Positions 1 to 64,000 of a DNA stretch of 64,000 bases are shown piece after piece (within the stretch, counting starts at the first letter, position 1; each line of letters starts with the position of its first letter). Origin of the DNA: Planosporangium thailandense (GTDB taxonomy: Bacteria; Actinomycetota; Actinomycetes; Mycobacteriales; Micromonosporaceae); contig NZ_JAATVY010000003.1 of assembly GCF_011947195.1 (NCBI RefSeq), positions 310,001 through 374,000 on the forward strand. Reading direction: 5' to 3'. Both the position numbers and the translations under genes were made by a program. The notes under the pieces were generated by a model that was not told the origin of the DNA, did not search any database, and was given only the letters and a program-made list of their open reading frames with translations.

Positions 1-1
1 A

Positions 2-880
2 ATCTTCGCCCACAGCTACGACCACCGGATCGTCACCAAGTACCAGACGAGCCCGAACGGCGTGTGGACCAGTGGCTGGACCAATCTCGGCAACCCCAAC
101 GACCAAGTGGGCAATCCGGAACAGGCTGGTACCCCCATCGTGACCACGAACGCCGACGGACGAATCCAGATCTTCATCAAGAACGGCGGCGGCGGGATGA
201 GCAGCGCCTGGCAAACCTCGCCCAACGGTACGTTCACCCCCTGGCACGACTTCGGCGGTACCGGAATACAGGACCCGGTCGCCGCGATCGTCAACAAGGG
301 CCGGATCGAGATCTTTGCCAGCTCCGTTCCCGACCCGAGGAACAACGCGAACCAGGGAACGATCTTGCACTGGTTCCAGCACAGCCCCAACGACGTCCTC
401 GTGTACGACAACACGTTCCCGACGGACACCCCAGCCAGTCCTCCGGCGGTTGCGGCCAACGCGGATGGTCGGCTCGAAGTGCACTACCGGAAGACCGACA
501 GCAGCGTCGGGGTGATCGTCCAGGACGTCCCGGACGGCGGCTGGCGCAAGACTCCGACGAACATCGGTGGCCAGGGCGGCGTAGGCGAGCCGACGCTCTT
601 CACAGCTGGGGTGGAGACCCGCCTCAACGACGTACGGATCTTCGCCTTCACCCGCAACGGTGGAGGCGGGGTGAGCATGACCCGGCAAACCGGGTCGAAC
701 CAGCCGTACGGTGGTTGGCAGGATCTCGGCGGCGCCATAGTCGACTATCCCGCGGTTGAGCAGGAGTCCAGCGGGCTGCTCGACCTGTTCGCCGTCGGCT
801 TGGACGGCAAGTTGTACATCAACAAGCAGGTTTCCGCCTCCACCACCGCGAGCTTCGGCGGCTGGAAGCTGGTGGGGTAG
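2..880 (+). CDS. Partial PLL-like beta-propeller lectin-type protein (3' end)
   Basis: The reading frame is open from base 2 and the start lies upstream of the window, so this is the C-terminal ~292 residues. The sequence is built of degenerate blades of about 45-60 residues, each with a Gly/Asn-rich turn followed by a Trp/Phe-rich strand. Examples are SAWQTSPNGTFTPW and SMTRQTGSNQPYGGW, each followed by DFGG or DLGG, and NADGRIQIF or NADGRLEVH segments. This is the pattern of bacterial PLL/fucose-lectin-like propellers, often the carbohydrate-binding part of secreted actinobacterial enzymes. The missing N-terminus could hold a signal peptide and a catalytic domain, so enzyme function cannot be judged. 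It ends just before a strong hairpin. Confidence 0.75.
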   Translation: MFAHSYDHRIVTKYQTSPNGVWTSGWTNLGNPNDQVGNPEQAGTPIVTTNADGRIQIFIKNGGGGMSSAWQTSPNGTFTPWHDFGGTGIQDPVAAIVNKGRIEIFASSVPDPRNNANQGTILHWFQHSPNDVLVYDNTFPTDTPASPPAVAANADGRLEVHYRKTDSSVGVIVQDVPDGGWRKTPTNIGGQGGVGEPTLFTAGVETRLNDVRIFAFTRNGGGGVSMTRQTGSNQPYGGWQDLGGAIVDYPAVEQESSGLLDLFAVGLDGKLYINKQVSASTTASFGGWKLVG

Positions 881-909
881 CCGGCTTTCGGCCGGTCCGC
901 CCCGCGGGT

Positions 910-942
910 GGCCTCGCCCCCGTCAACCTCGGGGGCGAGGCC
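910..942. terminator. Bidirectional terminator hairpin
   Basis: A perfect 13-bp inverted repeat (GGCCTCGCCCCCG / CGGGGGCGAGGCC) with a 7-nt loop lies between the convergent propeller gene and the methyltransferase gene. The stop codon of the minus-strand gene falls in the loop. There is no long T-run, which is usual in such GC-rich genomes. Confidence 0.7.
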
Positions 943-1750
943 TCCAGCGGGTCACGTCGACGGCGGCGGTGACCGTCACCGGCCCCGCGATGAGCCGCGC
1001 GAGCCGCTCCGGCTCGGTGTGCCAGGCGCTGGGCCCCATCGCGATGGCGGCCTGCGCCTCCGCCGCCGACAGCCGCAACTGCCAGCGGCACCGCCGCTCG
1101 TCGACGCGGACGAACCACGGATCCAGCGTGGCCGACAGCCGCTCAGATTTGGCCGGGTCCACCCGTACCAGGTCCAGCGCGTCGACCAGCTCGCCGAGGT
1201 GCTCGGGCGCCGGCGTGGCGACGACCAGGACGCCGTCGGGGCGCAGGATGCGATGGAACTCCAGCCCGGAGCGCGGCGCGAACACATCGAGGACGGCGTC
1301 GGCCACGGCGTCGGCCACGGGCAGGCCCCGCCAGGCGTCGGCGCGTACCGCGCCCAGCCGCGGGTGCGCCCGTGCGGCGCGGCGCAGCGCGGGTTTCGAC
1401 ACGTCGACGGCCAGGCCGAGGTCCCCGGGGCGGGCATCGAGCACCTCGGCCAGGTGCTGGCCGGTGCCGGCGCCGACGTCCACCACCAGCCCGGGCGGCC
1501 GCTCGGCGAGCGACGCGACGAGCGCGTCCGTCAGTACCCGGAAATGCCCCGCCGCGAGCAGCGCCTGACGTGCGGAGATCATGTCGGGGGTGTCGCCGGG
1601 ATGGGTCACCCGCCCGCCGCTCAGGTCGACGTAGCCCTGCCGGGCGATGTCGAAGTTGTGCCCGTTGGCGCAACGCAGCGCGGCCGGGGTCGCCTCCAGC
1701 GCCGCCTTGCACACCGGGCAGCACAGGTACTCGACGAGGTCTGCGCGCAC
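923..1750 (-). CDS. RlmA-type 23S rRNA guanine-N1 methyltransferase family protein
   Basis: A 275-aa SAM-dependent methyltransferase with an N-terminal zinc finger. Cys11-Pro-Val-Cys14 and Cys27-Ala-Asn-Gly-His31 match the metal site of RlmA/TlrB/MyrA enzymes, which methylate a guanine in 23S rRNA helix 35. The SAM-binding motif VVDVGAGTG lies near residue 90, followed by a class I Rossmann fold. The GTG start has no Shine-Dalgarno sequence, but a CATGAT hexamer lies 6 nt upstream, which suggests a leaderless message. It is divergent from ada. The fold and finger are clear. Whether the target is the housekeeping guanine or a macrolide/tylosin-resistance site cannot be told from sequence. Confidence 0.85.
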   Translation of the reverse strand: MRADLVEYLCCPVCKAALEATPAALRCANGHNFDIARQGYVDLSGGRVTHPGDTPDMISARQALLAAGHFRVLTDALVASLAERPPGLVVDVGAGTGQHLAEVLDARPGDLGLAVDVSKPALRRAARAHPRLGAVRADAWRGLPVADAVADAVLDVFAPRSGLEFHRILRPDGVLVVATPAPEHLGELVDALDLVRVDPAKSERLSATLDPWFVRVDERRCRWQLRLSAAEAQAAIAMGPSAWHTEPERLARLIAGPVTVTAAVDVTRWRPRPRG

Positions 1751-1756
1751 CCGACC

Positions 1757-1772
1757 ATCATGGCCTTAAGGT
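1757..1772. promoter_or_regulatory. Divergent leaderless promoters for the rRNA methyltransferase and ada
   Basis: Minus-strand CATGAT (1762-1757) ends 6 nt before the methyltransferase GTG. Plus-strand TAAGGT (1767-1772) ends 6 nt before the ada ATG. Both spacings suit -10 elements of leaderless transcripts. No convincing -35 is seen. Confidence 0.45.
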
Positions 1773-1778
1773 CGAGGA

Positions 1779-2852
1779 ATGCCTGCACCCACCTACGAAG
1801 AGATCCGGCTCGCTCCCAAAGTCCTGCTGCACGACCACCTGGACGGCGGCCTACGCCCGGAGACGATCATCGAGCTGGCCGACGCCGTCGGACACCCGTT
1901 GCCCAGCACCGACGCGGGTGAGCTCGGGAAATGGTTCGCGCAGGCGGCCGATTCGGGATCGCTTGAGCGCTACCTGGAGACGTTCACGCACACGGTCGCG
2001 GTGACCCAGACGGCCGAGGCGCTGCACCGGGTGGCGGCGGAGTGCGCGCTCGATCTCGCGGCCGACGGTGTGGTGTACGCGGAGGTCCGGTACGCGCCCG
2101 AGCAGCACCTGGAGCGCGACCTCGCGCTGCCCGAGGTGGTCGAGGCCGTCCTCGCCGGCTTCGAGGAGGGGTCGCGGCAGGCGGCGGCCGCCGGTCGACG
2201 GATCCGGGTCGGCACGCTGCTCACGGCGATGCGCCACGCGGCGCGCTCGATGGAGATCGCCGAACTGGCGGTCCGCTACCGGGACCGGGGCGTCGTCGGG
2301 TTCGACATCGCCGGGGCCGAGGCCGGCTACCCGCCCACCCGGCATCTCGACGCCTTCGAGTACCTGCAGCGGGAGAACTTCCACTTCACCATCCACGCGG
2401 GGGAGGCGTTCGGGCTGCCCTCGATCTGGCAGGCGATCCAGTGGTGCGGCGCGGACCGGCTGGGCCACGGGGTGCGCATCGTCGACGACATCGACCCGGA
2501 GACGGGCCGGCTGGGACGGCTCGCGGCGTACGTGCGGGACAAGCGGATTCCGCTCGAGCTGTGCCCTTCGTCGAACGTGCAGACCGGCGCGGTGCCGTCG
2601 ATCGCGGAGCATCCGATCGGTCTGCTGCACGATCTGCGGTTCCGGGTCACCGTGAACACCGACAACAGGCTGATGAGCCGCACCAGCATGAGCCGTGAGA
2701 TGGCGCTGCTGGTCGACGCGTTCGGCTACGGCTGGGCCGAACTGCAATGGTTCACGGTGAATGCGATGAAAAGCGCGTTCATCCCCTTCGACGAGCGGCT
2801 CACGCTCATCAACGAGGTCGTCAAACCGGCGTACGCGAAGCTGCTCGGATGA
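1779..2852 (+). CDS. add: Adenosine deaminase
   Basis: A 357-aa zinc hydrolase that deaminates (deoxy)adenosine to (deoxy)inosine in cytosolic purine salvage. Metal-binding His18 and His20 lie in [14 protein letters not shown]. The catalytic IHAGE motif (His207, Glu210) and the later HGVRI and VTVNTDN segments complete the (beta/alpha)8 active site. The NTDN form, rather than NTDDP, is typical of the actinobacterial enzyme. The length is normal. The start is a probable leaderless ATG, with TAAGGT ending 6 nt upstream. It sits near deoC, upp and pmm, consistent with nucleoside salvage. Confidence 0.95.
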
Positions 2853-3262
2853 TCGTCCGTGCGTGCGATCGGTCGATGGGTTCCACTTCTTATCCGAATG
2901 GCCGACCTGTCCGGTCTGAGGGGATGGACTCTGGCCGCTGATGGTGGACGATGGGTGGTAGTCGCCTGCGCTCGTCCGGTTCGGTGGATATGAGGTCTTC
3001 GTCATTGCTGATGGGTGGTCGTCCCCGAAGGATCAGCAGGACGACCCGGGCATTTACCACTTTCTGTTCTTCCGCGTCCGCTTCCGAGGAGTGATTTCGC
3101 TGCCTACAGCCGCCGTCGGGTTAACGTGCCTGGTATCAGGAGGCCACGCTGGGCTTTCTTCTTGGCATCGGACGTGGTGGAATCTCGGGGGTCTGGCTCA
3201 AGACGGGTCGGGCGGTGGCGGGTGCCTGATCCTTGTCAGGCGCCGGTTCGGAGGGCGGTGAG
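2853..3262. other. 410-bp intergenic region upstream of the conservon
   Basis: This stretch is less GC-rich than its surroundings and no coding pattern is visible. A short sequence like gatgggtggtagtcg / gatgggtggtcgtcc occurs twice (around 2950 and 3010). The region presumably carries the conservon promoter and ends in the cvnA ribosome-binding site GGAGGG (3250-3255). No terminator hairpin for ada was found. Confidence 0.5.
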
Positions 3263-6200
3263 GTGAGCAAACGGCCAACGGCGGGGACCTCGAAGTTCTC
3301 GCAAGTACGCCTGCCGATGGGCTGGCTGCGTAACGCGCCGATCTGGTCCAAGCTCGGGCTCATCATGATCGTTCCCACCATCGCCACCGTCGTGGTCGGC
3401 ATGCTGGGTCTGGTCGGCAACTACCACCGTGCCAGCGACGCCGACCAGTCGCGCCTGCTGGCCGGCCTCACGGCCGAGAGCGGCGCGTTGGTGCATGAGC
3501 TGCAGAACGAACGAGCAGCCGCGACCCTTCTCCTCGGCAGTCCGAGCAACGACACGAGGGCGGCGTTCGACCGTCAGACGGCCTCCACCGACCAGGCGTC
3601 CAAGCAGTACCGGTTGCGCCGGTCGGCTCTCGCCAACCTGCCCGCCGACTTCCGCGGACAGCTCAACCGCATCGACACTCAGCTGTCCGACCTGGCAAAG
3701 CAGCGCGACCAGATCAGGAGCAGCGGCCAGCAGAACGCGGCCGAGCCCACGACGCTGAGCAACGCCATCTTCCGGTACCAGACGCTCATCGGCGACCTGG
3801 TGTCCATCCGGGGCGCGGCGGCCCAGCTGGCCGGCGACCAGAACCTCTCCAACGACATGCGCGCCTCGGCCGCGCTGTCGCAGAGCAAGGAGTTCCTGGC
3901 GCAGGAGCGCGTGGTCGTGCTCCAGGCGCTCCTGCAGCGCTCGATGCCGGTACAGATGAAGGTGGCCTTCATCGGCACGCTCAAGGGCCAGGAACAGGCT
4001 CTGCGGGAGTTCCAGGCGGTCGCCACCGCGGACCAGCGGGCGCTTTACGACAAGACCGTCACCGGCGCCGACCGGCGGGAAGCGGAGAACTTCCAGAGCA
4101 CGATCTCCAGCCTCACCGGCGACGAGCTGCCCGGCGACATCTTCACCCCGGCGCAGTGGGACCGGGCCATGGTCGGTCAGGCCGACCTGGTCCGCAAGGT
4201 CGAGGTCTCGCTCGACCAGCACGCCGTCAGCGACGCGGCGAGCCTGCGTGACCAGTTGCAGCGGCAGATGGTGCTCCAGGTCGGCCTGCTGCTCGCGCTG
4301 CTCATGGTCTCCATCCTGTTCGCGTGGATCGTGGCCCGGTCGATGGCCCGCGCCCTGCGCGAGCTGCGCCACGGCGCGCTGACCGTCGCGCAGTACGGCC
4401 TGCCGCAGGCGGTCGCCCGGCTGCGCGATCCACAGCTGGCCACGCAGGCCTCCCCACAGCAGTTGGCCGCGCAGATCGCCGAGCCGCTGCCGGTCCGCGG
4501 AAACGACGAGTTCGCCCAGGTGGCCGAGGCGTTCAACGCCGTTCACCTGGAGGCCGTGCGCACCGCCGCCGAGCAGTCGGCGCTGCGGTCGAGCGTCGCG
4601 ACGATGTTCGTCAACCTCGCCCGCCGAAGCCAGATCCTGGTCGACCGGCTCATCGGCCACCTCGACCGGCTGGAGCGCGGCGAGGAGGACCCCGACCGGC
4701 TGTCCGAGCTGTTCCAGCTCGACCACCTGGCCACCCGGATGCGCCGTAACGACGAGAACCTGCTGGTGCTCGCCGGTGCGGACTCCACGCGTATCCAACG
4801 CGAGCCCGCGCCGCTGATGGACGTGCTGCGGGCGTCACAGTCCGAGGTGGAGCACTACACCCGGATCGAGTTCGGCATGATCGACCGTGATGTCGAGATC
4901 GCCTCGCACGCGGTCAACGACATGGTCCATCTGATCGCCGAGCTTCTCGACAACGCCACCGCCTTCTCACCGCCGGACTCGGCCGTGGTCGTGGAGGCGC
5001 GTCGGGTCGGCGACCGGGCCGTCCTCATCATCGAGGACCGGGGCATCGGAATCTCGCCGGATCAGCTGCGAGAGCTCAACGAGCGGCTCGCCAACCCACC
5101 CATGGTGGACGTCGCCGTCTCCCGGATGATGGGCCTCGTCGTGGTCGCGCGGCTGGCCGCCCGGCACGGCGTCAAGGTCGAGCTGCGACCGGCGCGTGAG
5201 CGCGGGACCATCGCCGACCTCACGCTGCCGGCCAGCGTTCTCGTGCCGCGCGCCCTCGCCGGTCGCGGTGGCGTGCCGATCGCCGGTTCGCGCGAGGTCA
5301 CCGGCACCGAACGTCCGATCGCCCGGCCCGACCGGTCACCGTTCGGGGCCCCGTTGGCCCTCGAAAGCGCGGCCTCGACCGGCGGGGCTCAGGTCCCGTC
5401 ACGCGAGCCGACCACGGGCGCCTACCCGCTCGTCGGCGCCGGTCCGTGGGCCGGTGCCGACCAGGGTGCGGCCACGAGCGGGTCGGGCCCGGCGCTCAAC
5501 GGTTCCGCCAGGACCGCGTTCGCCGGCCCTGGCGGCCAGATCAACCCGCGCCCGCTCAACGACGGGTCCGGCGCCGCCGGCTTGTTCGGCGGGTCCCAGC
5601 CGGGCGGGTCCCAGCCGGGCGGGTCCCAGCCGGGCAGTGATTCGCCCGCGGCCTCCGGCGATGTCGTTCCGCCCGCCGTCGCGCCCAACCGTGGGCAGGC
5701 CCCGGCCTGGTCGGACCTCATCGCCACGCCCGAGGACAACGGCACGGTCCACCCGGCCGTCGCGCCCCAGGATCGCGTGCCGCTGCCGCACCGGCGACCG
5801 GCCGAGCCCGCCACCCCGGACGGCGACGGCACGGCCATCCCGCGGCAGCGCCCGTTGCTGGGCGGCGCCGAGGCCGACGACACGGCAGCGGCGCAGCAGC
5901 CTCTCGCGGCTCCGCAGGCGCCCGCCGTTCCGGAGCCTCCCGCGGCTCCGCAAGCTCCCGCCGTTCCGTCGGCCCCCGCCGGGTCGACGGGCGCCCGCCC
6001 GGGCGACAACGGCGGTAACCGGCTGGTCGGCGGCGCGCCCGCCACTCCGCCCGCTTGGCCGCCGGTGCCCAAGCAGCCCGAGCCCGCTGCTCCGGCCCAG
6101 CCGCCGCACGCGCCAGCGGCGTTCTCCGCCGCGCTCGACATGACGGCGGAGATGCCGCGGGTACGCGTCGACTGGGAGGACAGCGGCGGCTCGCCGGCCT

Positions 6201-6865
6201 CCGGCACGGTCGGGGGCGCCGAGCAGCGATTCGCGGACGAAACGATGGAGCTGCCGATCTTCCGCGAGCTCGAGTCGGCCTGGTTCCGCAAGCCCGGCTC
6301 CGCATCCAGGACGCCGGCTCCGACAAACGGGGCGGCCCCGGCCGTGCCGGAGTCCATCGAGCCGGCTGCCGCCGCTCCGTCCGCCGTCGTTCCGTCCGCC
6401 GCCGTTCCGTCCGCCGTCGTTCCGTCCGCCGCCCCCGAGCCGAACGGCTCAGTGGCCGCGGTGGAGCCGGTCGTCGCCGAGGACACCGCACCGCAGGCGG
6501 ATGACGTGGCGGCTCCGGCCGAGACGACCGAGCGTTCGACACCGGTGGAGGCGACGTCCATGTGGCGTACCGCGGCGGACGAAGGATGGAAAGCCGCGTC
6601 AGCGCTCGACCAGCAGCACGACTTCAGCACCACCGCGACGGGGCTGCCCAAGCGCGTACCCATGTCCCAGCTTGTGCCCGGTGGGGTTGAGAAGGGTACT
6701 GTCAGCGCGCACAAGCGCACGCCAGAGGCCGTTCGTGGTCTGTTGTCGGCGTATCACCGGGGCGTTCAACGCGGCAGAGGCAGCAAGCCCGGTGATGCGA
6801 AGACCCCGGAGCACACCACGACCGGACCACAAAGTTCGCAAGGTGGCAAGGAGCAAGAAGCATGA
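3263..6865 (+). CDS. cvnA: CvnA: nitrate/nitrite-sensor-type histidine kinase-like protein
   Basis: A 1200-aa membrane sensor of the conservon type. Residues ~31-52 form a first membrane helix. An extracytoplasmic helical NIT-type domain (~60-330) follows, then a second helix (~336-358) and a HAMP-like linker. The HATPase_c domain (~545-660) shows the N-box [14 protein letters not shown] and the G-box IEDRGIGIS. The last ~500 residues are Pro/Ala-rich with 15-bp repeats. They end in a conserved module ([25 protein letters not shown], then a basic [10 protein letters not shown]). GTG 3263 is chosen because GGAGGG lies 7 nt upstream; a TTG at 3233 lacks this. The gene overlaps cvnB by 4 nt. CvnA is thought to scaffold CvnB-D at the membrane; the ligand is unknown. 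Confidence 0.93.
5591..5635 (+). repeat. Three perfect 15-bp tandem repeats in cvnA
   Basis: The unit gggtcccagccgggc occurs three times head to tail, in frame, encoding GGSQP repeats in the disordered part of CvnA. Confidence 0.95.
6374..6433 (+). repeat. Four 15-bp in-frame repeats in cvnA
   Basis: Four near-identical 15-bp units (gttccgtccgccgtc and variants) encode alternating [10 protein letters not shown] pentapeptides in the Pro/Ala-rich tail of CvnA. Confidence 0.9.
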
Positions 6866-7266
6866 CGACAACGCAGGACCTCAGTTGGTTGCTGACCAAC
6901 TTTGCCGACCGTGTGCCCGGTGTTGCACACGCAGTGGCCGTCTCCGCTGACGGATTGCTCCTCGCCTCGTCGCGCGACCTTCCACGCGACCGGGCCGATC
7001 AGCTCGCCGCCATCGCGTCCGGGCTGGTCAGCCTGACCCAGGGGGCGGCCCGTTGCTTCGAGGGTGGCGCGGTGCTGCAGACCGTGGTGGAGATGGACAA
7101 CGGGTTCCTCTTCCTCATGTCGATCTCCGACGGCTCGTCGTTCGCGGTGCTGGCCGCTCGGGCGTGTGACGTCGGACAGGTGGGCTACGAGATGGCGCTG
7201 CTGGTCGACCGGGTCGGTGACGCGCTGACCCCCGCGCCGCGGCCGACCGCGTCGCTGCTGGGCTGA
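6862..7266 (+). CDS. cvnB: CvnB: roadblock/LC7 domain protein
   Basis: A 134-aa protein that is a single roadblock/LC7 fold ([18 protein letters not shown], then [11 protein letters not shown]). It starts inside the cvnA stop codon (ATGA overlap), so the two are translationally coupled. Roadblock proteins regulate small GTPases. In conservons CvnB pairs with the CvnD GTPase and the CvnA sensor at the membrane. The length is typical. A 68-bp gap separates it from cvnC. Confidence 0.95.
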
Positions 7267-7334
7267 CCGGCCGTTACCGAGATCAGTCGCGCGTGTGGTA
7301 ACCGGCCCGAGGAGTGAGGAGGTGAGCGGCGAAG

Positions 7335-7709
7335 ATGGCCCAACGTGATGAGCCGAGTGGAGCATTGGTGCGGCCGTACGCCGTCACCCGTGGCCGCACC
7401 CGGCCGAGGCTGGAAATTGCGATCGAGGCGCTGATCGAAACCACCGTGCGGGGACGTACCGCCGGTGGGAGAGGCGGCGCGCAAGGGCAGGAGCAGCAGT
7501 ACATCGCCACGTTGTGCGATGGCCGGCTGCAGTCCCTTGCGGAGATCGCCGCGCGGATGCAACTGCCGCTCGGCGTAGCGCGGGTTCTCATCGCGGACAT
7601 GGCGGCGGACGGGTTGGTCGCCGTGTACGAGCCGACCTCGTTCGACGACAACGACGCGGTGGGCACAGAACTGCTGGAAAGGGTGCTGAGTGGACTTCGG
7701 AGGCTCTGA
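7335..7709 (+). CDS. cvnC: CvnC: DUF742 winged-helix-like protein
   Basis: A 124-aa DUF742 protein: an N-terminal VRPYAVTRGRTRP motif, then a winged-helix-like part (LCDGRLQSLAEIAARMQLPLGVARVLIADM) and a short acidic end. DUF742 is the third conserved conservon component. Its role is unclear, although the fold suggests protein or DNA binding. A GAGGAGGTG purine tract lies just upstream of the start. The 3' end overlaps cvnD by 20 bp. Confidence 0.94.
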   Translation: MAQRDEPSGALVRPYAVTRGRTRPRLEIAIEALIETTVRGRTAGGRGGAQGQEQQYIATLCDGRLQSLAEIAARMQLPLGVARVLIADMAADGLVAVYEPTSFDDNDAVGTELLERVLSGLRRL

Positions 7710-8301
7710 CATGACGCCGCACCGTTCGTCGTCCGGGCGGGTCACGTCAGCGAAGATTGTCATCGCCGGTGGCTTCGGCGTGGGTAAGACCACGCTGGTG
7801 GGCTCGGTCTCGGAGATCACACCACTGACCACCGAGGCGATCATGACGTCGGCCGGCGTGGGCGTCGACGACACGCGCCAGGTGCCTGGCAAGACGACGA
7901 CCACCGTTGCGATGGACTTCGGTCGGATCACGATCGACCGGGACCTGATCCTCTACCTGTTCGGCACTCCGGGCCAGACGCGGTTCTGGTTCATGTGGGA
8001 CGAGCTGGTGCGCGGCGCGATCGGCGCGGTCGTCCTCGTGGACACCCGTCGGCTCGCCGACTGTTTCGCCGCCATCGACTTCTTCGAGCACCGTCGGCTG
8101 CCGTACCTGATCGCCATCAACTGTTTCGACGGCGTGCAGTACCACAATGCCGACGACGTGCGCGAGGCGCTGGCGATTTCATCGGATGTGCCGGTGATCT
8201 CCTGTGATGCCCGTACCCGCGAGTCGACGAAGCAGGTGCTGATCTCGCTGGTCGAGTACGTGCTGACCATGCGGCGCACCCGTACGCCCACGCTCGCCTG
8301 A
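7690..8301 (+). CDS. cvnD: CvnD: conservon small GTPase
   Basis: A 203-aa P-loop GTPase. The Walker A motif GGFGVGKTT is followed by the switch segment LFGTPGQTRFWFMWDELV and by VVLVDTRRLADCF, and it carries NCFDG in the place of the usual NKxD specificity motif. The GTG at 7690 gives the VDFG N-terminus usual for the family. ATG 7711 has GGAGG well placed upstream and is an alternative. It is the last gene of the cvnABCD operon and is followed by a strong hairpin. Conservon GTPases act in membrane complexes affecting development and secondary metabolism in Streptomyces; the role here is inferred. Confidence 0.95.
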   Translation: MDFGGSDMTPHRSSSGRVTSAKIVIAGGFGVGKTTLVGSVSEITPLTTEAIMTSAGVGVDDTRQVPGKTTTTVAMDFGRITIDRDLILYLFGTPGQTRFWFMWDELVRGAIGAVVLVDTRRLADCFAAIDFFEHRRLPYLIAINCFDGVQYHNADDVREALAISSDVPVISCDARTRESTKQVLISLVEYVLTMRRTRTPTLA

Positions 8302-8402
8302 CGCCGCTCACGCCTTCGTGACACCGCCGACGGGCGGCCACGAAGACGTGGGCGCACCGGTCAGCACCCGGCGACCGGGGGAGACCACCACACCCGTACG
8401 AC

Positions 8403-8440
8403 AACGCGGCCGCCGTCCGAGTCCGGACAGCGGCCGCGTT
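8403..8440. terminator. Bidirectional terminator hairpin downstream of cvnD
   Basis: An inverted repeat with perfect 11-bp outer arms (aacgcggccgc / gcggccgcgtt), extended by six further pairs with one mismatch, closes a 4-nt loop. It separates cvnD from the convergent gene at 8452-10992 and is followed by a small T-rich stretch. Confidence 0.8.
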
Positions 8441-8451
8441 TCGCTTCGGCC

Positions 8452-10992
8452 TCAGCGTCGGGCGGAGCGGTACTCGTACCCGCGCTCGTCGTCGCTTTGC
8501 TGGTCGCGGCTGAAGTCCCAGCCGCCCGCCGACTCTCGCCCGGGCCGTCCACCCACTCGGTAGCCGCCGACCTCCTGGCCGCGCCGCCAACCCCGGAAAT
8601 ACCCGGAGGTGTGGGCGGCGATCGCTGCGGGGTCGCGGACGACGCGGAGCGGACGCTCGGGCAGTTCGACAGGGGAGCCCGGTACGAGGTTCTGCTGCGG
8701 TACACGGCGCGGCAGGCCCGACGGCGTCTCCGCGCCCACCGTCGGCTCAGCGGCGTGCCTGGCGGCCCGCCAGCCCTCGTCGGACGGGCTGTCGAAGGTG
8801 TGCGGTGTGTCGTCCTCGCCGAAGTAGTCGGTGAACCAGGCGGACCTCGCCTCCGCGAAGATCAACAGGTCGCCGTCGGCTTCGTCCTTGGCCGGCGGCT
8901 CGGACGGCTCGTCGGTCCGGGCGCGCGACCCGGCGCGGCGTGACGCCCGCTCCTCCCGGTCAGGGCCCGCCCCGTTGGGGACGCTGCCAGCGGTGCTGCC
9001 GGCGCCGCTGGCGTCCTCCACGAGCCGGAGCGGACGCGGCTCGAGGCGCGAGTCCTCACCGAGCTCGCTGCGGTACTGCGAGCGCTCCTGCGACAGGGCC
9101 GGGTCGGTCAGCGGGGCCGGTTCGACCAGGCGCAGGGCCGGCGGCTCGGCCGGCAGGTCGATCGACTGCCAGGGCGGCACGACCCGGCCTTCACGCTGCT
9201 CTCCCCGGTCGGCGAGCGGCGGCTCGGCCGCGGGGAGGTCCAGGCTCCGGGTGAAGTCGATCCGGGGCAGTTCGCCGGAGGGCGCGTCAGCGCGGCGCGG
9301 ACGGTCCGAGGGGCGGCGCTCCCGCAGCGGCGGCTCGGTGGGTGCGGCGGCGGACCGAGCGGCGACCGCCGGCTCGTCGAGTACCGGACCGGTCGGCACG
9401 GGCCCGGGCGCCACCGTGAAGTTGGCGGCGGGCTCGGACGGTGCGGCGCGGAACGGCGTGGTGCTTGCCGACCGGGTCGGGAAGGCCGGGGTCAGGCCGG
9501 GCGGCGGCACCGGCGGGACCTGCGGGGACCGGACGATGGTCGGCTCCGGCTGCACCTGCGGCGACCGGACGACGGTCGGCTCCGGCTGCACCTTCGGGGC
9601 CGGGTTGACCGGGGTCGGGACCGTGGCCGGCGGGGGGACCGGGATCGGCGCGGGAGGCGACTGGACGGGAACCGGCGGCGGCGACGCCACGGTCACCGGG
9701 ACCGGCGTGGCAGCCGGGCTCTGCACCGGCGTCGGTGCCTGTGCCGCCGCCGCGACCTGCTCCTCGGCTCGCTTCTCGGCAGCGCGCCGGGCGGCACGGG
9801 TACGGGGCGCGGGCTGGTCGGCGGCCACCGGCTCAGCCGCGGCGGAGCGGTGGACACCGGCCGCTGCCGGCGGTACGGCCGGCGTCGCGGTCGGTGGCGT
9901 GGTCTTCGACGCGACGGCGGGCTGCGGCTGCGGCTGCGCCGGCGTGGGCGACGCGGAGCGGGGGCGCGCCGGGGAGGTGCGCGTACGGCGCCCGGTCGCC
10001 GCGCGGCCCGGCTCGTCGGCCGATGACTGCTGCGTGGTGGCCGCCGGCTCCGCGCCGGCGGTCGCCGCCATCCGGCCACGCGTCTGGATCGGCTGCGCGG
10101 ATCCCGCCGCGCCGGCGGCCGGCATCCGGGCGGACAGGACCGACACGAGGGCGGCCGCGCCAGCGTCACAGGCGCGAACGGCGGCGACGGACTGGCGCAC
10201 GGTCTCGGCCACGGCATTGGTGATCGAGCGGTTCATGCCGGTGCGGCGGGGCGTCTCGGCGATCGCCTCCCGCAGTGCGGACACGGCCTCGGCGAGCGTC
10301 TCCTGGTCGGCGACGCCCGCCTCGGCCAGTTCGGCGATGGCCTGGGCGTCCCGCCCACGCCCGTTGCCGCCGCCGCCCAGGGGGCCCGGCTCGGGCAGGG
10401 CGTCGAGGATGGCCAGCGGGATGGGCTCCGCGGGGTCGGGGAACGCGCGCAGGGCTGCCGGGTACAGCTCGCGGAGCACCTCGCGCAGCGTCGCGGCGGC
10501 GCTCTGCCGGCCGTTGGTGACGGCGGCGTGCGCGGCGAGGACCGGCTTGATCCCGAAAAGGTCCCGGGGAGTGGGCTGGGCGACGGCGGACAGTACGCCC
10601 GCCTGCAGCGCCCGCGCGAGGCCGATGGCCCGCCGCTCGGCCGGGCTGGACTGCATCTCGTCGGCGGCCGCGTCGTTGCTGAAGCGCGCGGCGTAGTCCT
10701 CGGCCGAGTCCTCGTCGGTGTAGGCGAGGTAGCGGCCGGCGGCGGTGAGAAGCCGGGTGACGATGTGCTCGTCGCTGTCGGCGGCGATCGCGACGGACTC
10801 CAGTCCGTTCGAGCGCTCGGCGAGCAGGGCGCCCAGCTCCGAGAAGCCGGGTGCGTCGTCGCTGATGTCACAGATGTCCAGGAGGCGGCCGGCGTCGTCG
10901 ACAACCGCGACGGTGAGCCATGTCTCGGAGCCCGGTGGTGTGGCGTCCTGGTCTGTCGCCGTCAGACCGCAGTACACCCGTACGAGCGCCAC
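8452..10992 (-). CDS. Conservon-adjacent protein: decayed IS110-like N-terminus with a CvnA-like C-terminal tail
   Basis: An 846-aa protein. Residues ~1-250 follow the outline of IS110-family transposases: an RNase H/RuvC-like beta-strand start (VYCGLTATDQ, VAVVDDAGRLLDICD), then SVAIAADSDEHIVTRLLTAAG. Later comes LREVLRELYPAALRAFPDP, like the IS110 mid-region. The acidic residues expected of an active DEDD site are not at the usual places. Residues ~300-700 are a Pro/Ala-rich linker. The end (~715-846) carries SAWF, DEGWRAA, GLPRRVPQQNLVPG and FRGWRRGQ, matching the tail of CvnA in order and spacing. The GTG start has GGAGGAGG upstream. It is probably a domesticated, non-transposing protein; function unknown. 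Confidence 0.7.
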   Translation of the reverse strand: MALVRVYCGLTATDQDATPPGSETWLTVAVVDDAGRLLDICDISDDAPGFSELGALLAERSNGLESVAIAADSDEHIVTRLLTAAGRYLAYTDEDSAEDYAARFSNDAAADEMQSSPAERRAIGLARALQAGVLSAVAQPTPRDLFGIKPVLAAHAAVTNGRQSAAATLREVLRELYPAALRAFPDPAEPIPLAILDALPEPGPLGGGGNGRGRDAQAIAELAEAGVADQETLAEAVSALREAIAETPRRTGMNRSITNAVAETVRQSVAAVRACDAGAAALVSVLSARMPAAGAAGSAQPIQTRGRMAATAGAEPAATTQQSSADEPGRAATGRRTRTSPARPRSASPTPAQPQPQPAVASKTTPPTATPAVPPAAAGVHRSAAAEPVAADQPAPRTRAARRAAEKRAEEQVAAAAQAPTPVQSPAATPVPVTVASPPPVPVQSPPAPIPVPPPATVPTPVNPAPKVQPEPTVVRSPQVQPEPTIVRSPQVPPVPPPGLTPAFPTRSASTTPFRAAPSEPAANFTVAPGPVPTGPVLDEPAVAARSAAAPTEPPLRERRPSDRPRRADAPSGELPRIDFTRSLDLPAAEPPLADRGEQREGRVVPPWQSIDLPAEPPALRLVEPAPLTDPALSQERSQYRSELGEDSRLEPRPLRLVEDASGAGSTAGSVPNGAGPDREERASRRAGSRARTDEPSEPPAKDEADGDLLIFAEARSAWFTDYFGEDDTPHTFDSPSDEGWRAARHAAEPTVGAETPSGLPRRVPQQNLVPGSPVELPERPLRVVRDPAAIAAHTSGYFRGWRRGQEVGGYRVGGRPGRESAGGWDFSRDQQSDDERGYEYRSARR

Positions 10993-11207
10993 CGCGTCGT
11001 CCTCCTCCCGAGACAGCTGTCATGATCTTGCGTTGCGCCCGGCGGGACCCTGTCTCTGGTCCTGCCCGGTGCGGCCGAAGAGGGTGACCTCAACGGCTTT
11101 CACTATTCCCATTCAAAGTCGAACGCGCGACCCGACCGTTCCGTTATGGTCCAACGCGCCCGCGCCTTCTCGTCGTGCTCATCGGGATGATGCTCCCTGG
11201 TCAGTGG

Positions 11208-12242
11208 TCAGTCGCGCCAGTCCACAACCGAAGAGATCTTGCCTATGACCGTGCGCCAGCTGAGCGCCGCGGTGGTTTGCGGGTCAATCTTGCGAAGTCG
11301 GCGACGTGCGAAGAACGCGCCGAACCCGCCCGCTTCGACCGTCCGAAGGCCTTCGTCCAGATCGTCGAGGGGCGAACCCGGCGCCAGCGCCGTCATCACC
11401 GACGGGATACGCAGCGCGTACGCCACGTCACGCGCGAGCTCTCCGGCCTGAATGATCAGCGACGGGTCCCACGCGTCGTGTCCGCCGCGCAGGTTCTCCA
11501 CGACCAGGTCGAGCTCGTACCGGTCCTCCTCGAGCGGGACGATGTCGTCTGGCTCGATGCGCTCACGCAGCTCGTCCCAGGTGTCGAGCTGGGCCAGCTC
11601 GTGGTCGGTGCTCGTGCGCACGTACTCGACGAGCCCCTCCGGGCTGCGGAACAGCAGCAGCCGTCCGCGCTCGGCAAGGAAGACCGGCACATCCTCGGGC
11701 TCGGCCTCCTCCTCGCCCTCCGCCGCTTCCTCGCCCTCGCCGGCGTCCAGCGACTCCTCGTCGTCGCGCCCGGCGTCGGCCTTGTCGGCGGCGCTCGCGT
11801 CGTGCCCGTCGGTCTCGGCTTCCCCGTCGCCCGTGGTGTGCCGGCCGGACTCCTTGCCGGCGGCGAGCGCCTGGGCGGTCAGCTCAGCCTCGTCGATCCC
11901 GCCGACGTCTTCGCCGTCCTCATCGGTCGCCGTCGGCGACACGGAGGCTTCGGGGAAGTCTTCTTCGCGTTCGTCGATCTCCGGGGCGCGTACCTCCGTC
12001 GACAGCCGGTACGCCCGGAGCGTGTACCCGACGCCGGACGGCAGCGCGATCTCGATCGGCTGTACCCGCACGTCTGTCCACAGTGCATCGGTCGCCGCGG
12101 AACGGCTCTCGGCCGTCGCGCCTGTGCTGTCGCTTTCCTCGTCCATCGGGTCGTCCTCGTTGAGAGCGTCGGCGTCCACGTTTTCCTCGGGCGTCTCGGA
12201 CGACTCTTCGGCGCTTTCCGTTCCCGACGGTTGGCGGCTCAC
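11208..12242 (-). CDS. Conserved acidic actinobacterial protein of unknown function
   Basis: A 344-aa protein I cannot assign to a function. The start is taken as GTG 12242 because GGAGG lies 5 nt upstream; the longer open frame beyond it is low-quality sequence. An N-terminal segment (TDVRVQPIEIALPSGVGYTL) and a C-terminal block of ~125 residues (VPVFLAERGRLLLFRSPEGL to the end) look folded. They are joined by a strongly acidic Glu/Asp/Ala linker. It lies downstream of the aldehyde dehydrogenase genes on the same strand, about 130 bp after the truncated one, and may be transcribed alone. Confidence 0.75.
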   Translation of the reverse strand: MSRQPSGTESAEESSETPEENVDADALNEDDPMDEESDSTGATAESRSAATDALWTDVRVQPIEIALPSGVGYTLRAYRLSTEVRAPEIDEREEDFPEASVSPTATDEDGEDVGGIDEAELTAQALAAGKESGRHTTGDGEAETDGHDASAADKADAGRDDEESLDAGEGEEAAEGEEEAEPEDVPVFLAERGRLLLFRSPEGLVEYVRTSTDHELAQLDTWDELRERIEPDDIVPLEEDRYELDLVVENLRGGHDAWDPSLIIQAGELARDVAYALRIPSVMTALAPGSPLDDLDEGLRTVEAGGFGAFFARRRLRKIDPQTTAALSWRTVIGKISSVVDWRD

Positions 12243-12372
12243 GGCGACCTCCGTATCGCTGTCCGATGCGCCGACCGACGCGACCGTCGCGACGGCCAGT
12301 CTTGCGCACAGACACCCTAGTCGTACCGCACTCCTTGTGCGGTTACCCCCTACGGGCGACTTGAACCTGGAA

Positions 12373-13278
12373 CTAGATCCCCTTAGGGTGCCACACCGTC
12401 TTCGTCTCGATGAGGGCAAGCATGCGCTGAACGTCTGGATCGGCTGCCCAATCGGACGAGGCCGGCGCCGGGCGGAGCACCCGCTTGAGGTTCTCGGCGG
12501 CGGCCGTCTCGAGGTCGACGGCGAGCCCGGCGTCGGTGACGCCCGTGAGGTCGATGGCGTCGACATCCATGTGGCTGGCCAGCCACGGTGCGATCTCGGC
12601 GACCCGGCCGGTGAGCACGTTCACGACGCCGTCGGGCAGGTCGGAAGTGGCGAGAACCTCGGCGAGGGTGACGGCCGGGAGCGGGCGGTCCTCGCTGGCG
12701 ACCACGACCGCCGTGTTGCCGCTCACGATCGCGGGCGCGACGACGCTCACCAGACCCAGCAGCGGCGACTCCGGCGGCGCGACGACGGCGACCACACCGG
12801 TCGGCTCGGGGGTGGACAGGTTGAAGTACGGGCCGGCGACCGGGTTGGCCGCGCCGTGCACCTGGGCGATCTTGTCGGCCCAGCCGGCGTACCAGACCCA
12901 GCGGTCGATCGCGGCGTCCACCTCCGCGGCGGCCGCGTCGCGGTCGCCGGTGGCGGCCGCGACCTCGGCGGTGAACTGGGCGTGGCGGCCTTCGAGCATC
13001 TCGGCGACGCGGTAGAGGATCTGGCCGCGGTTGTAGGCGGTGGCGGCCGACCACGTGCCGAACGCGGCGCGGGCGGCGCGCACGGCGTCGCGGGCGTCCT
13101 TGCGGGAGGCGAGCGCGGCGTTGGCCATGAAGTCTCCGGTCGCGGTGTGGACGGGGTACGAGCGCCCGGACTCGCTGCGGGGGAAGGCGCCGCCGATGAA
13201 CAGCTTGTACGTCTTGCGGACAGCCAGTCGGACAGTTGGCTCGGTCGTCGCCGCAGGCGACTCCTGCTCAGTGGGCAA
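12373..13278 (-). CDS. Truncated aldehyde dehydrogenase family protein lacking the catalytic Cys region
   Basis: A 301-aa protein homologous to the N-terminal cofactor-binding part of aldehyde dehydrogenases (YKLFIGGAFPRSESGRSY, GVVAVVAPPESPLLGL, SGNTAVVVAS). It stops before the segment that would hold the catalytic cysteine; the family is usually ~475-500 aa. It overlaps the 3' end of the full-length dehydrogenase by 11 bp on the same strand, so the two are probably translationally coupled. There is no frameshift, and it ends in a clean stop after KTVWHPKGI. It may be a regulatory or structural partner of the upstream enzyme rather than a broken gene. Confidence 0.85.
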   Translation of the reverse strand: MPTEQESPAATTEPTVRLAVRKTYKLFIGGAFPRSESGRSYPVHTATGDFMANAALASRKDARDAVRAARAAFGTWSAATAYNRGQILYRVAEMLEGRHAQFTAEVAAATGDRDAAAAEVDAAIDRWVWYAGWADKIAQVHGAANPVAGPYFNLSTPEPTGVVAVVAPPESPLLGLVSVVAPAIVSGNTAVVVASEDRPLPAVTLAEVLATSDLPDGVVNVLTGRVAEIAPWLASHMDVDAIDLTGVTDAGLAVDLETAAAENLKRVLRPAPASSDWAADPDVQRMLALIETKTVWHPKGI

Positions 13279-14695
13279 GGTAGGCCTCCAGTCCGTGCCG
13301 GCCGCCTTCCCGGCCGTACCCGGATTCCTTGTAGCCGCCGAACGGCGAGGTCGGGTCGAACTTGTTGAACGTGTTGGCCCAGACGACGCCGGCCCGCAGC
13401 CGGTCGGCGATGGCCAGGATCCGGGAGCCCTTGTCGCTCCAGATGCCGGCCGACAGCCCGTACGGGGTGTTGTTGGCCTTCTCGACCGCCTCGGCGGGGG
13501 TGCGGAACGTCAGCACCGACAGCACCGGGCCGAAGATCTCCTCCCGGGCGATGCGGTGGGCCTGCGAGACACCGGTGAAGATGGTCGGGGCGAACCAGAA
13601 CCCGCGGTCGGGCAGGGGGCACGGCGCGCTCCAGCGCTGGGCGCCCTCGGCGTCGCCCACCTCGGACAGGGCCCGGATCCTGTCCAGTTGGGCGCGCGAG
13701 TTGATCGCGCCGACGTCGGTGTTCTTGTCCAGCGGGTCACCGACGCGCAGCAGCGCCATCCGGCGCTTCAGCGACTCCAACAGGTCGTCGGCGATGGACT
13801 CCTGCACCAGCAGCCGGGAGCCGGCGCAGCAGACGTGGCCCTGGTTGAAGAAGATGCCGTTGACGATGCCCTCGACCGCCTGGTCGATGGGTGCGTCGTC
13901 GAACACGATGTTGGCGGCCTTGCCGCCCAGCTCCAGGGTGACCCGCTTGCGCGATCCCGCAACCGATCGGGCGATCTGCTTGCCGACCTCGGTCGAGCCG
14001 GTGAAGGCGACCTTGTCCACCCCGGGGTGTTCGACGAGCGCGCGGCCGGTGTCGCCGGCGCCGGTGACGATGTTGACCACGCCCGGCGGCAGGTCGGCCT
14101 GCTGGCAGATCTCGGCGAAGGCGAGCGCGGTGAGCGGCGTGGTCTCCGCCGGCTTGAGCACGACCGTGTTGCCGCAGGCCAGCGCCGGGGCGATCTTCCA
14201 GGCCAGCATCAGCAGCGGGAAGTTCCACGGAATGACCTGCCCGGCCACGCCCAGTGGCTTCGGGTCCGGCCCGAACCCGGCATAGGCGAGCTTGTCGGCC
14301 CAGCCGGCGTAGTAGAAGAAGTGCGCGGCGACCAGCGGGAGGTCGACGTCGCGGGACTCGCGGATCGGCTTGCCGTTGTCGAGGGTCTCCAGCACGGCCA
14401 GTTCGCGGGCGCGTTCCTGCACGATCCGTGCGATCCGGTAGAGGTACTTGGCCCGCTCCCGGCCCGGCATCGGCCCCCACACCCGCTCGTACGCCCGGCG
14501 GGCGGCGGCCACCGCCCGGTCGACGTCGCTCGCGTCGGCCTCGCCGACGTCGGCCAGCACCTCCTCGGTGGCCGGGTTGGCGGTCTTGAACCGGCCGGCG
14601 GCGTCGACGAACTCGCCGTCGATGAACAGCCCGTAGGACGGTTTGATCTCGACGACCGACCGGGACTCCGGTGCCGGCGCGTACTCGAAAACCAT
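13268..14695 (-). CDS. NAD(P)-dependent aldehyde dehydrogenase
   Basis: A 475-aa full-length aldehyde dehydrogenase. It carries the substrate-anchoring VIPWNFPLLML, the catalytic Glu motif LELGGKAANIVF, the catalytic Cys segment NQGHVCCAGSR and the C-terminal IFGPVLSVL. It starts 3 bp after the deoC stop codon and runs into the truncated homologue. In the deoxyribose context it could oxidise the acetaldehyde released by DeoC, but the substrate is inferred from position only. Confidence 0.92.
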   Translation of the reverse strand: MVFEYAPAPESRSVVEIKPSYGLFIDGEFVDAAGRFKTANPATEEVLADVGEADASDVDRAVAAARRAYERVWGPMPGRERAKYLYRIARIVQERARELAVLETLDNGKPIRESRDVDLPLVAAHFFYYAGWADKLAYAGFGPDPKPLGVAGQVIPWNFPLLMLAWKIAPALACGNTVVLKPAETTPLTALAFAEICQQADLPPGVVNIVTGAGDTGRALVEHPGVDKVAFTGSTEVGKQIARSVAGSRKRVTLELGGKAANIVFDDAPIDQAVEGIVNGIFFNQGHVCCAGSRLLVQESIADDLLESLKRRMALLRVGDPLDKNTDVGAINSRAQLDRIRALSEVGDAEGAQRWSAPCPLPDRGFWFAPTIFTGVSQAHRIAREEIFGPVLSVLTFRTPAEAVEKANNTPYGLSAGIWSDKGSRILAIADRLRAGVVWANTFNKFDPTSPFGGYKESGYGREGGRHGLEAYLAH

Positions 14696-14698
14696 GCG

Positions 14699-15649
14699 CT
14701 AGTCCAAGGTGACGTAGTTGGGCCCGGCGTACCGGCCGGTCGACAGCTTGTAGCGCTGCATCAGCAGGTCGTTGAGCAGGCTGGAGGCGCCGAACCGGAA
14801 CCAGTCCGGGTGCAGCCAGTCCTCGCCCGCGGTCTCGTTGACCAGTACCAGATATTTGATGGCGTCCTTGGCGGTGCGGATCCCGCCCGCGGGCTTGACC
14901 CCCACCTGCCGGCCGGTGGCCGCCCGGAAGTCACGGACCGCCTCCAGCATCACCAGCGTCACCGGCAGTGTCGCGGCCGGTGACACCTTGCCGGTGGACG
15001 TCTTGATGAAATCGCCTCCGGCCAGCATCGCCAGCCAGGACGCCCGCCGGACGTTGTCGTAGGTGGCCAGCTCCCCGGTCTCCAGGATGACCTTCAGGTG
15101 CGCGCTGCCGCACGCGGCCTTGACCGCGGCGATCTCGTCGAAGACCTCCCGGTAGCGCCCGGACAGGAACGCCCCCCGGTTGATCACCATGTCGATCTCG
15201 TCCGCGCCGGCCGCCACCGCCGCCTCGACGTCGGCGAGCCTGACCGCGAGCGGCGCCTGCCCGGACGGGAACGCCGTCGCCACGCTCGCCACGTGAATGC
15301 CGCTGCCCTCGAGCGTCTCCACGGCGGTCGCCACCATCGTGGGGTAGACGCAGACCGCGGCCACCGGAGGGCAGGACGGATCCGTCGGATCCGGGCGCAG
15401 CGCCTTCGCGCACAGCGCCCGCACCTTGCCCGGCGTGTCCGCGCCTTCGAGGGTGGTCAGATCCACCATCCGGATCGCCAGGTCCAGCGCCCAGGCCTTC
15501 GACGTCGTCTTGATCGACCGGGTCCCCAGCATCGCCGCCCGCTGCTGCGCCCCGACCTGATCCACCCCGGGCAGACCGTGCAGGAAAGCGCGCAGAGCGG
15601 CGTCCGAGCGGGCCACCTCGGAAAGGCCGGACGCCACCGTTGCCGTCAT
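14699..15649 (-). CDS. deoC: Deoxyribose-phosphate aldolase
   Basis: A 316-aa class I aldolase that cleaves 2-deoxyribose-5-phosphate to glyceraldehyde-3-phosphate and acetaldehyde. The Schiff-base lysine lies in DFIKTSTGKVSP. Other family motifs are CVYPTMV, the EIDMVINRGAF strand, LKVILETGEL and GVKPAGGIRT. ATG 15649 is preferred because TACACT ends 7 nt upstream (leaderless); a GTG at 15667 would lengthen it by six residues. It leads an operon with two aldehyde dehydrogenase genes and is divergent from upp. Product flow to the dehydrogenases is inference. Confidence 0.94.
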   Translation of the reverse strand: MTATVASGLSEVARSDAALRAFLHGLPGVDQVGAQQRAAMLGTRSIKTTSKAWALDLAIRMVDLTTLEGADTPGKVRALCAKALRPDPTDPSCPPVAAVCVYPTMVATAVETLEGSGIHVASVATAFPSGQAPLAVRLADVEAAVAAGADEIDMVINRGAFLSGRYREVFDEIAAVKAACGSAHLKVILETGELATYDNVRRASWLAMLAGGDFIKTSTGKVSPAATLPVTLVMLEAVRDFRAATGRQVGVKPAGGIRTAKDAIKYLVLVNETAGEDWLHPDWFRFGASSLLNDLLMQRYKLSTGRYAGPNYVTLD

Positions 15650-15656
15650 GGCGATC

Positions 15657-15727
15657 AGTGTACGCACGGGGGAGACAGCCGATCTTGGATAGCCGGACGC
15701 GAGTCGCGATCGGCGTCACGTTAGGTT
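15657..15727. promoter_or_regulatory. Divergent leaderless promoters for deoC and upp
   Basis: Minus-strand TACACT (15662-15657) is followed by GATCGCC and then the deoC ATG. Plus-strand TAGGTT (15722-15727) is followed by GCTCGCC and then the upp GTG. Both have 7-nt gaps and no Shine-Dalgarno. The -35 regions are not obvious. Confidence 0.5.
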
Positions 15728-15734
15728 GCTCGCC

Positions 15735-16367
15735 GTGGACGTACTCGTGGTCGATCATCCCCTGGCCAAGTCACGCCTGACGGCGATGCGTGACGCGCGC
15801 ACCGAGCCGGGCGCCTTCCGCGCCGCACTGCACGAGCTCACCACCATGCTCGTGTACGAGGCGACCCGTGGGTACCCCGTCGAGACGTACCCGGTGCAGA
15901 CGCCGGTGACGACGACCGAGGGGACCCGGCTGGCCAACCCTCCGCTGCTCGTGCCCGTGCTGCGCGCCGGCCTCGGTATGGCCGACGCGGCGCTGTCGTT
16001 GCTGCCGGAGTCCTCCATGGGCTTCGTCGGCCTGGCGCGCGACGAGGTCACCTTCGCGCCCCGCGCCTACATGGAGTCGCTGCCGGCGGACCTGACCGGC
16101 AAGCCGGTGATGGTCCTCGACCCGATGCTGGCCACCGGCGGATCGCTGCAGCACTGCTGCCAGCTGCTCGCCGACCGCGGCTGCACCGAGATCATCGTGC
16201 TCTGCGTGCTCGCCGCTCCGGAGGGGCTGGACCGGCTGAAGAGCTCCGGCCTGCCGCTGCGGGTGGTGACCGCCTCGATCGACGAGGGCCTCAACGAGAA
16301 GCGGTTCATCGTGCCGGGCCTCGGTGACGCCGGCGACCGGCAGTTCGGCGGCATGCCGCGCTTCTAG
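15735..16367 (+). CDS. upp: Uracil phosphoribosyltransferase
   Basis: A 210-aa cytosolic enzyme joining uracil and PRPP to give UMP. The PRPP loop is in [11 protein letters not shown], with the uracil-binding end [11 protein letters not shown] and the [14 protein letters not shown] segment. GTG 15735 is chosen over TTG 15726 because it gives the usual [11 protein letters not shown]-terminus and sits 7 nt after a TAGGTT hexamer. It is followed by a long palindrome before the convergent phosphomannomutase gene. It would work with the NCS2 permease at 41.6 kb in uracil salvage. Confidence 0.96.
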
Positions 16368-16380
16368 CTCTTCGCCCGCA

Positions 16381-16436
16381 CCATGATCACGGAAACCTTT
16401 CCGTGTCCGAGGACGGAAAAGTCTCCGTGATCATGG
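16381..16436. terminator. Long intergenic palindrome, probable bidirectional terminator
   Basis: The 16-nt arms ccatgatcacggaaac and gtctccgtgatcatgg pair with one mismatch, and the inner part can pair further (ctttccgtgtcc / ggacggaaaag, imperfect). It lies in the 75-bp gap between convergent upp and pmm. It belongs to a group of similar long palindromes in this window. Confidence 0.7.
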
Positions 16437-16442
16437 ATGAGG

Positions 16443-18158
16443 TCAGGCGAGGCCGAGCGCCGCGCGGGTCTCGGCGCGCAGCGCCTCCAGCGCGGCCGCT
16501 GCCCGCTGCCGCGCCGCCGGCACGTCACCGTCCGCGGCCGGCTCCACCACCTCGAGGTACGCCTTTAGCTTCGGCTCGGTACCGGACGGGCGCACCACGA
16601 TCCGGGCGGAGCCGGTGCGCAGCACCAGCCCATCGGTTGCCGGAAGAAGGTCGTCCACTCCGGTGACCGGCTGGCCGAGCAGTGACGCGGGCGGCCGGGC
16701 GCGGATCGCGCGCATCATCGTGGCGATCCTGCTCAGATCGTCCACGCGCACCGACACCTGGTCGGTGGCGTGCACGCCGAACTCGGCGGCCAACTCGTCG
16801 AGGCGGTCGAGCAGCGTACGGCCCTCCGCCTTGAGGCCGGCGGCCAGTTCGCACACGGCCAGCGCGGCCGTGATGCCGTCCTTGTCCCGGACGTGCCCGG
16901 GCGCCACGCAGTAACCGAGCGCCTCCTCGTACCCGTACACCAGGGGCGCGTCGCCGGCCGTCGCGCGGCCCGGCACGTCGGGCACCCCGGCCCGGACGAT
17001 CCACTTGAACCCGGTCAGCGTCTCGCCGTACGGCGCGCCGCGCGCCGCGCACAGCTTTTCCAGCAGCGTGGACGACACGATCGTCGTCGCGTAGCGACCG
17101 CGCACACCGCGGCGCATCAGGTGGTCGGCGAGCAGGATGCCGATCTCGTCGCCGCGCAGCGCCCGCCAGCCACCCGGCGCGCCGGCGTCGGGGACGGCCA
17201 CCGCGCACCGGTCGGCGTCCGGGTCGTTCGCGACGGCCAGGTCGGCGCCGCTCGTACGGGCGAGCGCGACGACGCGGTCCATCGCCCCCGGCTCCTCCGG
17301 GTTGGGGAACGGCACCGTCGGGAAGTCCGGGTCGGGCTCGGCCTGCTCGGCGACGACCAGCGGCGCGGGGAAGCCGGCCGCCGCCATCGCGTCCCCGAGC
17401 ACCCGCGCCCCCACGCCGTGCAGCGGCGTGTACGCGACGACCAGGTCGCGTGGCCCCTGCGGGTCGACCACGGCCGCCGCACCGTCCAGGTAGGACGCGA
17501 CGAGACGGGCGTCGAGGGTCTCGCCGGGGTCGCCCAGCGGGATCCGGGCCGCCGCGCCGACCTCGCGGATGGCCGCTTCGATCTCGGCGTCGGCCGGGGG
17601 TACGAGCTGTGCGCCGTCGCCCCCCGGTCCGCCGGCCGTCGCGCCCAGGTACACCTTGTAACCGTTGTCCTGCGGTGGGTTGTGGCTTGCGGTGACCATC
17701 ACGCCGGCGGCCGCGTCGAGCGCGCGTACGGCATGGGCGAGCACCGGAGTCGGCAGCGGGCCCGGCAGCACGAGCGCCCGCCGTCCGGTCGCCGTCACGA
17801 CCCGCGCCGTCGCCCGCGCGAACGCGTGCGACCGGTGCCGGGCGTCGAACCCGATGACCACGGGGCCCGCCACCTCGCGGCTGTCCAGCCAGCGCGCCAG
17901 GCCCGCGGCGGCCGACAGGACGACGGCGAGGTTCATGCCGTTGGGGCCGGCGCGCAGCGGGCCGCGCAGCCCGGCGGTGCCGAAGCGCAACGGGCCGGCG
18001 AACCGGTCGGCGAGCTCGGCGGCGCTGTCCGGCAGGGAGTCGAGGACGGCCCGCAGCTCGGCCCGGTCGGCCTCGTCGGGGTCGTCGTCGAGCCAGGCCT
18101 GTGCCGCGGAGATCAGCTCGTCAACAGCGCTCATCACGTCGTGGTCCGAGGTCGACAC
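16443..18158 (-). CDS. Phosphomannomutase/phosphoglucomutase
   Basis: A 571-aa alpha-D-phosphohexomutase that shifts phosphate between C1 and C6 of mannose or glucose phosphate. The phosphoserine loop is MVTASHNPPQDNGYK. The metal-binding loop is NDPDADRC, the sugar-specificity loop is YGYEEALGY, and the phosphate-binding end is VRPSGTEPKLKAY. GTG 18158 has GGAG 5 nt upstream; ATG 18134 is also possible. It is the second gene after the kinase gene (21-bp gap) and matches pmmB of mycobacteria. It supplies mannose-1-phosphate for glycans; sugar preference is not certain. Confidence 0.93.
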   Translation of the reverse strand: MSTSDHDVMSAVDELISAAQAWLDDDPDEADRAELRAVLDSLPDSAAELADRFAGPLRFGTAGLRGPLRAGPNGMNLAVVLSAAAGLARWLDSREVAGPVVIGFDARHRSHAFARATARVVTATGRRALVLPGPLPTPVLAHAVRALDAAAGVMVTASHNPPQDNGYKVYLGATAGGPGGDGAQLVPPADAEIEAAIREVGAAARIPLGDPGETLDARLVASYLDGAAAVVDPQGPRDLVVAYTPLHGVGARVLGDAMAAAGFPAPLVVAEQAEPDPDFPTVPFPNPEEPGAMDRVVALARTSGADLAVANDPDADRCAVAVPDAGAPGGWRALRGDEIGILLADHLMRRGVRGRYATTIVSSTLLEKLCAARGAPYGETLTGFKWIVRAGVPDVPGRATAGDAPLVYGYEEALGYCVAPGHVRDKDGITAALAVCELAAGLKAEGRTLLDRLDELAAEFGVHATDQVSVRVDDLSRIATMMRAIRARPPASLLGQPVTGVDDLLPATDGLVLRTGSARIVVRPSGTEPKLKAYLEVVEPAADGDVPAARQRAAAALEALRAETRAALGLA

Positions 18159-18179
18159 CTGTGCTCCATCCCCGGCCGG

Positions 18180-20414
18180 TCAGGTGACGAGCCGGAACGA
18201 CCGGGCCAGCTCGTCGTCGATCTTCTTGCTGTCGGCGAAGTCCGCCGCGGGTACGGACAGCGTCACCTGGTAGGCCAGCCCCTTGACCACGATCGCGCTC
18301 CACCGCCCGTGCCGCTGCGCCTTTCCGGGCGGGCTGCAGGTGTACTCGAACGCGGCGCCGTCGAACCCGGCCAGCGTGGTGTCGGCGAGCTTGACCTGCT
18401 GGAAGCCCGGGCAGCCGCCGCCGGGGCTCTGGAACCGGCGGGCGGCCGCTTCGAGCACGGCCCGGCCGGTCGGCTGGCTGGTCGTCTCGACGTTGACGCG
18501 CACCCACCGATCCGGGTTGGCGGGGTCGACGAAGTCCATGTACGTGCCCGTCTTCGGCGGTGTCTGCCGCCAGCCCTGCGGCACGTTGACCACGACCCCC
18601 TTCGGGTCGCGGTACTCCTGTACCGGGATCAGCGGCTTGTCGGCGGCGGCGGACTGCTTCGCCGCCGGCTGCTGCCCGCTCGAACCCCCCATCGAGGTGC
18701 CGACGACGATGCCCAGCAGCAGCACCCCCACGACCGCGCCGGCGACCACGGCGGTGCGTCCCTTCGGTGGCAGGCCCCGGAACGTCGTCACCGCCCGGTC
18801 GGAGGCCTGGCGGACGCCGGACGCGGCGCTGGCGAGCAGCGCGGCGGCTCGGCGCGAGGAGGCCTCGGCTTTCGGGGCGCCGTTGCGCGGCGCGCGGCCG
18901 GAGCCGACCGGGCTGCCGTTGCGCGGCGCGCGGCCGGAGCCGACCGGGCTGCCGTAGACGTTGCCGGCCGGCGGCGGGAACTCGTCGGTCTCCGGCAGCG
19001 GCACTCGGCCGCGAAGGACGGCGGTCCGCTCGGCGGCGGCGGGATCGGTGGCCGGGTCGGCGGCCGACTCTGTGGCGGAGCGCTGGGTCGGTGGGCGCGA
19101 CGCCGTGGTCTGCCGGCGCCGGATCGCTCCGCTCACGCTCTCGCCGGGCGCCAGCATGGCGCGGCCGCCGATCTGCCCGCCGACGTTCACGGTCGGCGGG
19201 GTGTACGGCGCCGGCCGGACGACCGCGTACGGGTCGGTGTGGTGCGCCGGCGCGGCGCTGGCCAGGGCGCCGACGAGCAGCTCGCGCAGCACGGCGCGGG
19301 CGCGGGGCACGTCCCAGCGGCGGGCCGGGTCCTTCTCCAGCAGCCCCTGCAGGACGCCGGACAGGGCGCCCGCGCGCACCGAGGGCGCCGGCTGCTCCTC
19401 GACGACGGCGCGCATCGTCTCGATCGGGTCCGGCTTGTCGAACGGCGGGCGGCCCTCGACCGCCGTGTACAGGGTGACGCCGAGCGAGAACAGGTCGCTG
19501 GGCGGGCCGAACGGCGCCCCGATCGCCCGTTCCGGCGAGATGAAGTGCGGGGAGCCGAGGACCATGCCGGGCGTGGTGAGCTGGCTGTCGGACGGCATCC
19601 GCGCCACCCCGAAGTCGGTGAGGACGCACCGGCCGTCGTTGCAGATCAGCACGTTGGCGGGCTTGACGTCGCGGTGCAGCACCCCCGCGGCGTGCGCCAT
19701 CTCGAGCGCGCCGAGCAGCGCGATGCCGATCTTCGCGACGGCCCGTGGCGCGAGCGGGCCGTCCTCCACGATGATCTCGGCGAGGCTGCGGGCCTGCAGC
19801 AGCTCCATGACGATCCACGGCCGGCCACCGTCGGTCACCACGTCGTAGACCTGCACGACGGCGGGGTGCGACAGCGCGGCCGCGGCCCGCGCCTCGCGCA
19901 GGGTCCGCTGGTACATCGCGTCGCGGTCGCTGGCGGCCATGCCCTGCGGCAGCAGGACCTCCTTCACCGCGACGTCGCGGCGCAGCAGGGAGTCGGTCGC
20001 GCGCCACACGGTGCCCATGCCGCCGTGGCCGATCGCGGCGCGCAGCGTGTACCGGGAACCGATCATCATGCCGGGGGCGCCCCGGACGCCGGTGGACGCG
20101 TCGGCGACGGCCGGTGTCACCGGCGCCGACGGTTGCGCCTGGGTGCGTTCGCTGTCGTCGTGCCGCGGCCGCATGCCGGCACCAGCCGAAGGCTGCGCCT
20201 GGGTGCGGTCACCGGTCTCCGCCTGCGCCTGCGGGAGGTCACCGGTCGCCGGCCGCGCCTGGGTGCGGTCCTCGGCGGCTGGAGGCCGGTCCGCCGCAAG
20301 GTCCAGCGCCGTTGTTTCGCCACCCGGGTCCTGGCCGCTCAAAGGGCTGATGGACGCCGTGGAGCCGGATGGTGGGACGGGTTCGCCGTGCCACGTCGGG
20401 AGCTGAGTCGTCAC
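18180..20414 (-). CDS. Membrane Ser/Thr protein kinase 1
   Basis: A ~744-aa Hanks-type kinase. After a Gln/Ala-rich N-terminus comes the kinase domain, with GHGGMGTVW (P-loop), VAVKEV (Lys), HRDVKPANV (catalytic loop), LTDFGVARM (DFG) and SPERAIG. A Pro/Arg-rich juxtamembrane region with two perfect 36-bp repeats follows, then one membrane helix (VVAGAVVGVLLLGIVVG). The external C-terminal domain (~150 aa) begins around VNVPQGWRQ. Its layout resembles the second kinase at 43.6 kb. GTG 20414 is preferred; TTG 20423 also lies in frame, and TACGGT lies just upstream. It is probably co-transcribed with the mutase gene. Ligand and targets are unknown. Confidence 0.92.
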   Translation of the reverse strand: MTTQLPTWHGEPVPPSGSTASISPLSGQDPGGETTALDLAADRPPAAEDRTQARPATGDLPQAQAETGDRTQAQPSAGAGMRPRHDDSERTQAQPSAPVTPAVADASTGVRGAPGMMIGSRYTLRAAIGHGGMGTVWRATDSLLRRDVAVKEVLLPQGMAASDRDAMYQRTLREARAAAALSHPAVVQVYDVVTDGGRPWIVMELLQARSLAEIIVEDGPLAPRAVAKIGIALLGALEMAHAAGVLHRDVKPANVLICNDGRCVLTDFGVARMPSDSQLTTPGMVLGSPHFISPERAIGAPFGPPSDLFSLGVTLYTAVEGRPPFDKPDPIETMRAVVEEQPAPSVRAGALSGVLQGLLEKDPARRWDVPRARAVLRELLVGALASAAPAHHTDPYAVVRPAPYTPPTVNVGGQIGGRAMLAPGESVSGAIRRRQTTASRPPTQRSATESAADPATDPAAAERTAVLRGRVPLPETDEFPPPAGNVYGSPVGSGRAPRNGSPVGSGRAPRNGAPKAEASSRRAAALLASAASGVRQASDRAVTTFRGLPPKGRTAVVAGAVVGVLLLGIVVGTSMGGSSGQQPAAKQSAAADKPLIPVQEYRDPKGVVVNVPQGWRQTPPKTGTYMDFVDPANPDRWVRVNVETTSQPTGRAVLEAAARRFQSPGGGCPGFQQVKLADTTLAGFDGAAFEYTCSPPGKAQRHGRWSAIVVKGLAYQVTLSVPAADFADSKKIDDELARSFRLVT
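18880..18951 (-). repeat. Two perfect 36-bp tandem repeats in kinase 1
   Basis: A 36-bp unit is repeated exactly, in frame, giving the peptide GSPVGSGRAPRN twice in the juxtamembrane region of the kinase. Confidence 0.93.
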
Positions 20415-20653
20415 TGGCTTCAAACCGTAGTTCCGCCGTCGGTGTCAGATCGGGACTGTGCGGGAGCGGCCGGCGGGAATAGGATCTTCCGGCCAACCTC
20501 CATATCTTGCCGGTTGGCCCGGTGGCAGGGGAAGTCTGACCGGCGGATGCGCCCGAGATTGTGCACTCATCGTGACCGATGGCGGCCGTTGTGCGCTATC
20601 CCTCACGGTACGGGCGCGGCGCGCTCCTTAACGTGCGCTTACCATCAGCGGGT

Positions 20654-22234
<1,581 letters not shown>

Positions 22235-22241
22235 TCTCCGC

Positions 22242-22296
22242 GCCCCGCCCCCGCCCCCCGCCCCCCCGGCCCCCGCCCCCCGGCCCCCGGCGCCCC
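22242..22296. repeat. C-rich low-complexity tract (G-rich on the minus strand)
   Basis: About 55 bp made almost wholly of C runs of 4-7 separated by single G or GG. On the minus strand this is a series of G runs that fits G-quadruplex motifs. It lies between the mutase gene and a long palindrome. Confidence 0.85.
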
Positions 22297-22298
22297 AA

Positions 22299-22372
22299 GA
22301 TCCACGCAATGTTGCACACATTGCGGCCTTGACGCGGCACGAGACGGCAATGTGTGCAACATTGCGCGGATC
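22299..22372. terminator. Long intergenic palindrome with 26-bp arms
   Basis: The arms 22299-22324 and 22347-22372 are complementary over 26 bp with a single mismatch; the core is caatgttgcacacattg. The loop is 22 nt. The right arm reaches the stop codon of the minus-strand DUF559 gene. Likely a bidirectional terminator for convergent genes. Confidence 0.75.
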
Positions 22373-23282
22373 AATGTCCTTCGCGGGCGCGCAGCACGGT
22401 CCGCAGCTCACGGACGAACCCGTCGAAATCGTCGCGTAGGCGCTTGGCCGTCACGTGCAGGACGACCCAGCCGGCCGCGATCATGTCGTTGAGCCGGCGG
22501 CGGTCGGCGTGGATCTGTCCCGGTGACTCCGCGTGCCAGACCCCGTCGTACTCCACCGCGACCCGGTACTCGGGCCAGGCCAGGTCCGTGCGGGCCACGA
22601 AGCGACCGTCCCGTGTGATCACTACCTGCGTCTGGGGACGTGGGATGCCGGCGAGTACCAGCCGCACACGCAGCCGCGACTCCTGGGGTGACGCCGCGCC
22701 CGCGTCGGCCAGCCGCGCGGCGTCCAGCAGCCGCCGCCAGCCGCGTCGGCCGGCCCCGGCCCGGGCATACGCCGTGAGGTCGGGGAGTGCGACCGCCCCA
22801 CGGGCGGCCAGGGCGTCGATCCAGACCACCCGTTCCACCGGGTCGGCGCACCACTGCGCCAGGTCCCAGCAGGTCCGCAAAGGGGTCGTGACGGGTATCC
22901 CATCGAGCAGGTGGGTCTCCGCCGTGTCCAGGTGAGCGACGTGCGTACTCACACGGGCCATCCGGACGCAGGACGTCCGAGGGACGAGGACCTCGACCGG
23001 ATCGGTGGCGGTGACCAGCTCGGCGCCGTACAGGTACGCCGCCGAGCGTCCCGCGACCGCGCCGCCGGGCGGCATGACGAAGCGCGCCACGGCGAGGCAC
23101 CGGTGCCGGTGTGTCAGGGGTACGGCGGCGTCGGCGTAGATGCCGTGGAGCACCTGCTGCCAGGCGCGGCTTCGCAGGTCGGCGGGGGTGAGCAGGCCGT
23201 CGGCCACGGCGGCGCTGCCGAGGAAGAGGGTGCCGGCGAGGTCGGCCGGGCGTCTCGGAGTACGGGGCACGCGATGGAGCAT
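22371..23282 (-). CDS. DUF559-type protein with an endonuclease-like C-terminus (copy 1)
   Basis: A ~303-aa protein. The N-terminal part (VADGLLTPADLRSRAWQQVL) resembles the winged-helix of AbiEi-like proteins. The middle has GRSAAYLYGAELV and IPVTTPLRTCWDLA. The C-terminal DUF559 region (VARTDLAWPEYRVAVEYDG, then VVLHVTAKRL) has the spacing of a PD-(D/E)XK nuclease related to Vsr. The start is set at ATG 23282, aligning with the paralogue at 47.4 kb; no Shine-Dalgarno is present. A perfect TTATCCACA lies 40 bp upstream. Such proteins are common singletons in actinobacteria; function unproven. Confidence 0.82.
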   Translation of the reverse strand: MLHRVPRTPRRPADLAGTLFLGSAAVADGLLTPADLRSRAWQQVLHGIYADAAVPLTHRHRCLAVARFVMPPGGAVAGRSAAYLYGAELVTATDPVEVLVPRTSCVRMARVSTHVAHLDTAETHLLDGIPVTTPLRTCWDLAQWCADPVERVVWIDALAARGAVALPDLTAYARAGAGRRGWRRLLDAARLADAGAASPQESRLRVRLVLAGIPRPQTQVVITRDGRFVARTDLAWPEYRVAVEYDGVWHAESPGQIHADRRRLNDMIAAGWVVLHVTAKRLRDDFDGFVRELRTVLRAREGH

Positions 23283-23322
23283 GGTGCGGGTCGGCCGGCT
23301 CGCGCTGCCCTGCCGGCGCGCC

Positions 23323-23331
23323 TGTGGATAA
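23323..23331 (-). promoter_or_regulatory. DnaA-box-like TTATCCACA upstream of DUF559 copy 1
   Basis: A perfect TTATCCACA, followed by GGC, lies 40 bp before the start of the DUF559 gene. The same string precedes the second DUF559 gene. It is isolated, so it is not an origin; it may be a conserved regulatory or recognition sequence. Confidence 0.45.
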
Positions 23332-23480
23332 CCGTCGCTGAGACATCGAGCAATGGCAGAACTCGCAGTAGGTGTCTGGAGTGATGAAGCGGGCAATTGC
23401 CTGGGTATCACCCTTCGAACGGGGCGGATTTCCAGGAAGGTGACGAAAGGCCGAACCGTCCGGTGTTTGGAGCCGTACCT

Positions 23481-23530
23481 ATGGGCAAGAAGAGCGGAGC
23501 TTAGCTCCAGACATCCGCGATCTTGCCCAT
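23481..23530. repeat. Intergenic palindrome (atgggcaaga / tcttgcccat)
   Basis: Perfect 10-bp outer arms enclose a second hairpin (ggagc-tta-gctcc) and further partial pairing (gcgga / tccgc). The right side contains GATCTTG, as do the palindromes at 22.3, 41.5 and 59.5 kb. Confidence 0.65.
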
Positions 23531-23622
23531 TCCGGCAGGCGGGTGAAAGGCGGTGACGGATGTTTCACGCGGTCGGCACGCCAAAAGTAGTGCCAGCCCG
23601 GATCCGTCCCGATCACGCTCTG

Positions 23623-23652
23623 TTGACCTATAGCGGCTCTGCTGGGTAAATG
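23623..23652 (+). promoter_or_regulatory. Sigma-70-like promoter for the amidohydrolase
   Basis: TTGACC (23623-23628), an 18-bp spacer, then TAAATG (23647-23652). It would give an ~80-nt leader with a perfect 7-bp hairpin (gtcgtcg / cgacgac, 23654-23674). Confidence 0.5.
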
Positions 23653-23739
23653 CGTCGTCGGAGTGAACGACGACAGTAGTCAACCCTAATCGCTCCGTGA
23701 CTGATTGGGTCGTCACGCGTTGTAGGAGGAGTGGGGCAC

Positions 23740-25191
23740 GTGTCAGCAGCCGAGAGTGCAAATGCGGCGGGTCCGACATCCTCAAACCGCCCCTACCAGG
23801 GCTTTCGTGACGTAGCGCTACGCGGTCGCTACGAGAATGCTGTTGCGCTCCGTCACAATAACGGGGCTAGGCTGTCCGGGGCGCGCACGGGGCGCGCTGA
23901 TCCATCCGACCGAGATCGAGAACTCACCGTGACGAGTGCGTTGTCGCTGCCACCGGGCAGCCCGCTGACGTCGTCCTGGCCCGAGACGCCGCCCGGGGCT
24001 GATCCGCTGCCGGGCCAGCTCGATCGCTGGCTCGCCTCCCGAGGGGCGGAGCTGGTAGCCGTACGACGCCACATTCACGCACATCCAGAGCTTTCCGGTC
24101 AGGAGTTCGAGACCGCCGCTCTGATTGCGCGCGAACTGACGGCCGCCGGGCTTTCCCCGCGCCTGCTACCCAAGGGCAACGGCGTCATGTGTGACATCGG
24201 CCACGGCGACCGGGTGATCGCACTGCGCGCCGACATCGACGCCCTGCCGTTGCCCGACACCAAGGACGTGCCCTACCGGTCGACCGTCGACAACGTCTGC
24301 CACGCCTGCGGCCACGACGTGCACACGACCGTGATGCTGGGCGTGGGGCTCGCCCTGGCCCAGCTTGCCAAGCGCGACGAGCTGCCCGGCCGGGTCCGGC
24401 TGCTGTTCCAGCCGGCCGAGGAGCGTATGCCGTCGGGCGCCCCTGAGGTGATCGCCGCCGGGGGCCTCAAGGACGTGGCCGCCATCTTCGCGCTGCACTG
24501 CGCTCCGCTGCTGCCGACCGGCCTGGTCGGCGTCCGGTCCGGCCCGTTCACGGCGGCGGCGGACAAGGTGGAGGTCAAGCTCACCGGGCGCGGCGGCCAC
24601 ACCGCCCGCCCGCACCTCACCGCCGATCTCGTGCACGCGCTGGGGCGGGTCGTCGTCGACGTGCCGTCCCTGCTGGACCGGCGGGTCGACCCGCGCGCCG
24701 GCGTGTCGATGGTCTTCGGCTCGGTCCGCGCCGGCGAGGCGGCCAACGCGATCCCGATCGAGGGGTACGCCCGGGCCACCGTCCGGGTGCTCAACCGCGA
24801 CGCCTGGCGTGAGGTGCCCGAGCTGATCACGAAGCTCATCCATGACGTGGTCGCCGGCACTGGCGCCGAGGCGGAGGTGACCTACACCCGGGGCGTGCCG
24901 CCGGTGGTCAACGACCGGCTCGCCACGGCCATCATCGCCGGCGCCGCCGGCGCCGCTCTCGGCCCCGACCGGGTGGTCGAGGCCGAGATCAGCATGGGCG
25001 GCGAGGACTTCGCGTTCTACCTCGAGCAGGTGCCCGGAGCGATGATCCGTCTCGGTTGCGGCATTCCCGGCTCCGACGTCAAGTTCGACATACACCAGTC
25101 GGCCTTCGACGTCGACGAACGGGCCATCGGCTACGGCGTACGGGTCATGGTGCACACGGCGCTGGCCGCGCTGTCCGCCGGAGCCTTCTGA
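23740..25191 (+). CDS. M20-family amidohydrolase
   Basis: A 483-aa cytosolic metallopeptidase of the M20D type (N-acyl-amino-acid amidohydrolase/carboxypeptidase group), like mycobacterial AmiA1/AmiB1. Metal ligands and catalytic residues sit in RRHIHAHPELSGQE, CHACGHDVHTTVMLG, LFQPAEERMPSG, GRGGHTARPH and MGGEDFAFYLEQ. GTG 23740 has AGGAGG 10 nt upstream. GTG 23930 (VTSALSLPPG) is a plausible alternative, since the first ~60 residues are atypical and may be leader. The substrate cannot be deduced. It is followed by a 9-bp tandem repeat before a convergent gene. Confidence 0.88.
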   Translation: MSAAESANAAGPTSSNRPYQGFRDVALRGRYENAVALRHNNGARLSGARTGRADPSDRDRELTVTSALSLPPGSPLTSSWPETPPGADPLPGQLDRWLASRGAELVAVRRHIHAHPELSGQEFETAALIARELTAAGLSPRLLPKGNGVMCDIGHGDRVIALRADIDALPLPDTKDVPYRSTVDNVCHACGHDVHTTVMLGVGLALAQLAKRDELPGRVRLLFQPAEERMPSGAPEVIAAGGLKDVAAIFALHCAPLLPTGLVGVRSGPFTAAADKVEVKLTGRGGHTARPHLTADLVHALGRVVVDVPSLLDRRVDPRAGVSMVFGSVRAGEAANAIPIEGYARATVRVLNRDAWREVPELITKLIHDVVAGTGAEAEVTYTRGVPPVVNDRLATAIIAGAAGAALGPDRVVEAEISMGGEDFAFYLEQVPGAMIRLGCGIPGSDVKFDIHQSAFDVDERAIGYGVRVMVHTALAALSAGAF

Positions 25192-25194
25192 CCC

Positions 25195-25248
25195 CGACGG
25201 CCCCGACGTCCACGACGGCCACGACGTCCACGACGTCCACGACGTCCC
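25195..25248. repeat. Six 9-bp tandem repeats (cgacgtcca type)
   Basis: Six head-to-tail 9-bp units, cgacg(t/g)cc(a/c), fill the gap between the convergent amidohydrolase and DUF4349 genes. They lie outside both coding regions. Confidence 0.9.
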
Positions 25249-25255
25249 CGCCGTC

Positions 25256-26200
25256 TCACTCGGCGGTTCGCGGTCGGGGCCGGCGTAGCCGGCGTACCGC
25301 CCACAGCGCGGCGAGGGCTGGCAGGCCGAGGCCGAGCAGCCAGGGGAGCAGCGCACCGAGCACGGTCAGCAGGATCCGCAGCGAGCCGGCGAAGGCGTGC
25401 CAACCGCGTTCGAAACCGGCGCTGAAGCCGGTTGCGGACCGGTGTGCCGGCGCTTTCGCGGCCGCCTGCGGGCCGAGGATCACCGCGGTGAGCGTGGACA
25501 GCGTCGTGAGGTCGTCGAGCTTGCTCTTGCGGGACTTCAACGACTCCAGATCGGCTTCCCGGCGGGACAGTTCCGACTCCAGCGACACGATGTCGCCGAT
25601 GTTCTGGGCCTTGGCGAGCAGCTCCCGGACCCGGTCGACGCTGGCCTGGCCGGTCGCGATTCGGGCGTTCAGGTCGGTCACCTGGTCGGTTACGTCCTCA
25701 GTGGACAGCTGTCGGCTCTCGTCCCGTCCGTTGGCGCCGAGCTTGCTGACGCCGTCCACGACGCCGGTGAAGCGGGCCGACGGCACCCGCAGGGTCAGCC
25801 GAGCCTGGGAGCGGTCCTTGTCGCTGGTACGGTCGTCGCCCCCCACGAACCCACCGGCGCTCGTGGCGAGCGCGCTCACGTCGGCGGCCGCACGCCCGAC
25901 GTCGGAGACCCGGATCGTGACGGTGCCGGTGAAGATCAGGGCGCGGGAGTCGGTCGCCAGCTGAGCCGGAGGGTCGGCGCCGGGTTTGCCGGCGGTACCT
26001 CCATGCGCCGGCTCTTGTGCCATGGGGCCGGCGCCCGACGCGACGCGGTCGCCGCCGGCTGCGGCCGGTTGCCGCTGGGCGCCGGCGTTCGACGTGCTTC
26101 CGCTGCTGCTGCTCGCCGAGCAGCCGGCAGTGATGACGATGACTGTCGTGGATGCCAGGGCGGCGGCGATGAGCCGCCCTGAGGGGTTCAGGACTGACAT
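25256..26200 (-). CDS. DUF4349 lipoprotein with C-terminal membrane helix
   Basis: A 314-aa envelope protein. Residues ~1-25 form a lipoprotein signal (IAAALASTTVIVITAGC, lipobox TAGC). A Ser/Gly/Ala linker follows, then the DUF4349 domain (LIFTGTVTIRVSDV, SAGGFVGGDD, LTLRVPSARF) and a coiled-coil stretch rich in Leu, Glu and Ser. A membrane helix (ILLTVLGALLPWLLGLGL) and an Arg/Pro tail end it. ATG 26200 is the start; a longer open frame upstream covers the divergent gene and is spurious. Function unknown; related proteins act in envelope stress or sensing. Confidence 0.88.
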   Translation of the reverse strand: MSVLNPSGRLIAAALASTTVIVITAGCSASSSSGSTSNAGAQRQPAAAGGDRVASGAGPMAQEPAHGGTAGKPGADPPAQLATDSRALIFTGTVTIRVSDVGRAAADVSALATSAGGFVGGDDRTSDKDRSQARLTLRVPSARFTGVVDGVSKLGANGRDESRQLSTEDVTDQVTDLNARIATGQASVDRVRELLAKAQNIGDIVSLESELSRREADLESLKSRKSKLDDLTTLSTLTAVILGPQAAAKAPAHRSATGFSAGFERGWHAFAGSLRILLTVLGALLPWLLGLGLPALAALWAVRRLRRPRPRTAE

Positions 26201-26305
26201 GTGGTCTCCCCGGGTAGGGTCACGATCGTCAAGCCCCCGTCCGACGCGCCCGACCTGCCGCCGGGTTCCCGCCGCGGATACCGGTTTCGATGCGAGGAGG
26301 TCACG

Positions 26306-26953
26306 ATGAGGTTGACGAAGTTCTCCCACTCCTGCGTACGCCTTGAGCACGACGGCGGTGTCATCGTGATCGACCCCGGCTCGCTGTCGGAGCGGGAAGC
26401 GCTGGACGGGGTCGACTCGGTATTGATCACTCACGAGCACTTCGACCACCTCAACGTCGACGCGCTCGCCGACGCGCTGGGCAAACGGCCGGCCATCGAG
26501 GTGTACACGCACCCGGACGTGATGGGGAAGCTCGGCGACCTGGCCGACGCGGCCAAGCCGGTCGTTCCCGGTCACGAGTTCACCGCGGCCGGCCTGCGGG
26601 TACGGGCGTACGGGGGCCTGCACGCGATCATCCACCCGGAGCTGCCACGCGTCGCCAACGTCGGGTTCTTCGTCGAGGCGCCGGACGGCGACGGCGGGGT
26701 CTACCACCCCGGCGACTCGTTCGACGTGCCGACCGACGCCCGGGTGGACACGCTGTTCGTACCCGTCGCGGGGCCGTGGCTCAAGCTCGCCGAGGCGGTC
26801 GAGTTCGTCCGCCAGGTGGCGCCCCGACGTGCGTACGCGATGCACGAGGCCGTGCTGAACGAGACCGGGTTCATGGTCACCGACAACAACATGGCCAACC
26901 TGGTGCGCACCGAGTACGCGCGGTTGGAACCGGGGCGTCAGATCGAACTCTAG
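26306..26953 (+). CDS. Metallo-beta-lactamase-fold hydrolase
   Basis: A 215-aa single-domain metallo-hydrolase (UPF0173/UlaG-like group). The metal motif is THEHFDHLN, with LHAIIHPELP, YHPGDSFDV and AMHEAVLNE supplying further ligands. ATG 26306 follows GAGGAGG at 6 nt. Substrate unknown. It is divergent from the DUF4349 gene and just upstream of a coiled-coil protein gene. Confidence 0.9.
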   Translation: MRLTKFSHSCVRLEHDGGVIVIDPGSLSEREALDGVDSVLITHEHFDHLNVDALADALGKRPAIEVYTHPDVMGKLGDLADAAKPVVPGHEFTAAGLRVRAYGGLHAIIHPELPRVANVGFFVEAPDGDGGVYHPGDSFDVPTDARVDTLFVPVAGPWLKLAEAVEFVRQVAPRRAYAMHEAVLNETGFMVTDNNMANLVRTEYARLEPGRQIEL

Positions 26954-26979
26954 GGTCGGCGCTGGGCCAAGATGGGTGG

Positions 26980-27861
26980 GTGCATGCCGATCCGCTCGCC
27001 CAGGTCATGACCGATCTGTACGCGCTGCCCCCGGAGGAGTTCGTGGCCGCGCGCAACGACGCCGTGAAGCGGGCCAGGGCCGCCGGCGACCGTCGACTCG
27101 CGACCGAGATAGGCGCGCTGCGCCGGCCGACGGTCGGTGCCTGGGTGGTCAACCTGCTGGCCCGGCAGCGACCGGAGCTGGTCGACGAGCTGCTGGTGCT
27201 GGGGGAGTCGCTGCGGTCGGCGCAGCGCGAACTGCGCGGCGACGACCTGCGGGAACTGTCGATGCGCCGGCGGGCGGTGGTCGCGGCGCTGTCCCGGGAG
27301 GCGATCCGGCTCGCCGGTCGTGCCAACTTGCCGGCTGCCGAGATCGAAGCCACTCTCACCGCCGCGCTGGCCGACCCAGCCGTCGCCGAGCAGGTGCGCG
27401 CCGGGCAGCTCACCCGGGCCGTCACGTACGCCGGGTTCGGCGAGACCCCGCGCCCCAAGCTGCGTCTGATCCACGGCGGCGAGGCGGAGCCCGAGCCCGG
27501 CCCGCCGGACGGGAGCCCGACGGCGAAGACTTCCACGACGGGGAAGGCGCCGGCGAAGGCCACGGAGGCGGAGCGCCGGGCCGCGGAGAAAGCGGCGGAG
27601 GAGGCCGCACGCAAGGCGGCGGAGGCGGAGCGCCGGGCGGCGGAGAGAGCCGCGGAGGCCGAGCGCCGGGCCGCCGCCGCGGCGGCCGCCGCGGAGCGCC
27701 GCCGGGCCCGCGCCGCCGCGCACCGCGAACTGCTGGCGGCACGTACCGAACTGGCGGAGGCCGAAGCGGCGCGGGTACTGGCGGAGAAGGCCGTGACGGC
27801 GGCGCGCCGGCGGGTGGAGAAGGCCGCCGCCGCGCTGGACGGCCTGGCAACCGACGAGTAG
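26980..27861 (+). CDS. Coiled-coil Ala/Glu/Arg-rich protein of unknown function
   Basis: A ~293-aa protein. The N-terminal ~160 residues are helical with a conserved look (LYALPPEEFVAARNDAVKRA, RPTVGAWVVNLLARQRP). The rest is a Lys/Thr/Ala linker and a long Ala/Glu/Arg coiled coil with AERRAAE repeats. GTG 26980 or ATG 27007 may be the start; neither has a good ribosome-binding site. It lies 26 bp after the hydrolase gene and may be co-transcribed with it. I do not recognise a catalytic motif. Confidence 0.72.
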   Translation: MHADPLAQVMTDLYALPPEEFVAARNDAVKRARAAGDRRLATEIGALRRPTVGAWVVNLLARQRPELVDELLVLGESLRSAQRELRGDDLRELSMRRRAVVAALSREAIRLAGRANLPAAEIEATLTAALADPAVAEQVRAGQLTRAVTYAGFGETPRPKLRLIHGGEAEPEPGPPDGSPTAKTSTTGKAPAKATEAERRAAEKAAEEAARKAAEAERRAAERAAEAERRAAAAAAAAERRRARAAAHRELLAARTELAEAEAARVLAEKAVTAARRRVEKAAAALDGLATDE

Positions 27862-27900
27862 CGGCGTGACGCACCGCGACGGTACCGGCACAATGACCGC

Positions 27901-28737
27901 ATGACGCCCGAGCAGACAGCGGCCGCCGTGAAGAGCGCCGTCCTCGAACTCGGCGGCGCCTTCTGGCACGACCCGCGTACGACCCGCAAGGCGCGCCAGC
28001 TCGGGCTGACCGGTTGGGCGTTCTACGTCGCCGGGCGTGCCGGCGCGCTGGGCGACGTACACGCCGACGTCGCGGCCGCCGCGATGGGTTTCATCGCGCC
28101 CGACGCGGTCCGGGACGGGTGGGACGCGGCCCTGCGAGTGGCGTCGCCGCGGGAGATCGCCGGGCACAGCGCCGCCGAGTGCGGTCGGTGGGGCCGGGAG
28201 AACCTGGAGTCGTTCTACGGGCTGCCCCGCCTGCTGGGGCTGGCCGAGCGGGTGGCGGTGGACGCCGACCCGACCGGGATGCCGTTGTTCGCCGCGTGGC
28301 GGGCGATGCCCGTACCCGAAGGCGGCCCCGGCGCCCGGGCCGCCGTCCTGCTCCACCTGCTGCGTGAGCACCGCTGCGGTGCGCACGTGCAGGCCGTACG
28401 CGCCAGTGACCTCACCCCGCTGGAGGCCATCGTGGCGGGGCCGGACGGTGAGTCGGGGGCCACCGAGTTCGGCTGGCGGCCGCCGTACCCGGCGTACGCG
28501 CCGCTCGTACGCAAGCGCGCGTGGGCCGAGGCGCTCACCGACCGGATCGCCGGTGGGGCCTACCGGGTCTTGACCTCCGAGGAGCGCCGCGAGCTGGTCG
28601 ACCTGCTCGACGCCGCGCGGAAGCTGCAGAAGGACCCGCACGCCGAACGGGCGCCGGCAGACCGCCAGCCGTACCCGTTCGCCAGGCCCGGTCGGGCGTA
28701 CGACTGGGCCGTGAACAGAGGCCCGGAGTTCCGTTAG
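27901..28737 (+). CDS. SCO6745-family protein
   Basis: A 278-aa protein of the helix-turn-helix-like SCO6745/SalK-related family. Segments such as ARQLGLTGWAFYVAGRAGALGDV, MGFIAPDAVRDGWDAAL and LLHLLREHRCGAHV are characteristic. Biochemical role unknown. ATG 27901 is preceded by CACAAT ending 6 nt upstream, so the message may be leaderless. The last 4 bp overlap the convergent gamma-glutamylcyclotransferase-like gene. Confidence 0.85.
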   Translation: MTPEQTAAAVKSAVLELGGAFWHDPRTTRKARQLGLTGWAFYVAGRAGALGDVHADVAAAAMGFIAPDAVRDGWDAALRVASPREIAGHSAAECGRWGRENLESFYGLPRLLGLAERVAVDADPTGMPLFAAWRAMPVPEGGPGARAAVLLHLLREHRCGAHVQAVRASDLTPLEAIVAGPDGESGATEFGWRPPYPAYAPLVRKRAWAEALTDRIAGGAYRVLTSEERRELVDLLDAARKLQKDPHAERAPADRQPYPFARPGRAYDWAVNRGPEFR

Positions 28738-29180
28738 TCCCGGGTGGGCCGTGACCGCAACCGCTCGACGTAGTCGGCCGGCGCGCCCGCCTTCTCCGCC
28801 GCCTGGACCAGCTCGCTCAGGTACCAGGCGGTCGGCGAGCCGCCTTCGTAGCCGGTGAACACGTAGACCCATGCGGTCACGTCGCCGTCGAGCGTCGCCA
28901 CCCGTACATGGATCTTCCGGTAGGTCCCGGCCGTGACGCCCTCGACCTCGTCGAGCTGCCGGCCGTCCTCGGGGTGTACGTCGTAGAGCGCCACGAAGAC
29001 CCGGTCGCCGGGCGACTCGACGACCGTGGCGACCGCGCCCTCCCAGCCGAGGACGTCGCCCCCGGCGAAGGTCAACCGCCACCCTTCGATCCAGCCCACG
29101 CCCACCATGGGCGAGTGGGGGCAGTATGCCCGCATGCGGGCGGGGTCCAGGTTTGAGCCGTACGCGGCGTAGTGACGCAC
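28734..29180 (-). CDS. Gamma-glutamylcyclotransferase/AIG2-like protein
   Basis: A 148-aa protein of the AIG2/GGCT fold. The N-terminal YAAYGSNLDPARM holds the YGSN substrate loop. The segment HPEDGRQLDEVEGV carries a conserved acidic pair, usually catalytic. Family members cyclise gamma-glutamyl peptides to 5-oxoproline; the true substrate is unknown. The GTG start is 7 nt after minus-strand TATCGT and is probably leaderless. Confidence 0.87.
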   Translation of the reverse strand: MRHYAAYGSNLDPARMRAYCPHSPMVGVGWIEGWRLTFAGGDVLGWEGAVATVVESPGDRVFVALYDVHPEDGRQLDEVEGVTAGTYRKIHVRVATLDGDVTAWVYVFTGYEGGSPTAWYLSELVQAAEKAGAPADYVERLRSRPTRD

Positions 29181-29187
29181 GGGCCCG

Positions 29188-29284
29188 ACGATAGCGTCCG
29201 GCGGGCCGCCCCGAGAATACTGCGTAGCGTGTCGGGAGCGATATGCGACGCGGTGCCTGGTCGGTGGTGCTTTCGCTCTAGGCT
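29188..29284. promoter_or_regulatory. Divergent leaderless promoters (cyclotransferase / quinone dehydrogenase)
   Basis: Minus-strand TATCGT (29193-29188) ends 7 nt before the cyclotransferase GTG. Plus-strand TAGGCT (29279-29284) ends 6 nt before the oxidoreductase GTG. No ribosome-binding sites are visible. Confidence 0.45.
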
Positions 29285-29290
29285 TGGCCT

Positions 29291-30691
29291 GTGAATCGGG
29301 TAGTGATCATCGGTGGAGGTCCTGCGGGTTACGAGGCCGCGTTGGTCGCGGCGCAGCTCGGGGCAGAGGTGACGGTCGTCGAGCGGGAGGGCGCGGGCGG
29401 CGCGTGCGTACTGCACGACTGTGTGCCGTCGAAGACGTTCATCGCCAGCTCGGATGTGGTGACCGCCTATCGGGACACCGAGGAGTTCGGTATCCGGGGC
29501 GCCAGCCTGGAGACCGTCAGCGTCGACGCGTCGGTGGTCAACGGCCGGGTCAAGCGGCTGGCCGCCGCGCAGTCCGCCGACATCTGCGCCAAGCTGACCA
29601 AGGCGGGCGTACGGTTCGTGCAGGGAACGGCCCGGCTGAGCCCGGAGACCGTCGGGCATCTCCACCGCGTCGTCGTGACCCCGGCCGACGGCGATGAGTA
29701 CGCCGTCGACGCCACCACGGTCCTGATCGCGACCGGCGCCACTCCGCGGGTGCTCCCGGACGGCCGTCCCGATGGCGAGCGGATCCTCGACTGGCGGCAG
29801 GTGTACGACCTGACCGAACTGCCCGAGCACCTGATCGTGGTCGGCTCCGGCGTGACCGGCGCCGAGTTCGCGTCGGCGTACCTGGCCATGGGGGTGGAGG
29901 TCACGCTGGTCTCCAGCCGTGACCGGGTGATGCCGACCGAGGACCCCGACGCCGCCGTGGTCATCGAGCACGTCTTCCGTTCGCGCGGCATGAACATCCT
30001 GGGCCGGGCCCGCGCGGCCGCCGCCCGGCGTACCGCCGACGGGGTGGTCGTCGAACTGCAGGACGGCCGCACGGTCGAGGGTTCGCACGTGCTGATCGCC
30101 GTCGGCGCGATCCCCAACACCACCGGCCTCGGGCTGGAGGAGTACGGCGTGGAGATCGGCCGCGGCGGGTACGTGACCGTCGACCGGGTGTCGCGTACGA
30201 ACGTGCCGGGCATCTACGCCGCCGGCGACTGCACCGGCGTGCTGCCGCTGGCCAGTGTGGCGGCGATGCAGGGCCGGATCGCGATGTGGCACGCGCTCGG
30301 CGAGGCGGTGTCGCCGCTGCGGCTGCAGACGGTCGCCTCCAACGTGTTCACCGACCCCGAGCTCGCCTCGGTCGGGGTGAGCCAGGCGGACGTCAGCAGC
30401 GGCAAGGTGCCGGCCCGTACGGTCATGCTGCCGCTGACGGGCAACGCGCGGGCGAAGATGATGGGCCTGGACGACGGGTTCGTGAAGCTGTTCTGCCGGC
30501 CCGCCTCGGGGCTGGTGGTCGGCGGGGTGGTCGTGGCGCCGAAGGCGAGCGAGCTGATCCTGCCGATCGCGATGGCCGTCGAGAACCACCTCAACGTCGA
30601 CCAGCTGGCCCACACCATCACGATCTACCCGTCGCTGTCGGGCTCCGTCGCGGAGGCGGCCCGCCAGCTCATGCAGCACGAGTTCGAATAG
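29291..30691 (+). CDS. NAD(P)H-quinone dehydrogenase, flavoprotein disulfide reductase family
   Basis: A 466-aa FAD enzyme like mycobacterial LpdA (Rv3303c). The FAD motif is VVIIGGGPAGYEAALVA. The redox segment GGACVLHDCVPSKTF retains both cysteines of a CX4C pair. The NAD(P)-binding motif is LIVVGSGVTGAEFASAY, followed by YAAGDCTGVLPLASVA. The C-terminal interface domain ends in HTITIYPSLSGSVAEA. LpdA acts as a quinone reductase rather than a lipoamide dehydrogenase; with both cysteines kept, disulfide reduction is also possible. Leaderless GTG start. Confidence 0.92.
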   Translation: MNRVVIIGGGPAGYEAALVAAQLGAEVTVVEREGAGGACVLHDCVPSKTFIASSDVVTAYRDTEEFGIRGASLETVSVDASVVNGRVKRLAAAQSADICAKLTKAGVRFVQGTARLSPETVGHLHRVVVTPADGDEYAVDATTVLIATGATPRVLPDGRPDGERILDWRQVYDLTELPEHLIVVGSGVTGAEFASAYLAMGVEVTLVSSRDRVMPTEDPDAAVVIEHVFRSRGMNILGRARAAAARRTADGVVVELQDGRTVEGSHVLIAVGAIPNTTGLGLEEYGVEIGRGGYVTVDRVSRTNVPGIYAAGDCTGVLPLASVAAMQGRIAMWHALGEAVSPLRLQTVASNVFTDPELASVGVSQADVSSGKVPARTVMLPLTGNARAKMMGLDDGFVKLFCRPASGLVVGGVVVAPKASELILPIAMAVENHLNVDQLAHTITIYPSLSGSVAEAARQLMQHEFE

Positions 30692-30694
30692 CTC

Positions 30695-31207
30695 TCATGG
30701 GAGGGGGACGCGGATGTCGCGCTTGTGGTCGACCACGGCCGCGGCCGAGATCGTCGCCTCGAGCGGTAGGAACTCCAGGCAGCGGCGGATCGCCTCGGCG
30801 AGTACCGGCCGGGGTACCCGCATCGACATCGTGGCGTGCGGCACCCAGGCGCCCGGCGCGTACAGCTCCGACAGTTCGATGCCGGCTTCGTGCAGCCGCC
30901 GCCACACCTCGGCCTGGTGGCGCAGCAGGTCGGCGCTCGGAGCGGGGCCGAGAAACAGCACCCGGCCGACGAACTGTCCGGCGTACTGGAACGACAGCCG
31001 CAGCGGCGGCGCTGCGGGCAGCCCCGCGAGCGCCTTGGTGACGGTGTCCGCGTCGAGCAGTTCCGCGCCGACGAGCGACAGGTGGGGCCGGTGGCGTCCG
31101 CTGATCTGCCGAAGCGTCGGCACCTCGTCGGCCGCGAGGGCGTTCCACAGGACGTGGATGCGCCGCTCCGCAGCCCCGTCGAAGTACAGTTCGAGCGCCG
31201 CGGTCAT
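30695..31207 (-). CDS. 2'-5' RNA ligase/cyclic phosphodiesterase (2H) family protein
   Basis: A 170-aa 2H phosphoesterase. The two signature motifs are HLSLVG and HATMSM, the paired HxT/S catalytic histidines. It starts inside the stop codon of the DNA glycosylase gene (ATGA overlap), so the two form a coupled operon. A longer frame upstream is antisense noise within that gene. Possible roles are RNA end repair or cyclic phosphate hydrolysis; a link to DNA repair is suggested only by position. Confidence 0.87.
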   Translation of the reverse strand: MTAALELYFDGAAERRIHVLWNALAADEVPTLRQISGRHRPHLSLVGAELLDADTVTKALAGLPAAPPLRLSFQYAGQFVGRVLFLGPAPSADLLRHQAEVWRRLHEAGIELSELYAPGAWVPHATMSMRVPRPVLAEAIRRCLEFLPLEATISAAAVVDHKRDIRVPLP

Positions 31208-32016
31208 GGTGTGACCTGGCAGGTCGGGCACCAGTACGAGTTGCGCCCGGCCAGCGGCGCGGTCCGTACCGGGGCGCCGCAGACCAGACACGGCTGACCG
31301 GTGCGGCGGTACACGTACACCTCGCCGCCGTGCCGGTCGACCCGCGGCGGGCGGCCCATCGCCTCCGGGGTGTGCGCGGCGTGCACCGTATCGATTCTGC
31401 CCACCCCGACAGCGGCCCGCATCAGCGCCCGCAGGTCGGTCCAGATCTCCTGCCAGGCCTGCGGCGACACCGACCGGCCGGGCGTCGTCGGCGGCAGGCC
31501 GGCGCGGAAGAGCGCTTCGGTGACGAAGATGAGACCGGTGCCGGCGACGATCGACTGATCGAGCAGGAGCGCCCCGATCGGCTTGGCGCTGCGCCGGATC
31601 CGCGCGTACGCGGCGTCCGGGTCGGCGTCGTCGCGTAGCGGGTCGGCGCCCAGCCGGCCGATGAGCGCGTCGACCTCGGGTGGGTCCAGCAGCTCGCACA
31701 CGGCGGGTCCGCGCAGGTCGAGCCAGTGCTCGTCGGCGGAAAGCCGCAGCCGGACCTCGCCGACCGGCGGTGGGGGAGCGCCGTCGCCGTCAGTGAATTT
31801 GCCGTACAGGCCGAGGTGGATGTGCAGGGTACGGTCGCCGGTGTACCGGTGCAGGAGGTGTTTTCCGTACGCGTCGGTGGACTCCAGGACCTGGCCGGAG
31901 ATCAGGGCCGCGCCGTCGGCGAAGCGCCCCTGCGGGCTGCCCGCGGTCACGAGCCTTCCACCGAAGAGCTTCCAGTGCCGATCGGCGAGTCGGCGGATGG
32001 TGTGTCCCTCGGGCAT
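31204..32016 (-). CDS. Fpg/Nei-type DNA glycosylase (AP lyase)
   Basis: A 270-aa base-excision repair enzyme. It has the N-terminal MPEGHT (catalytic Pro2, Glu3), a conserved Lys in AYGKHLLHRY, and the helix-two-turn-helix segment LLLDQSIVAGTGLIFVTEALFRAG (shown discontinuously in family alignments). The C-terminal four-Cys zinc finger is CLVCG to CPTCQ. MPEGHT points to the Nei/endonuclease VIII-like branch, as in Rv3297, acting on oxidised pyrimidines. It is coupled to the downstream 2H phosphoesterase gene. Confidence 0.92.
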   Translation of the reverse strand: MPEGHTIRRLADRHWKLFGGRLVTAGSPQGRFADGAALISGQVLESTDAYGKHLLHRYTGDRTLHIHLGLYGKFTDGDGAPPPPVGEVRLRLSADEHWLDLRGPAVCELLDPPEVDALIGRLGADPLRDDADPDAAYARIRRSAKPIGALLLDQSIVAGTGLIFVTEALFRAGLPPTTPGRSVSPQAWQEIWTDLRALMRAAVGVGRIDTVHAAHTPEAMGRPPRVDRHGGEVYVYRRTGQPCLVCGAPVRTAPLAGRNSYWCPTCQVTP

Positions 32017-32046
32017 CGCTCGACGGTACCGGGACGGCCGGAGCGG

Positions 32047-32679
32047 TCAGCCGTAGAGGCGGGCCGCGTACTCCGGGCCGTAGTAGCGCTCCAGCTCCTC
32101 GAGCGTCTCCGGGATCTGCTGCACGCTCTTGACGAGCTGGGGGTGCGACGGCAGTGCGTCCGGGTGCCAGGTCTCCGGCTTCCACAGCGAGGATCGCATG
32201 AACGACTTCTGGCAGTGGAAGAAGATCTGCTCGATCTCCACGAGGATCGCCAGGTGGGGCCGGTGACCCTGGACGGTCATCTGGTCGAAGAACGGCGCCT
32301 CGCGGACCAGCCGGGCCCGGCCGTTGATGCGCAAGGTCTCGTTACGGCCGGGGATCAGGTAGAGCAGGCCGACGTGCGGGTTGCTGAGGATGTTGTGGAA
32401 GCCGTCGGCGCGGCGGTTGCCGGGGCGGTCCGGGATCGCGATGGTCGTGTCGTCGAGGACGTGGGTGAAGCCGGGTGGGTCGCCCTTGGGGGACACGTCG
32501 CAGGTCCCGTCCGCGGACGCGGTGGCGACCAGGCAGAACGGGGATGCCGCGAGCCACTCGCGGTCGCGCTCGTGCAGCCGTACCCGCTCCTTGGTGACCG
32601 CCCGTGGCATCGGCTCGCCGAGTAGGTCGCGCAGCTCGGCCGGTGATGTGATCTCGATGAATCCGGTGGTGTCGACCAT
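32047..32679 (-). CDS. Pyridoxamine-phosphate-oxidase-fold (PPOX) flavoprotein
   Basis: A 210-aa split-barrel FMN protein of the MSMEG_1061-like group. Motifs are PFCLVATASADGTCDVSPKGDPPG, then IPDRPGNRRADGFHNIL and HVGLLYLIPGRNETLRI, which shape the FMN site (each shown in parts). ATG 32679 follows GGGAGG at 6 nt; an upstream extension to 32730 is unlikely. Probably a cytosolic FMN-dependent oxidoreductase of unknown substrate. It lies 30 bp upstream of the glycosylase gene on the same strand. Confidence 0.88.
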   Translation of the reverse strand: MVDTTGFIEITSPAELRDLLGEPMPRAVTKERVRLHERDREWLAASPFCLVATASADGTCDVSPKGDPPGFTHVLDDTTIAIPDRPGNRRADGFHNILSNPHVGLLYLIPGRNETLRINGRARLVREAPFFDQMTVQGHRPHLAILVEIEQIFFHCQKSFMRSSLWKPETWHPDALPSHPQLVKSVQQIPETLEELERYYGPEYAARLYG

Positions 32680-32803
32680 CGTGCGCCTCCCGCCAATAGC
32701 GTCCTGAGTGGACGGTACCGCGTCGCTCAAGTCATTTGTGTGGGTCAGCGCGGGAACGGGTAGCCAAAGGGCAGAACCCTACCCGGAACTTACGGAGGTC
32801 AGC

Positions 32804-33679
32804 ATGGACGACGCTCAGACCGGCGCTCGGGCCCCCGCCTCTACGAGCCCTGTTCGCCAGACGGTCGGCGAGGCCACCGACGCCGCCACCCAGGCGGCCG
32901 GGAACGTGACCGACACCGCCGCCGACCAGGCGCGTCAGGTGGCCGGCGAGGTCTCCGACCAGGCCCGCGGGGTGGCCGCCGAGCTTCGCGACCAGGTGGG
33001 TGGGCAGGTCCGCACCCAGAACGACCGGCTGGTCGACGGCATCCGCCGCATGGCGGACGAGCTCGACGGGATGGTCGGCGACGGCGACAGCTCGCCCGCC
33101 CGTACCGTGGTCTCCCGCGTCGCGCAGGGTAGTCGTCAGATGGCCGACTACCTGGCCGACCGCGGCCCCGAGGGCGTCCTCGACGAGGTGCAGGACTTCG
33201 CGCGGCGCCGTCCGGGCGCGTTCCTCGCGACCGCTCTGGTCAGCGGCTTCGTGATCGGGCGGCTCGGCAAGGGGGTCTTCGGCGCCACGACGGAGACGTC
33301 GACGACCCGCACGACGCCGACGACCCCGATGCCGCACCGGGACACGATGGTGCCCGACATCCCTCGGATGAGGTCGGAACCGGCGTACCCGACCGCCGGC
33401 TACCCCACGAGCGCCGTCGAACCGGGACATCCCAACGGCACGGGTACGGCCGGCCCGACAGGTGTAGGTACGGCGTCGACGCCGATGGTGGCGTCGGAGA
33501 CCGACTACCCGCCGCCGGCGTCGGAGTCGGGTGCCACCACCGAGTACCGGTCGACCGGGACCGGTAGGCCGATGCCCATGCCCGAGTCGGTCGGTGCCAG
33601 CACGTCGTTCGAGCGCGGTGTCGCCAGTGGATCGACGGGCGCGCAGCGCGACGACGCGACCTTGGACGGAATGTCATGA
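32804..33679 (+). CDS. Envelope-associated protein with apolipoprotein-like helices
   Basis: A 291-aa protein whose first ~100 residues are amphipathic Ala/Gln/Asp helices with 11-residue periodicity (AADQARQVAGEVSDQARGV). A short hydrophobic segment (GAFLATALVSGFVIGRLG) and a Thr/Pro/Gly-rich disordered tail follow. ATG 32804 has GGAGG 5 nt upstream. It is the first gene of a tightly overlapping trio (ATGA overlap with the next). I do not recognise a named function; the set suggests membrane curvature or stress protection (inference). Confidence 0.8.
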   Translation: MDDAQTGARAPASTSPVRQTVGEATDAATQAAGNVTDTAADQARQVAGEVSDQARGVAAELRDQVGGQVRTQNDRLVDGIRRMADELDGMVGDGDSSPARTVVSRVAQGSRQMADYLADRGPEGVLDEVQDFARRRPGAFLATALVSGFVIGRLGKGVFGATTETSTTRTTPTTPMPHRDTMVPDIPRMRSEPAYPTAGYPTSAVEPGHPNGTGTAGPTGVGTASTPMVASETDYPPPASESGATTEYRSTGTGRPMPMPESVGASTSFERGVASGSTGAQRDDATLDGMS

Positions 33680-34101
33680 CGGCCCCGTACGAGACGCGCG
33701 GCGACACGCTCCACACCGAGCCCAAGGAGACGTCGATCGGCCAGCTGATCAGCGACATCAGCGATGACCTGTCGCGGCTGTTCCGCCAGGAGGTGGAGCT
33801 CGCCAAGGCCGAGCTGCGCCAGGAGGCGGTGAAGGCCGGGAAGGCGGCCGGGATGCTGGGCGGCGCCGGCTTCGCCGGGTACATGGTGGCGCTGCTGTTG
33901 ACGCTCGCCGTCATGTTCGGTCTCGGCAACGTGATGGATCTCGGGTGGGCGGCGCTCATCGTGGCTGTCGTCTGGGCGGTCGTCGGGGTCGTGCTGTACG
34001 CGAAGGGGCGGCGCAAGATGAGCACCGTCTCGCCGATGCCCCGCCAGACCGTCGAGACGATCAGGGAGGACGCGCAATGGCTGAAGAACCCGACCGGATA
34101 A
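33676..34101 (+). CDS. Phage-holin-superfamily (PF07332-like) membrane protein
   Basis: A 141-aa protein with an amphipathic N-terminal region (LISDISDDLSRLFRQEVELAKAEL), then two membrane helices (GFAGYMVALLLTLAVMFGL and AALIVAVVWAVVGVVLY). This architecture is widespread in actinobacterial chromosomes and is not prophage. It overlaps the preceding gene by 4 bp and the next by 25 bp. Confidence 0.9.
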   Translation: MTAPYETRGDTLHTEPKETSIGQLISDISDDLSRLFRQEVELAKAELRQEAVKAGKAAGMLGGAGFAGYMVALLLTLAVMFGLGNVMDLGWAALIVAVVWAVVGVVLYAKGRRKMSTVSPMPRQTVETIREDAQWLKNPTG

Positions 34102-34712
34102 GGGACGACATCGAGCGGACCCGGGCCACGCTCGCCCGGGACGTGGACCGGCTGGCCGACCGGACCAGCCCGACCCGGGTGGCCCAGCGGCGCTGGACCG
34201 CCGTGAAGGAGAAGGTGCGCGGCGTGAGCGACAAGGTGATGGGTACGTCGTACGACACGACCCATTCGGTGCAGGACATGGCGGGACAGGCCGGCGACAA
34301 GGCCAGCTACCTGGCGAACCGGGTGAGCGACAAGGCCAGCGACGCCGCCGGCGAGGTGGCGGACACCGTACGCCGGGCGCCGCGGGCGGTGGCGAGCAAG
34401 ACACAGGGCAACCCGATCGCGGCCGGCGTGATCGCGTTCGGGGTGGGCCTGCTCGCGGCATCGCTGATTCCGGAGAGCGACGTGGAGCGCCGGGCCGCGC
34501 GCCAGTTGCGCGACAACGCCGGTGACCTCGTCGACCGGGTGCGCGAGCCGCTGATGGAGTCGGCTCAGCAGGTCAAGGACGAGATGTCGGGCACCGTACG
34601 CGAGGCGGTCGGCCAGGTGAAGGACACCGCCATGGACGCGGCGCAGACGACGGCGCAGGAGGCGAAGTCGTCCGCCCAGGACGCCGCGGAGCAGGTGCGC
34701 AGCGCCACCTGA
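34077..34712 (+). CDS. DUF3618 domain protein
   Basis: A 211-aa protein with N-terminal DUF3618 (PDRIRDDIERTRATLARDVD), helical repeats, a hydrophobic stretch (NPIAAGVIAFGVGLLAASLI) and a C-terminal amphipathic helix rich in Ala/Gln/Lys. AGGGAGGA lies 6 nt before ATG 34077. It is the last gene of the trio and is followed by a hairpin. The DUF3618 plus holin-like pairing is common in actinobacteria; function unknown. Confidence 0.9.
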   Translation: MAEEPDRIRDDIERTRATLARDVDRLADRTSPTRVAQRRWTAVKEKVRGVSDKVMGTSYDTTHSVQDMAGQAGDKASYLANRVSDKASDAAGEVADTVRRAPRAVASKTQGNPIAAGVIAFGVGLLAASLIPESDVERRAARQLRDNAGDLVDRVREPLMESAQQVKDEMSGTVREAVGQVKDTAMDAAQTTAQEAKSSAQDAAEQVRSAT

Positions 34713-34736
34713 GCGCGCCGTGCCAGCGATCGGTCC

Positions 34737-34771
34737 GGGGTACCCGGCCGGACCTGTCCACCGGGTACCCC
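34737..34771. terminator. Terminator hairpin after the envelope trio
   Basis: Perfect 11-bp arms, ggggtacccgg and ccgggtacccc, with a 13-nt loop, 24 bp after the DUF3618 stop codon. Confidence 0.75.
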
Positions 34772-34828
34772 ATGATCGAAGCGTGAAAATATGCGTGCCC
34801 GGCAATTGGGCCGCATACGCTCGACGAC

Positions 34829-35194
34829 GTGTTAGTCGTCACGACGGAGAACCTGCCCGGATACGAGATCCGGGCCGTGCTGGGTGAGGTGCTCGGCGTA
34901 ACGGCCTGCACCCGTAACCCCTATGCGGCCGGCTTCCGCACCCTCGATGGCGGCCAGGGCGCGGAGATGGCGCAGGTGCTGGTGCAGAGCCGGGCGTCGG
35001 CCATTTCGCAGATGGTCAACGCGGCGCGCCGCCGCGGCGCCACGGCGGTTGTCGGCATGCGCTTCGACAACCGTGACATCACCGCCCACTGGGTCGAGCT
35101 GTGCGCGTACGGCACCGCGGTGGTGGCGTACCCGGTCACCGAGGAGGCCCGGCGGCATTACGACGCGGCAGCCGACGCCGAGGCGTCGGTATAG
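34829..35194 (+). CDS. YbjQ/UPF0145 family protein
   Basis: A 121-aa protein of the YbjQ fold (LVVTTENLPGYEI, then GATAVVGMRFD and VELCAYGTAVV). Family members form pentameric rings of unknown function and are sometimes called heavy-metal-binding. GTG 34829 is 7 nt after TACGCT and is probably leaderless. Its stop lies 8 bp from the convergent accA3 stop, within a small hairpin (taggcc / ggccta). Confidence 0.88.
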   Translation: MLVVTTENLPGYEIRAVLGEVLGVTACTRNPYAAGFRTLDGGQGAEMAQVLVQSRASAISQMVNAARRRGATAVVGMRFDNRDITAHWVELCAYGTAVVAYPVTEEARRHYDAAADAEASV

Positions 35195-35202
35195 GCCTCG
35201 GC

Positions 35203-36978
35203 CTACCTCAGCTCGCAGATCACCGCGCCGGCCGGCACGACCTCGCCGACCGCCGCGGTCAGGCCGGTGACCACGCCGGCCTTGTGGGCGTTGAGCGGCT
35301 GCTCCATCTTCATCGCTTCGAGGACGACGATGGTGTCGCCCTCGGCCACCGTGTCGCCTTCGGACACCGCCAGCTTGACGATGGTGCCCTGCATCGGACT
35401 GGTCAACGCGTCGCCGCTCGCGGCACCGGCCTGCTTGCGCCCCGCGCCCCGCTTGCGGGCGGCCTTCGGAGCGGTCCCGGCCGCCGCCGGGGCGGCCGCT
35501 CCGAAGCCGGCGGGGAGGGAGACCTCCAGCCGCTTGCCGCCCACCTCGACCACGACCGTCTCGCGCGGCTCCGCGGCGGTGTCGCGCGGCTCCGCGGCGG
35601 TGTCGGCGCCGGCCGCGCCGGAGAACGGCGGGATCTGGTTGTCGAACTCGGTCTCGATCCAGCGGGTGTGCACCCGGAACGGCTCGTCGGTGAACGCCTC
35701 GTCGCGCACGATCGCCCGGTGGAACGGCAGTGCGGTGGCCATGCCGTCGACCACCATCTCGTCGAGCGCGCGCCGGGCCCGCTCGATCGCCTGCTGGCGG
35801 TCCTCGCCACTGATGATGACCTTGGCGAGCAGCGAGTCGAAGTTGCCGCCGATGACGCTGCCGGATTCGATGCCGGTATCGACGCGTACGCCCGGTCCTT
35901 CGGGTAGCCGCAGCGTGGTGACCGTGCCGGGAGCCGGCAGGAAGTTTCGCCCCGGGTCCTCGCCGTTTATGCGGAACTCGATGGAGTGCCCGCGCGGGGT
36001 CGGGTCGGCGTCGAAGCGGAGCTTCTCGCCGTCGGCGATGCGGAACTGCTCGCGGACGAGGTCGATGCCGGCGGTCTCCTCGGTGACCGGGTGCTCGACC
36101 TGGAGCCGGGTGTTCACCTCGAGGAAGGAGATGGTGCCGTCGACGCCCACCAGGTACTCGACGGTGCCGGCGCCGTGGTAGCCGGCCTCCCGGCAGATCG
36201 CCTTCGCGCTCGCGTGGATCTTGGCGCGCTGCTCGTCGGTCAGGAACGGCGCGGGCGCCTCCTCGACCAGCTTCTGATGGCGGCGCTGCAGCGAGCAGTC
36301 CCGGGTGCCGACGACGATCACGTTGCCGTGCTGGTCGGCGAGGACCTGCGCCTCGACGTGGCGCGGGCGGTCGAGGTAGCGCTCGACGAAGCACTCGCCG
36401 CGGCCGAACGCCGCCACCGCCTCGCGGGTGGCCGACTCGAACAGGGCGGGGATCTCCTCGATCGTGCGGGCGACCTTCAGGCCGCGGCCACCGCCGCCGA
36501 ACGCCGCCTTGATGGCGACCGGCAGCCCGTGCTCCTGCGCGAAGGCGACGATCTCGGCGGCGTCGGCCACCGGCTCCGACGTGCCGGGTACGAGCGGAGC
36601 GCCGGCGCGCTGGGCGATGTGCCGGGCGGTCACCTTGTCGCCGAGATCGCGGATCGCCTGCGGGGTGGGGCCGATCCAGGTGATGCCGGCGTCGATGACC
36701 GCCTGGGCGAAGTCGGCGTTCTCGGACAGGAAGCCGTAGCCGGGGTGCACCGCATCGGCGCCCGCCTTGCCGGCCACGTCGATGAGCTTGTCGATGCGGA
36801 GGTAGGAGTCGGCGGCCGTGTCGCCGCCCAGCGCGTACGCCTCGTCGGCGAGCCGGACGTGGAGCGCGTCCCGGTCGGAGTCGGCGTACACGGCGACGCT
36901 GGCGAGGCCGGCGTCCTTGCAGGCCCGGATGACGCGGACCGCGATCTCGCCCCGGTTGGCGATGAGCACCTTACGCAC
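35203..36978 (-). CDS. accA3: Acyl-CoA carboxylase biotin-carboxylase/BCCP (alpha) subunit
   Basis: A 591-aa alpha subunit that carboxylates biotin with ATP and bicarbonate, for acetyl- and propionyl-CoA carboxylation. Biotin carboxylase occupies ~1-450: [17 protein letters not shown], the ATP-grasp glycine loop [12 protein letters not shown] and [11 protein letters not shown]. After an Ala/Pro linker with a short AAEPR repeat, the C-terminal biotinyl domain has [11 protein letters not shown], with the biotinylated Lys. The GTG start has GGGAGGAG upstream, and TACACT at 37067-37062 (minus) is a candidate -10. Partners AccD, AccE and BirA lie within 12 kb. Confidence 0.95.
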
Positions 36979-37152
36979 CTGCGCGCTCCTCCCGATGCGG
37001 CCGGCCGCTGAGGGCGGCGCGGACCCCGACCCGTCGCGCCTGACCGACCGTTATGCCGCGCAGTGTAGCCAAACGGGTGATCGGTTAGCTGCGGTCATCG
37101 TCACGTTGTGGGAATGCCGTCCCTCCCAGCAGGCCCGTACGACGTCATTAAT

Positions 37153-37168
37153 TAGCCAAATTTGGCTA
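37153..37168. promoter_or_regulatory. Palindromic operator at the padR promoter
   Basis: A perfect 16-bp palindrome, TAGCCAAATTTGGCTA, overlaps a TATACG hexamer (37167-37172) that ends 8 nt before the padR GTG. A further TAGCCAAA half-site lies at 37066-37073. Probably autoregulation by the PadR protein. Confidence 0.65.
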
Positions 37169-37180
37169 TACGCTGGGCGG

Positions 37181-37792
37181 GTGTCAACGACTCGACTGAT
37201 GATCCTGGGCCTGGTGAAGTGGCTGCAGCCGGTCCACGGGTACGACGTGCGCCGCGAGTTGATGAGCTGGGGTGCCGACCGGTGGGCCAACATCCGGTCC
37301 GGATCGGTCTACCACGCGCTACGCACGTTGACCGCCGAAGGGCTGCTCGCCGAGGTCGCCACCGAGCAGGTCGGCGCGCGGCCGGCCCGGACCACCTACC
37401 GGATCACGCCGGCCGGTGACCGGGAGTTCGCCGACCTGCTGCGCACGTACTGGTGGGAGTACTCCGAGCCGGTCGACCCGTTCGGGGCGGCGTTTTCCCA
37501 CCTGCCGGCGCTGTCGCGGCGGGAGGCGGTGGCGGCGCTGCGCAACCGGGCGCGCCTGCTGTCGGCGCGGCTGGAGTCGATGCGGGCGATGCTCGCCGAT
37601 GAATCTCGCGGCCCGACGTGGTCGGAACATGCGCCGGTCCACCTGTCGTGGCTGGTGGAGCTCATGGTCGCGCGCGGCGAGGCCGAGGTTGCCTGGTGCC
37701 ACCGGGTCGCCGGGCGCATCGCCGCCGGTGCGGGCCGGCACGACGGTGAGGAGGAATCCGGACCCGCGACAGTAACGAAGCTTGACTATTGA
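37181..37792 (+). CDS. PadR-family transcriptional regulator
   Basis: A 203-aa regulator with an N-terminal PadR winged helix (LVKWLQPVHGYDVRREL, then IRSGSVYHALRTLTAEGLL and TTYRITPAGDREF) and a C-terminal helical dimerisation domain. The GTG start appears leaderless and sits next to a perfect palindrome. It lies just before an ABC exporter operon, which it probably controls. No ligand can be deduced. Confidence 0.92.
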   Translation: MSTTRLMILGLVKWLQPVHGYDVRRELMSWGADRWANIRSGSVYHALRTLTAEGLLAEVATEQVGARPARTTYRITPAGDREFADLLRTYWWEYSEPVDPFGAAFSHLPALSRREAVAALRNRARLLSARLESMRAMLADESRGPTWSEHAPVHLSWLVELMVARGEAEVAWCHRVAGRIAAGAGRHDGEEESGPATVTKLDY

Positions 37793-37810
37793 GACGGGTA
37801 CCTCTAGCTT
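37782..37810 (+). promoter_or_regulatory. Sigma-70-like promoter of the ABC exporter operon
   Basis: TTGACT (37782-37787), a 17-bp spacer and TAGCTT (37805-37810). The -35 lies inside the end of the padR gene. Expected transcription start is near 37817, just before an operator-like palindrome. Confidence 0.65.
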
Positions 37811-37826
37811 GTCTGCGTCGGCAAGA

Positions 37827-37845
37827 TGACGCCATAGTGGCGTCA
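37827..37845. promoter_or_regulatory. Operator-like palindrome in the ABC operon leader
   Basis: Perfect inverted repeat TGACGCCA-TAG-TGGCGTCA about 10 nt after the predicted transcription start; a roadblock position for a repressor. A partial third copy (gccgtca) follows. Its sequence differs from the padR palindrome, so another regulator may bind. Confidence 0.6.
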
Positions 37846-37907
37846 AAATGCCGTCACGCCGCGGGGGACTCGCCGGCGTCCTCGTCACGCTAGGTGTGGA
37901 GGCCTGA

Positions 37908-38864
37908 GTGATCATCGAGACGAAAGGGCTGCGGAAGACGTTCCGCAGCAGAAAAGGGACCGTGGAAGCGGTCCGCGGGGTCGACCTCGTCGTCGACGAG
38001 GGGGAGATCTTCGGGTTTCTCGGGCCCAACGGCGCCGGCAAGACGACCACCCTGCGCATGCTCGCGACGCTGCTCACGCCCGACGGGGGAGCGGCGACGA
38101 TCGCCGGCGCCGACCTGCGCCGCGCGCCGGGCGAGGTGCGCCGTCGCATCGGGTACGTCGCCCAGGGCGGCTGCACCTGGGACGAGGTCAGCGCTCGCGA
38201 GGAGCTGATCTACCAGGCGCGCCTGTACGGGGTGGACAAGGCCGAGGCGCGCCGGCGCGCCGAGCACGCCATCGGGGCGTTCCAACTGGAGGCGTTCGCC
38301 GACCGCCCGACCAAGACGTACTCCGGCGGGCAGCGTCGCCGGGTGGACATCGCGCTCGGGGTGATCCACCAGCCGCGCGTGGTCTTCCTCGACGAGCCGA
38401 CCACCGGGCTCGACCCGCAGAGCCGCGCGCACATGTGGGACGAGGTGCGGCGGCTGCGCGACGAGGGGATGAGCGTCTTCATCACCACGCACTACCTCGA
38501 CGAGGCGGACGCGCTCTGCGACCGGATCGCGATCATGGACCACGGCGAGATCGTGGCGGAGGGCACGTCAGCCGAGCTCAAGCGCCAGATCGCCGGTGAC
38601 GTGGTGACCGTCGGCCTCGACGGCACCGCGCCCAAGGCGGCGGCCCTGCTGGAGGGCGAGCCCTACGTCAACCGGCTGGAGACCCTCGACGAGGGGCTCC
38701 GGCTCTACGTCGACAGCGGCGCCACGGCCATCCCGCAGATTCTGCGCGCGCTGGACGGCGCCGGAATCGCGCTCGCCTCGATCGAACTGCACCGCCCGAG
38801 CCTCGACGACGTGTTCCTGGCCCAGACCGGCCGCAGCCTGCGCGACAGTGGCGAAGGAGCCTGA
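37908..38864 (+). CDS. ABC exporter ATP-binding protein (DrrA-like)
   Basis: A 318-aa ATPase. Walker A is GPNGAGKTTTLRML, the signature is TYSGGQRRRVDIALG, Walker B is VVFLDEPTTGLDPQ and the switch is ITTHYLDEADALCD. The C-terminal extension (GDVVTVGLDGTAP onward) is that of the DrrA/daunorubicin-resistance group. GTG 37908 follows GGAGG. It is coupled to the permease gene; the pair probably exports a lipophilic compound or drug, with the substrate unknown. Confidence 0.93.
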   Translation: MIIETKGLRKTFRSRKGTVEAVRGVDLVVDEGEIFGFLGPNGAGKTTTLRMLATLLTPDGGAATIAGADLRRAPGEVRRRIGYVAQGGCTWDEVSAREELIYQARLYGVDKAEARRRAEHAIGAFQLEAFADRPTKTYSGGQRRRVDIALGVIHQPRVVFLDEPTTGLDPQSRAHMWDEVRRLRDEGMSVFITTHYLDEADALCDRIAIMDHGEIVAEGTSAELKRQIAGDVVTVGLDGTAPKAAALLEGEPYVNRLETLDEGLRLYVDSGATAIPQILRALDGAGIALASIELHRPSLDDVFLAQTGRSLRDSGEGA

Positions 38865-38865
38865 C

Positions 38866-39609
38866 ATGAAACTCGTCCGCGACACCTGGATGGTGTTCAC
38901 CCGGCAGATGACGCTCGTGCTGCGCAACCCGGTCTGGTTGATCGTCGGGATCATGCAGCCGCTGTACTTCCTGCTGCTGTTCGGGCCGCTGCTCAAGGGC
39001 GCGCTGCGGATGAGCGCCGAGGACGCGTACCGGTTCTTCGTGCCGGGCCTGCTCGTCCAGCTCGCGATGTTCGGCACGCTGTTCGTGGGCTTCGGCCTGA
39101 TCGCCGAACTGCGGGCCGGCGTCATCGAGCGGATGCGCGTCACCCCGGTCAGCCGGCTGTCACTGCTGCTCGGCCGGTCGCTGCGGGACATCGTCACGCT
39201 GCTGGTCCAGGCCGCGCTGCTGACCGCGCTGTCGCTGCCGTTCGGCCTGTCGGTGCGGCTGCGCGATCTCGTCCTCGCGTTCGCCCTGCTCGCGTTGATC
39301 GCGCTGATGCTGTCGGCCACGTCGTACGCGCTGGCGCTCAAGCTGCGCAGCGAAGACGCCCTGGCCCCGCTGATGAACGCGGTCAGCATGCCGATCCTGC
39401 TGCTGTCGGGGATCCTGCTGCCGCTGTCCGGCTGGCTGAAGCGGGTCGGGGAGTGGAATCCGTTCACGTACGCCGTGAACGCCTCCCGGGCGCTGTTCGC
39501 CGGTGACCCGGGCGACGCGAACGTCTGGAAGGCGCTCGTCATCGTGACCGTGCTGGCGGTCGCCGCCGCGGTCTGGGCGGCCCGGTCGTTCGCCCGCAGC
39601 GTCCGCTGA
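38866..39609 (+). CDS. ABC-2 type exporter permease
   Basis: A ~247-aa permease with six predicted helices of the ABC-2 type (VWLIVGIMQPLYFLLLFGPLL, then FFVPGLLVQLAMFGTLFVGFG) and the conserved Arg/Glu segment AELRAGVIERMRVTPVSR. ATG 38866 has AAGGAG upstream. It begins one base after the ATPase stop codon and forms the membrane half of that exporter. Confidence 0.93.
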   Translation: MKLVRDTWMVFTRQMTLVLRNPVWLIVGIMQPLYFLLLFGPLLKGALRMSAEDAYRFFVPGLLVQLAMFGTLFVGFGLIAELRAGVIERMRVTPVSRLSLLLGRSLRDIVTLLVQAALLTALSLPFGLSVRLRDLVLAFALLALIALMLSATSYALALKLRSEDALAPLMNAVSMPILLLSGILLPLSGWLKRVGEWNPFTYAVNASRALFAGDPGDANVWKALVIVTVLAVAAAVWAARSFARSVR

Positions 39610-39646
39610 CGCGAAGCCGAGGCGAACCGCCCACCGAAATATCGAC

Positions 39647-39686
39647 GGGGCACCGCCGGATCCCACTAGGGTTCCGGTGGTGCCCC
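39647..39686. terminator. Hairpin overlapping the MFS gene start
   Basis: The arms ggggcaccgccgga and tccggtggtgcccc pair over 14 bp with one mismatch. The loop holds TAGGGT, the candidate -10 of the MFS gene, and the right arm holds its GTG start. It could terminate the ABC operon and also affect MFS expression. Confidence 0.5.
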
Positions 39687-40888
39687 GTCTGCTCGTTCGT
39701 GACCGCTTGACCTGGTTGACCTACGCTCAGATCGCGACGTGGGGCTACTTCCTCTACGGGTTCAGCCCGGTCGTCCCGCTGCTGCGCGACGAGCAGCACA
39801 CCAGCCGTACGGTCGCGAGCCTCCACGGCACCGCCTTCGCCGTCGGCGGCGTGCTCAGCGGCCTCCTGCTTCCCCCGCTGGCCCGCCGCTTCGGCCGTGC
39901 CGCTCTCACGTGGGGCGGCCTGGTCGGGGTGTCCGCGGCGGCGGTCGGCCTCCTGCTGTCGCACCCGCTGGCCGCCACCCTCACCTGGGCCGTCGTCGGG
40001 TCGATCAGCGGCGGGTTCGTGGTCAACGGCGTCACCGCCGTGCTCGCCGACCACCACCGGGACGGCGGTGCCGCCGCGATCAGCGAGGCGAACGCCGGCG
40101 CCGCGGGGGCCGGCGTAATCGCGCCGGTCGTCGTCGGGGCCGCCGTCGGGGCCGGCCTCGGGTGGCGTCCCGGACTCGCGGTGACCGCCGGGATCATCGT
40201 GCTCGTCGCCGTCGCCGCGGTGGTCTTCCGGATCCGGGTACCCGCCGGAGCGCCGGCCGTGTCGAAGACGGCCGGCGGGCGGCTGCCGAAGCCGTACTGG
40301 CTGGCCTGGGTGAGTCTGCTGGCGACCGGGTCGGTCGAGGTGTGCCTCAATCTGTGGGTCGCCGACGTCCTGCGTACCCACGCGCGGGTGAGCCCCGCCG
40401 GCGCTACGGCGGCGGTGTCCGCGATGGTCGTCGGCCTGTTCGTCGGCCGGCTGGCGGGCAGCCGGCTCGTGCTCCGCCTGCCCAGCACCGCCGTCCTGTT
40501 CGCCGCCCTGGCGCTCAGCGGCGCCGGGTTCACCGCGTTCTGGTTCGCCACCGTGCCGTGGCTCGCGCTCTCCGGTCTGGTGGTCGTCGGCCTGGGCAAC
40601 GCGCTGCACTATCCGCTGGGCATGGCGCTCGCGGTCGAACACTCGGCCGGCCAGCCCGACGTGGCGGTGGCGCGGACCTCGTACGCGGTGGGCCTGTCGT
40701 TCGGGGGCGCGCCGTTCCTGCTGGCGGTGATCGCCGACCGCGTCGGCCCGCACCTGGCGTTCCTGCTGGTACCGGTGTTTCTGGCCGTGTCGGCCGCGGC
40801 GGTCGCCGGGCTGCGGCGCCGGGTCGGACCGCCCGACGGCGCGTTCGTCGTCAGCGCACCCGCGGTCAGTCCGCCTGCCAGAAGCTGA
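39680..40888 (+). CDS. MFS transporter
   Basis: A 402-aa major facilitator protein with about 12 helices. GVLSGLLLPPLARRFGRAAL is a degenerate form of the loop 2-3 motif. ARTSYAVGLSFGGAPFLLAV is a late helix. GTG 39680 (or 39677) is 7 nt after TAGGGT and likely leaderless. It follows the exporter operon but has its own promoter. The substrate is unknown. Its 3' end overlaps the convergent maf gene by 23 bp. Confidence 0.88.
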   Translation: MPRLLVRDRLTWLTYAQIATWGYFLYGFSPVVPLLRDEQHTSRTVASLHGTAFAVGGVLSGLLLPPLARRFGRAALTWGGLVGVSAAAVGLLLSHPLAATLTWAVVGSISGGFVVNGVTAVLADHHRDGGAAAISEANAGAAGAGVIAPVVVGAAVGAGLGWRPGLAVTAGIIVLVAVAAVVFRIRVPAGAPAVSKTAGGRLPKPYWLAWVSLLATGSVEVCLNLWVADVLRTHARVSPAGATAAVSAMVVGLFVGRLAGSRLVLRLPSTAVLFAALALSGAGFTAFWFATVPWLALSGLVVVGLGNALHYPLGMALAVEHSAGQPDVAVARTSYAVGLSFGGAPFLLAVIADRVGPHLAFLLVPVFLAVSAAAVAGLRRRVGPPDGAFVVSAPAVSPPARS

Positions 40889-41495
40889 TGATCTCCAGGC
40901 CCAGCTCGGACATCATCCGGCGCAGCAGCGGCAGGGACAGGCCGATGACCGTACCCGGATCGCCCTCGATCCGGTCGACGAACGGCCCGCCGAACCCGTC
41001 GAGCGTGAACGCGCCGGCGACGCGCAGCGGCTCGCCGGTCGCCACGTACGCGGCGATCTCGTCGTCGGTGAGGTCGGCGAAGTGGACAGTGGTCGCCGCC
41101 ACCTCCTCGACGCTGCGGCCGGTCCGCACGTCGATCAGGCAGTGGCCGGTGTGCAGGACCCCCGAGCGGCCGCGCATGGACCGCCAGCGGCGTACCGCGT
41201 CATCGGCGTCGCTCGGCTTGCCGAAGATCTGACCGTCGAAGGCCAGGACCGAGTCGCAGCCGAGGACCAGCACCCGTTCCGGGGCGGCGTTCTGTTCCGG
41301 GGCGGCGCCCACCCGGGCCGCGACCGCCTCGGCCTTGAGCCGGGCGAGCGTGCCGCTGAGGGTGTCGGGCCGCTCGGCCGGCACCGTCGATTCGTCGACG
41401 CCGCTGACGATCACGTCAGCCGGGATGCCCGCCGCCTTCAGCAGTTGCAGGCGGGCCGGGCTGGCGGAGGCCAGCACCAACTTGGTCGTCGTCAC
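40866..41495 (-). CDS. maf: Maf-family nucleotide pyrophosphatase
   Basis: A 209-aa Maf/HAM1-fold enzyme that hydrolyses non-canonical or bulk nucleoside triphosphates to monophosphates. Motifs are VLASASPARLQLLKAAGI, GCDSVLAFDGQIFGKP and GAFTLDGFGGPFVDRIEG. The GTG start has AGGGA upstream. It is placed between accA3 and accE as in the mycobacterial locus, where maf lies beside accE5. Confidence 0.93.
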   Translation of the reverse strand: MTTTKLVLASASPARLQLLKAAGIPADVIVSGVDESTVPAERPDTLSGTLARLKAEAVAARVGAAPEQNAAPERVLVLGCDSVLAFDGQIFGKPSDADDAVRRWRSMRGRSGVLHTGHCLIDVRTGRSVEEVAATTVHFADLTDDEIAAYVATGEPLRVAGAFTLDGFGGPFVDRIEGDPGTVIGLSLPLLRRMMSELGLEIISFWQAD

Positions 41496-41508
41496 GTCCG
41501 TTCCCTGA

Positions 41509-41554
41509 ATCTTGGGGAGTTCGACACCGGATACGATGTCAAACTCCCCAAGAT
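41509..41554. terminator. Long intergenic palindrome with 18-bp arms
   Basis: The arms atcttggggagttcgaca and tgtcaaactccccaagat pair with one mismatch around a 10-nt loop. It lies between the NCS2 permease stop and the maf start on the minus strand, so it can end permease transcription before maf. It shares the CAAGAT/ATCTTG core with other palindromes here. Confidence 0.72.
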
Positions 41555-41570
41555 CGTGAAAAGCAGGGGG

Positions 41571-42905
41571 TCAGCGGCGGCGCTTGCTGCCGGCCTTGCT
41601 CCCGGCCGTCGCCGGGGTGGCGGGCTCGGGCAGCGTACCCACCGCCGAGACCGTGCCGCGGCGGATGCCGATCTGGCGCATCACGTGGTAGACGACGATC
41701 GCGGCGACCGAGCCGAGCGCGATCCCGTTGAACATCAGGTTGCCGGCCTTCCACGCGAAGTCCGCGATACCGATGATCAGCGCGACGGCCGCGGTCATGA
41801 GGTTGGCCGGGTTGGTGAAGTCCACCCGCGCCTGCACCCAGATCCGTGCGCCGAGCACTCCGATGAGGCCGTACAGGACGACCGTCGCCCCGCCCAGCAC
41901 GCCGGCCGGGATCGTGTTGATGAGCGCGCCGAACTTCGGCGAGAGGCCGAGCAGGAACGCGACGACGCCGGCCACCCAGTACGCCGCCGTCGAGTAGACC
42001 CTGGTCGCCGCCATGACGCCGATGTTCTCCGCGTACGTGGTGGTGCCCGAGCCGCCGCCCGCGCCGGCCAGGACCGTCGCCAGGCCGTCACCCATGAACG
42101 CGCGGCCGAGCATGTGGTCCAGCGGCCGGCCGGTCATCGACGACACCGCCTTGACGTGGCCGACGTTCTCGGCGATCAGGACGAGCACGACGGGGACGAA
42201 CAGCGCGACCACGCTCGGGTTGAACTTCGGCGCGGTGAAGTCGGGCAGGCCCACCCAGGCGGCCTTCTCCACGGCCGTGAAGTCGAGCTGGCCCTGCAGC
42301 GCCGCCGCGATGTACCCCGCGACCACGCCGATCAGGATCGACAGCCGGCCGAGAAGCCCGGCGAAGACGACCGTGACGAGCAGGATCACCACGAGCGTCA
42401 CGAGCGCGGTGACCGGCTGCTTGACGAAGTTCGACTTGGCGACCGGGGCCAGGTTGAGCCCGATCAGGGCGACGATCGCGCCGGTGACGACCGGCGGCAT
42501 GAGCCGCTCGATCCAGCCGGCGCCGGCCTTGTGCACGATGAGGCCGATGATCGCGAACAGCACGCCGGCCGTGATGATCCCGCCGAGCGCGGTCGCCTTG
42601 CCGTGCGCGGCCGAGGCCGCGGTGACCGGCGCGATGAACGCGAAGCTGGAGCCCAGGTAGCTGGGGAGCCGGTTCTTCGTGATCAGCAGGAACAGAATGG
42701 TGCCGATGCCGGAGAAGAACAGCGTCGTGGCCGGCGGGAAGCCGGTCAGCAGCGGCACGAGGAACGTCGCGCCGAACATCGCGAGTACGTGCTGAGCGCC
42801 GATGCCGATGGTTCGGGGCCAGCTGAGCCGTTCATCAGGAGCGACCACTTCACCGGGGCGGATCTGCCGCCCGTCGCCGTGTAGCCGCCAGTTCCAATCG
42901 ATCAT
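41571..42905 (-). CDS. NCS2 uracil/xanthine permease
   Basis: A 444-aa nucleobase/cation symporter with ~12-14 helices. The UraA-type motif is HVLAMFGATFLVPLLTGF. The conserved SSFAFIAPVTAA and the segment GGSGTTTYAENIGVMAAT mark the substrate site. ATG 42905 follows GAGGG at 6 nt. It imports uracil (or xanthine) and would feed upp. It is an insertion relative to the mycobacterial accE-maf order. Confidence 0.92.
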   Translation of the reverse strand: MIDWNWRLHGDGRQIRPGEVVAPDERLSWPRTIGIGAQHVLAMFGATFLVPLLTGFPPATTLFFSGIGTILFLLITKNRLPSYLGSSFAFIAPVTAASAAHGKATALGGIITAGVLFAIIGLIVHKAGAGWIERLMPPVVTGAIVALIGLNLAPVAKSNFVKQPVTALVTLVVILLVTVVFAGLLGRLSILIGVVAGYIAAALQGQLDFTAVEKAAWVGLPDFTAPKFNPSVVALFVPVVLVLIAENVGHVKAVSSMTGRPLDHMLGRAFMGDGLATVLAGAGGGSGTTTYAENIGVMAATRVYSTAAYWVAGVVAFLLGLSPKFGALINTIPAGVLGGATVVLYGLIGVLGARIWVQARVDFTNPANLMTAAVALIIGIADFAWKAGNLMFNGIALGSVAAIVVYHVMRQIGIRRGTVSAVGTLPEPATPATAGSKAGSKRRR

Positions 42906-43027
42906 GTTTGCCCTCGCCGTGTGACCGGGATACCCGGATTGGCGGGAGCGTATCCGCTGCTCCGGTGCAGGTCGCAGCAGGGTGGACCCGCTCGGCGCGC
43001 CGCGCTCGGGGGATTCTCAGACGACGG

Positions 43028-43102
43028 AGGCTCAGCCGGGGAAGGCTCAGACGGGGAAGGCTCAGACGGGGAAGGCTCAGACGGGGAAGGCTCAGCCGGG
43101 TA
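43028..43102. repeat. Five 15-bp tandem repeats at the 3' end of accE
   Basis: Five head-to-tail units, aggctcag(a/c)cggg(g/t)a. The last unit overlaps the accE stop codon and final codons; the others lie just downstream. Confidence 0.93.
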
Positions 43103-43310
43103 GGCCGGAGGCGCGCCAGGCGCCGGGGCCCGGTCGCAGGGAGGCTCCGGGCAGCGCGCTCCTACGCCAGCGCTCCGGGGCCGGCACGGCGGCCGGCGCG
43201 GTCGCAGTCGCGCCGGAGCGTCCCCAGAGCACGCCGACCAGCGCGGCCAGCTCCTCCGCGGTCGGAGCGCCGCGCAGCACCCGCAGCGCCGGAGCGGTGT
43301 CGTCGGCCAC
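43092..43310 (-). CDS. accE: Acyl-CoA carboxylase epsilon subunit
   Basis: A 72-aa protein, the usual size for AccE. It has the conserved ALRVLRGAPTAEELAALVGVLW and the C-terminal GPGAWRASGLPG. AccE links the biotin-bearing and carboxyltransferase subunits of actinobacterial acyl-CoA carboxylases. GTG 43310 has GGAGG 5 nt upstream; a longer frame to 43448 is unlikely. It is normally the immediate neighbour of accD, but here a kinase gene on the other strand separates the two by 2.4 kb. The 3' end runs into a 15-bp tandem repeat. Confidence 0.87.
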   Translation of the reverse strand: MADDTAPALRVLRGAPTAEELAALVGVLWGRSGATATAPAAVPAPERWRRSALPGASLRPGPGAWRASGLPG

Positions 43311-43541
43311 GGCCACCTCCGGGGAAGATCTTGCTGTTACGGGCGCCGGGCCCGCGTACCCGACCTTATCGGGGATCTGACCGGCGTCGACCTCCGGTGT
43401 GACACAGCCCATGACGGTGGGTGCGGGAACGTTCCCGAAATGGGGCACACTGGCCGTCTTAGGGCCCGTTCACGGCGGTTCAGAATTTGACACGCACCGC
43501 TGTAAGGGGTGGCGATCGCGTATGCCCACTGTCCGACCGGG

Positions 43542-43547
43542 TATGTT
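43542..43547 (+). promoter_or_regulatory. -10 element of kinase 2 (leaderless)
   Basis: TATGTT ends 6 nt before GTG 43554, and no Shine-Dalgarno is present. Confidence 0.45.
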
Positions 43548-43553
43548 CTCCGG

Positions 43554-45635
43554 GTGTCGGCTCCGCAGCCTCTCCTCGCCGAGCGCTACCGTCTGATCCG
43601 GTCGCTCGGCCAAGGCGGCATGGGTCGCGTCTGGTTGGCCCGCGACGAAGTCCTGCACCGCGACGTGGCCATCAAGGAGGTCGTCCCGCCGCAGGGGCTG
43701 ACGCCGCAGGAGCGCGACGACATGCGTACGCGCACGCTGCGCGAGGCGCGTACCGCCGCCCGGCTCAACCACCCCAGCGTCGTGCGGGTCTACGACATCG
43801 TCCAGACGGATGTCCACCCATGGATCGTCATGGAGTACGTGCCGTCGCGGTCCCTGCACCAAGTGGTCAATGAGGACGGACCGCTGCCGCCCGACCGCGT
43901 CGCCGAGATCGGACTGCAGGTGCTCGGCGCGCTGCGCGCCGCCCACCGGGCCGGTGTGCTGCACCGCGACGTCAAGCCCAGCAACGTGCTCCTGACCGAC
44001 GACGGCCGCGTCGTGCTGACCGACTTCGGACTGGCGACGATGCCCGGCGAGGCGACGGTGACCCGGCCCGGCATGGTGCTCGGCTCCCCGGCGTACATCG
44101 CGCCCGAGCGGGCCCGGCAGGGCCAGGCGGGGCCGGAGTCCGACCTGTGGTCGCTCGGCGCGACCCTGTACGCGGCGGTGGAGGGTAACCCGCCCTACCA
44201 GCGGTCGTCGGCCATCGAGACGTTGACCGCGCTGGTGACGGAGGAGCCGCCCCCGCCCCGGCACGCCGGCCCACTGCGTCCCGTCCTCAACGGGCTGCTG
44301 CGCAAGGACCCGGCCGATCGGATGGGCGCCGAGGAGGCCGAGCGGCTGCTGCGGCGGGCGACCGGTGGCCGGATCGGTACCCGGTTGCGGCTGATACCCA
44401 AATCCCGATCGGGCACGACGCGGGTGTTCCCGGCGACGTCGCCGGCGTCCACGCCGACCCCGGCCCGGGCTGGCGACACCGCTCGCGCGGCCGACGCCGG
44501 TGCGACAGCTCGTGCGTCCGACGCCGGCGCCGCCGCGAAGTCCGCGCCGGTGGCGGCTCCCGCTGCCGCGGCGGAATCCGCTTCCACACCGGCCGATGCC
44601 ACGCCCGCCGCGGCGGCTGACTCCGCTCCCGAAGCGACGGCGGTGATCCGACCGTCCAGCGGCGAGGCGACCACGATCATCAGGCCGGACCCGAGCGGCG
44701 CCGAGCAGACCCGCATGCTGTCGGCGGGCACCCGTACCCAGTCGCCACCGGCGGCCGAGCCCACCGGTGGCGACGACGCCGCGAAGGTGGACGACGCCGC
44801 GAAGGTGGACGGTGCCGCGAAGGTGGACGGTGCCGCGAAGGTGGACGGTGTCGAGCGGATCGAGCGCCCGGAGCCCCCGGGGGCTTCTCCCGTGCCGGCA
44901 GATGTACCCGGGACGCCCGGACCGCGCGTACGCCGGTCCTGGCTGATCGCCGCCATCGTGATCGCGGTGATCATCGTGCTCGTCGTGGTCTCCGTCGCCC
45001 TGGCGCGCAGCGGTCGCTCGTCCAACGGAGCCCACGCCCCGGCGTCGGCCCCGCCCTCGCGGTCGGCGACCGCCGGTGCCGCACCGCCGCCCGCCTCGCC
45101 GTCACCGACGGGCGCCGCGTCGAGTGCGCCCGCGGCGGGTACCGGCAACGGTTCGACGAGCCCGGCCGTGCAGCCCACGGCCACCGGCCCGGCGATACCG
45201 GCCGGCTGGCACATGTACACCGACCCGACCGGCTTCAGCGTCGCCGTGCCGGACAACTGGACCATCTCGCACGACGGCACGATCATCTACTTCCACGACC
45301 CGAGCGACGGCCGGCTGCTCGGCATCGACCAGACCGACAAGCCCAACATGGACCCGGTCGCCGACTGGCAGCGGCAGCGCGATCGCCGGGTGCCGGCCGG
45401 CGACTTCCCCGGTTACCAGGAGATCGGCATCCGATCGGTCGGCTACTGGAAGGCGTGTGCCGACTGGGAGTTCACCTACGACCGGGGCAATGGCCGCGTC
45501 CACGCGATCAACCGCGGGTTCGTGACGTCGGACCACCAGGCGTACGGCATCTGGTGGTCCACGCCCGACTCGAGCTGGCAGGACAGCCTTTCGTACTTCC
45601 AGACCATCACGAGCACGTTCACGCCGAAGCCCTGA
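43554..45635 (+). CDS. Membrane Ser/Thr protein kinase 2
   Basis: A ~693-aa Hanks-type kinase. Motifs are LGQGGMGRVW (P-loop), VAIKEVVPPQ, HRDVKPSNVLL, LTDFGLATM and APERARQG. An Ala/Pro linker with four 18-bp repeats (AAKVDG) follows. One membrane helix (WLIAAIVIAVIIVLVVVSVA), a Ser/Pro spacer and an external ~150-aa domain (GFSVAVPDNWTISHDG onward) complete it. Its domain plan matches kinase 1, suggesting duplication. It lies between accD and accE on the opposite strand. GTG 43554 is probably leaderless. Whether it acts on the carboxylase is unknown. Confidence 0.92.
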   Translation: MSAPQPLLAERYRLIRSLGQGGMGRVWLARDEVLHRDVAIKEVVPPQGLTPQERDDMRTRTLREARTAARLNHPSVVRVYDIVQTDVHPWIVMEYVPSRSLHQVVNEDGPLPPDRVAEIGLQVLGALRAAHRAGVLHRDVKPSNVLLTDDGRVVLTDFGLATMPGEATVTRPGMVLGSPAYIAPERARQGQAGPESDLWSLGATLYAAVEGNPPYQRSSAIETLTALVTEEPPPPRHAGPLRPVLNGLLRKDPADRMGAEEAERLLRRATGGRIGTRLRLIPKSRSGTTRVFPATSPASTPTPARAGDTARAADAGATARASDAGAAAKSAPVAAPAAAAESASTPADATPAAAADSAPEATAVIRPSSGEATTIIRPDPSGAEQTRMLSAGTRTQSPPAAEPTGGDDAAKVDDAAKVDGAAKVDGAAKVDGVERIERPEPPGASPVPADVPGTPGPRVRRSWLIAAIVIAVIIVLVVVSVALARSGRSSNGAHAPASAPPSRSATAGAAPPPASPSPTGAASSAPAAGTGNGSTSPAVQPTATGPAIPAGWHMYTDPTGFSVAVPDNWTISHDGTIIYFHDPSDGRLLGIDQTDKPNMDPVADWQRQRDRRVPAGDFPGYQEIGIRSVGYWKACADWEFTYDRGNGRVHAINRGFVTSDHQAYGIWWSTPDSSWQDSLSYFQTITSTFTPKP
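44775..44846 (+). repeat. Four 18-bp in-frame repeats in kinase 2
   Basis: Two copies of gacgccgcgaaggtggac followed by two of ggtgccgcgaaggtggac encode (D/G)AAKVD repeats just before the membrane helix. Confidence 0.93.
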
Positions 45636-45659
45636 GGACGCCCGGCGCCCTCAGGGCTT
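45627..45659. terminator. Bidirectional terminator between kinase 2 and accD
   Basis: Perfect 11-bp arms, aagccctgagg and cctcagggctt, with an 11-nt loop. The left arm includes the kinase stop codon. The gene pair is convergent. Confidence 0.75.
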
Positions 45660-45668
45660 CGCGTTGGA

Positions 45669-47246
45669 TCACAGCGGGATGTTGCCGTGCTTCTTCGGCG
45701 GGAGCGTCTCGCGCTTGGTACGCAGTGCCCGCAGCCCCTTGACGACCTGCACCCGGGTCGCGGACGGCGCGATCACGGCATCCACGTAGCCGCGCTCGGC
45801 CGCCACGTACGGGTTGGCCAGGGTGTCCTCGTACTCCTGGATCAGCTCTGCCCGCAGCGCTGCCGGATCGGCGGCCTCCTTGAGCTCCTGGCGGTACAGG
45901 ATGTTGACCGCGCCCTGCGCGCCCATGACCGCGATCTGCGCCGTCGGCCAGGCGAAGTTGAGGTCGGCGCCGAGGTGCTTGGAGCCCATGACGTCGTACG
46001 CCCCGCCGTACGCCTTGCGCGTGATGACGGTGACCTTCGGCACCGTGGCCTCGGCGTACGCGAAGATCAGCTTTGCGCCGCGGCGGATGATGCCGTCCCA
46101 CTCCTGGCCGGTGCCGGGCAGGAAGCCGGGGACGTCGACGAAGGTCACGATCGGGATGTTGAACGCGTCGCAGGTGCGTACGAACCGGGCCGCCTTCTCG
46201 GACGCCGCGATGTCGAGGCAGCCGGCGAAGTGCATCGGCTGGTTGGCCACGACGCCGACCGGACGGCCCTCGACCCGGCCGAAGCCGACGATGATGTTCT
46301 GCGCGTACAGCGGCTGCACCTCGAGGAAGTCGTCGACGACCGACTCGATGACGCTGTGCATGTCGTACGGCTGGTTGGCCGAGTCGGGGATCAGCGTGTC
46401 GAGCGCCAGGTCCTCCTCGGTCACGTCCAGGTCCGCCGCTTCGGCGATCACCGGTGGCTCGTCGAGGTTGTTCGACGGCAGGTACGACAGCAGCGCCCTG
46501 ACGTACTCCACGGCATCGTGTTCGTCCGTCGCCAGATAATGGGCGTTGCCGCTCTTGGTGTTGTGGGTACGCGCGCCGCCGAGGTCCTCCATGGCGACGT
46601 CCTCACCGGTGACGGTCTTGATGACGTCAGGGCCGGTGATGAACATGTGGCTGGTCTGGTCGACCATCACGGTGAAGTCGGTGACCGCCGGCGAGTAGAC
46701 CGCGCCGCCCGCGCACGGTCCCATGATCAAAGATATCTGCGGTATGACTCCGGAGGCCCGGACGTTGCGGAAGAAGATCTCGCCGTACAGCCCCAGCGAG
46801 GCGACCCCTTCCTGGATGCGCGCTCCGCCGGAGTCGTTGATGCCGATGACCGGGCAGCCGGTCTTCATGGCCAGGTCCATGACCTTGACGATCTTCTCGC
46901 CGAAGACCTCGCCGAGTGAGCCGCCGAAGACGGTGAAGTCCTGGGCGAACACGCATACCTGCCGGCCGTCGACCGTGCCGTACCCCGTGACGACCCCGTC
47001 ACCGTAAGGCCTTGTCTCCTGCAGCCCGAAGTTGGTGCTGCGGTGCCGGGCGAACTCGTCCAGTTCGACGAACGAACCTTCATCGAGCAGCATCTCGATG
47101 CGCTCACGCGCGGTCTTCTTGCCCTTCGCATGCTGCTTCTCGACGGCCCGTGCCGAGCCGGCGTGCACCGCCTCTTCGATGCGCCGGTTGAGGTCGGCGA
47201 CCTTGCCGGCGGTGGTGTGGATGTCCTCGCTCAGGTCTGCGGTCAC
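45669..47246 (-). CDS. accD: Acyl-CoA (propionyl-CoA) carboxylase carboxyltransferase beta subunit
   Basis: A 525-aa carboxyltransferase that moves carboxyl from biotin to acetyl- or propionyl-CoA. Two crotonase-like halves are seen. They carry the oxyanion motifs [17 protein letters not shown] and [13 protein letters not shown] in the N-half, and [18 protein letters not shown] and [18 protein letters not shown] in the C-half. It resembles PccB/AccD5, so propionyl-CoA is the likely main substrate. The GTG start is 6 nt after TACGAT (leaderless). It is divergent from DUF559 copy 2 and birA. Confidence 0.95.
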
Positions 47247-47252
47247 GTCGCG

Positions 47253-47258
47253 ATCGTA
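47253..47258 (-). promoter_or_regulatory. -10 element of accD (leaderless)
   Basis: TACGAT on the minus strand ends 6 nt before the accD GTG. No ribosome-binding site is seen. Confidence 0.5.
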
Positions 47259-47384
47259 GCGAGCGTGGTCGGTGGCGCGCTGTGACGTACTGCGCTGCGC
47301 GGTGGCTCGGCCCCACCCGGCCAGCGGTGTCTGAGCGACGTTATGGACGCTGTATAACGTAGCTGTCGTACCGCTGGCCCAGCG

Positions 47385-47393
47385 TTATCCACA
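47385..47393 (+). promoter_or_regulatory. DnaA-box-like TTATCCACA upstream of DUF559 copy 2
   Basis: Perfect TTATCCACA followed by GGC, 53 bp before ATG 47447. The same string, with a similar gcagcgc-containing spacer, precedes copy 1 at 23.3 kb. Confidence 0.45.
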
Positions 47394-47446
47394 GGCTGGC
47401 CGCGCGGGGCAGCGCTGCGCGGGGTGCGGACGGCACCCTCGGCGTC

Positions 47447-48329
47447 ATGGTCCGCGTCGCCCACGTGCCCCGAAAGTTGCGTTCCGCCCCGTTCCGGGGT
47501 CGGGACGCTGTCGCGGCCGGCCTGCTCACCCCGCAGACAGCTCGCCAGCGCTTGCTGGCGGCGCTTGCTGCCCGACGTGTACCTGCACCGCGACGCTGAG
47601 TTGGATCATCTGACCTGGTGCAACGCCGCCGCGCTGCTCCTGCCGGCTGGCGGTGCCATCAGTGGGGCGAGCGCCGCGTACCTTTATGGCGCGGACCTTC
47701 TGCCGCGCGATCCACCTGTCGAGGCGAGCATTCCGCGCGACCGGTCGCTGGCCGCCCGCCCGATGCTGCGCGTGCGGCGGGCCAGGCTGGATCCGGGAGA
47801 CCTCCGCAGGATCGGCAGGCTGCCCGTCACGACACCGGTCCGGACCGCGTTCGACCTGGCCCGGCGCCGTCGTACCGAGGCGGTCATCGGGCTTGACGCC
47901 CTACTCAACCGCAGGATCACCGACAAAGAAAAGATCATCGAGTACGCCGATGCGCGGAGAGGCTGGCCCGGAGCGGCCGGAGTCCCGGCGGTGCTCGCCC
48001 TCGCGCGGCCGGCGGAGTCACCGATGGAGACGCGACTGCGGCTGCTGATCATCGACGCCGGCCTGCCGTGTCCCGTGGTGCAGTACGAGGTCTATGACGG
48101 CGGCCGGTTCGTCGCGCGGCTCGACCTTGCCTATCCGGCCGTCCGGCTCGGGATCGATTACGACGGCGACCACCACCGGGACCGGGTGACGTTCCGCCGG
48201 GATGTCGCACGGCTGAACGCGCTGCGCGCGGCCGGCTGGACGGTTCTGAGATTTACCGCAGACGACGTGCTGCACCACCCGGAGCGGCTGGTGCACCAGA
48301 TCACGGCGGTGGCGCGCGGCATACGCTGA
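47447..48329 (+). CDS. DUF559-type protein, copy 2, with apparent N-terminal frameshift
   Basis: A paralogue of the gene at 22371-23282. ATG 47447 opens a frame that matches the family N-terminus (HVPRKLRS, AVAAGLLTPQ) but it stops early. The rest (QLASACWRRLLPDVYLHRD, then GASAAYLYGADLL and ARLDLAYPAVRLGIDYDGDHH) continues in another frame to 48329. One extra base near 47537 would explain the switch. Either the gene is broken, a start in the second frame (for example GTG 47424) is used, or the sequence has an error there. The nuclease-like region (ARLDLAYP, IDYDG) is intact. Confidence 0.7.
48322..48327 (+). promoter_or_regulatory. -10 element of birA (leaderless)
   Basis: TACGCT ends 6 nt before the birA ATG and lies within the last codons of the DUF559 gene. 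Confidence 0.45.
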
Positions 48330-48333
48330 CCGG

Positions 48334-49164
48334 ATGGACCAGAGCCCTTACAGCGATCTGGAACGGCCGCCACTACGGGAGACGGCGCTGCGGCGGGCGC
48401 TGGTCGTACCCGACGGGCTCTGGACCGATGTGCGGGTCGTCGCCGAAACCGGCTCGACCAACTCGGATGTCGCGGCGCTGGCCCGCGGTGGCGCGGCGGA
48501 GGGGCTCGTACTCGTCGCCGAGCGTCAGATGTCCGGGCGCGGCCGGCTGGGACGGGTGTGGACGTCGCCGCCGCGTGCCGGGCTCACCCTGAGCGTGCTT
48601 CTGCGGCCGTCCGGGGTCGACCTGACCCGCTTCAGTTGGCTGCCGCTGCTCACCGGTCTGGCGCTGACGGAGGCGGTCCGCCGGATCGCCGAAGTGGACG
48701 CGGAGCTCAAATGGCCGAACGACCTGCTGATCGGCGGCCGTAAGTGCGCCGGCATCCTCGCCGAGGTGATCCCGCCGGCGCCGGGAACCCAGACAGGTGA
48801 GTCGGCCGTGGTCATCGGCGTCGGGCTCAACACGACGCTCCGTGAGCACGAACTGCCCCGCCCGGACGCCACGTCACTGGCGCTGGCCGGTGCCGCCTGT
48901 GTCGACCGGGGCCCGATCCTGAAGGCGTTCCTGCGGTCGCTTGCCACCTGGTACGACCGGTGGCGCCGGACGGGCGGCGATCCCGACGCCAGTGGCCTGC
49001 GGGAGGCGTACCTGTTCCACTGCGCGACCATGGGCCGGGACGTGCTCGTCCACCTGCCGGACGGCTCGCAGGTGAAGGGGCGGGCGGAAGGCGTGGACGT
49101 CGATGGCCGGATCATCGTCGACGGTCGGGCCTTCGCCGCCGCGGACGTCGTCCATGTGCGCTGA
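48334..49164 (+). CDS. birA: Biotin-[acetyl-CoA-carboxylase] ligase
   Basis: A 276-aa monofunctional ligase that activates biotin with ATP and attaches it to the AccA3 biotinyl domain. Motifs are ETGSTNSDVAAL, the biotinyl-AMP loop QMSGRGRLGRVWTSP, LKWPNDLLIGGRKCAGIL and VIGVGLNTTL. There is no N-terminal DNA-binding domain, so it is not a BirA repressor. The ATG appears leaderless. It is next to accD, as in mycobacteria. Confidence 0.95.
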   Translation: MDQSPYSDLERPPLRETALRRALVVPDGLWTDVRVVAETGSTNSDVAALARGGAAEGLVLVAERQMSGRGRLGRVWTSPPRAGLTLSVLLRPSGVDLTRFSWLPLLTGLALTEAVRRIAEVDAELKWPNDLLIGGRKCAGILAEVIPPAPGTQTGESAVVIGVGLNTTLREHELPRPDATSLALAGAACVDRGPILKAFLRSLATWYDRWRRTGGDPDASGLREAYLFHCATMGRDVLVHLPDGSQVKGRAEGVDVDGRIIVDGRAFAAADVVHVR

Positions 49165-49248
49165 AATTATTTTGCGGCAGATACCGCGCGGTTGCCGGGG
49201 GCGGCTAACCTCGCTGCGAAATCCCGAACGGTTTTGTAGGAGGTCGGC

Positions 49249-49803
49249 GTGAGTTTTCCCGAGAGCGTGCTCACAAAGGACGAACACGTCGTCGCGCACC
49301 TGCATCCGCACTGGAAAGCGCTGATCAGACCGGTATTCGTGGTGCTCGTCGCGCTCGCCTTGGTTGTCGTGGCAGCGGTTTACCTTCCCACGACCGGCTG
49401 GGCGACCGCGGTTCTGTACGGCATCGGCGGCCTGGCGTTGATCGCCGTCGCCGCGCTGGCCTTCTGGCCGTGGCTGGTCTGGCGCACCACCCATTACGTG
49501 TTCACCAACGAACGGGTGATTCTGCGTATGGGCGTCGTCTCGCGTAGCGGCCGGGACATTCCGATCGGCCGGATCAACGACGTGTCGTTCTCACACGGGG
49601 TGATCGAGCGGATGCTCGGCTGCGGCACCCTCACGATCGAGTCGGCGGGGGAGCGGGGGCAGGTGGTGCTGACCGACATCCCGCACGTCGAGAAGATCCA
49701 GAGCGTCCTGTACGAGCTGGTCGAGGCGGACCGGGCCCGCCACACGTTCGACGAATCCGACCGCGACGCGATCGCCGACAGCCTCAGGGGCGACCGGCCG
49801 TAG
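49249..49803 (+). CDS. PH-domain (DUF304) membrane protein
   Basis: A 184-aa protein with two membrane helices (PVFVVLVALALVVVAAVYL and ATAVLYGIGGLALIAVAALAF), then a bacterial PH domain (THYVFTNERVILRMGVVSR, IPIGRINDVSF, CGTLTIESAGERG). GTG 49249 follows GGAGG at 5 nt. The neighbourhood matches Rv3278c. Role unknown. Confidence 0.9.
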   Translation: MSFPESVLTKDEHVVAHLHPHWKALIRPVFVVLVALALVVVAAVYLPTTGWATAVLYGIGGLALIAVAALAFWPWLVWRTTHYVFTNERVILRMGVVSRSGRDIPIGRINDVSFSHGVIERMLGCGTLTIESAGERGQVVLTDIPHVEKIQSVLYELVEADRARHTFDESDRDAIADSLRGDRP

Positions 49804-49880
49804 GCGTTTCGACGTCGGACGCAGCGGCCCGGTGCCGGCCGGTCCCGGAGCGGAGATCGGTCATGGACGGCCGGCGGCGC

Positions 49881-50411
49881 TCAGTGGGTACGGGCGGTGT
49901 CGTGGCTGGGGTCCCCGTCGGCGTCCGCGGGCACCGGCAGGGGCGGGAACCCGGGTTCGGGGGCGTCAGCGGCGGTTGGCGCCTGCTTGAACACGATCGT
50001 CCGGTAGGTGAAGAACCGGAACAGGGTGGCGATGCAGATGCAGATCGCGGTCGCGATGTTGAACTCCAGCCGGTGTGACCGCTCGCTCAGGCCGATGCCG
50101 TACTTGAGCAGGCCGGTGCCGGCGGACTGGATGAGCAGCCCGACCATGTTGATGGCGAAGAACATCGTGTATTCGCGGTGCTGCGCCCCGCGTGGGCGGT
50201 CCTTGTAGGTCCAGTGCCGGTTGGCCAGGTAGGCCAGGTAGGTCGTGGCCAGGGTGGCGATGATGGTCGCCTTCACCGCGCCGATGAAGATCAGCGCGTT
50301 GAAGATGAGGAAGTACAGGACCAGGTTTCCCAGCCCGATTGCGCCGAATGCGATGGCTTCGGGAGCCAGGTGCTGGAAGCGTTGTGGCAAGAACCGAAGA
50401 AGGCGCACCAA
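49881..50411 (-). CDS. GtrA-family membrane protein 1
   Basis: A 176-aa protein with four predicted helices of the GtrA type (AIGLGNLVLYFLIFNALIF, then LAYLANRHWTYKDRPRG and TLFRFFTYRTIVFK). GtrA proteins are thought to flip or help use lipid-linked sugars. The C-terminal tail is Pro/Asp-rich. It lies downstream of a second GtrA gene on the same strand (69-bp gap). Confidence 0.9.
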   Translation of the reverse strand: MVRLLRFLPQRFQHLAPEAIAFGAIGLGNLVLYFLIFNALIFIGAVKATIIATLATTYLAYLANRHWTYKDRPRGAQHREYTMFFAINMVGLLIQSAGTGLLKYGIGLSERSHRLEFNIATAICICIATLFRFFTYRTIVFKQAPTAADAPEPGFPPLPVPADADGDPSHDTARTH

Positions 50412-50480
50412 GCCACTTTACGCCAGCAGTCAAGGCCCTGCGATTTGTGCGTGTGCGGCCGAGAGGTGCTCACCCGGTGC

Positions 50481-51119
50481 TCACCCGCGCCGGCTGACCG
50501 CGCTGTGTGTACGGAACACGAACCGTCGGTAGGACCAGAAGCGGAACAGGGTGCCGAGCGCCATGCCGACGACGTTGGCGCTGATGAGGTCGGCGACCTG
50601 GCTGGCGAACACCGGCCAGACCCGGCCGAGCAGGTAGTGGCTCGCGCCGAGGCAGGCCAGCCCGATGCCGAGGCCGACGACGTTGAAGATGAAGTAGAGG
50701 GCGTACTCGCGGTGCAGACCCGAGCGGGGCCGGTCGCGCCAGGTCCAGAACCGGTTGCCGATGAACGCGGCGGTCGCGGCGATCGTGGTCGACAGGGTCT
50801 TGGCGAGCAGCGGGTTCATCCCGGCGGACAGGGCGAGCTTCAGGATCACCGTGTCCATGACGAAGGTGACCGCTCCCACGACCCCGAACTTGCCCAGCTC
50901 CCGTACAAGACCTTCGAACCGGGCGACAAGGCCCCGGATCCCGCCGGGCGCGGCGGCTGCCGGGTGCGCCGACCCGGCGCTGGCCGGCTGGTCGGGTTCT
51001 ACGCGGGATGAGGCACGCACCGGCCGAGGGTACGACACTTCGGTCGCCGCGAGGGTGGGCGTCATCGACGCGGGCCGTGTCGGTCGGGGGTGGCCGGCGA
51101 TCAAGGCGCCGCGCCGCAT
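50481..51119 (-). CDS. GtrA-family membrane protein 2
   Basis: A 212-aa protein. After ~70 variable, Ala/Pro-rich residues, four helices follow (FGVVGAVTFVMDTVILKLAL, FIGNRFWTWRDRPRS, LGTLFRFWSYRRFVF). The start is uncertain: ATG 51119 and ATG 51065 both lack a ribosome-binding site. A tandem paralogue of the next gene; matches Rv3277 in position. Likely involved in cell-envelope polysaccharide or glycolipid assembly. Confidence 0.88.
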   Translation of the reverse strand: MRRGALIAGHPRPTRPASMTPTLAATEVSYPRPVRASSRVEPDQPASAGSAHPAAAAPGGIRGLVARFEGLVRELGKFGVVGAVTFVMDTVILKLALSAGMNPLLAKTLSTTIAATAAFIGNRFWTWRDRPRSGLHREYALYFIFNVVGLGIGLACLGASHYLLGRVWPVFASQVADLISANVVGMALGTLFRFWSYRRFVFRTHSAVSRRG

Positions 51120-51431
51120 TTGATCGATCGATGGCGATCTCGGTGATCGCTGTCGGGTGGGAGCCGTTCGGCGGCGCTCTCCGCTGTTTGCTTCAACAAT
51201 TGCGCAAAGCTGCGTAATGACGCGGATAAACGCGCTGTATTGCGCGACGGCCCGTAAATTTTCGATTGCTTGTGCACTTTTTCACAAGTCCTCGCGGTGC
51301 CCTGACCTGCCCGCGGGCTTAACCTGAGGTCAACTCCCCGTATCCATTTCTTCTGCGGCTCCGCATCCCCCCGCGGGCTGGCGACGCGTTATTTGGGTAC
51401 GAGGTCAGAGTCGACCGCAAGGAGATGAGCG
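51120..51431. other. 312-bp regulatory region upstream of pckG
   Basis: An AT-richer region than its surroundings, holding palindromic strings ttgcgcaa and ttgcgtaa-like sequences near 51200-51220, a CRP-like site at 51271-51286 and the pckG ribosome-binding site AAGGAG (8 nt before the start). No coding pattern is seen. Confidence 0.6.
51271..51286. promoter_or_regulatory. CRP/GlxR-like binding site upstream of pckG
   Basis: TGTGCACTTTTTCACA matches the CRP-family consensus TGTGA-N6-TCACA at all but one position. It lies about 146 bp upstream of pckG, in the expected region for carbon-source control of gluconeogenesis. Confidence 0.5.
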
Positions 51432-53273
51432 ATGAGTGCTCCGGCCACCGTCCCGGGGCTCGACCGGGCCCCGACAACCAACCCCCGGCTGCTGCGTTGG
51501 GTGCGCGAAGTAGCGGAGTTGACGACCCCCGACCGAGTGGTCTGGTGCGACGGCTCCGACGCCGAGTGGAACCGCCTGACCGACGAACTGGTCGAAGCCG
51601 GCACGCTGGTGCGTCTCAACTCCGAGCGCAAGCCGAACTCGTTCTGGGCGAGAACCGATCCATCGGACGTCGCGCGGGTCGAAGAGCGCACGTTCATCTG
51701 CTCGGTGGACTCCGCCGATGCCGGGCCGACCAACAACTGGATGGCCCCGGCCGAGATGAAGCGCATCATGACCGAGCTCTACCGCGGCTGCATGCGCGGG
51801 CGGACGATGTACGTCATCCCGTTCTGCATGGGCCCGCTGAACGCCACCGATCCGATGTTCGGGGTCGAGATCACCGACAGCCCGTACGTGGTCGCGAGCA
51901 TGCGGATCATGACGCGGATGGGCACGAAGGTGCTCGAGGCCATGGGTGACGACGCCGAGTTCGTGCCGGCGCTGCACTCGATCGGCGCGCCGCTCGAACC
52001 GGGTGAGAAGGACGTGGCCTGGCCGTGCAGCGAGACCAAGTACATCTCGCACTTCCCCGAGACCCGGGAGATCTGGAGCTACGGCTCCGGGTACGGCGGC
52101 AACTCGCTGCTCGGCAAGAAGTGCTACTCGCTGCGTATCGCCAGCGTCATGGCGCGTGACGAGGGCTGGCTCGCCGAGCACATGCTGATCCTGAAGCTGA
52201 CCAGCCCCGAGCAGAAGGTCTACTACGTCGCGGCGGCGTTCCCGAGCGCCTGTGGCAAGACCAACCTGGCGATGCTGGAGCCCACCGTCCCCGGCTGGAA
52301 GGTCGAGACGCTCGGCGACGACATCGCCTGGATGCGGTTCGGGCCCGACGGTCGCCTCTACGCGGTCAACCCCGAGTACGGCCTGTTCGGCGTCGCGCCC
52401 GGCACCGACTGGAAGACCAACCCCAACGCCATGCGTACGCTCGACCGGGGCAACTCGATCTTCACCAACGTCGCGCTGACCGACGACGGCGACATCTGGT
52501 GGGAGGGCATGGGTGAGCCGCCGGCGCACCTGACCGACTGGAAGGGCCGCGACTGGACGCCGGACTCCGGCGAGCTGTCCAGCCACCCCAACTCGCGGTT
52601 CTGCACGCCCATCACGCAGTGCCCGATCCTGGCGGACGAGTACGAGGACCCGCAGGGCGTGCCGATCTCGGCGATCCTCTTCGGCGGGCGCCGCAAGACC
52701 ACGATCCCGCTGGTCACCGAGGCGCGTGACTGGACGCACGGCGTGTACATGGGCGCCACGCTGTCGAGCGAGACGACCGCTGCCGCCGTCGGCCAGGTCG
52801 GGGTGGTCCGTCGCGACCCGATGGCGATGCTGCCGTTCATCGGCTACAACGCCGGCGACTACTTCGGTCACTGGATCGAGATGGGCAAGGGGGCCGGAGA
52901 CGGCGCGGGTGACCCGTCGCTGCTGCCTCGGATCTTCTACGTCAACTGGTTCCGGCGCGGCGAGGACGGTCGCTTCCTGTGGCCGGGCTTCGGCGAGAAC
53001 TCCCGCGTCCTGAAGTGGATCATCGAGCGGATCGAGGGCCGCGCCGCCGCCGTGGAGACCCCGATCGGGTACGTCCCGACCGCGGACGCACTCGACGTCG
53101 ACGGGCTCGACGTCACGCGTGAGGACCTCACCGAGGTGCTGCGCGTGGACCCGGAGGAGTGGAAGGCCGAGATTCCACAGGTCACCGAGTGGTTCTCGAA
53201 GTTCGGTGACAAGCTGCCGGGCGTACTCTGGGCTGAGCTGGACGCGTTGAAGGCCCGTCTCGGCGTGGAGTAG
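51432..53273 (+). CDS. pckG: Phosphoenolpyruvate carboxykinase (GTP)
   Basis: A 613-aa cytosolic enzyme converting oxaloacetate and GTP to PEP, the entry step of gluconeogenesis. The kinase-1 P-loop is [13 protein letters not shown], followed by the kinase-2 metal motif [18 protein letters not shown] and [11 protein letters not shown] are family segments. Length and motifs are standard. AAGGAG precedes ATG 51432 by 8 nt. It stands alone between a regulatory region and a strong terminator. glpX near the right end serves the same pathway. Confidence 0.97.
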
Positions 53274-53281
53274 TGATCGGC

Positions 53282-53326
53282 GACTGGTCTGGGCCCCGCA
53301 GCTCAGCGCTGGGGCCCAGACCAGTC
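53282..53326 (+). terminator. Strong terminator hairpin after pckG
   Basis: Perfect 16-bp arms, gactggtctgggcccc and ggggcccagaccagtc, with a 13-nt loop, 8 bp after the pckG stop codon. Confidence 0.85.
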
Positions 53327-53385
53327 GGCTGTGACCTTCACGGGTCCTTCACGGTGCGGTCTCGTCGCGATTGACGGAAGGCGGA

Positions 53386-53391
53386 TACTCT
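53386..53391 (+). promoter_or_regulatory. -10 element of the prenyl transferase gene (leaderless)
   Basis: TACTCT is followed by GCTCGCC and then the GTG start. The identical 7-nt spacer occurs before upp. Confidence 0.5.
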
Positions 53392-53398
53392 GCTCGCC

Positions 53399-54169
53399 GT
53401 GGGCCTGCGTGACCTGATCTACTCCCTGTACGAGCGGCGCCTGGCCGCCTGGCTCGTCGGCAAGCCGCATCCCCGCCACGTGGGGGTGCTGTGCGACGGT
53501 AACCGGCGCTGGGCCCGCGAAATGGGATACATCGATCCCAACGACGGTCACCGGGTGGGCGCGGCCCGCATCCGCGAGCTGCTGCGCTGGTGCGACCTGG
53601 CCGGCGTCGAGCACATCACGCTGTGGCTGCTGTCCACCGACAACCTCAGCCGGCCGGCCAGCGAGCTCGACCCGCTGCTTCAGATCATCGAGGACCTGGC
53701 GACCGAGCTGGCCGCGGACGGCAACCCGTGGCGGCTGCACATGGTCGGAGCGCTCGACATGCTGCCCGCCCCGCTCGCCGAGGCGCTCAAGGCGGCCGAG
53801 GAGCGCACCCTGGGGCGCAGCGGCGGCGCGCAGGTCAACATCGCGGTCGGGTACGGGGGCCGGCGCGAGATCGCCGACGCCGTCCGCGAGCTGCTGTTCG
53901 AGGCGGCCAAGGCCGGCAAGTCGCTGGAGGAGCTCGCCGAGACGCTCGAGGTCGACGACATCGCCGAGCATCTGTACACCAAGGGCCAGCCCGACCCCGA
54001 CCTGATCATCCGGACCAGTGGGGAGCAGCGGCTGTCGGGCTTCATGCTCTGGCAGAGCGCCCACTCGGAGTTCTACTTCTGCGACGCGTACTGGCCCGGA
54101 TTCCGCCGGGTCGACTTCCTCCGGGCCCTGCGCGCGTACGCCAGCCGCGAGCGCCGCTACGGCGCCTGA
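53399..54169 (+). CDS. Cis-prenyl transferase (UppS family)
   Basis: A 256-aa cis-isoprenyl diphosphate synthase. The catalytic Asp motif is GVLCDGNRRWAREMG. Other motifs are WLLSTDNLSRP, VNIAVGYGGRREI, LIIRTSGEQRLSGFMLWQ and the end FRRVDFLRALRAY. The position near phoH and glpX matches Rv1086, which makes short-chain Z,E-farnesyl diphosphate, a precursor of decaprenyl carriers. Chain length cannot be set from sequence. Its 3' end overlaps the convergent otsB gene by 13 bp. Confidence 0.93.
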   Translation: MGLRDLIYSLYERRLAAWLVGKPHPRHVGVLCDGNRRWAREMGYIDPNDGHRVGAARIRELLRWCDLAGVEHITLWLLSTDNLSRPASELDPLLQIIEDLATELAADGNPWRLHMVGALDMLPAPLAEALKAAEERTLGRSGGAQVNIAVGYGGRREIADAVRELLFEAAKAGKSLEELAETLEVDDIAEHLYTKGQPDPDLIIRTSGEQRLSGFMLWQSAHSEFYFCDAYWPGFRRVDFLRALRAYASRERRYGA

Positions 54170-55020
54170 AACCGGGGGAGCACGGCGAACGACTCCCGCA
54201 GGAACGCGGGCACCGCGGCCGGGCCGGGCAGGTGCAGATCGGCGGCGGCGGCCACCTCCGCGCCCGTCTCCGGGTTGCCGACGGCCACGCGTACGCCCAG
54301 GAAGTCCGGGTCCACGGACTGCCGCTCGGAAAGCGCCCGGAACGCCGCCAGGTCACCCAGGTCGTCGCCGAAGTACCAGGCGCACGAGAAGTCTTCGATC
54401 TCCTCGGCCACCACGCTGCCCTTGTCGCGCGCGACCGCCGGCTTCAGCTCGATCACCATCCGGCCCTCCTGCGCGCGCAGCCCGTGCCGGTCGGCCTGGG
54501 CCTGTGCCCACGCGTGCACGGTGTCGCGCAGCTCGGGGGCGCTGCGGTAGTGCAGCGCCACGGACAGTCGCTTGAACTCCACCAGCACCGCACCCGGCAG
54601 CTCGCGCCGGGCCTGCTCGGCCAGCTGCGCCACGATGCCGGCGTACGGCAGCGCGGGCGGGTAGGTGACGGTCTCGCCGGGCACGTACTGGCTCTCCAGC
54701 CCGTACAGTCCGTGCAGCGTCAGCGGAACACCGGGGAAGCGGCTGCGCAGGAAGTCCACGGGGCGCGCCGACACCAGGCTCACCCGGCGGACCCGCGTGG
54801 TGAGCTCCGTGATCGTCTCCAGCACGTCGGGTGCGACCTGGACGGCGTCGGGGTCGGCCTGGATCGGGGCCAGCGTGCCGTCGAAATCGAAGAAGAACAC
54901 GCAGTCGTCGGCGCGTGCGGCGGTCGCCGTGAATGTCACTGCCGGTCCGGTGGGCTGCTCGTGTTCGCCGGGTACGGCCCGCTGGCCGCAGTGCTCGTCG
55001 GCCGTTTCAAGGGGAGGCAT
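54157..55020 (-). CDS. otsB: Trehalose-6-phosphate phosphatase
   Basis: A 287-aa HAD phosphatase. The nucleophile motif is FFFDFDGTLAPIQ. HGLYGLESQ, ALHYRSAP and the acid motif YFGDDLGDLAAF (aspartates for magnesium) identify the OtsB family, which dephosphorylates trehalose-6-phosphate. About 40 extra N-terminal residues precede the core. The ATG is 6 nt after minus-strand TAGGCT (leaderless). No otsA is in the window. Confidence 0.92.
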   Translation of the reverse strand: MPPLETADEHCGQRAVPGEHEQPTGPAVTFTATAARADDCVFFFDFDGTLAPIQADPDAVQVAPDVLETITELTTRVRRVSLVSARPVDFLRSRFPGVPLTLHGLYGLESQYVPGETVTYPPALPYAGIVAQLAEQARRELPGAVLVEFKRLSVALHYRSAPELRDTVHAWAQAQADRHGLRAQEGRMVIELKPAVARDKGSVVAEEIEDFSCAWYFGDDLGDLAAFRALSERQSVDPDFLGVRVAVGNPETGAEVAAAADLHLPGPAAVPAFLRESFAVLPRFQAP

Positions 55021-55026
55021 GTCCTC

Positions 55027-55032
55027 AGCCTA
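55027..55032 (-). promoter_or_regulatory. -10 element of otsB (leaderless)
   Basis: Minus-strand TAGGCT ends 6 nt before the otsB ATG. Confidence 0.45.
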
Positions 55033-55275
55033 GGTGCGTCAAATGGGCCCACACCTCCCATCCCGGGTGAGTGAACGATGAAGCTCTGGTGTGTCACCGC
55101 TGGCCGAAATCGCGGATGCCGCATACCTTCTCAGGTGTGGACCGGGGGCTTCTCGGGCCACCCGGGAGGCCCGGAATAGCGCGCGAGCTGCCACGGGGCC
55201 AACACCCGCCCCCGTGCCGGGCGACGGACGGCTGCCGATTGTGGGCGCCGGGGTGACGCCCGCCGGGAGTTGCTC

Positions 55276-56730
55276 GTGACCGAACGATCCCGCTCCGCCA
55301 AGAAGACTTCCGCCTCGAAGACCTCCGCCTCGAAGACCTCCGCCTCGTCGCCCGGCCAACGGTCGCAGTCGACGGGGCGTTCTCGTACCTCCCGCCGGAC
55401 GGGCGTGGCCGTCTCCGGCGGCGAGGAGGGGCCGGTACGCCACACCTTCGTCCTCGACACGTCGGTCCTGCTCTCCGACCCCGGTGCCTACCTGCGCTTC
55501 GCCGAGCACGAGGTGGTCATCCCGCTGGTGGTGATCTCCGAACTGGAAGGCAAGCGGCACCATCCCGAGCTCGGCTACTTCGCCCGCCGGTCGCTGCGCT
55601 TCCTCGACGAGCTCCGCGTCAAGCACGGACGGCTCGATCAGCCGCTGCCCGTCACCGACGTCGGCGGCACGCTGCGCGTCGAGCTCAACCACGCCAACCC
55701 TGACGTCCTGCCGCCCGGCTTCCGCGCCGAGACCAACGACGCCCGCATCCTGTCCGTGGCGCTCGGCCTGGCCCGCGAGGGCGCCGACGTGACCCTGGTG
55801 ACCAAGGACATGCCGCTGCGGGTCAAGGCGGCCGCGGTGGGGCTTTCGACCGACGAGTACCGCCACGGCCAGGCGGCCGACCCGACCTGGACCGGCATGG
55901 CCGAGCTGGAGATCTCGGCTGAGGACGTGGCCAGGCTGTACGGGGGCGAGACGCTCCAGCTCGACGGCGCCGGCGACCTGCCCTGCCACACCGGGCTGGT
56001 GCTGCACTCGAGCAACGGGTCCGCGCTGGGGCGCGTCGGCCCGGACAAGGCCGTCCGGCTGGTACGCGGCGACCGGGAGGCGTTCGGGGTGCGAGGACGC
56101 TCGGCGGAGCAGCGCATCGCGCTCGACGTGCTGCTCGACGACTCGGTGGGGATCGTGTCGCTGGGCGGCCGGGCCGGCACCGGCAAGTCGGCGCTCGCGC
56201 TGTGCGCCGGACTCGAGCAGGTGATGGAGCGCCGGCGGCACAAGAAGGTGATCGTGTTCCGGCCGCTGTACGCCGTGGGCGGCCAGGAGCTGGGCTACCT
56301 GCCGGGCAACGAGGCGGAGAAGATGTCGCCCTGGGGCCAGGCGGTCTACGACACCCTCGGTGCGTTGGTGCACGACAACGTCATGGAGGAGATCGCGGCG
56401 CGCGGGATGCTCGAGGTGCTCCCGCTGACCCACATCCGGGGGCGCAGCCTGCACGACGCGTTCGTGATCGTCGATGAGGCGCAGTCGCTGGAGCGGGGAG
56501 TGCTGCTCACGGTGCTTTCCCGGATCGGCCAGAACTCGCGGGTGGTGCTGACGCACGACGTTGCGCAGCGTGACAACCTGCGGGTCGGTCGGCACGACGG
56601 CGTCGCGGCCGTCATCGAGGTGCTGAAGGGGCATCCGATGTTCGCCCACGTGACGCTGACCAGGTCGGAGCGTTCCCAGATCGCCGAGGTGGTCACCGAT
56701 CTGCTGGAGGATCTGCCGTTTGCACGGTGA
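55276..56730 (+). CDS. phoH2: PIN-PhoH family RNase/ATPase
   Basis: A 484-aa fusion of a PIN RNase domain and a PhoH ATPase, like Rv1095. The PIN part has [27 protein letters not shown] and [12 protein letters not shown], with acidic metal ligands. The PhoH part has Walker [23 protein letters not shown] and Walker [12 protein letters not shown]. The N-terminus is a basic Lys/Ser/Ala tail encoded by 15-bp repeats. GTG 55276 has GGGAG upstream. PIN-PhoH proteins unwind and cut RNA; in other bacteria some pair with an upstream antitoxin-like gene, not seen here. Confidence 0.94.
55303..55347 (+). repeat. Three 15-bp in-frame repeats at the phoH2 N-terminus
   Basis: Three tandem units (aagac(t/c)tccgcctcg) encode the KTSAS peptide three times. 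Confidence 0.92.
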
Positions 56731-56963
56731 ATTGCCCCATTTTGTACTGTGACGTGGCCCACAAATCCTCATGCGGGCTTCGTGCCCGGGCTTGATCTAC
56801 GCGAGGGTAACCGTCGGCGCGCGACATCGAGCCCGGATGATGGTCGTCCCTGGGGGGTCGGCCGAACGGCCAGCGATGTGCCCGTCCTGTCGTGACGGGG
56901 CCCTGCGGAGCCACCGCGGCGGTAGCGTGCGCGTAGCTGTCCGGCGGACGAAGGGAACCGTCT

Positions 56964-57644
56964 GTGGTCCGACTGTGGCATCGGCTCGGTGGCTTTCGGG
57001 CCCTGTCCGCCGTCCTGCTCGTCGCGGGCGTGGCGGCCGGAGCCCAGTTGAGCACGGCCCGCCAGGCCCAGGAGCGGATGATCAAGGCGGCCCAGATCGC
57101 GGCGGCCGAGCGGGACGACCAGCGCGCGGCAGCCGCCGAGCGGCAGCGGATCCTCGCCGTGTCCCGCGCGGCCCAGCGCGCGGCCCAGGCTGAAGCGGAC
57201 GCCGCGGCGTCGGCCGCCGCGTCCGCTGCCGCCGCCTCCGCGTCCGCCAGCCCTTCGCCGCAGGTGAAGCCCAGCGCGAGCCCGTCGGCGAGCGCCAAGC
57301 CGTCGCCGTCGCCGTTCGGCCCGATCCCCACCTCGTGCTCGCAGTACACCGGGAACGTCGCGATCGGATGCACGCTGCTGCTGCAGGCCGGCTACGGACT
57401 CGACCAGATGCCGTGCCTGAAGAACATCTGGATGAAGGAGAGCGGCTGGCGGACGACCGCCGGCCGGACCGGCGGCGCATACGGCATCCCGCAGGCCAAC
57501 CCGGGCAGCAAGATGTCGTCGGCGGGGTCGGACTGGCAGACCAACCCGGCCACCCAGATCAAGTGGGGCCTCGGCTACATCAAGAGCAAGTACGGCAGCC
57601 CGTGCGGCGCGTGGTCGTACTGGCAGGGCCACAGCTACTACTGA
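56964..57644 (+). CDS. Secreted lytic-transglycosylase-like protein
   Basis: A 226-aa exported protein. An N-terminal hydrophobic helix (ALSAVLLVAGVAAGAQL) is a signal or anchor. An Ala/Gln/Arg helix and a Ser/Pro linker follow. The C-terminal ~100 residues resemble the SLT/goose-lysozyme-like domain of actinobacterial transglycosylases: NIWMKESGW with the putative catalytic Glu, GGAYGIPQANPGSKM and IKWGLGYIKSKYG. GTG 56964 has AAGGGA upstream. Probable peptidoglycan remodelling. Confidence 0.87.
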   Translation: MVRLWHRLGGFRALSAVLLVAGVAAGAQLSTARQAQERMIKAAQIAAAERDDQRAAAAERQRILAVSRAAQRAAQAEADAAASAAASAAAASASASPSPQVKPSASPSASAKPSPSPFGPIPTSCSQYTGNVAIGCTLLLQAGYGLDQMPCLKNIWMKESGWRTTAGRTGGAYGIPQANPGSKMSSAGSDWQTNPATQIKWGLGYIKSKYGSPCGAWSYWQGHSYY

Positions 57645-57704
57645 CGTGAACGTGTCGCGGCGCGCCGGTAGCGGTCACGACGGTCGACCTGGTACCACGG
57701 GTTG

Positions 57705-58400
57705 GTGACCACAGACGAACCGGCCGGATCGTTGCCTGCCGATCCGCAGCGCGATCCCGAACGCTTCGGCGGGGAAGCGTTCTACGCCTCGATCGGTCGT
57801 GCGTTCGTGGCGATGTGCGCGTTCGTGCCGGTCCTGTTCGGAATCCAGCTGATCGACAATCTCACGGGGCACCGGCTCCAGCGCGACGGCGGCATCCAGC
57901 CGCACGCCGTCCAGGGTCTCGACGGCGTCGTCCTGGCGCCCCTGCTGCACGCCAGCTTCGAGCACGTGACGGCCAACAGCGTGCCACTGATCCTGCTCGG
58001 CACGTTCGTCCTCGCGGCCGGGACCAAGCGGTTCATCGCGGCCACGGTCTTCATCGCGCTGGTGAGCGGGCTCGGCGTGTGGTTCATCGGTGACCCTCGG
58101 ACGGTCGTCGTGGGCGCGAGCGGGGTCATCTTCGGGTACTTCGGGCTGCTGGTCGTACGGGGCGTCGTCGAACGCTCCTGGTGGAACATCGCCGTCGCGC
58201 TGCTGATCGGGCTGCTGTACGGCTGGCAACTGGTCGGGGTGCTGCCGGGCATCGACTCGAAGATCTCGTGGCAGGGTCACCTGTGCGGACTGGTCGGCGG
58301 CGCGGTCGCGGCGGTGCTCTTCCGGCGGCGCAGACGGCGTCCGGGTACGCCGGTCACCACGGCCGGTGACGGTGACACGCTGAGCCTGCCGGTTTCCTGA
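57705..58400 (+). CDS. Rhomboid intramembrane serine protease
   Basis: A 231-aa polytopic membrane protein. The catalytic Ser lies in VVGASGVIFGY, the catalytic His in QGHLCGLVGG, and HASFEHVTANS is the conserved second-helix motif. The C-terminus is a short Arg-rich cytosolic tail. GTG 57705 follows TACCAC at 6 nt and is probably leaderless. Substrates are unknown. Confidence 0.92.
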   Translation: MTTDEPAGSLPADPQRDPERFGGEAFYASIGRAFVAMCAFVPVLFGIQLIDNLTGHRLQRDGGIQPHAVQGLDGVVLAPLLHASFEHVTANSVPLILLGTFVLAAGTKRFIAATVFIALVSGLGVWFIGDPRTVVVGASGVIFGYFGLLVVRGVVERSWWNIAVALLIGLLYGWQLVGVLPGIDSKISWQGHLCGLVGGAVAAVLFRRRRRRPGTPVTTAGDGDTLSLPVS

Positions 58401-58495
58401 AATCGCGCTAAAGCGTAGGTGAGCACCGTTGCCGGTGGGGAAGGGTGGCCCTACGTTCGACGACAACCGCTTGAGCCTCGACAGGAGCTTCAGTG

Positions 58496-59464
58496 ATGCG
58501 CGAAATCGACGTGGCCATCGTGGGTGCCGGTCCTGCCGGGCTGTTCGCGGCGTACTATGCGGGCTTCCGAGGGCTGTCCGTGGCCGTGGTCGACGCGCTG
58601 CCGGAGCCGGGCGGCCAGGTCTCGGCGATGTACCCGGAGAAGGTCATCTACGACGTCGCCGGGTTTCCCGCCATCAAGGGTCGTGAGCTGGTCGCCAACC
58701 TGGTGGAACAGGCCGCGCAGTTCGCGCCGGAGTACCTGCTCGGGGTGCGGGCCGAGGATTTGTCCTACGTGGACGACAAGCCCCTGATCGCGCTGTCGAG
58801 TGGCGAGACGATGCACTGTGGCGCGATCATCATCACCGGTGGGATGGGCAGCTTCACCGCCCGGCCGCTGCCCGCGGCCGCCGGGTTCAGCGGTGCGGGC
58901 ATCGTCTACTTCGTGCCGCGGCTCGCGGAGCTCGCCGACCAGGACGTGGTCATCGTCGGCGGGGGTGACTCCGCGTTCGACTGGGCGCTCTCGCTGTACC
59001 CGATCGCCAGGTCGGTCACGCTGGTGCACCGGCGCGACAAGTTCCGCGCCCACCCCGGCACCGTCGCCAAGGTCGAGCGGCTGGGTGTTCCGCTGATCGT
59101 CAACGCCGAGGTGTCCAAGATCCGAGGGAACGAGCGCGTCGAGGGCGTCGACGTGACGCTCCGGGGCGGCGAGACCCGCGAGCTTCCCGCGGACACCGTG
59201 GTCGCCGCGCTCGGCTTCACCGCCGATCTCGGCCCGCTCGCGACCTGGGGGCTCGACCTGGACAGGCGGCACATCCTCGTCGACCCGACGATGGCGACCA
59301 ACCTGCCGCGCATCTTCGCGGCCGGCGACATCACGGAGTACCCGGGCAAGGTCCGTCTCATCGCGACCGGCTTCGGCGAGGCCGCGACGGCCGTCAACAA
59401 CGCGGCCGTGGCGGTCGACCCGGCCGCGCATCTGTTCCCCGGTCACTCGTCCGACAACGGCTGA
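58496..59464 (+). CDS. Ferredoxin/flavodoxin-NADP+ reductase (thioredoxin-reductase-like)
   Basis: A 322-aa FAD/NADPH protein of the YumC type. The FAD motif is DVAIVGAGPAGLFAAYYA, followed by the PEPGGQVSAMYPEK segment. The NADP motif is VVIVGGGDSAFDWAL, and the end has IFAAGDITEYPGK. The CxxC redox pair of true thioredoxin reductases is absent, which is diagnostic of this FNR group. ATG 58496 follows AGGAG at 8 nt. A 30-bp palindrome follows. Confidence 0.93.
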   Translation: MREIDVAIVGAGPAGLFAAYYAGFRGLSVAVVDALPEPGGQVSAMYPEKVIYDVAGFPAIKGRELVANLVEQAAQFAPEYLLGVRAEDLSYVDDKPLIALSSGETMHCGAIIITGGMGSFTARPLPAAAGFSGAGIVYFVPRLAELADQDVVIVGGGDSAFDWALSLYPIARSVTLVHRRDKFRAHPGTVAKVERLGVPLIVNAEVSKIRGNERVEGVDVTLRGGETRELPADTVVAALGFTADLGPLATWGLDLDRRHILVDPTMATNLPRIFAAGDITEYPGKVRLIATGFGEAATAVNNAAVAVDPAAHLFPGHSSDNG

Positions 59465-59466
59465 CT

Positions 59467-59534
59467 CCTCCTCCGCGATCTTGGACAGTTGTGCGACCTA
59501 TAGCTCGCACAACTGTCCAAGATCGCGGAGGAGG
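59467..59534. repeat. Perfect 30-bp-arm palindrome
   Basis: The arms 59467-59496 and 59505-59534 are perfectly complementary over 30 bp, with the 8-nt loop cctatagc. The core is cgatcttggacagttgtgcga. It begins 3 bp after the reductase stop codon. The right arm contains GGAGGAGG, which serves as the ribosome-binding site of the next gene. It can act as a terminator and could hide that site. Confidence 0.9.
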
Positions 59535-59542
59535 CGCTACCG

Positions 59543-60085
59543 TTGGCGGCCGTGGAGTCCGGTGTGCCCGAGTCGTTGTGGCTCGTGGAATCCCTGCTCA
59601 ACTCCGTCGACGTGGAGAGCGGGCAGGACGATCTGAACTCGTTGCCGCGCTTCCGGCGCTGGCTGCGCGACCACGGTCGCGGGCCCGCCGCGGACGGCGC
59701 CACCGAGGCCGATCTGACCCTCGCCCGCGACCTGCGCGACGCCCTGCGGGACGAGCTGTCGGGTGGCGGCGACCGCGTGGGACTGGACCGGCTGGCGGGC
59801 GGGATCGCGCTGGCCGTGCGGTTCGCCCCGGACGGCCGGGCGGTGCTCGCTCCGGCTCAGGACGGCGTACGCGGGGTGCTGGGGGAGGTGCTCGCGGCGA
59901 TCGTGCGTGCCGAGCACGAGGGCACCTGGTCCCGGCTGAAGGTCTGTTCGTCGAGCACCTGCCGGTGCGTTTACTACGACCGGTCCAAGAACGGTTCCCG
60001 GCGGTGGTGCTCGATGCGGATCTGCGGCAACCGCAGCAAGACCCGGACCTACCGGGAGCGCTCCGGCGCGTCCCCCACCACGTAG
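59543..60085 (+). CDS. CGNR zinc-finger (ABATE-domain) protein
   Basis: A 180-aa probable regulator. An N-terminal ABATE-like domain (LLNSVDVESGQDDLNS, ATEADLTLARDLRDALRDE) is followed by a CGNR zinc finger (VCSSSTCRCVYYD, RRWCSMRICGNRSK). TTG 59543 has GGAGGAGG 8 nt upstream; GTG 59552 is the alternative. Family members are thought to be stress-related transcription factors. Its 3' end overlaps the convergent phosphatase-like gene by 37 bp. Confidence 0.88.
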   Translation: MAAVESGVPESLWLVESLLNSVDVESGQDDLNSLPRFRRWLRDHGRGPAADGATEADLTLARDLRDALRDELSGGGDRVGLDRLAGGIALAVRFAPDGRAVLAPAQDGVRGVLGEVLAAIVRAEHEGTWSRLKVCSSSTCRCVYYDRSKNGSRRWCSMRICGNRSKTRTYRERSGASPTT

Positions 60086-60606
60086 CGCCACCCTTCCTGC
60101 CAGTTGAACGGCGCGTCCACCAGGTCGTCGAGGGACCGGCCGTGCACCAGGTGCTCGAGCGCCCAGCGGTTGGCGGAGTGCGCGATGACGACGACCGTCC
60201 GCCCGTCCCACCACCGCACCAGGTCGGCGAGGAAGTCGCGGGTGCGGTCCACCACCCGCCGGTAGCTCTCCCCGCCGGGGAAAGGCGCGTCGATGCGGCG
60301 ACGGCGCTCCGCGGCCACCGCCGCCACCGACGCTCCGTTGAGCCGGCCGTAGTCGCATTCGCGCAGCCTCGGGTCGAGGCGCACGGGGATGCCGCTGTCG
60401 CCGAAGGCGATCTCGGCGGTCTGTGCGGCGCGCCGGAGATCCGAGGCGAACACGACGGCCGGACTGTCGGCGCGGCGTCGCGTGCCCAGCTCCCGGGCCA
60501 GGTCACGCCCCCGATCCGACAGCTCACCCGGCAGCCAGCCGGTCGCGATGCCGGCCTCGTTGTCGGTGCTGATCGAGTGCGTCTCGTAGATGAGCTGCAC
60601 GGTCAC
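60049..60606 (-). CDS. Histidine-phosphatase-fold protein with altered RHG motif
   Basis: A 185-aa phosphoglycerate-mutase-like protein. The usual N-terminal RHG is replaced by ETHSISTDN, so the histidine is kept but the first arginine is Thr. SDLRRAAQTAEIAF and VVVIAHSANRW hold the second Arg and His, and LRECDYGRLNG holds the acid. Activity may be reduced or specialised. The GTG start follows CAGACT at 6 nt. It is next to the TetR gene on the same strand. Confidence 0.88.
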   Translation of the reverse strand: MTVQLIYETHSISTDNEAGIATGWLPGELSDRGRDLARELGTRRRADSPAVVFASDLRRAAQTAEIAFGDSGIPVRLDPRLRECDYGRLNGASVAAVAAERRRRIDAPFPGGESYRRVVDRTRDFLADLVRWWDGRTVVVIAHSANRWALEHLVHGRSLDDLVDAPFNWQEGWRYVVGDAPERSR

Positions 60607-60610
60607 CCGG

Positions 60611-61303
60611 TCAGTCTGGCAGGCCGACCACCCGCGCCACCGCCCTCATCTGGTACGCGAAGAAGGCCGCCCGGTCCTCGATCACGTTGTTGAGCTGGCC
60701 GAACAGTTCGAAGCTCACCGCGCCGAACAGCTGGAGCCAGGCGGTCATCCCGCGCGCCATCAGGGCCGGCGGCACCTCGGCGCCGATCTGCTCGGCGACC
60801 GTGGTCAGCTCCGGGCGCAGCGATTCCGGCAGCGGCTCACCCGACTCGGCCGGGAGCCGCCCGGCGGCGTAGCCGTCGCGGAGGATGCCGCTGATGAGCA
60901 CGGGTACCCGGCTGGCCGGTGGGATCGTGTCCTCGGGCGCGCGGTAGCCGGGGACCGGACTGCCGTAGATCAGCGCGTACTCGTGCGGGTTCGCCAGCGC
61001 CCAGTCGCGTACCGCGTGGCAGGTGGCCAGCCACCGGCCGAGCAGGTCGTCGCGGGCGACCTCCGCCTCGGCGCGCTCGGCGGCGGTGCCGAGCGCGTTG
61101 TACGCGTCGACGATCAGTGCGGTGAGCAGTTCGTCGCGGCTGGCGAAGTACCGGTAGATCGCCGACGACACCATGCCCAGCTCCCGGGCGATCGCCCGGA
61201 GTGAGAGGTCGGCGCCGTCGGCGGCGAGCTGCCGGCGGGCGGCGGCCTTGATTCCCTCGGTCATCTCGGCGCGTACGCGGGCGCGGATGGAAGCGGCGGT
61301 CAT
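60611..61303 (-). CDS. TetR-family regulator
   Basis: A 230-aa regulator. The N-terminal helix-turn-helix is DLSLRAIARELGMVSSAIYRYFASRDEL (family signature in parts), followed by the all-helical ligand domain with TAWLQLFGAVSFELFGQ (TetR_C_13-like). ATG 61303 is the likely start; an upstream extension is doubtful. It is divergent from an epimerase-like gene, with two matching operators between them, so it most likely represses that gene and itself. Confidence 0.92.
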   Translation of the reverse strand: MTAASIRARVRAEMTEGIKAAARRQLAADGADLSLRAIARELGMVSSAIYRYFASRDELLTALIVDAYNALGTAAERAEAEVARDDLLGRWLATCHAVRDWALANPHEYALIYGSPVPGYRAPEDTIPPASRVPVLISGILRDGYAAGRLPAESGEPLPESLRPELTTVAEQIGAEVPPALMARGMTAWLQLFGAVSFELFGQLNNVIEDRAAFFAYQMRAVARVVGLPD

Positions 61304-61346
61304 GGGATCAAGTGTGGCACAAAGCAGAGAGCGTCGACGCATTTTG

Positions 61347-61359
61347 AGAGCACTGCTCT
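61347..61359. promoter_or_regulatory. TetR operator 1
   Basis: Inverted repeat AGAGC-ACT-GCTCT in the divergent region. TTGACG begins at its last base (61359) and may be the -35 of the epimerase-like gene. Confidence 0.65.
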
Positions 61360-61400
61360 TGACGTGTCGGTGGTCGCCGTGCGATCGTTCTGCTCAACAG

Positions 61401-61413
61401 AGAGCGGTGCTCT
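61401..61413. promoter_or_regulatory. TetR operator 2
   Basis: Inverted repeat AGAGC-GGT-GCTCT, the same arms as operator 1 and 54 bp from it, just before the ribosome-binding site of the epimerase-like gene. Confidence 0.65.
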
Positions 61414-61426
61414 AAAGGGAGACCAG

Positions 61427-62347
61427 ATGTCACTACATGTTGTCGTCGGTGCCGGCCCGATCGGGACCAAGGTCGCCACCCTCCTCGCCGACCAGGGCGA
61501 GCGGGTCAGGATCGTCACCCGCAGCGGCAGCGGGCCCGCGCGCCCGGAGGTCGAGCGGATCGCCGCCGACGCCGCGGACGCCGCCCGGCTCCGGGAGTTG
61601 ACCGCCGGTGCGGCCGCCATCTACAACTGCGCCAACCCGCCGTACCACCGCTGGGCCACCGACTGGCCGCCGCTGGCCGCCTCGATGCTCGGCGCTGCCG
61701 AGGCCAGCGGCGCGGTGCTCGCCATCACCGGCAACCTGTACGGGTACGGGCCGGTCCGCGGTCCGATGACCGAGGACACGCCGCTCGCCGCGACCACCCG
61801 CAAGGGTCGGGTACGGATCAGGATGTGGCAGGACGCGCTCGCCGCCCACCGGGCCGGGCGGGTACGGGTGACCGAGGTGCGCGGCTCGGACTACATCGGG
61901 GCCGGCGCCGCTTCCATCTTCTCGGCGGTCATCCTGCCCGCCATGGCGAAAGGTCGGACGGCCTGGGTGCCGGCCGACCTCGACGCGCCGCACAGCTTCA
62001 CGTACACCGGCGACATGGCGCGCATGCTGGTGACCGCGGCCCGCGACGAGCGCGCGTGGGGCCGGGCGTGGCACGCGCCGACCAATCCGGCGCTGTCGAT
62101 CCGGGACCTGGCCCGGCGGTACTTCCGGGTGGCGGGACACCCCGGTGTGAAGGTGGCCGGCCTGCCGCGCGCGGCGCTGTACCTGGTCGCGCCGTTCAAC
62201 CCGTTCGCGCGCGAGCTGATCGAGATGGACTACCAGTTCCGGGCGCCGTTCCTGCTCGACTCGTCGGCCGCCACCCGTACCTTCGGGCTGACCCCGACCG
62301 ACCTGGACGCCGCGCTCAGCGAGGTGGCCGCCGCCGCCCGGTCATGA
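61427..62347 (+). CDS. NAD(P)-dependent epimerase/SDR-type protein
   Basis: A 306-aa Rossmann protein. The cofactor motif is HVVVGAGPIGTKVATLLA, with NCANPPYHRW and the atypical active-site region ITGNLYGYGPV. YxxxK is not at the classic place, so catalysis is uncertain. ATG 61427 follows GGGAGA at 6 nt. Controlled by the divergent TetR regulator (inference from operators). The 3' end overlaps the convergent transporter gene by 6 bp. Confidence 0.88.
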   Translation: MSLHVVVGAGPIGTKVATLLADQGERVRIVTRSGSGPARPEVERIAADAADAARLRELTAGAAAIYNCANPPYHRWATDWPPLAASMLGAAEASGAVLAITGNLYGYGPVRGPMTEDTPLAATTRKGRVRIRMWQDALAAHRAGRVRVTEVRGSDYIGAGAASIFSAVILPAMAKGRTAWVPADLDAPHSFTYTGDMARMLVTAARDERAWGRAWHAPTNPALSIRDLARRYFRVAGHPGVKVAGLPRAALYLVAPFNPFARELIEMDYQFRAPFLLDSSAATRTFGLTPTDLDAALSEVAAAARS

Positions 62348-63343
62348 CCGGTGCCGCGACGGCACCGCCGCGATGCCCACGGCGATCAGCGTGAGCACGA
62401 TGCCGACCAGCGTCATGGCGCTCGGGCCGCCGGCGTGCGCGGGCGCCAGAAAGTCGATCACGGCCGCCGCTACCAGCTGACCGGCGATCGTGCCCAGGCT
62501 CAGCAGCAGGACGCCGGTGAAGCGCACCACCGACGCGGAGACCGCGATGAAGAAGACCCCGAGGATGCCGCCGAGGTACAGCCAGGGCTCGTGCGGCAGG
62601 CCGCCCGTCGGCCAGCCGCGGAGGGCCACCTCGACCGCGAACGCGATGAGCAGCGCCACCGTGCCGGCGAGGAAGTTGATGAACGCGGCCGGCAGGGCCA
62701 TGCCGGCGTAGTGGCGTACCCGGCCGTTCATGGCCTGCTGCCAGGCGGTGCCGACGCCGGCGACGGAAGGCAGCACCGCCAGCGCCAGCAGGCTGGGTCG
62801 GGTGATCTGGTTGGACACGGCCACGAGCACGGCGCCGACGGTGACCAGTGCGCCGATCACCCGGGGCACGGTGAGCGGGTGGCGGCCGGTCGGGCCCAGC
62901 CCGAACCGGTCCACGGCCAGGCCGCTGATCGACTGGCCGGCCACGATGGCGACGCTGAACACCGCAACGCCGAGCACCGGCACCGAGACGCCCTGGCTCA
63001 CGACGAGCAGCGCGCCGCAGGCCCCGCCGACCAGGTGCCACCAGCGCAGGTGGCCGGCGCGCAGCGCGTCTCGTACCCCGGTGAGGCCCTGGCGCGCCGG
63101 CGCGATCATGGGCGTCAGGACCGCGAGGACCACCAGACCGATACCGAACGAGATCACGGCGGCCGCGATCCCGTCGTGCAGCCGGGCGCCCAGTTCGCCG
63201 TTGATCCGCGACTGTACGGCGATCAATGCTCCGCAGCCCAGCGCCAGGATCACGCCGAGGGCGCGCCGGCCGGTCTCGGCCGAGTGGGTGGGTCCGGCTG
63301 GGGCGCTGACATCGGTACGGGCTGGGCGTTGCGAAGTGGTCAC
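62342..63343 (-). CDS. YdcZ-type (DUF606) DMT-superfamily transporter
   Basis: A ~333-aa membrane protein with two copies of the DUF606 domain, ten or so helices in all. The repeat halves are similar (ALIAVQSRINGELGARL / VGTAWQQAMNGRVRHYAG). GTG 63343 has GGAAAGA upstream; GTG 63358 is also in frame. Substrate unknown. Confidence 0.9.
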   Translation of the reverse strand: MTTSQRPARTDVSAPAGPTHSAETGRRALGVILALGCGALIAVQSRINGELGARLHDGIAAAVISFGIGLVVLAVLTPMIAPARQGLTGVRDALRAGHLRWWHLVGGACGALLVVSQGVSVPVLGVAVFSVAIVAGQSISGLAVDRFGLGPTGRHPLTVPRVIGALVTVGAVLVAVSNQITRPSLLALAVLPSVAGVGTAWQQAMNGRVRHYAGMALPAAFINFLAGTVALLIAFAVEVALRGWPTGGLPHEPWLYLGGILGVFFIAVSASVVRFTGVLLLSLGTIAGQLVAAAVIDFLAPAHAGGPSAMTLVGIVLTLIAVGIAAVPSRHRS

Positions 63344-63388
63344 ACCGAATCTTTCCACGCGGTCAGGACAATCCGCCGCGATTATGCA

Positions 63389-63418
63389 GGTCCCGGGCGG
63401 CGAGGCGTGCCCGGGACC
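63389..63418 (-). terminator. Terminator hairpin after glpX
   Basis: Perfect 10-bp arms, ggtcccgggc and gcccgggacc, with a 10-nt loop, 9 bp after the glpX stop codon. Confidence 0.75.
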
Positions 63419-63427
63419 CCCATGTCG

Positions 63428-64000
63428 TCAGGCCCGGTCGATCGGCGTGCCGTCGAAGTCGACCACCGAGTAGAGGTTGAGCTTCTCCAGGCGGTGGTAG
63501 GAGTCGATCACGCGGATCGTGCCGCTCTTGGAGCGCATCACGATCGACTGGGTGTACGCGCCGCCGGAGCGGTAGCGGACGCCGCGCAGCAGGTCGCCGC
63601 TGGTCACCCCGGTCGCGCAGAAGAAGATGTTCTCGCCCTTGACCAGGTCGTCGGTGGTCAGGACCCGGTCGAGGTCGTGCCCGGCCGCGAGCGCCTTCTC
63701 CCGCTCCGCCTCGTCGCGTGGCCACAGCTTGGCCTGCATCGCGCCGCCCATGCACTTGAGTGCGCAGGCTGTGATGATGCCCTCCGGCGTGCCGCCGATA
63801 CCGACCAGCAGGTCGACCTCGCTCTCCTCACGGGCGGCGCTGATCGCGCCCGCGACGTCGCCGTCGGAGATGAACCGGATGCGCGCCCCGGTCTGGCGGA
63901 TCTCGTGGACCAGTTTCTCGTGGCGCGGCCGGTCCAGGATGCAGACCGTGACGTCGGAGATGTTTCCGCGCTTGGCCTTCGCCACGCGGCGCAGGTTCTC
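63428..64000 (-). CDS. glpX: Class II fructose-1,6-bisphosphatase, partial (3' part)
   Basis: The frame is open to the window edge, so the N-terminal ~150 residues are missing; 190 residues remain. GlpX motifs are [26 protein letters not shown] and [19 protein letters not shown], as expected of the lithium-sensitive metal-dependent enzyme. It makes fructose-6-phosphate in gluconeogenesis, as pckG supplies PEP. It is followed by a hairpin terminator. Confidence 0.95.

Follow-up and report, generated by a model that had tools for sequence, protein, structure and literature searches.

An apparently inactivated IS110 recombinase fragment with an LPxR tail of the conservon-kinase type, a candidate component of conservon G-protein systems in Micromonosporaceae

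What might a protein that begins like an IS110 transposase be doing beside a conservon? The question is raised by a gene in the window, the stretch of 64,000 nucleotides of Planosporangium thailandense DNA analysed here, whose product we call TL. A preliminary description had taken TL for a domesticated IS110 relative tied to a conservon, and this held; the protein is by all indications also catalytically dead. The TL frame has a GTG start, encodes 846 aa and occupies exactly 8452-10992 of the minus strand. It is convergent with the cvnABCD operon (3233-8301) and ends 150 nt from the cvnD stop codon. The neighbourhood is laid out as follows.

3233..6865, plus strand: cvnA, NIT-HAMP-HATPase sensor kinase, with an LPxR tail at 6554-6775
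6862..7266, plus strand: cvnB, Roadblock/LC7 protein (Robl_LC7), overlapping the cvnA stop by four bases
7335..7709, plus strand: cvnC, DUF742 protein
7711..8301, plus strand: cvnD, small GTPase (start at 7690 in the ORF list)
8403..8440, no strand: inverted repeat between the convergent cvnD and TL, with 17-bp arms (94%) and a 4-nt loop
8452..10992, minus strand: TL gene, pseudo-IS110 RuvC domain, helical region, Pro/Ala linker and CvnA-type LPxR tail, 846 aa
11208..12566, minus strand: SatS-like gene, directly upstream of TL on the same strand

TL had been described as facing cvnABCD across a shared terminator. The facing arrangement is as described, and the stretch around the inverted repeat folds strongly (z -6.0), but a consensus scan between cvnD and TL found no T-run terminator on either strand. 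The label of the SatS-like gene comes from NCBIfam NF050072 at 43.6 bits, far under the cut-off of 700.

Within TL itself we distinguish the parts below; CvnB2 denotes a second Roadblock gene that is paired with TL in some loci.

10573..10992, minus strand: RuvC-like (IS110 DEDD) domain, residues 1-140, catalytic residues lost
10123..10572, minus strand: helical region, residues 141-290, the first part of which aligns with the IS110 stretch containing LREYYPAAL
8866..10122, minus strand: Pro/Ala-rich linker, fast-evolving
8833..8865, minus strand: tail motif 1, LIFAEARSAWF, common to many CvnA-type proteins
8575..8784, minus strand: tail motif 2 (the LPxR tail), D.GW..A ... GLPxRVP..NLVPG ... 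GYFRGWRRG, homologous to CvnA residues 1115-1182
8455..8574, minus strand: C-terminal extension, WDFSRD...EYRSARR, found in orthologs without CvnB2 and in L086

The TL gene is real and under purifying selection. Nei-Gojobori counts made with a custom script (six pairs) gave dN/dS values of 0.12-0.28 in the N-domain regions and 0.12-0.25 in the tail when the window was compared with three close relatives. In the same comparison the linker, whose length and Pro/Ala-rich composition had been pointed out before, gave 0.40-0.62. As to membrane helices, a hydropathy scan yielded best 19-residue means of 1.18-1.83 across 42 TL. The gene is near-universal in Micromonosporaceae: at E up to 1e-10, and with at most a few candidates scored per genome, TL was matched in 241 of 250 genomes. 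Six of the nine misses (five g49 genomes and G110) had weaker matches in frames of 494-611 codons, and in G204 the contig ends inside the gene; TL was not found in G135 and G251, both of which are fragmented assemblies. cvnABCD adjoins TL in 37 of the 42 orthologous loci, the window included, so that homologues are not scattered with respect to conservons. In 41 of the 42, TL has the SatS-like gene upstream of it and in the same orientation.

The IS110-like layout of the N-terminus, recognised earlier by its general arrangement, was recovered by several comparisons. In a tblastn search against plasmids, ten records matched the N-terminal part of TL (29-34% identity, best E 4e-7), and six of these are annotated as IS110 family transposases. 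A profile of 19 orthologs aligned by hhalign to a Streptomyces IS110 transposase over residues 6-246 with a probability of 98.7 and an E of 1.9e-16. At E up to 1, PF01548 (DEDD_Tnp_IS110) was matched by 12 of the 19 TL members; the ortholog L076 scored 41.7 bits, above the cut-off of 29, and the window TL alone scored 13.8 bits, under it. A structural model reached pLDDT 68 with three IS110 rows in the alignment and failed without them (pLDDT 45.7). The best structural matches of this model, built with those three rows, were IS110 recombinases and not an unrelated fold. What remains of the recombinase in TL corresponds to the IS110 RuvC domain and the helical stretch after it. These comparisons indicate that the N-terminus of TL, comprising the RuvC-like domain and the helical region, descends from IS110 recombinases.

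The catalytic residues have not survived. In eight of eight IS110 transposases the four DEDD columns read D, E, D, D; across the 42 TL copies they read most often A-D-A-R, in line with the earlier remark that the acidic residues are not where expected. The first catalytic Asp is found in none of the 42, the Glu in two (34 have Asp instead), and the third and fourth residues in three copies each, with all four present in no copy. PF02371, the Tnp domain with the catalytic serine, is present in the IS110 protein of L087 and had no match in the window TL or in three other full-length TL scanned. In IS621, as described in the available part of PMC11208158, mutating any of the four DEDD residues or the Tnp serine abolished recombination, and a coiled coil mediates dimerisation. 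Compared with IS110-family recombinases (PF01548 plus PF02371; IS621, ISCro4), TL thus differs in its lost DEDD set and in the lack of a Tnp-domain match, and also in having a linker and a CvnA tail, a conserved locus and no visible mobile-element ends. A repeat search over 8200-11300 returned nothing similar to IS ends, as had been noted before; apart from the hairpin, the repeat pairs there were 73-94% alike and mostly lay within the GC-rich gene. TL is not mobile in the manner of IS110, as the 41 of 42 loci adjoined by the SatS-like gene, the 37 of 42 adjoined by cvnABCD and the single match in most genomes attest. Judged by its residues and domains, TL is an inactivated, domesticated IS110 protein.

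The tie to the conservon proved stronger than had been claimed. The preliminary description was accurate for the N-terminus and missed that TL itself carries, at its C-terminus, a CvnA-type tail. By blastp, TL 737-806 aligned with CvnA 1115-1182 (37%, E 1e-7). An HMM built from 57 CvnA-type tails, all from outside Micromonosporaceae, matched 42 of 42 TL with E values of 7e-18 to 2e-24 in a database of 42; of 840 shuffles it matched none. Upstream of the LPxR tail, 36 of 42 TL and 40 of 57 CvnA-type ORFs have tail motif 1 in the form IF....SxWF, which none of 2850 shuffles contained. Searching the window genome with the tail profile at E up to 0.1 yielded four matches, namely CvnA, TL, the paralog TL2 (see below) and one weak frame (E 0.0076), which lies directly before a Roadblock gene. 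A C-terminal extension with an LPxR motif is described for conservon kinases (CvnA homologs) in the part available of Wuichet and Sogaard-Andersen (PMC4316618), where the authors are cautious about its function. By homology, then, the C-terminus of TL is an LPxR tail such as conservon histidine kinases bear. TL is like the CvnA histidine kinases in this extension and its two shared motifs, and cvnA is followed by cvnB as TL is followed by a Roadblock gene in basal lineages, though not in the window. TL is unlike them in its IS110-derived N-terminal part and in the absence of kinase domains: a Pfam scan of the whole window protein found no kinase (at E up to 1), NIT or HAMP match.

The Roadblock gene that TL has to itself in basal lineages is CvnB2. 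It directly follows TL in 15 of the 42 loci, mostly of basal lineages. Judged by the likely start codons, CvnB2 and the TL stop overlap by four bases in eight of these, as cvnB and the cvnA stop do in the window; in six the start lies at -1 to +15 and in one at +118. Robl_LC7 scored above cut-off in all four CvnB2 tested. Thirteen of the 15 were included in a Roadblock tree, one of them under a wrong label, and form one clade of their own there (100/100). Five Roadblock genes were found in the window genome, and all of them fall outside that clade. The TL tree puts CvnB2 at its base, with a loss near the crown (fewest changes 2, one possible), and the C-terminal extension of TL arises at about the same branch: all 26 scored orthologs that lack CvnB2 have the extension, as against 1 of the 15 that carry CvnB2, and TL2 lacks it. 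All 27 loci without CvnB2 face cvnABCD, and all five loci without cvnABCD carry CvnB2. In G109, G110 and the five g49 genomes a CvnD ortholog (79-85%) is encoded elsewhere in the genome, 13 kb away in G110, and in the five of these seven genomes whose TL locus was examined TL keeps CvnB2. With no GTPase gene beside it in five examined loci, CvnB2 is comparable to the orphan actinobacterial MglB/Roadblock proteins of PMC4316618, for which, unlike CvnB2, the available part of that paper reports no link to an LPxR-tailed partner. The sequences themselves show that TL has IS110 ancestry and has lost the DEDD set, that its tail is homologous to that of CvnA, that it was coupled to CvnB2 and later lost this coupling in some lineages, that its linkage is conserved and that it is under purifying selection.

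The same tail occurs elsewhere, mostly in the company of a kinase. Outside Micromonosporaceae, we found 24 tail places in 14 of 28 genomes, with a Roadblock gene just downstream in 21. Forty further tail places were hand-picked from a class-wide search (four of them inside Micromonosporaceae); a Roadblock gene lay just downstream in 39 and a kinase was matched in 37. The stretch examined held no Roadblock gene in 3 of the 24 and 1 of the 40. Because 37 of the 40 had a kinase match and the remaining three loci were cut by contig ends, kinase-free tails appear to be rare outside TL. Of the three exceptions among the 24, one in G022 (L159:2600-5923, G022:C70) is a frame of 1108 codons in which a Pro/Gly linker connects LysR HTH and LysR substrate domains to an LPxR tail; it has no kinase match, and no Roadblock gene was matched within 10 kb of it. 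This form was seen in one of two genomes examined of that genus and is known from one genome only. The other two (L152, L153; G008, G022), of 146 and 134 codons, consist of the tail and little else and are similar to each other, the 146-codon frame lying near a contig end. Since one other genome has the tail on a LysR regulator, the LPxR tail may be a portable module. We entertain tentatively the wider idea that it is a portable docking module that would plug a sensor kinase, a LysR regulator or a dead IS110 recombinase into a Roadblock/Ras-like GTPase switch, TL-CvnB2 being a kinase-free branch whose input domain was recruited from a transposase.

How TL might act can be framed by what the available part of PMC13343842 says of conservons: the CvnB homolog MfpD is a GAP, a CvnC homolog is likely a GEF, and the mode of action of the CvnA kinases, including signal transfer to the GTPase, is largely unexplored. 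We lean, by a little, towards TL being a kinase-free, CvnA-like adaptor of the conservon G-protein system, whose tail would dock on a Roadblock GAP in the CvnD GTPase switch. On this reading, a piece of an IS110 recombinase, made up of the RuvC fold and the helical region that dimerises in IS621, would have lost its catalytic residues and Tnp domain and been joined via the Pro/Ala-rich linker to an LPxR tail like that of the conservon kinases. The most likely docking partner of the tail would be a Roadblock protein, acting as GAP on the CvnD GTPase. In basal lineages this would be TL's own partner CvnB2, and in lineages that lost CvnB2, including the window genome, the likely partner would be CvnB of the adjacent conservon, which for the window genome is a guess. 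TL, possibly as a dimer, could then provide a second input to the CvnB-CvnD switch or compete with CvnA for CvnB. Docking of the tail on Roadblock is the simplest reading because the tail is all that TL retains of CvnA and, in basal lineages, a lone Roadblock gene is its partner; as tail and Roadblock adjoin in CvnA operons anyway, only the TL-CvnB2 pairs are independent evidence for the link. The pseudo-RuvC domain is more likely to bind a protein or a ligand than to carry out RNA-guided chemistry.

Descent from a DNA/RNA-binding recombinase could also mean that TL is a nucleic-acid-binding output of the conservon, with the pseudo-RuvC domain binding DNA or RNA and tail docking letting the G-protein switch control where or when. 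The LysR-type regulator in G022, with the same tail and no kinase match, would be a precedent, but it is a precedent of one, from a single genome. The charge of the protein also speaks against such a role: the RuvC part has a pI of 4.2-4.5 and a net charge of -12 to -15 in six copies from the window's wider clade, and full-length pI is 4.5-6.2 in 16 TL versus 8.8-10.2 in eight IS110 transposases. This acidity is mild counter-evidence, only a shift, as the first 150 residues have a pI of 5.6-9.3 in the eight IS110 transposases and 4.8-8.5 in ten more divergent TL. We consider a nucleic-acid-binding output unlikely.

Still less probable, in our estimate, is that TL works mainly with the upstream SatS-like gene in protein export and that the conservon link is an inherited neighbourhood. 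The shared strand in 41 of 42 loci and the median gap of 63 nt would fit such a partnership, but it leaves the CvnA tail and the coupled CvnB2 unexplained, the SatS label scores only 43.6 bits against a cut-off of 700, and L083 keeps the TL-CvnB2 pair with no SatS match adjoining. As for a still-active RNA-guided recombinase or nuclease of the IS110 type, we give it next to no credence. Sequence descent favours it, but the first Asp is lost in 42 of 42 copies, the full DEDD set occurs in none, PF02371 has no match in four full-length TL, and the locus is conserved with one match in most genomes. The bridge-RNA role considered at the outset found no support. The gap upstream of the TL start codon leaves little room for an RNA in most copies (median 63 nt, range 29-313, n = 41; 215 in the window), and a search of 8200-11300 with the Rfam models gave no match. 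The RNA-guided enzyme reading is contradicted by the missing catalytic residues and the missing Tnp domain.

The adaptor reading would place TL next to the accessory proteins CvnE and CvnF, as an extra protein beside the four core components. In the available part of PMC13343842, CvnE (cytochrome P450-type) and CvnF (GAF) are encoded after the core genes of the operon, whereas TL is convergent to cvnD, carries the LPxR tail and has no GAF or P450 Pfam match. We rate TL, made from a dead IS110 recombinase, as a component of a new type in conservon G-protein systems; in searches of open-access PMC literature, judged by titles and abstract beginnings, no report linking IS110 proteins with conservons came up. 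TL also offers a widely conserved instance in which part of an IS110 recombinase has become what is probably a signalling protein. It can also be regarded as a natural experiment in which the tail of the kinase was kept, the kinase replaced and a separate Roadblock gene adjoined. It points to the LPxR tail as the coupling element, which a short peptide could test.

A few individual loci deserve mention. The second TL paralog of the window genome, TL2 (L065:9594-11024; G000:C22 from 46093), has no Roadblock (CvnB) or conservon match within its 19.5 kb; it is 476 aa long, with a 45% identical N-domain and an LPxR tail. In L148/L154 (G014:C224), two LPxR tails stand in tandem in a single CvnA-type frame. 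In L051, L052, L054, L056, L061, L068 and L069, a gene lies between TL and cvnD that by eye resembles branched-chain amino-acid-binding lipoproteins.
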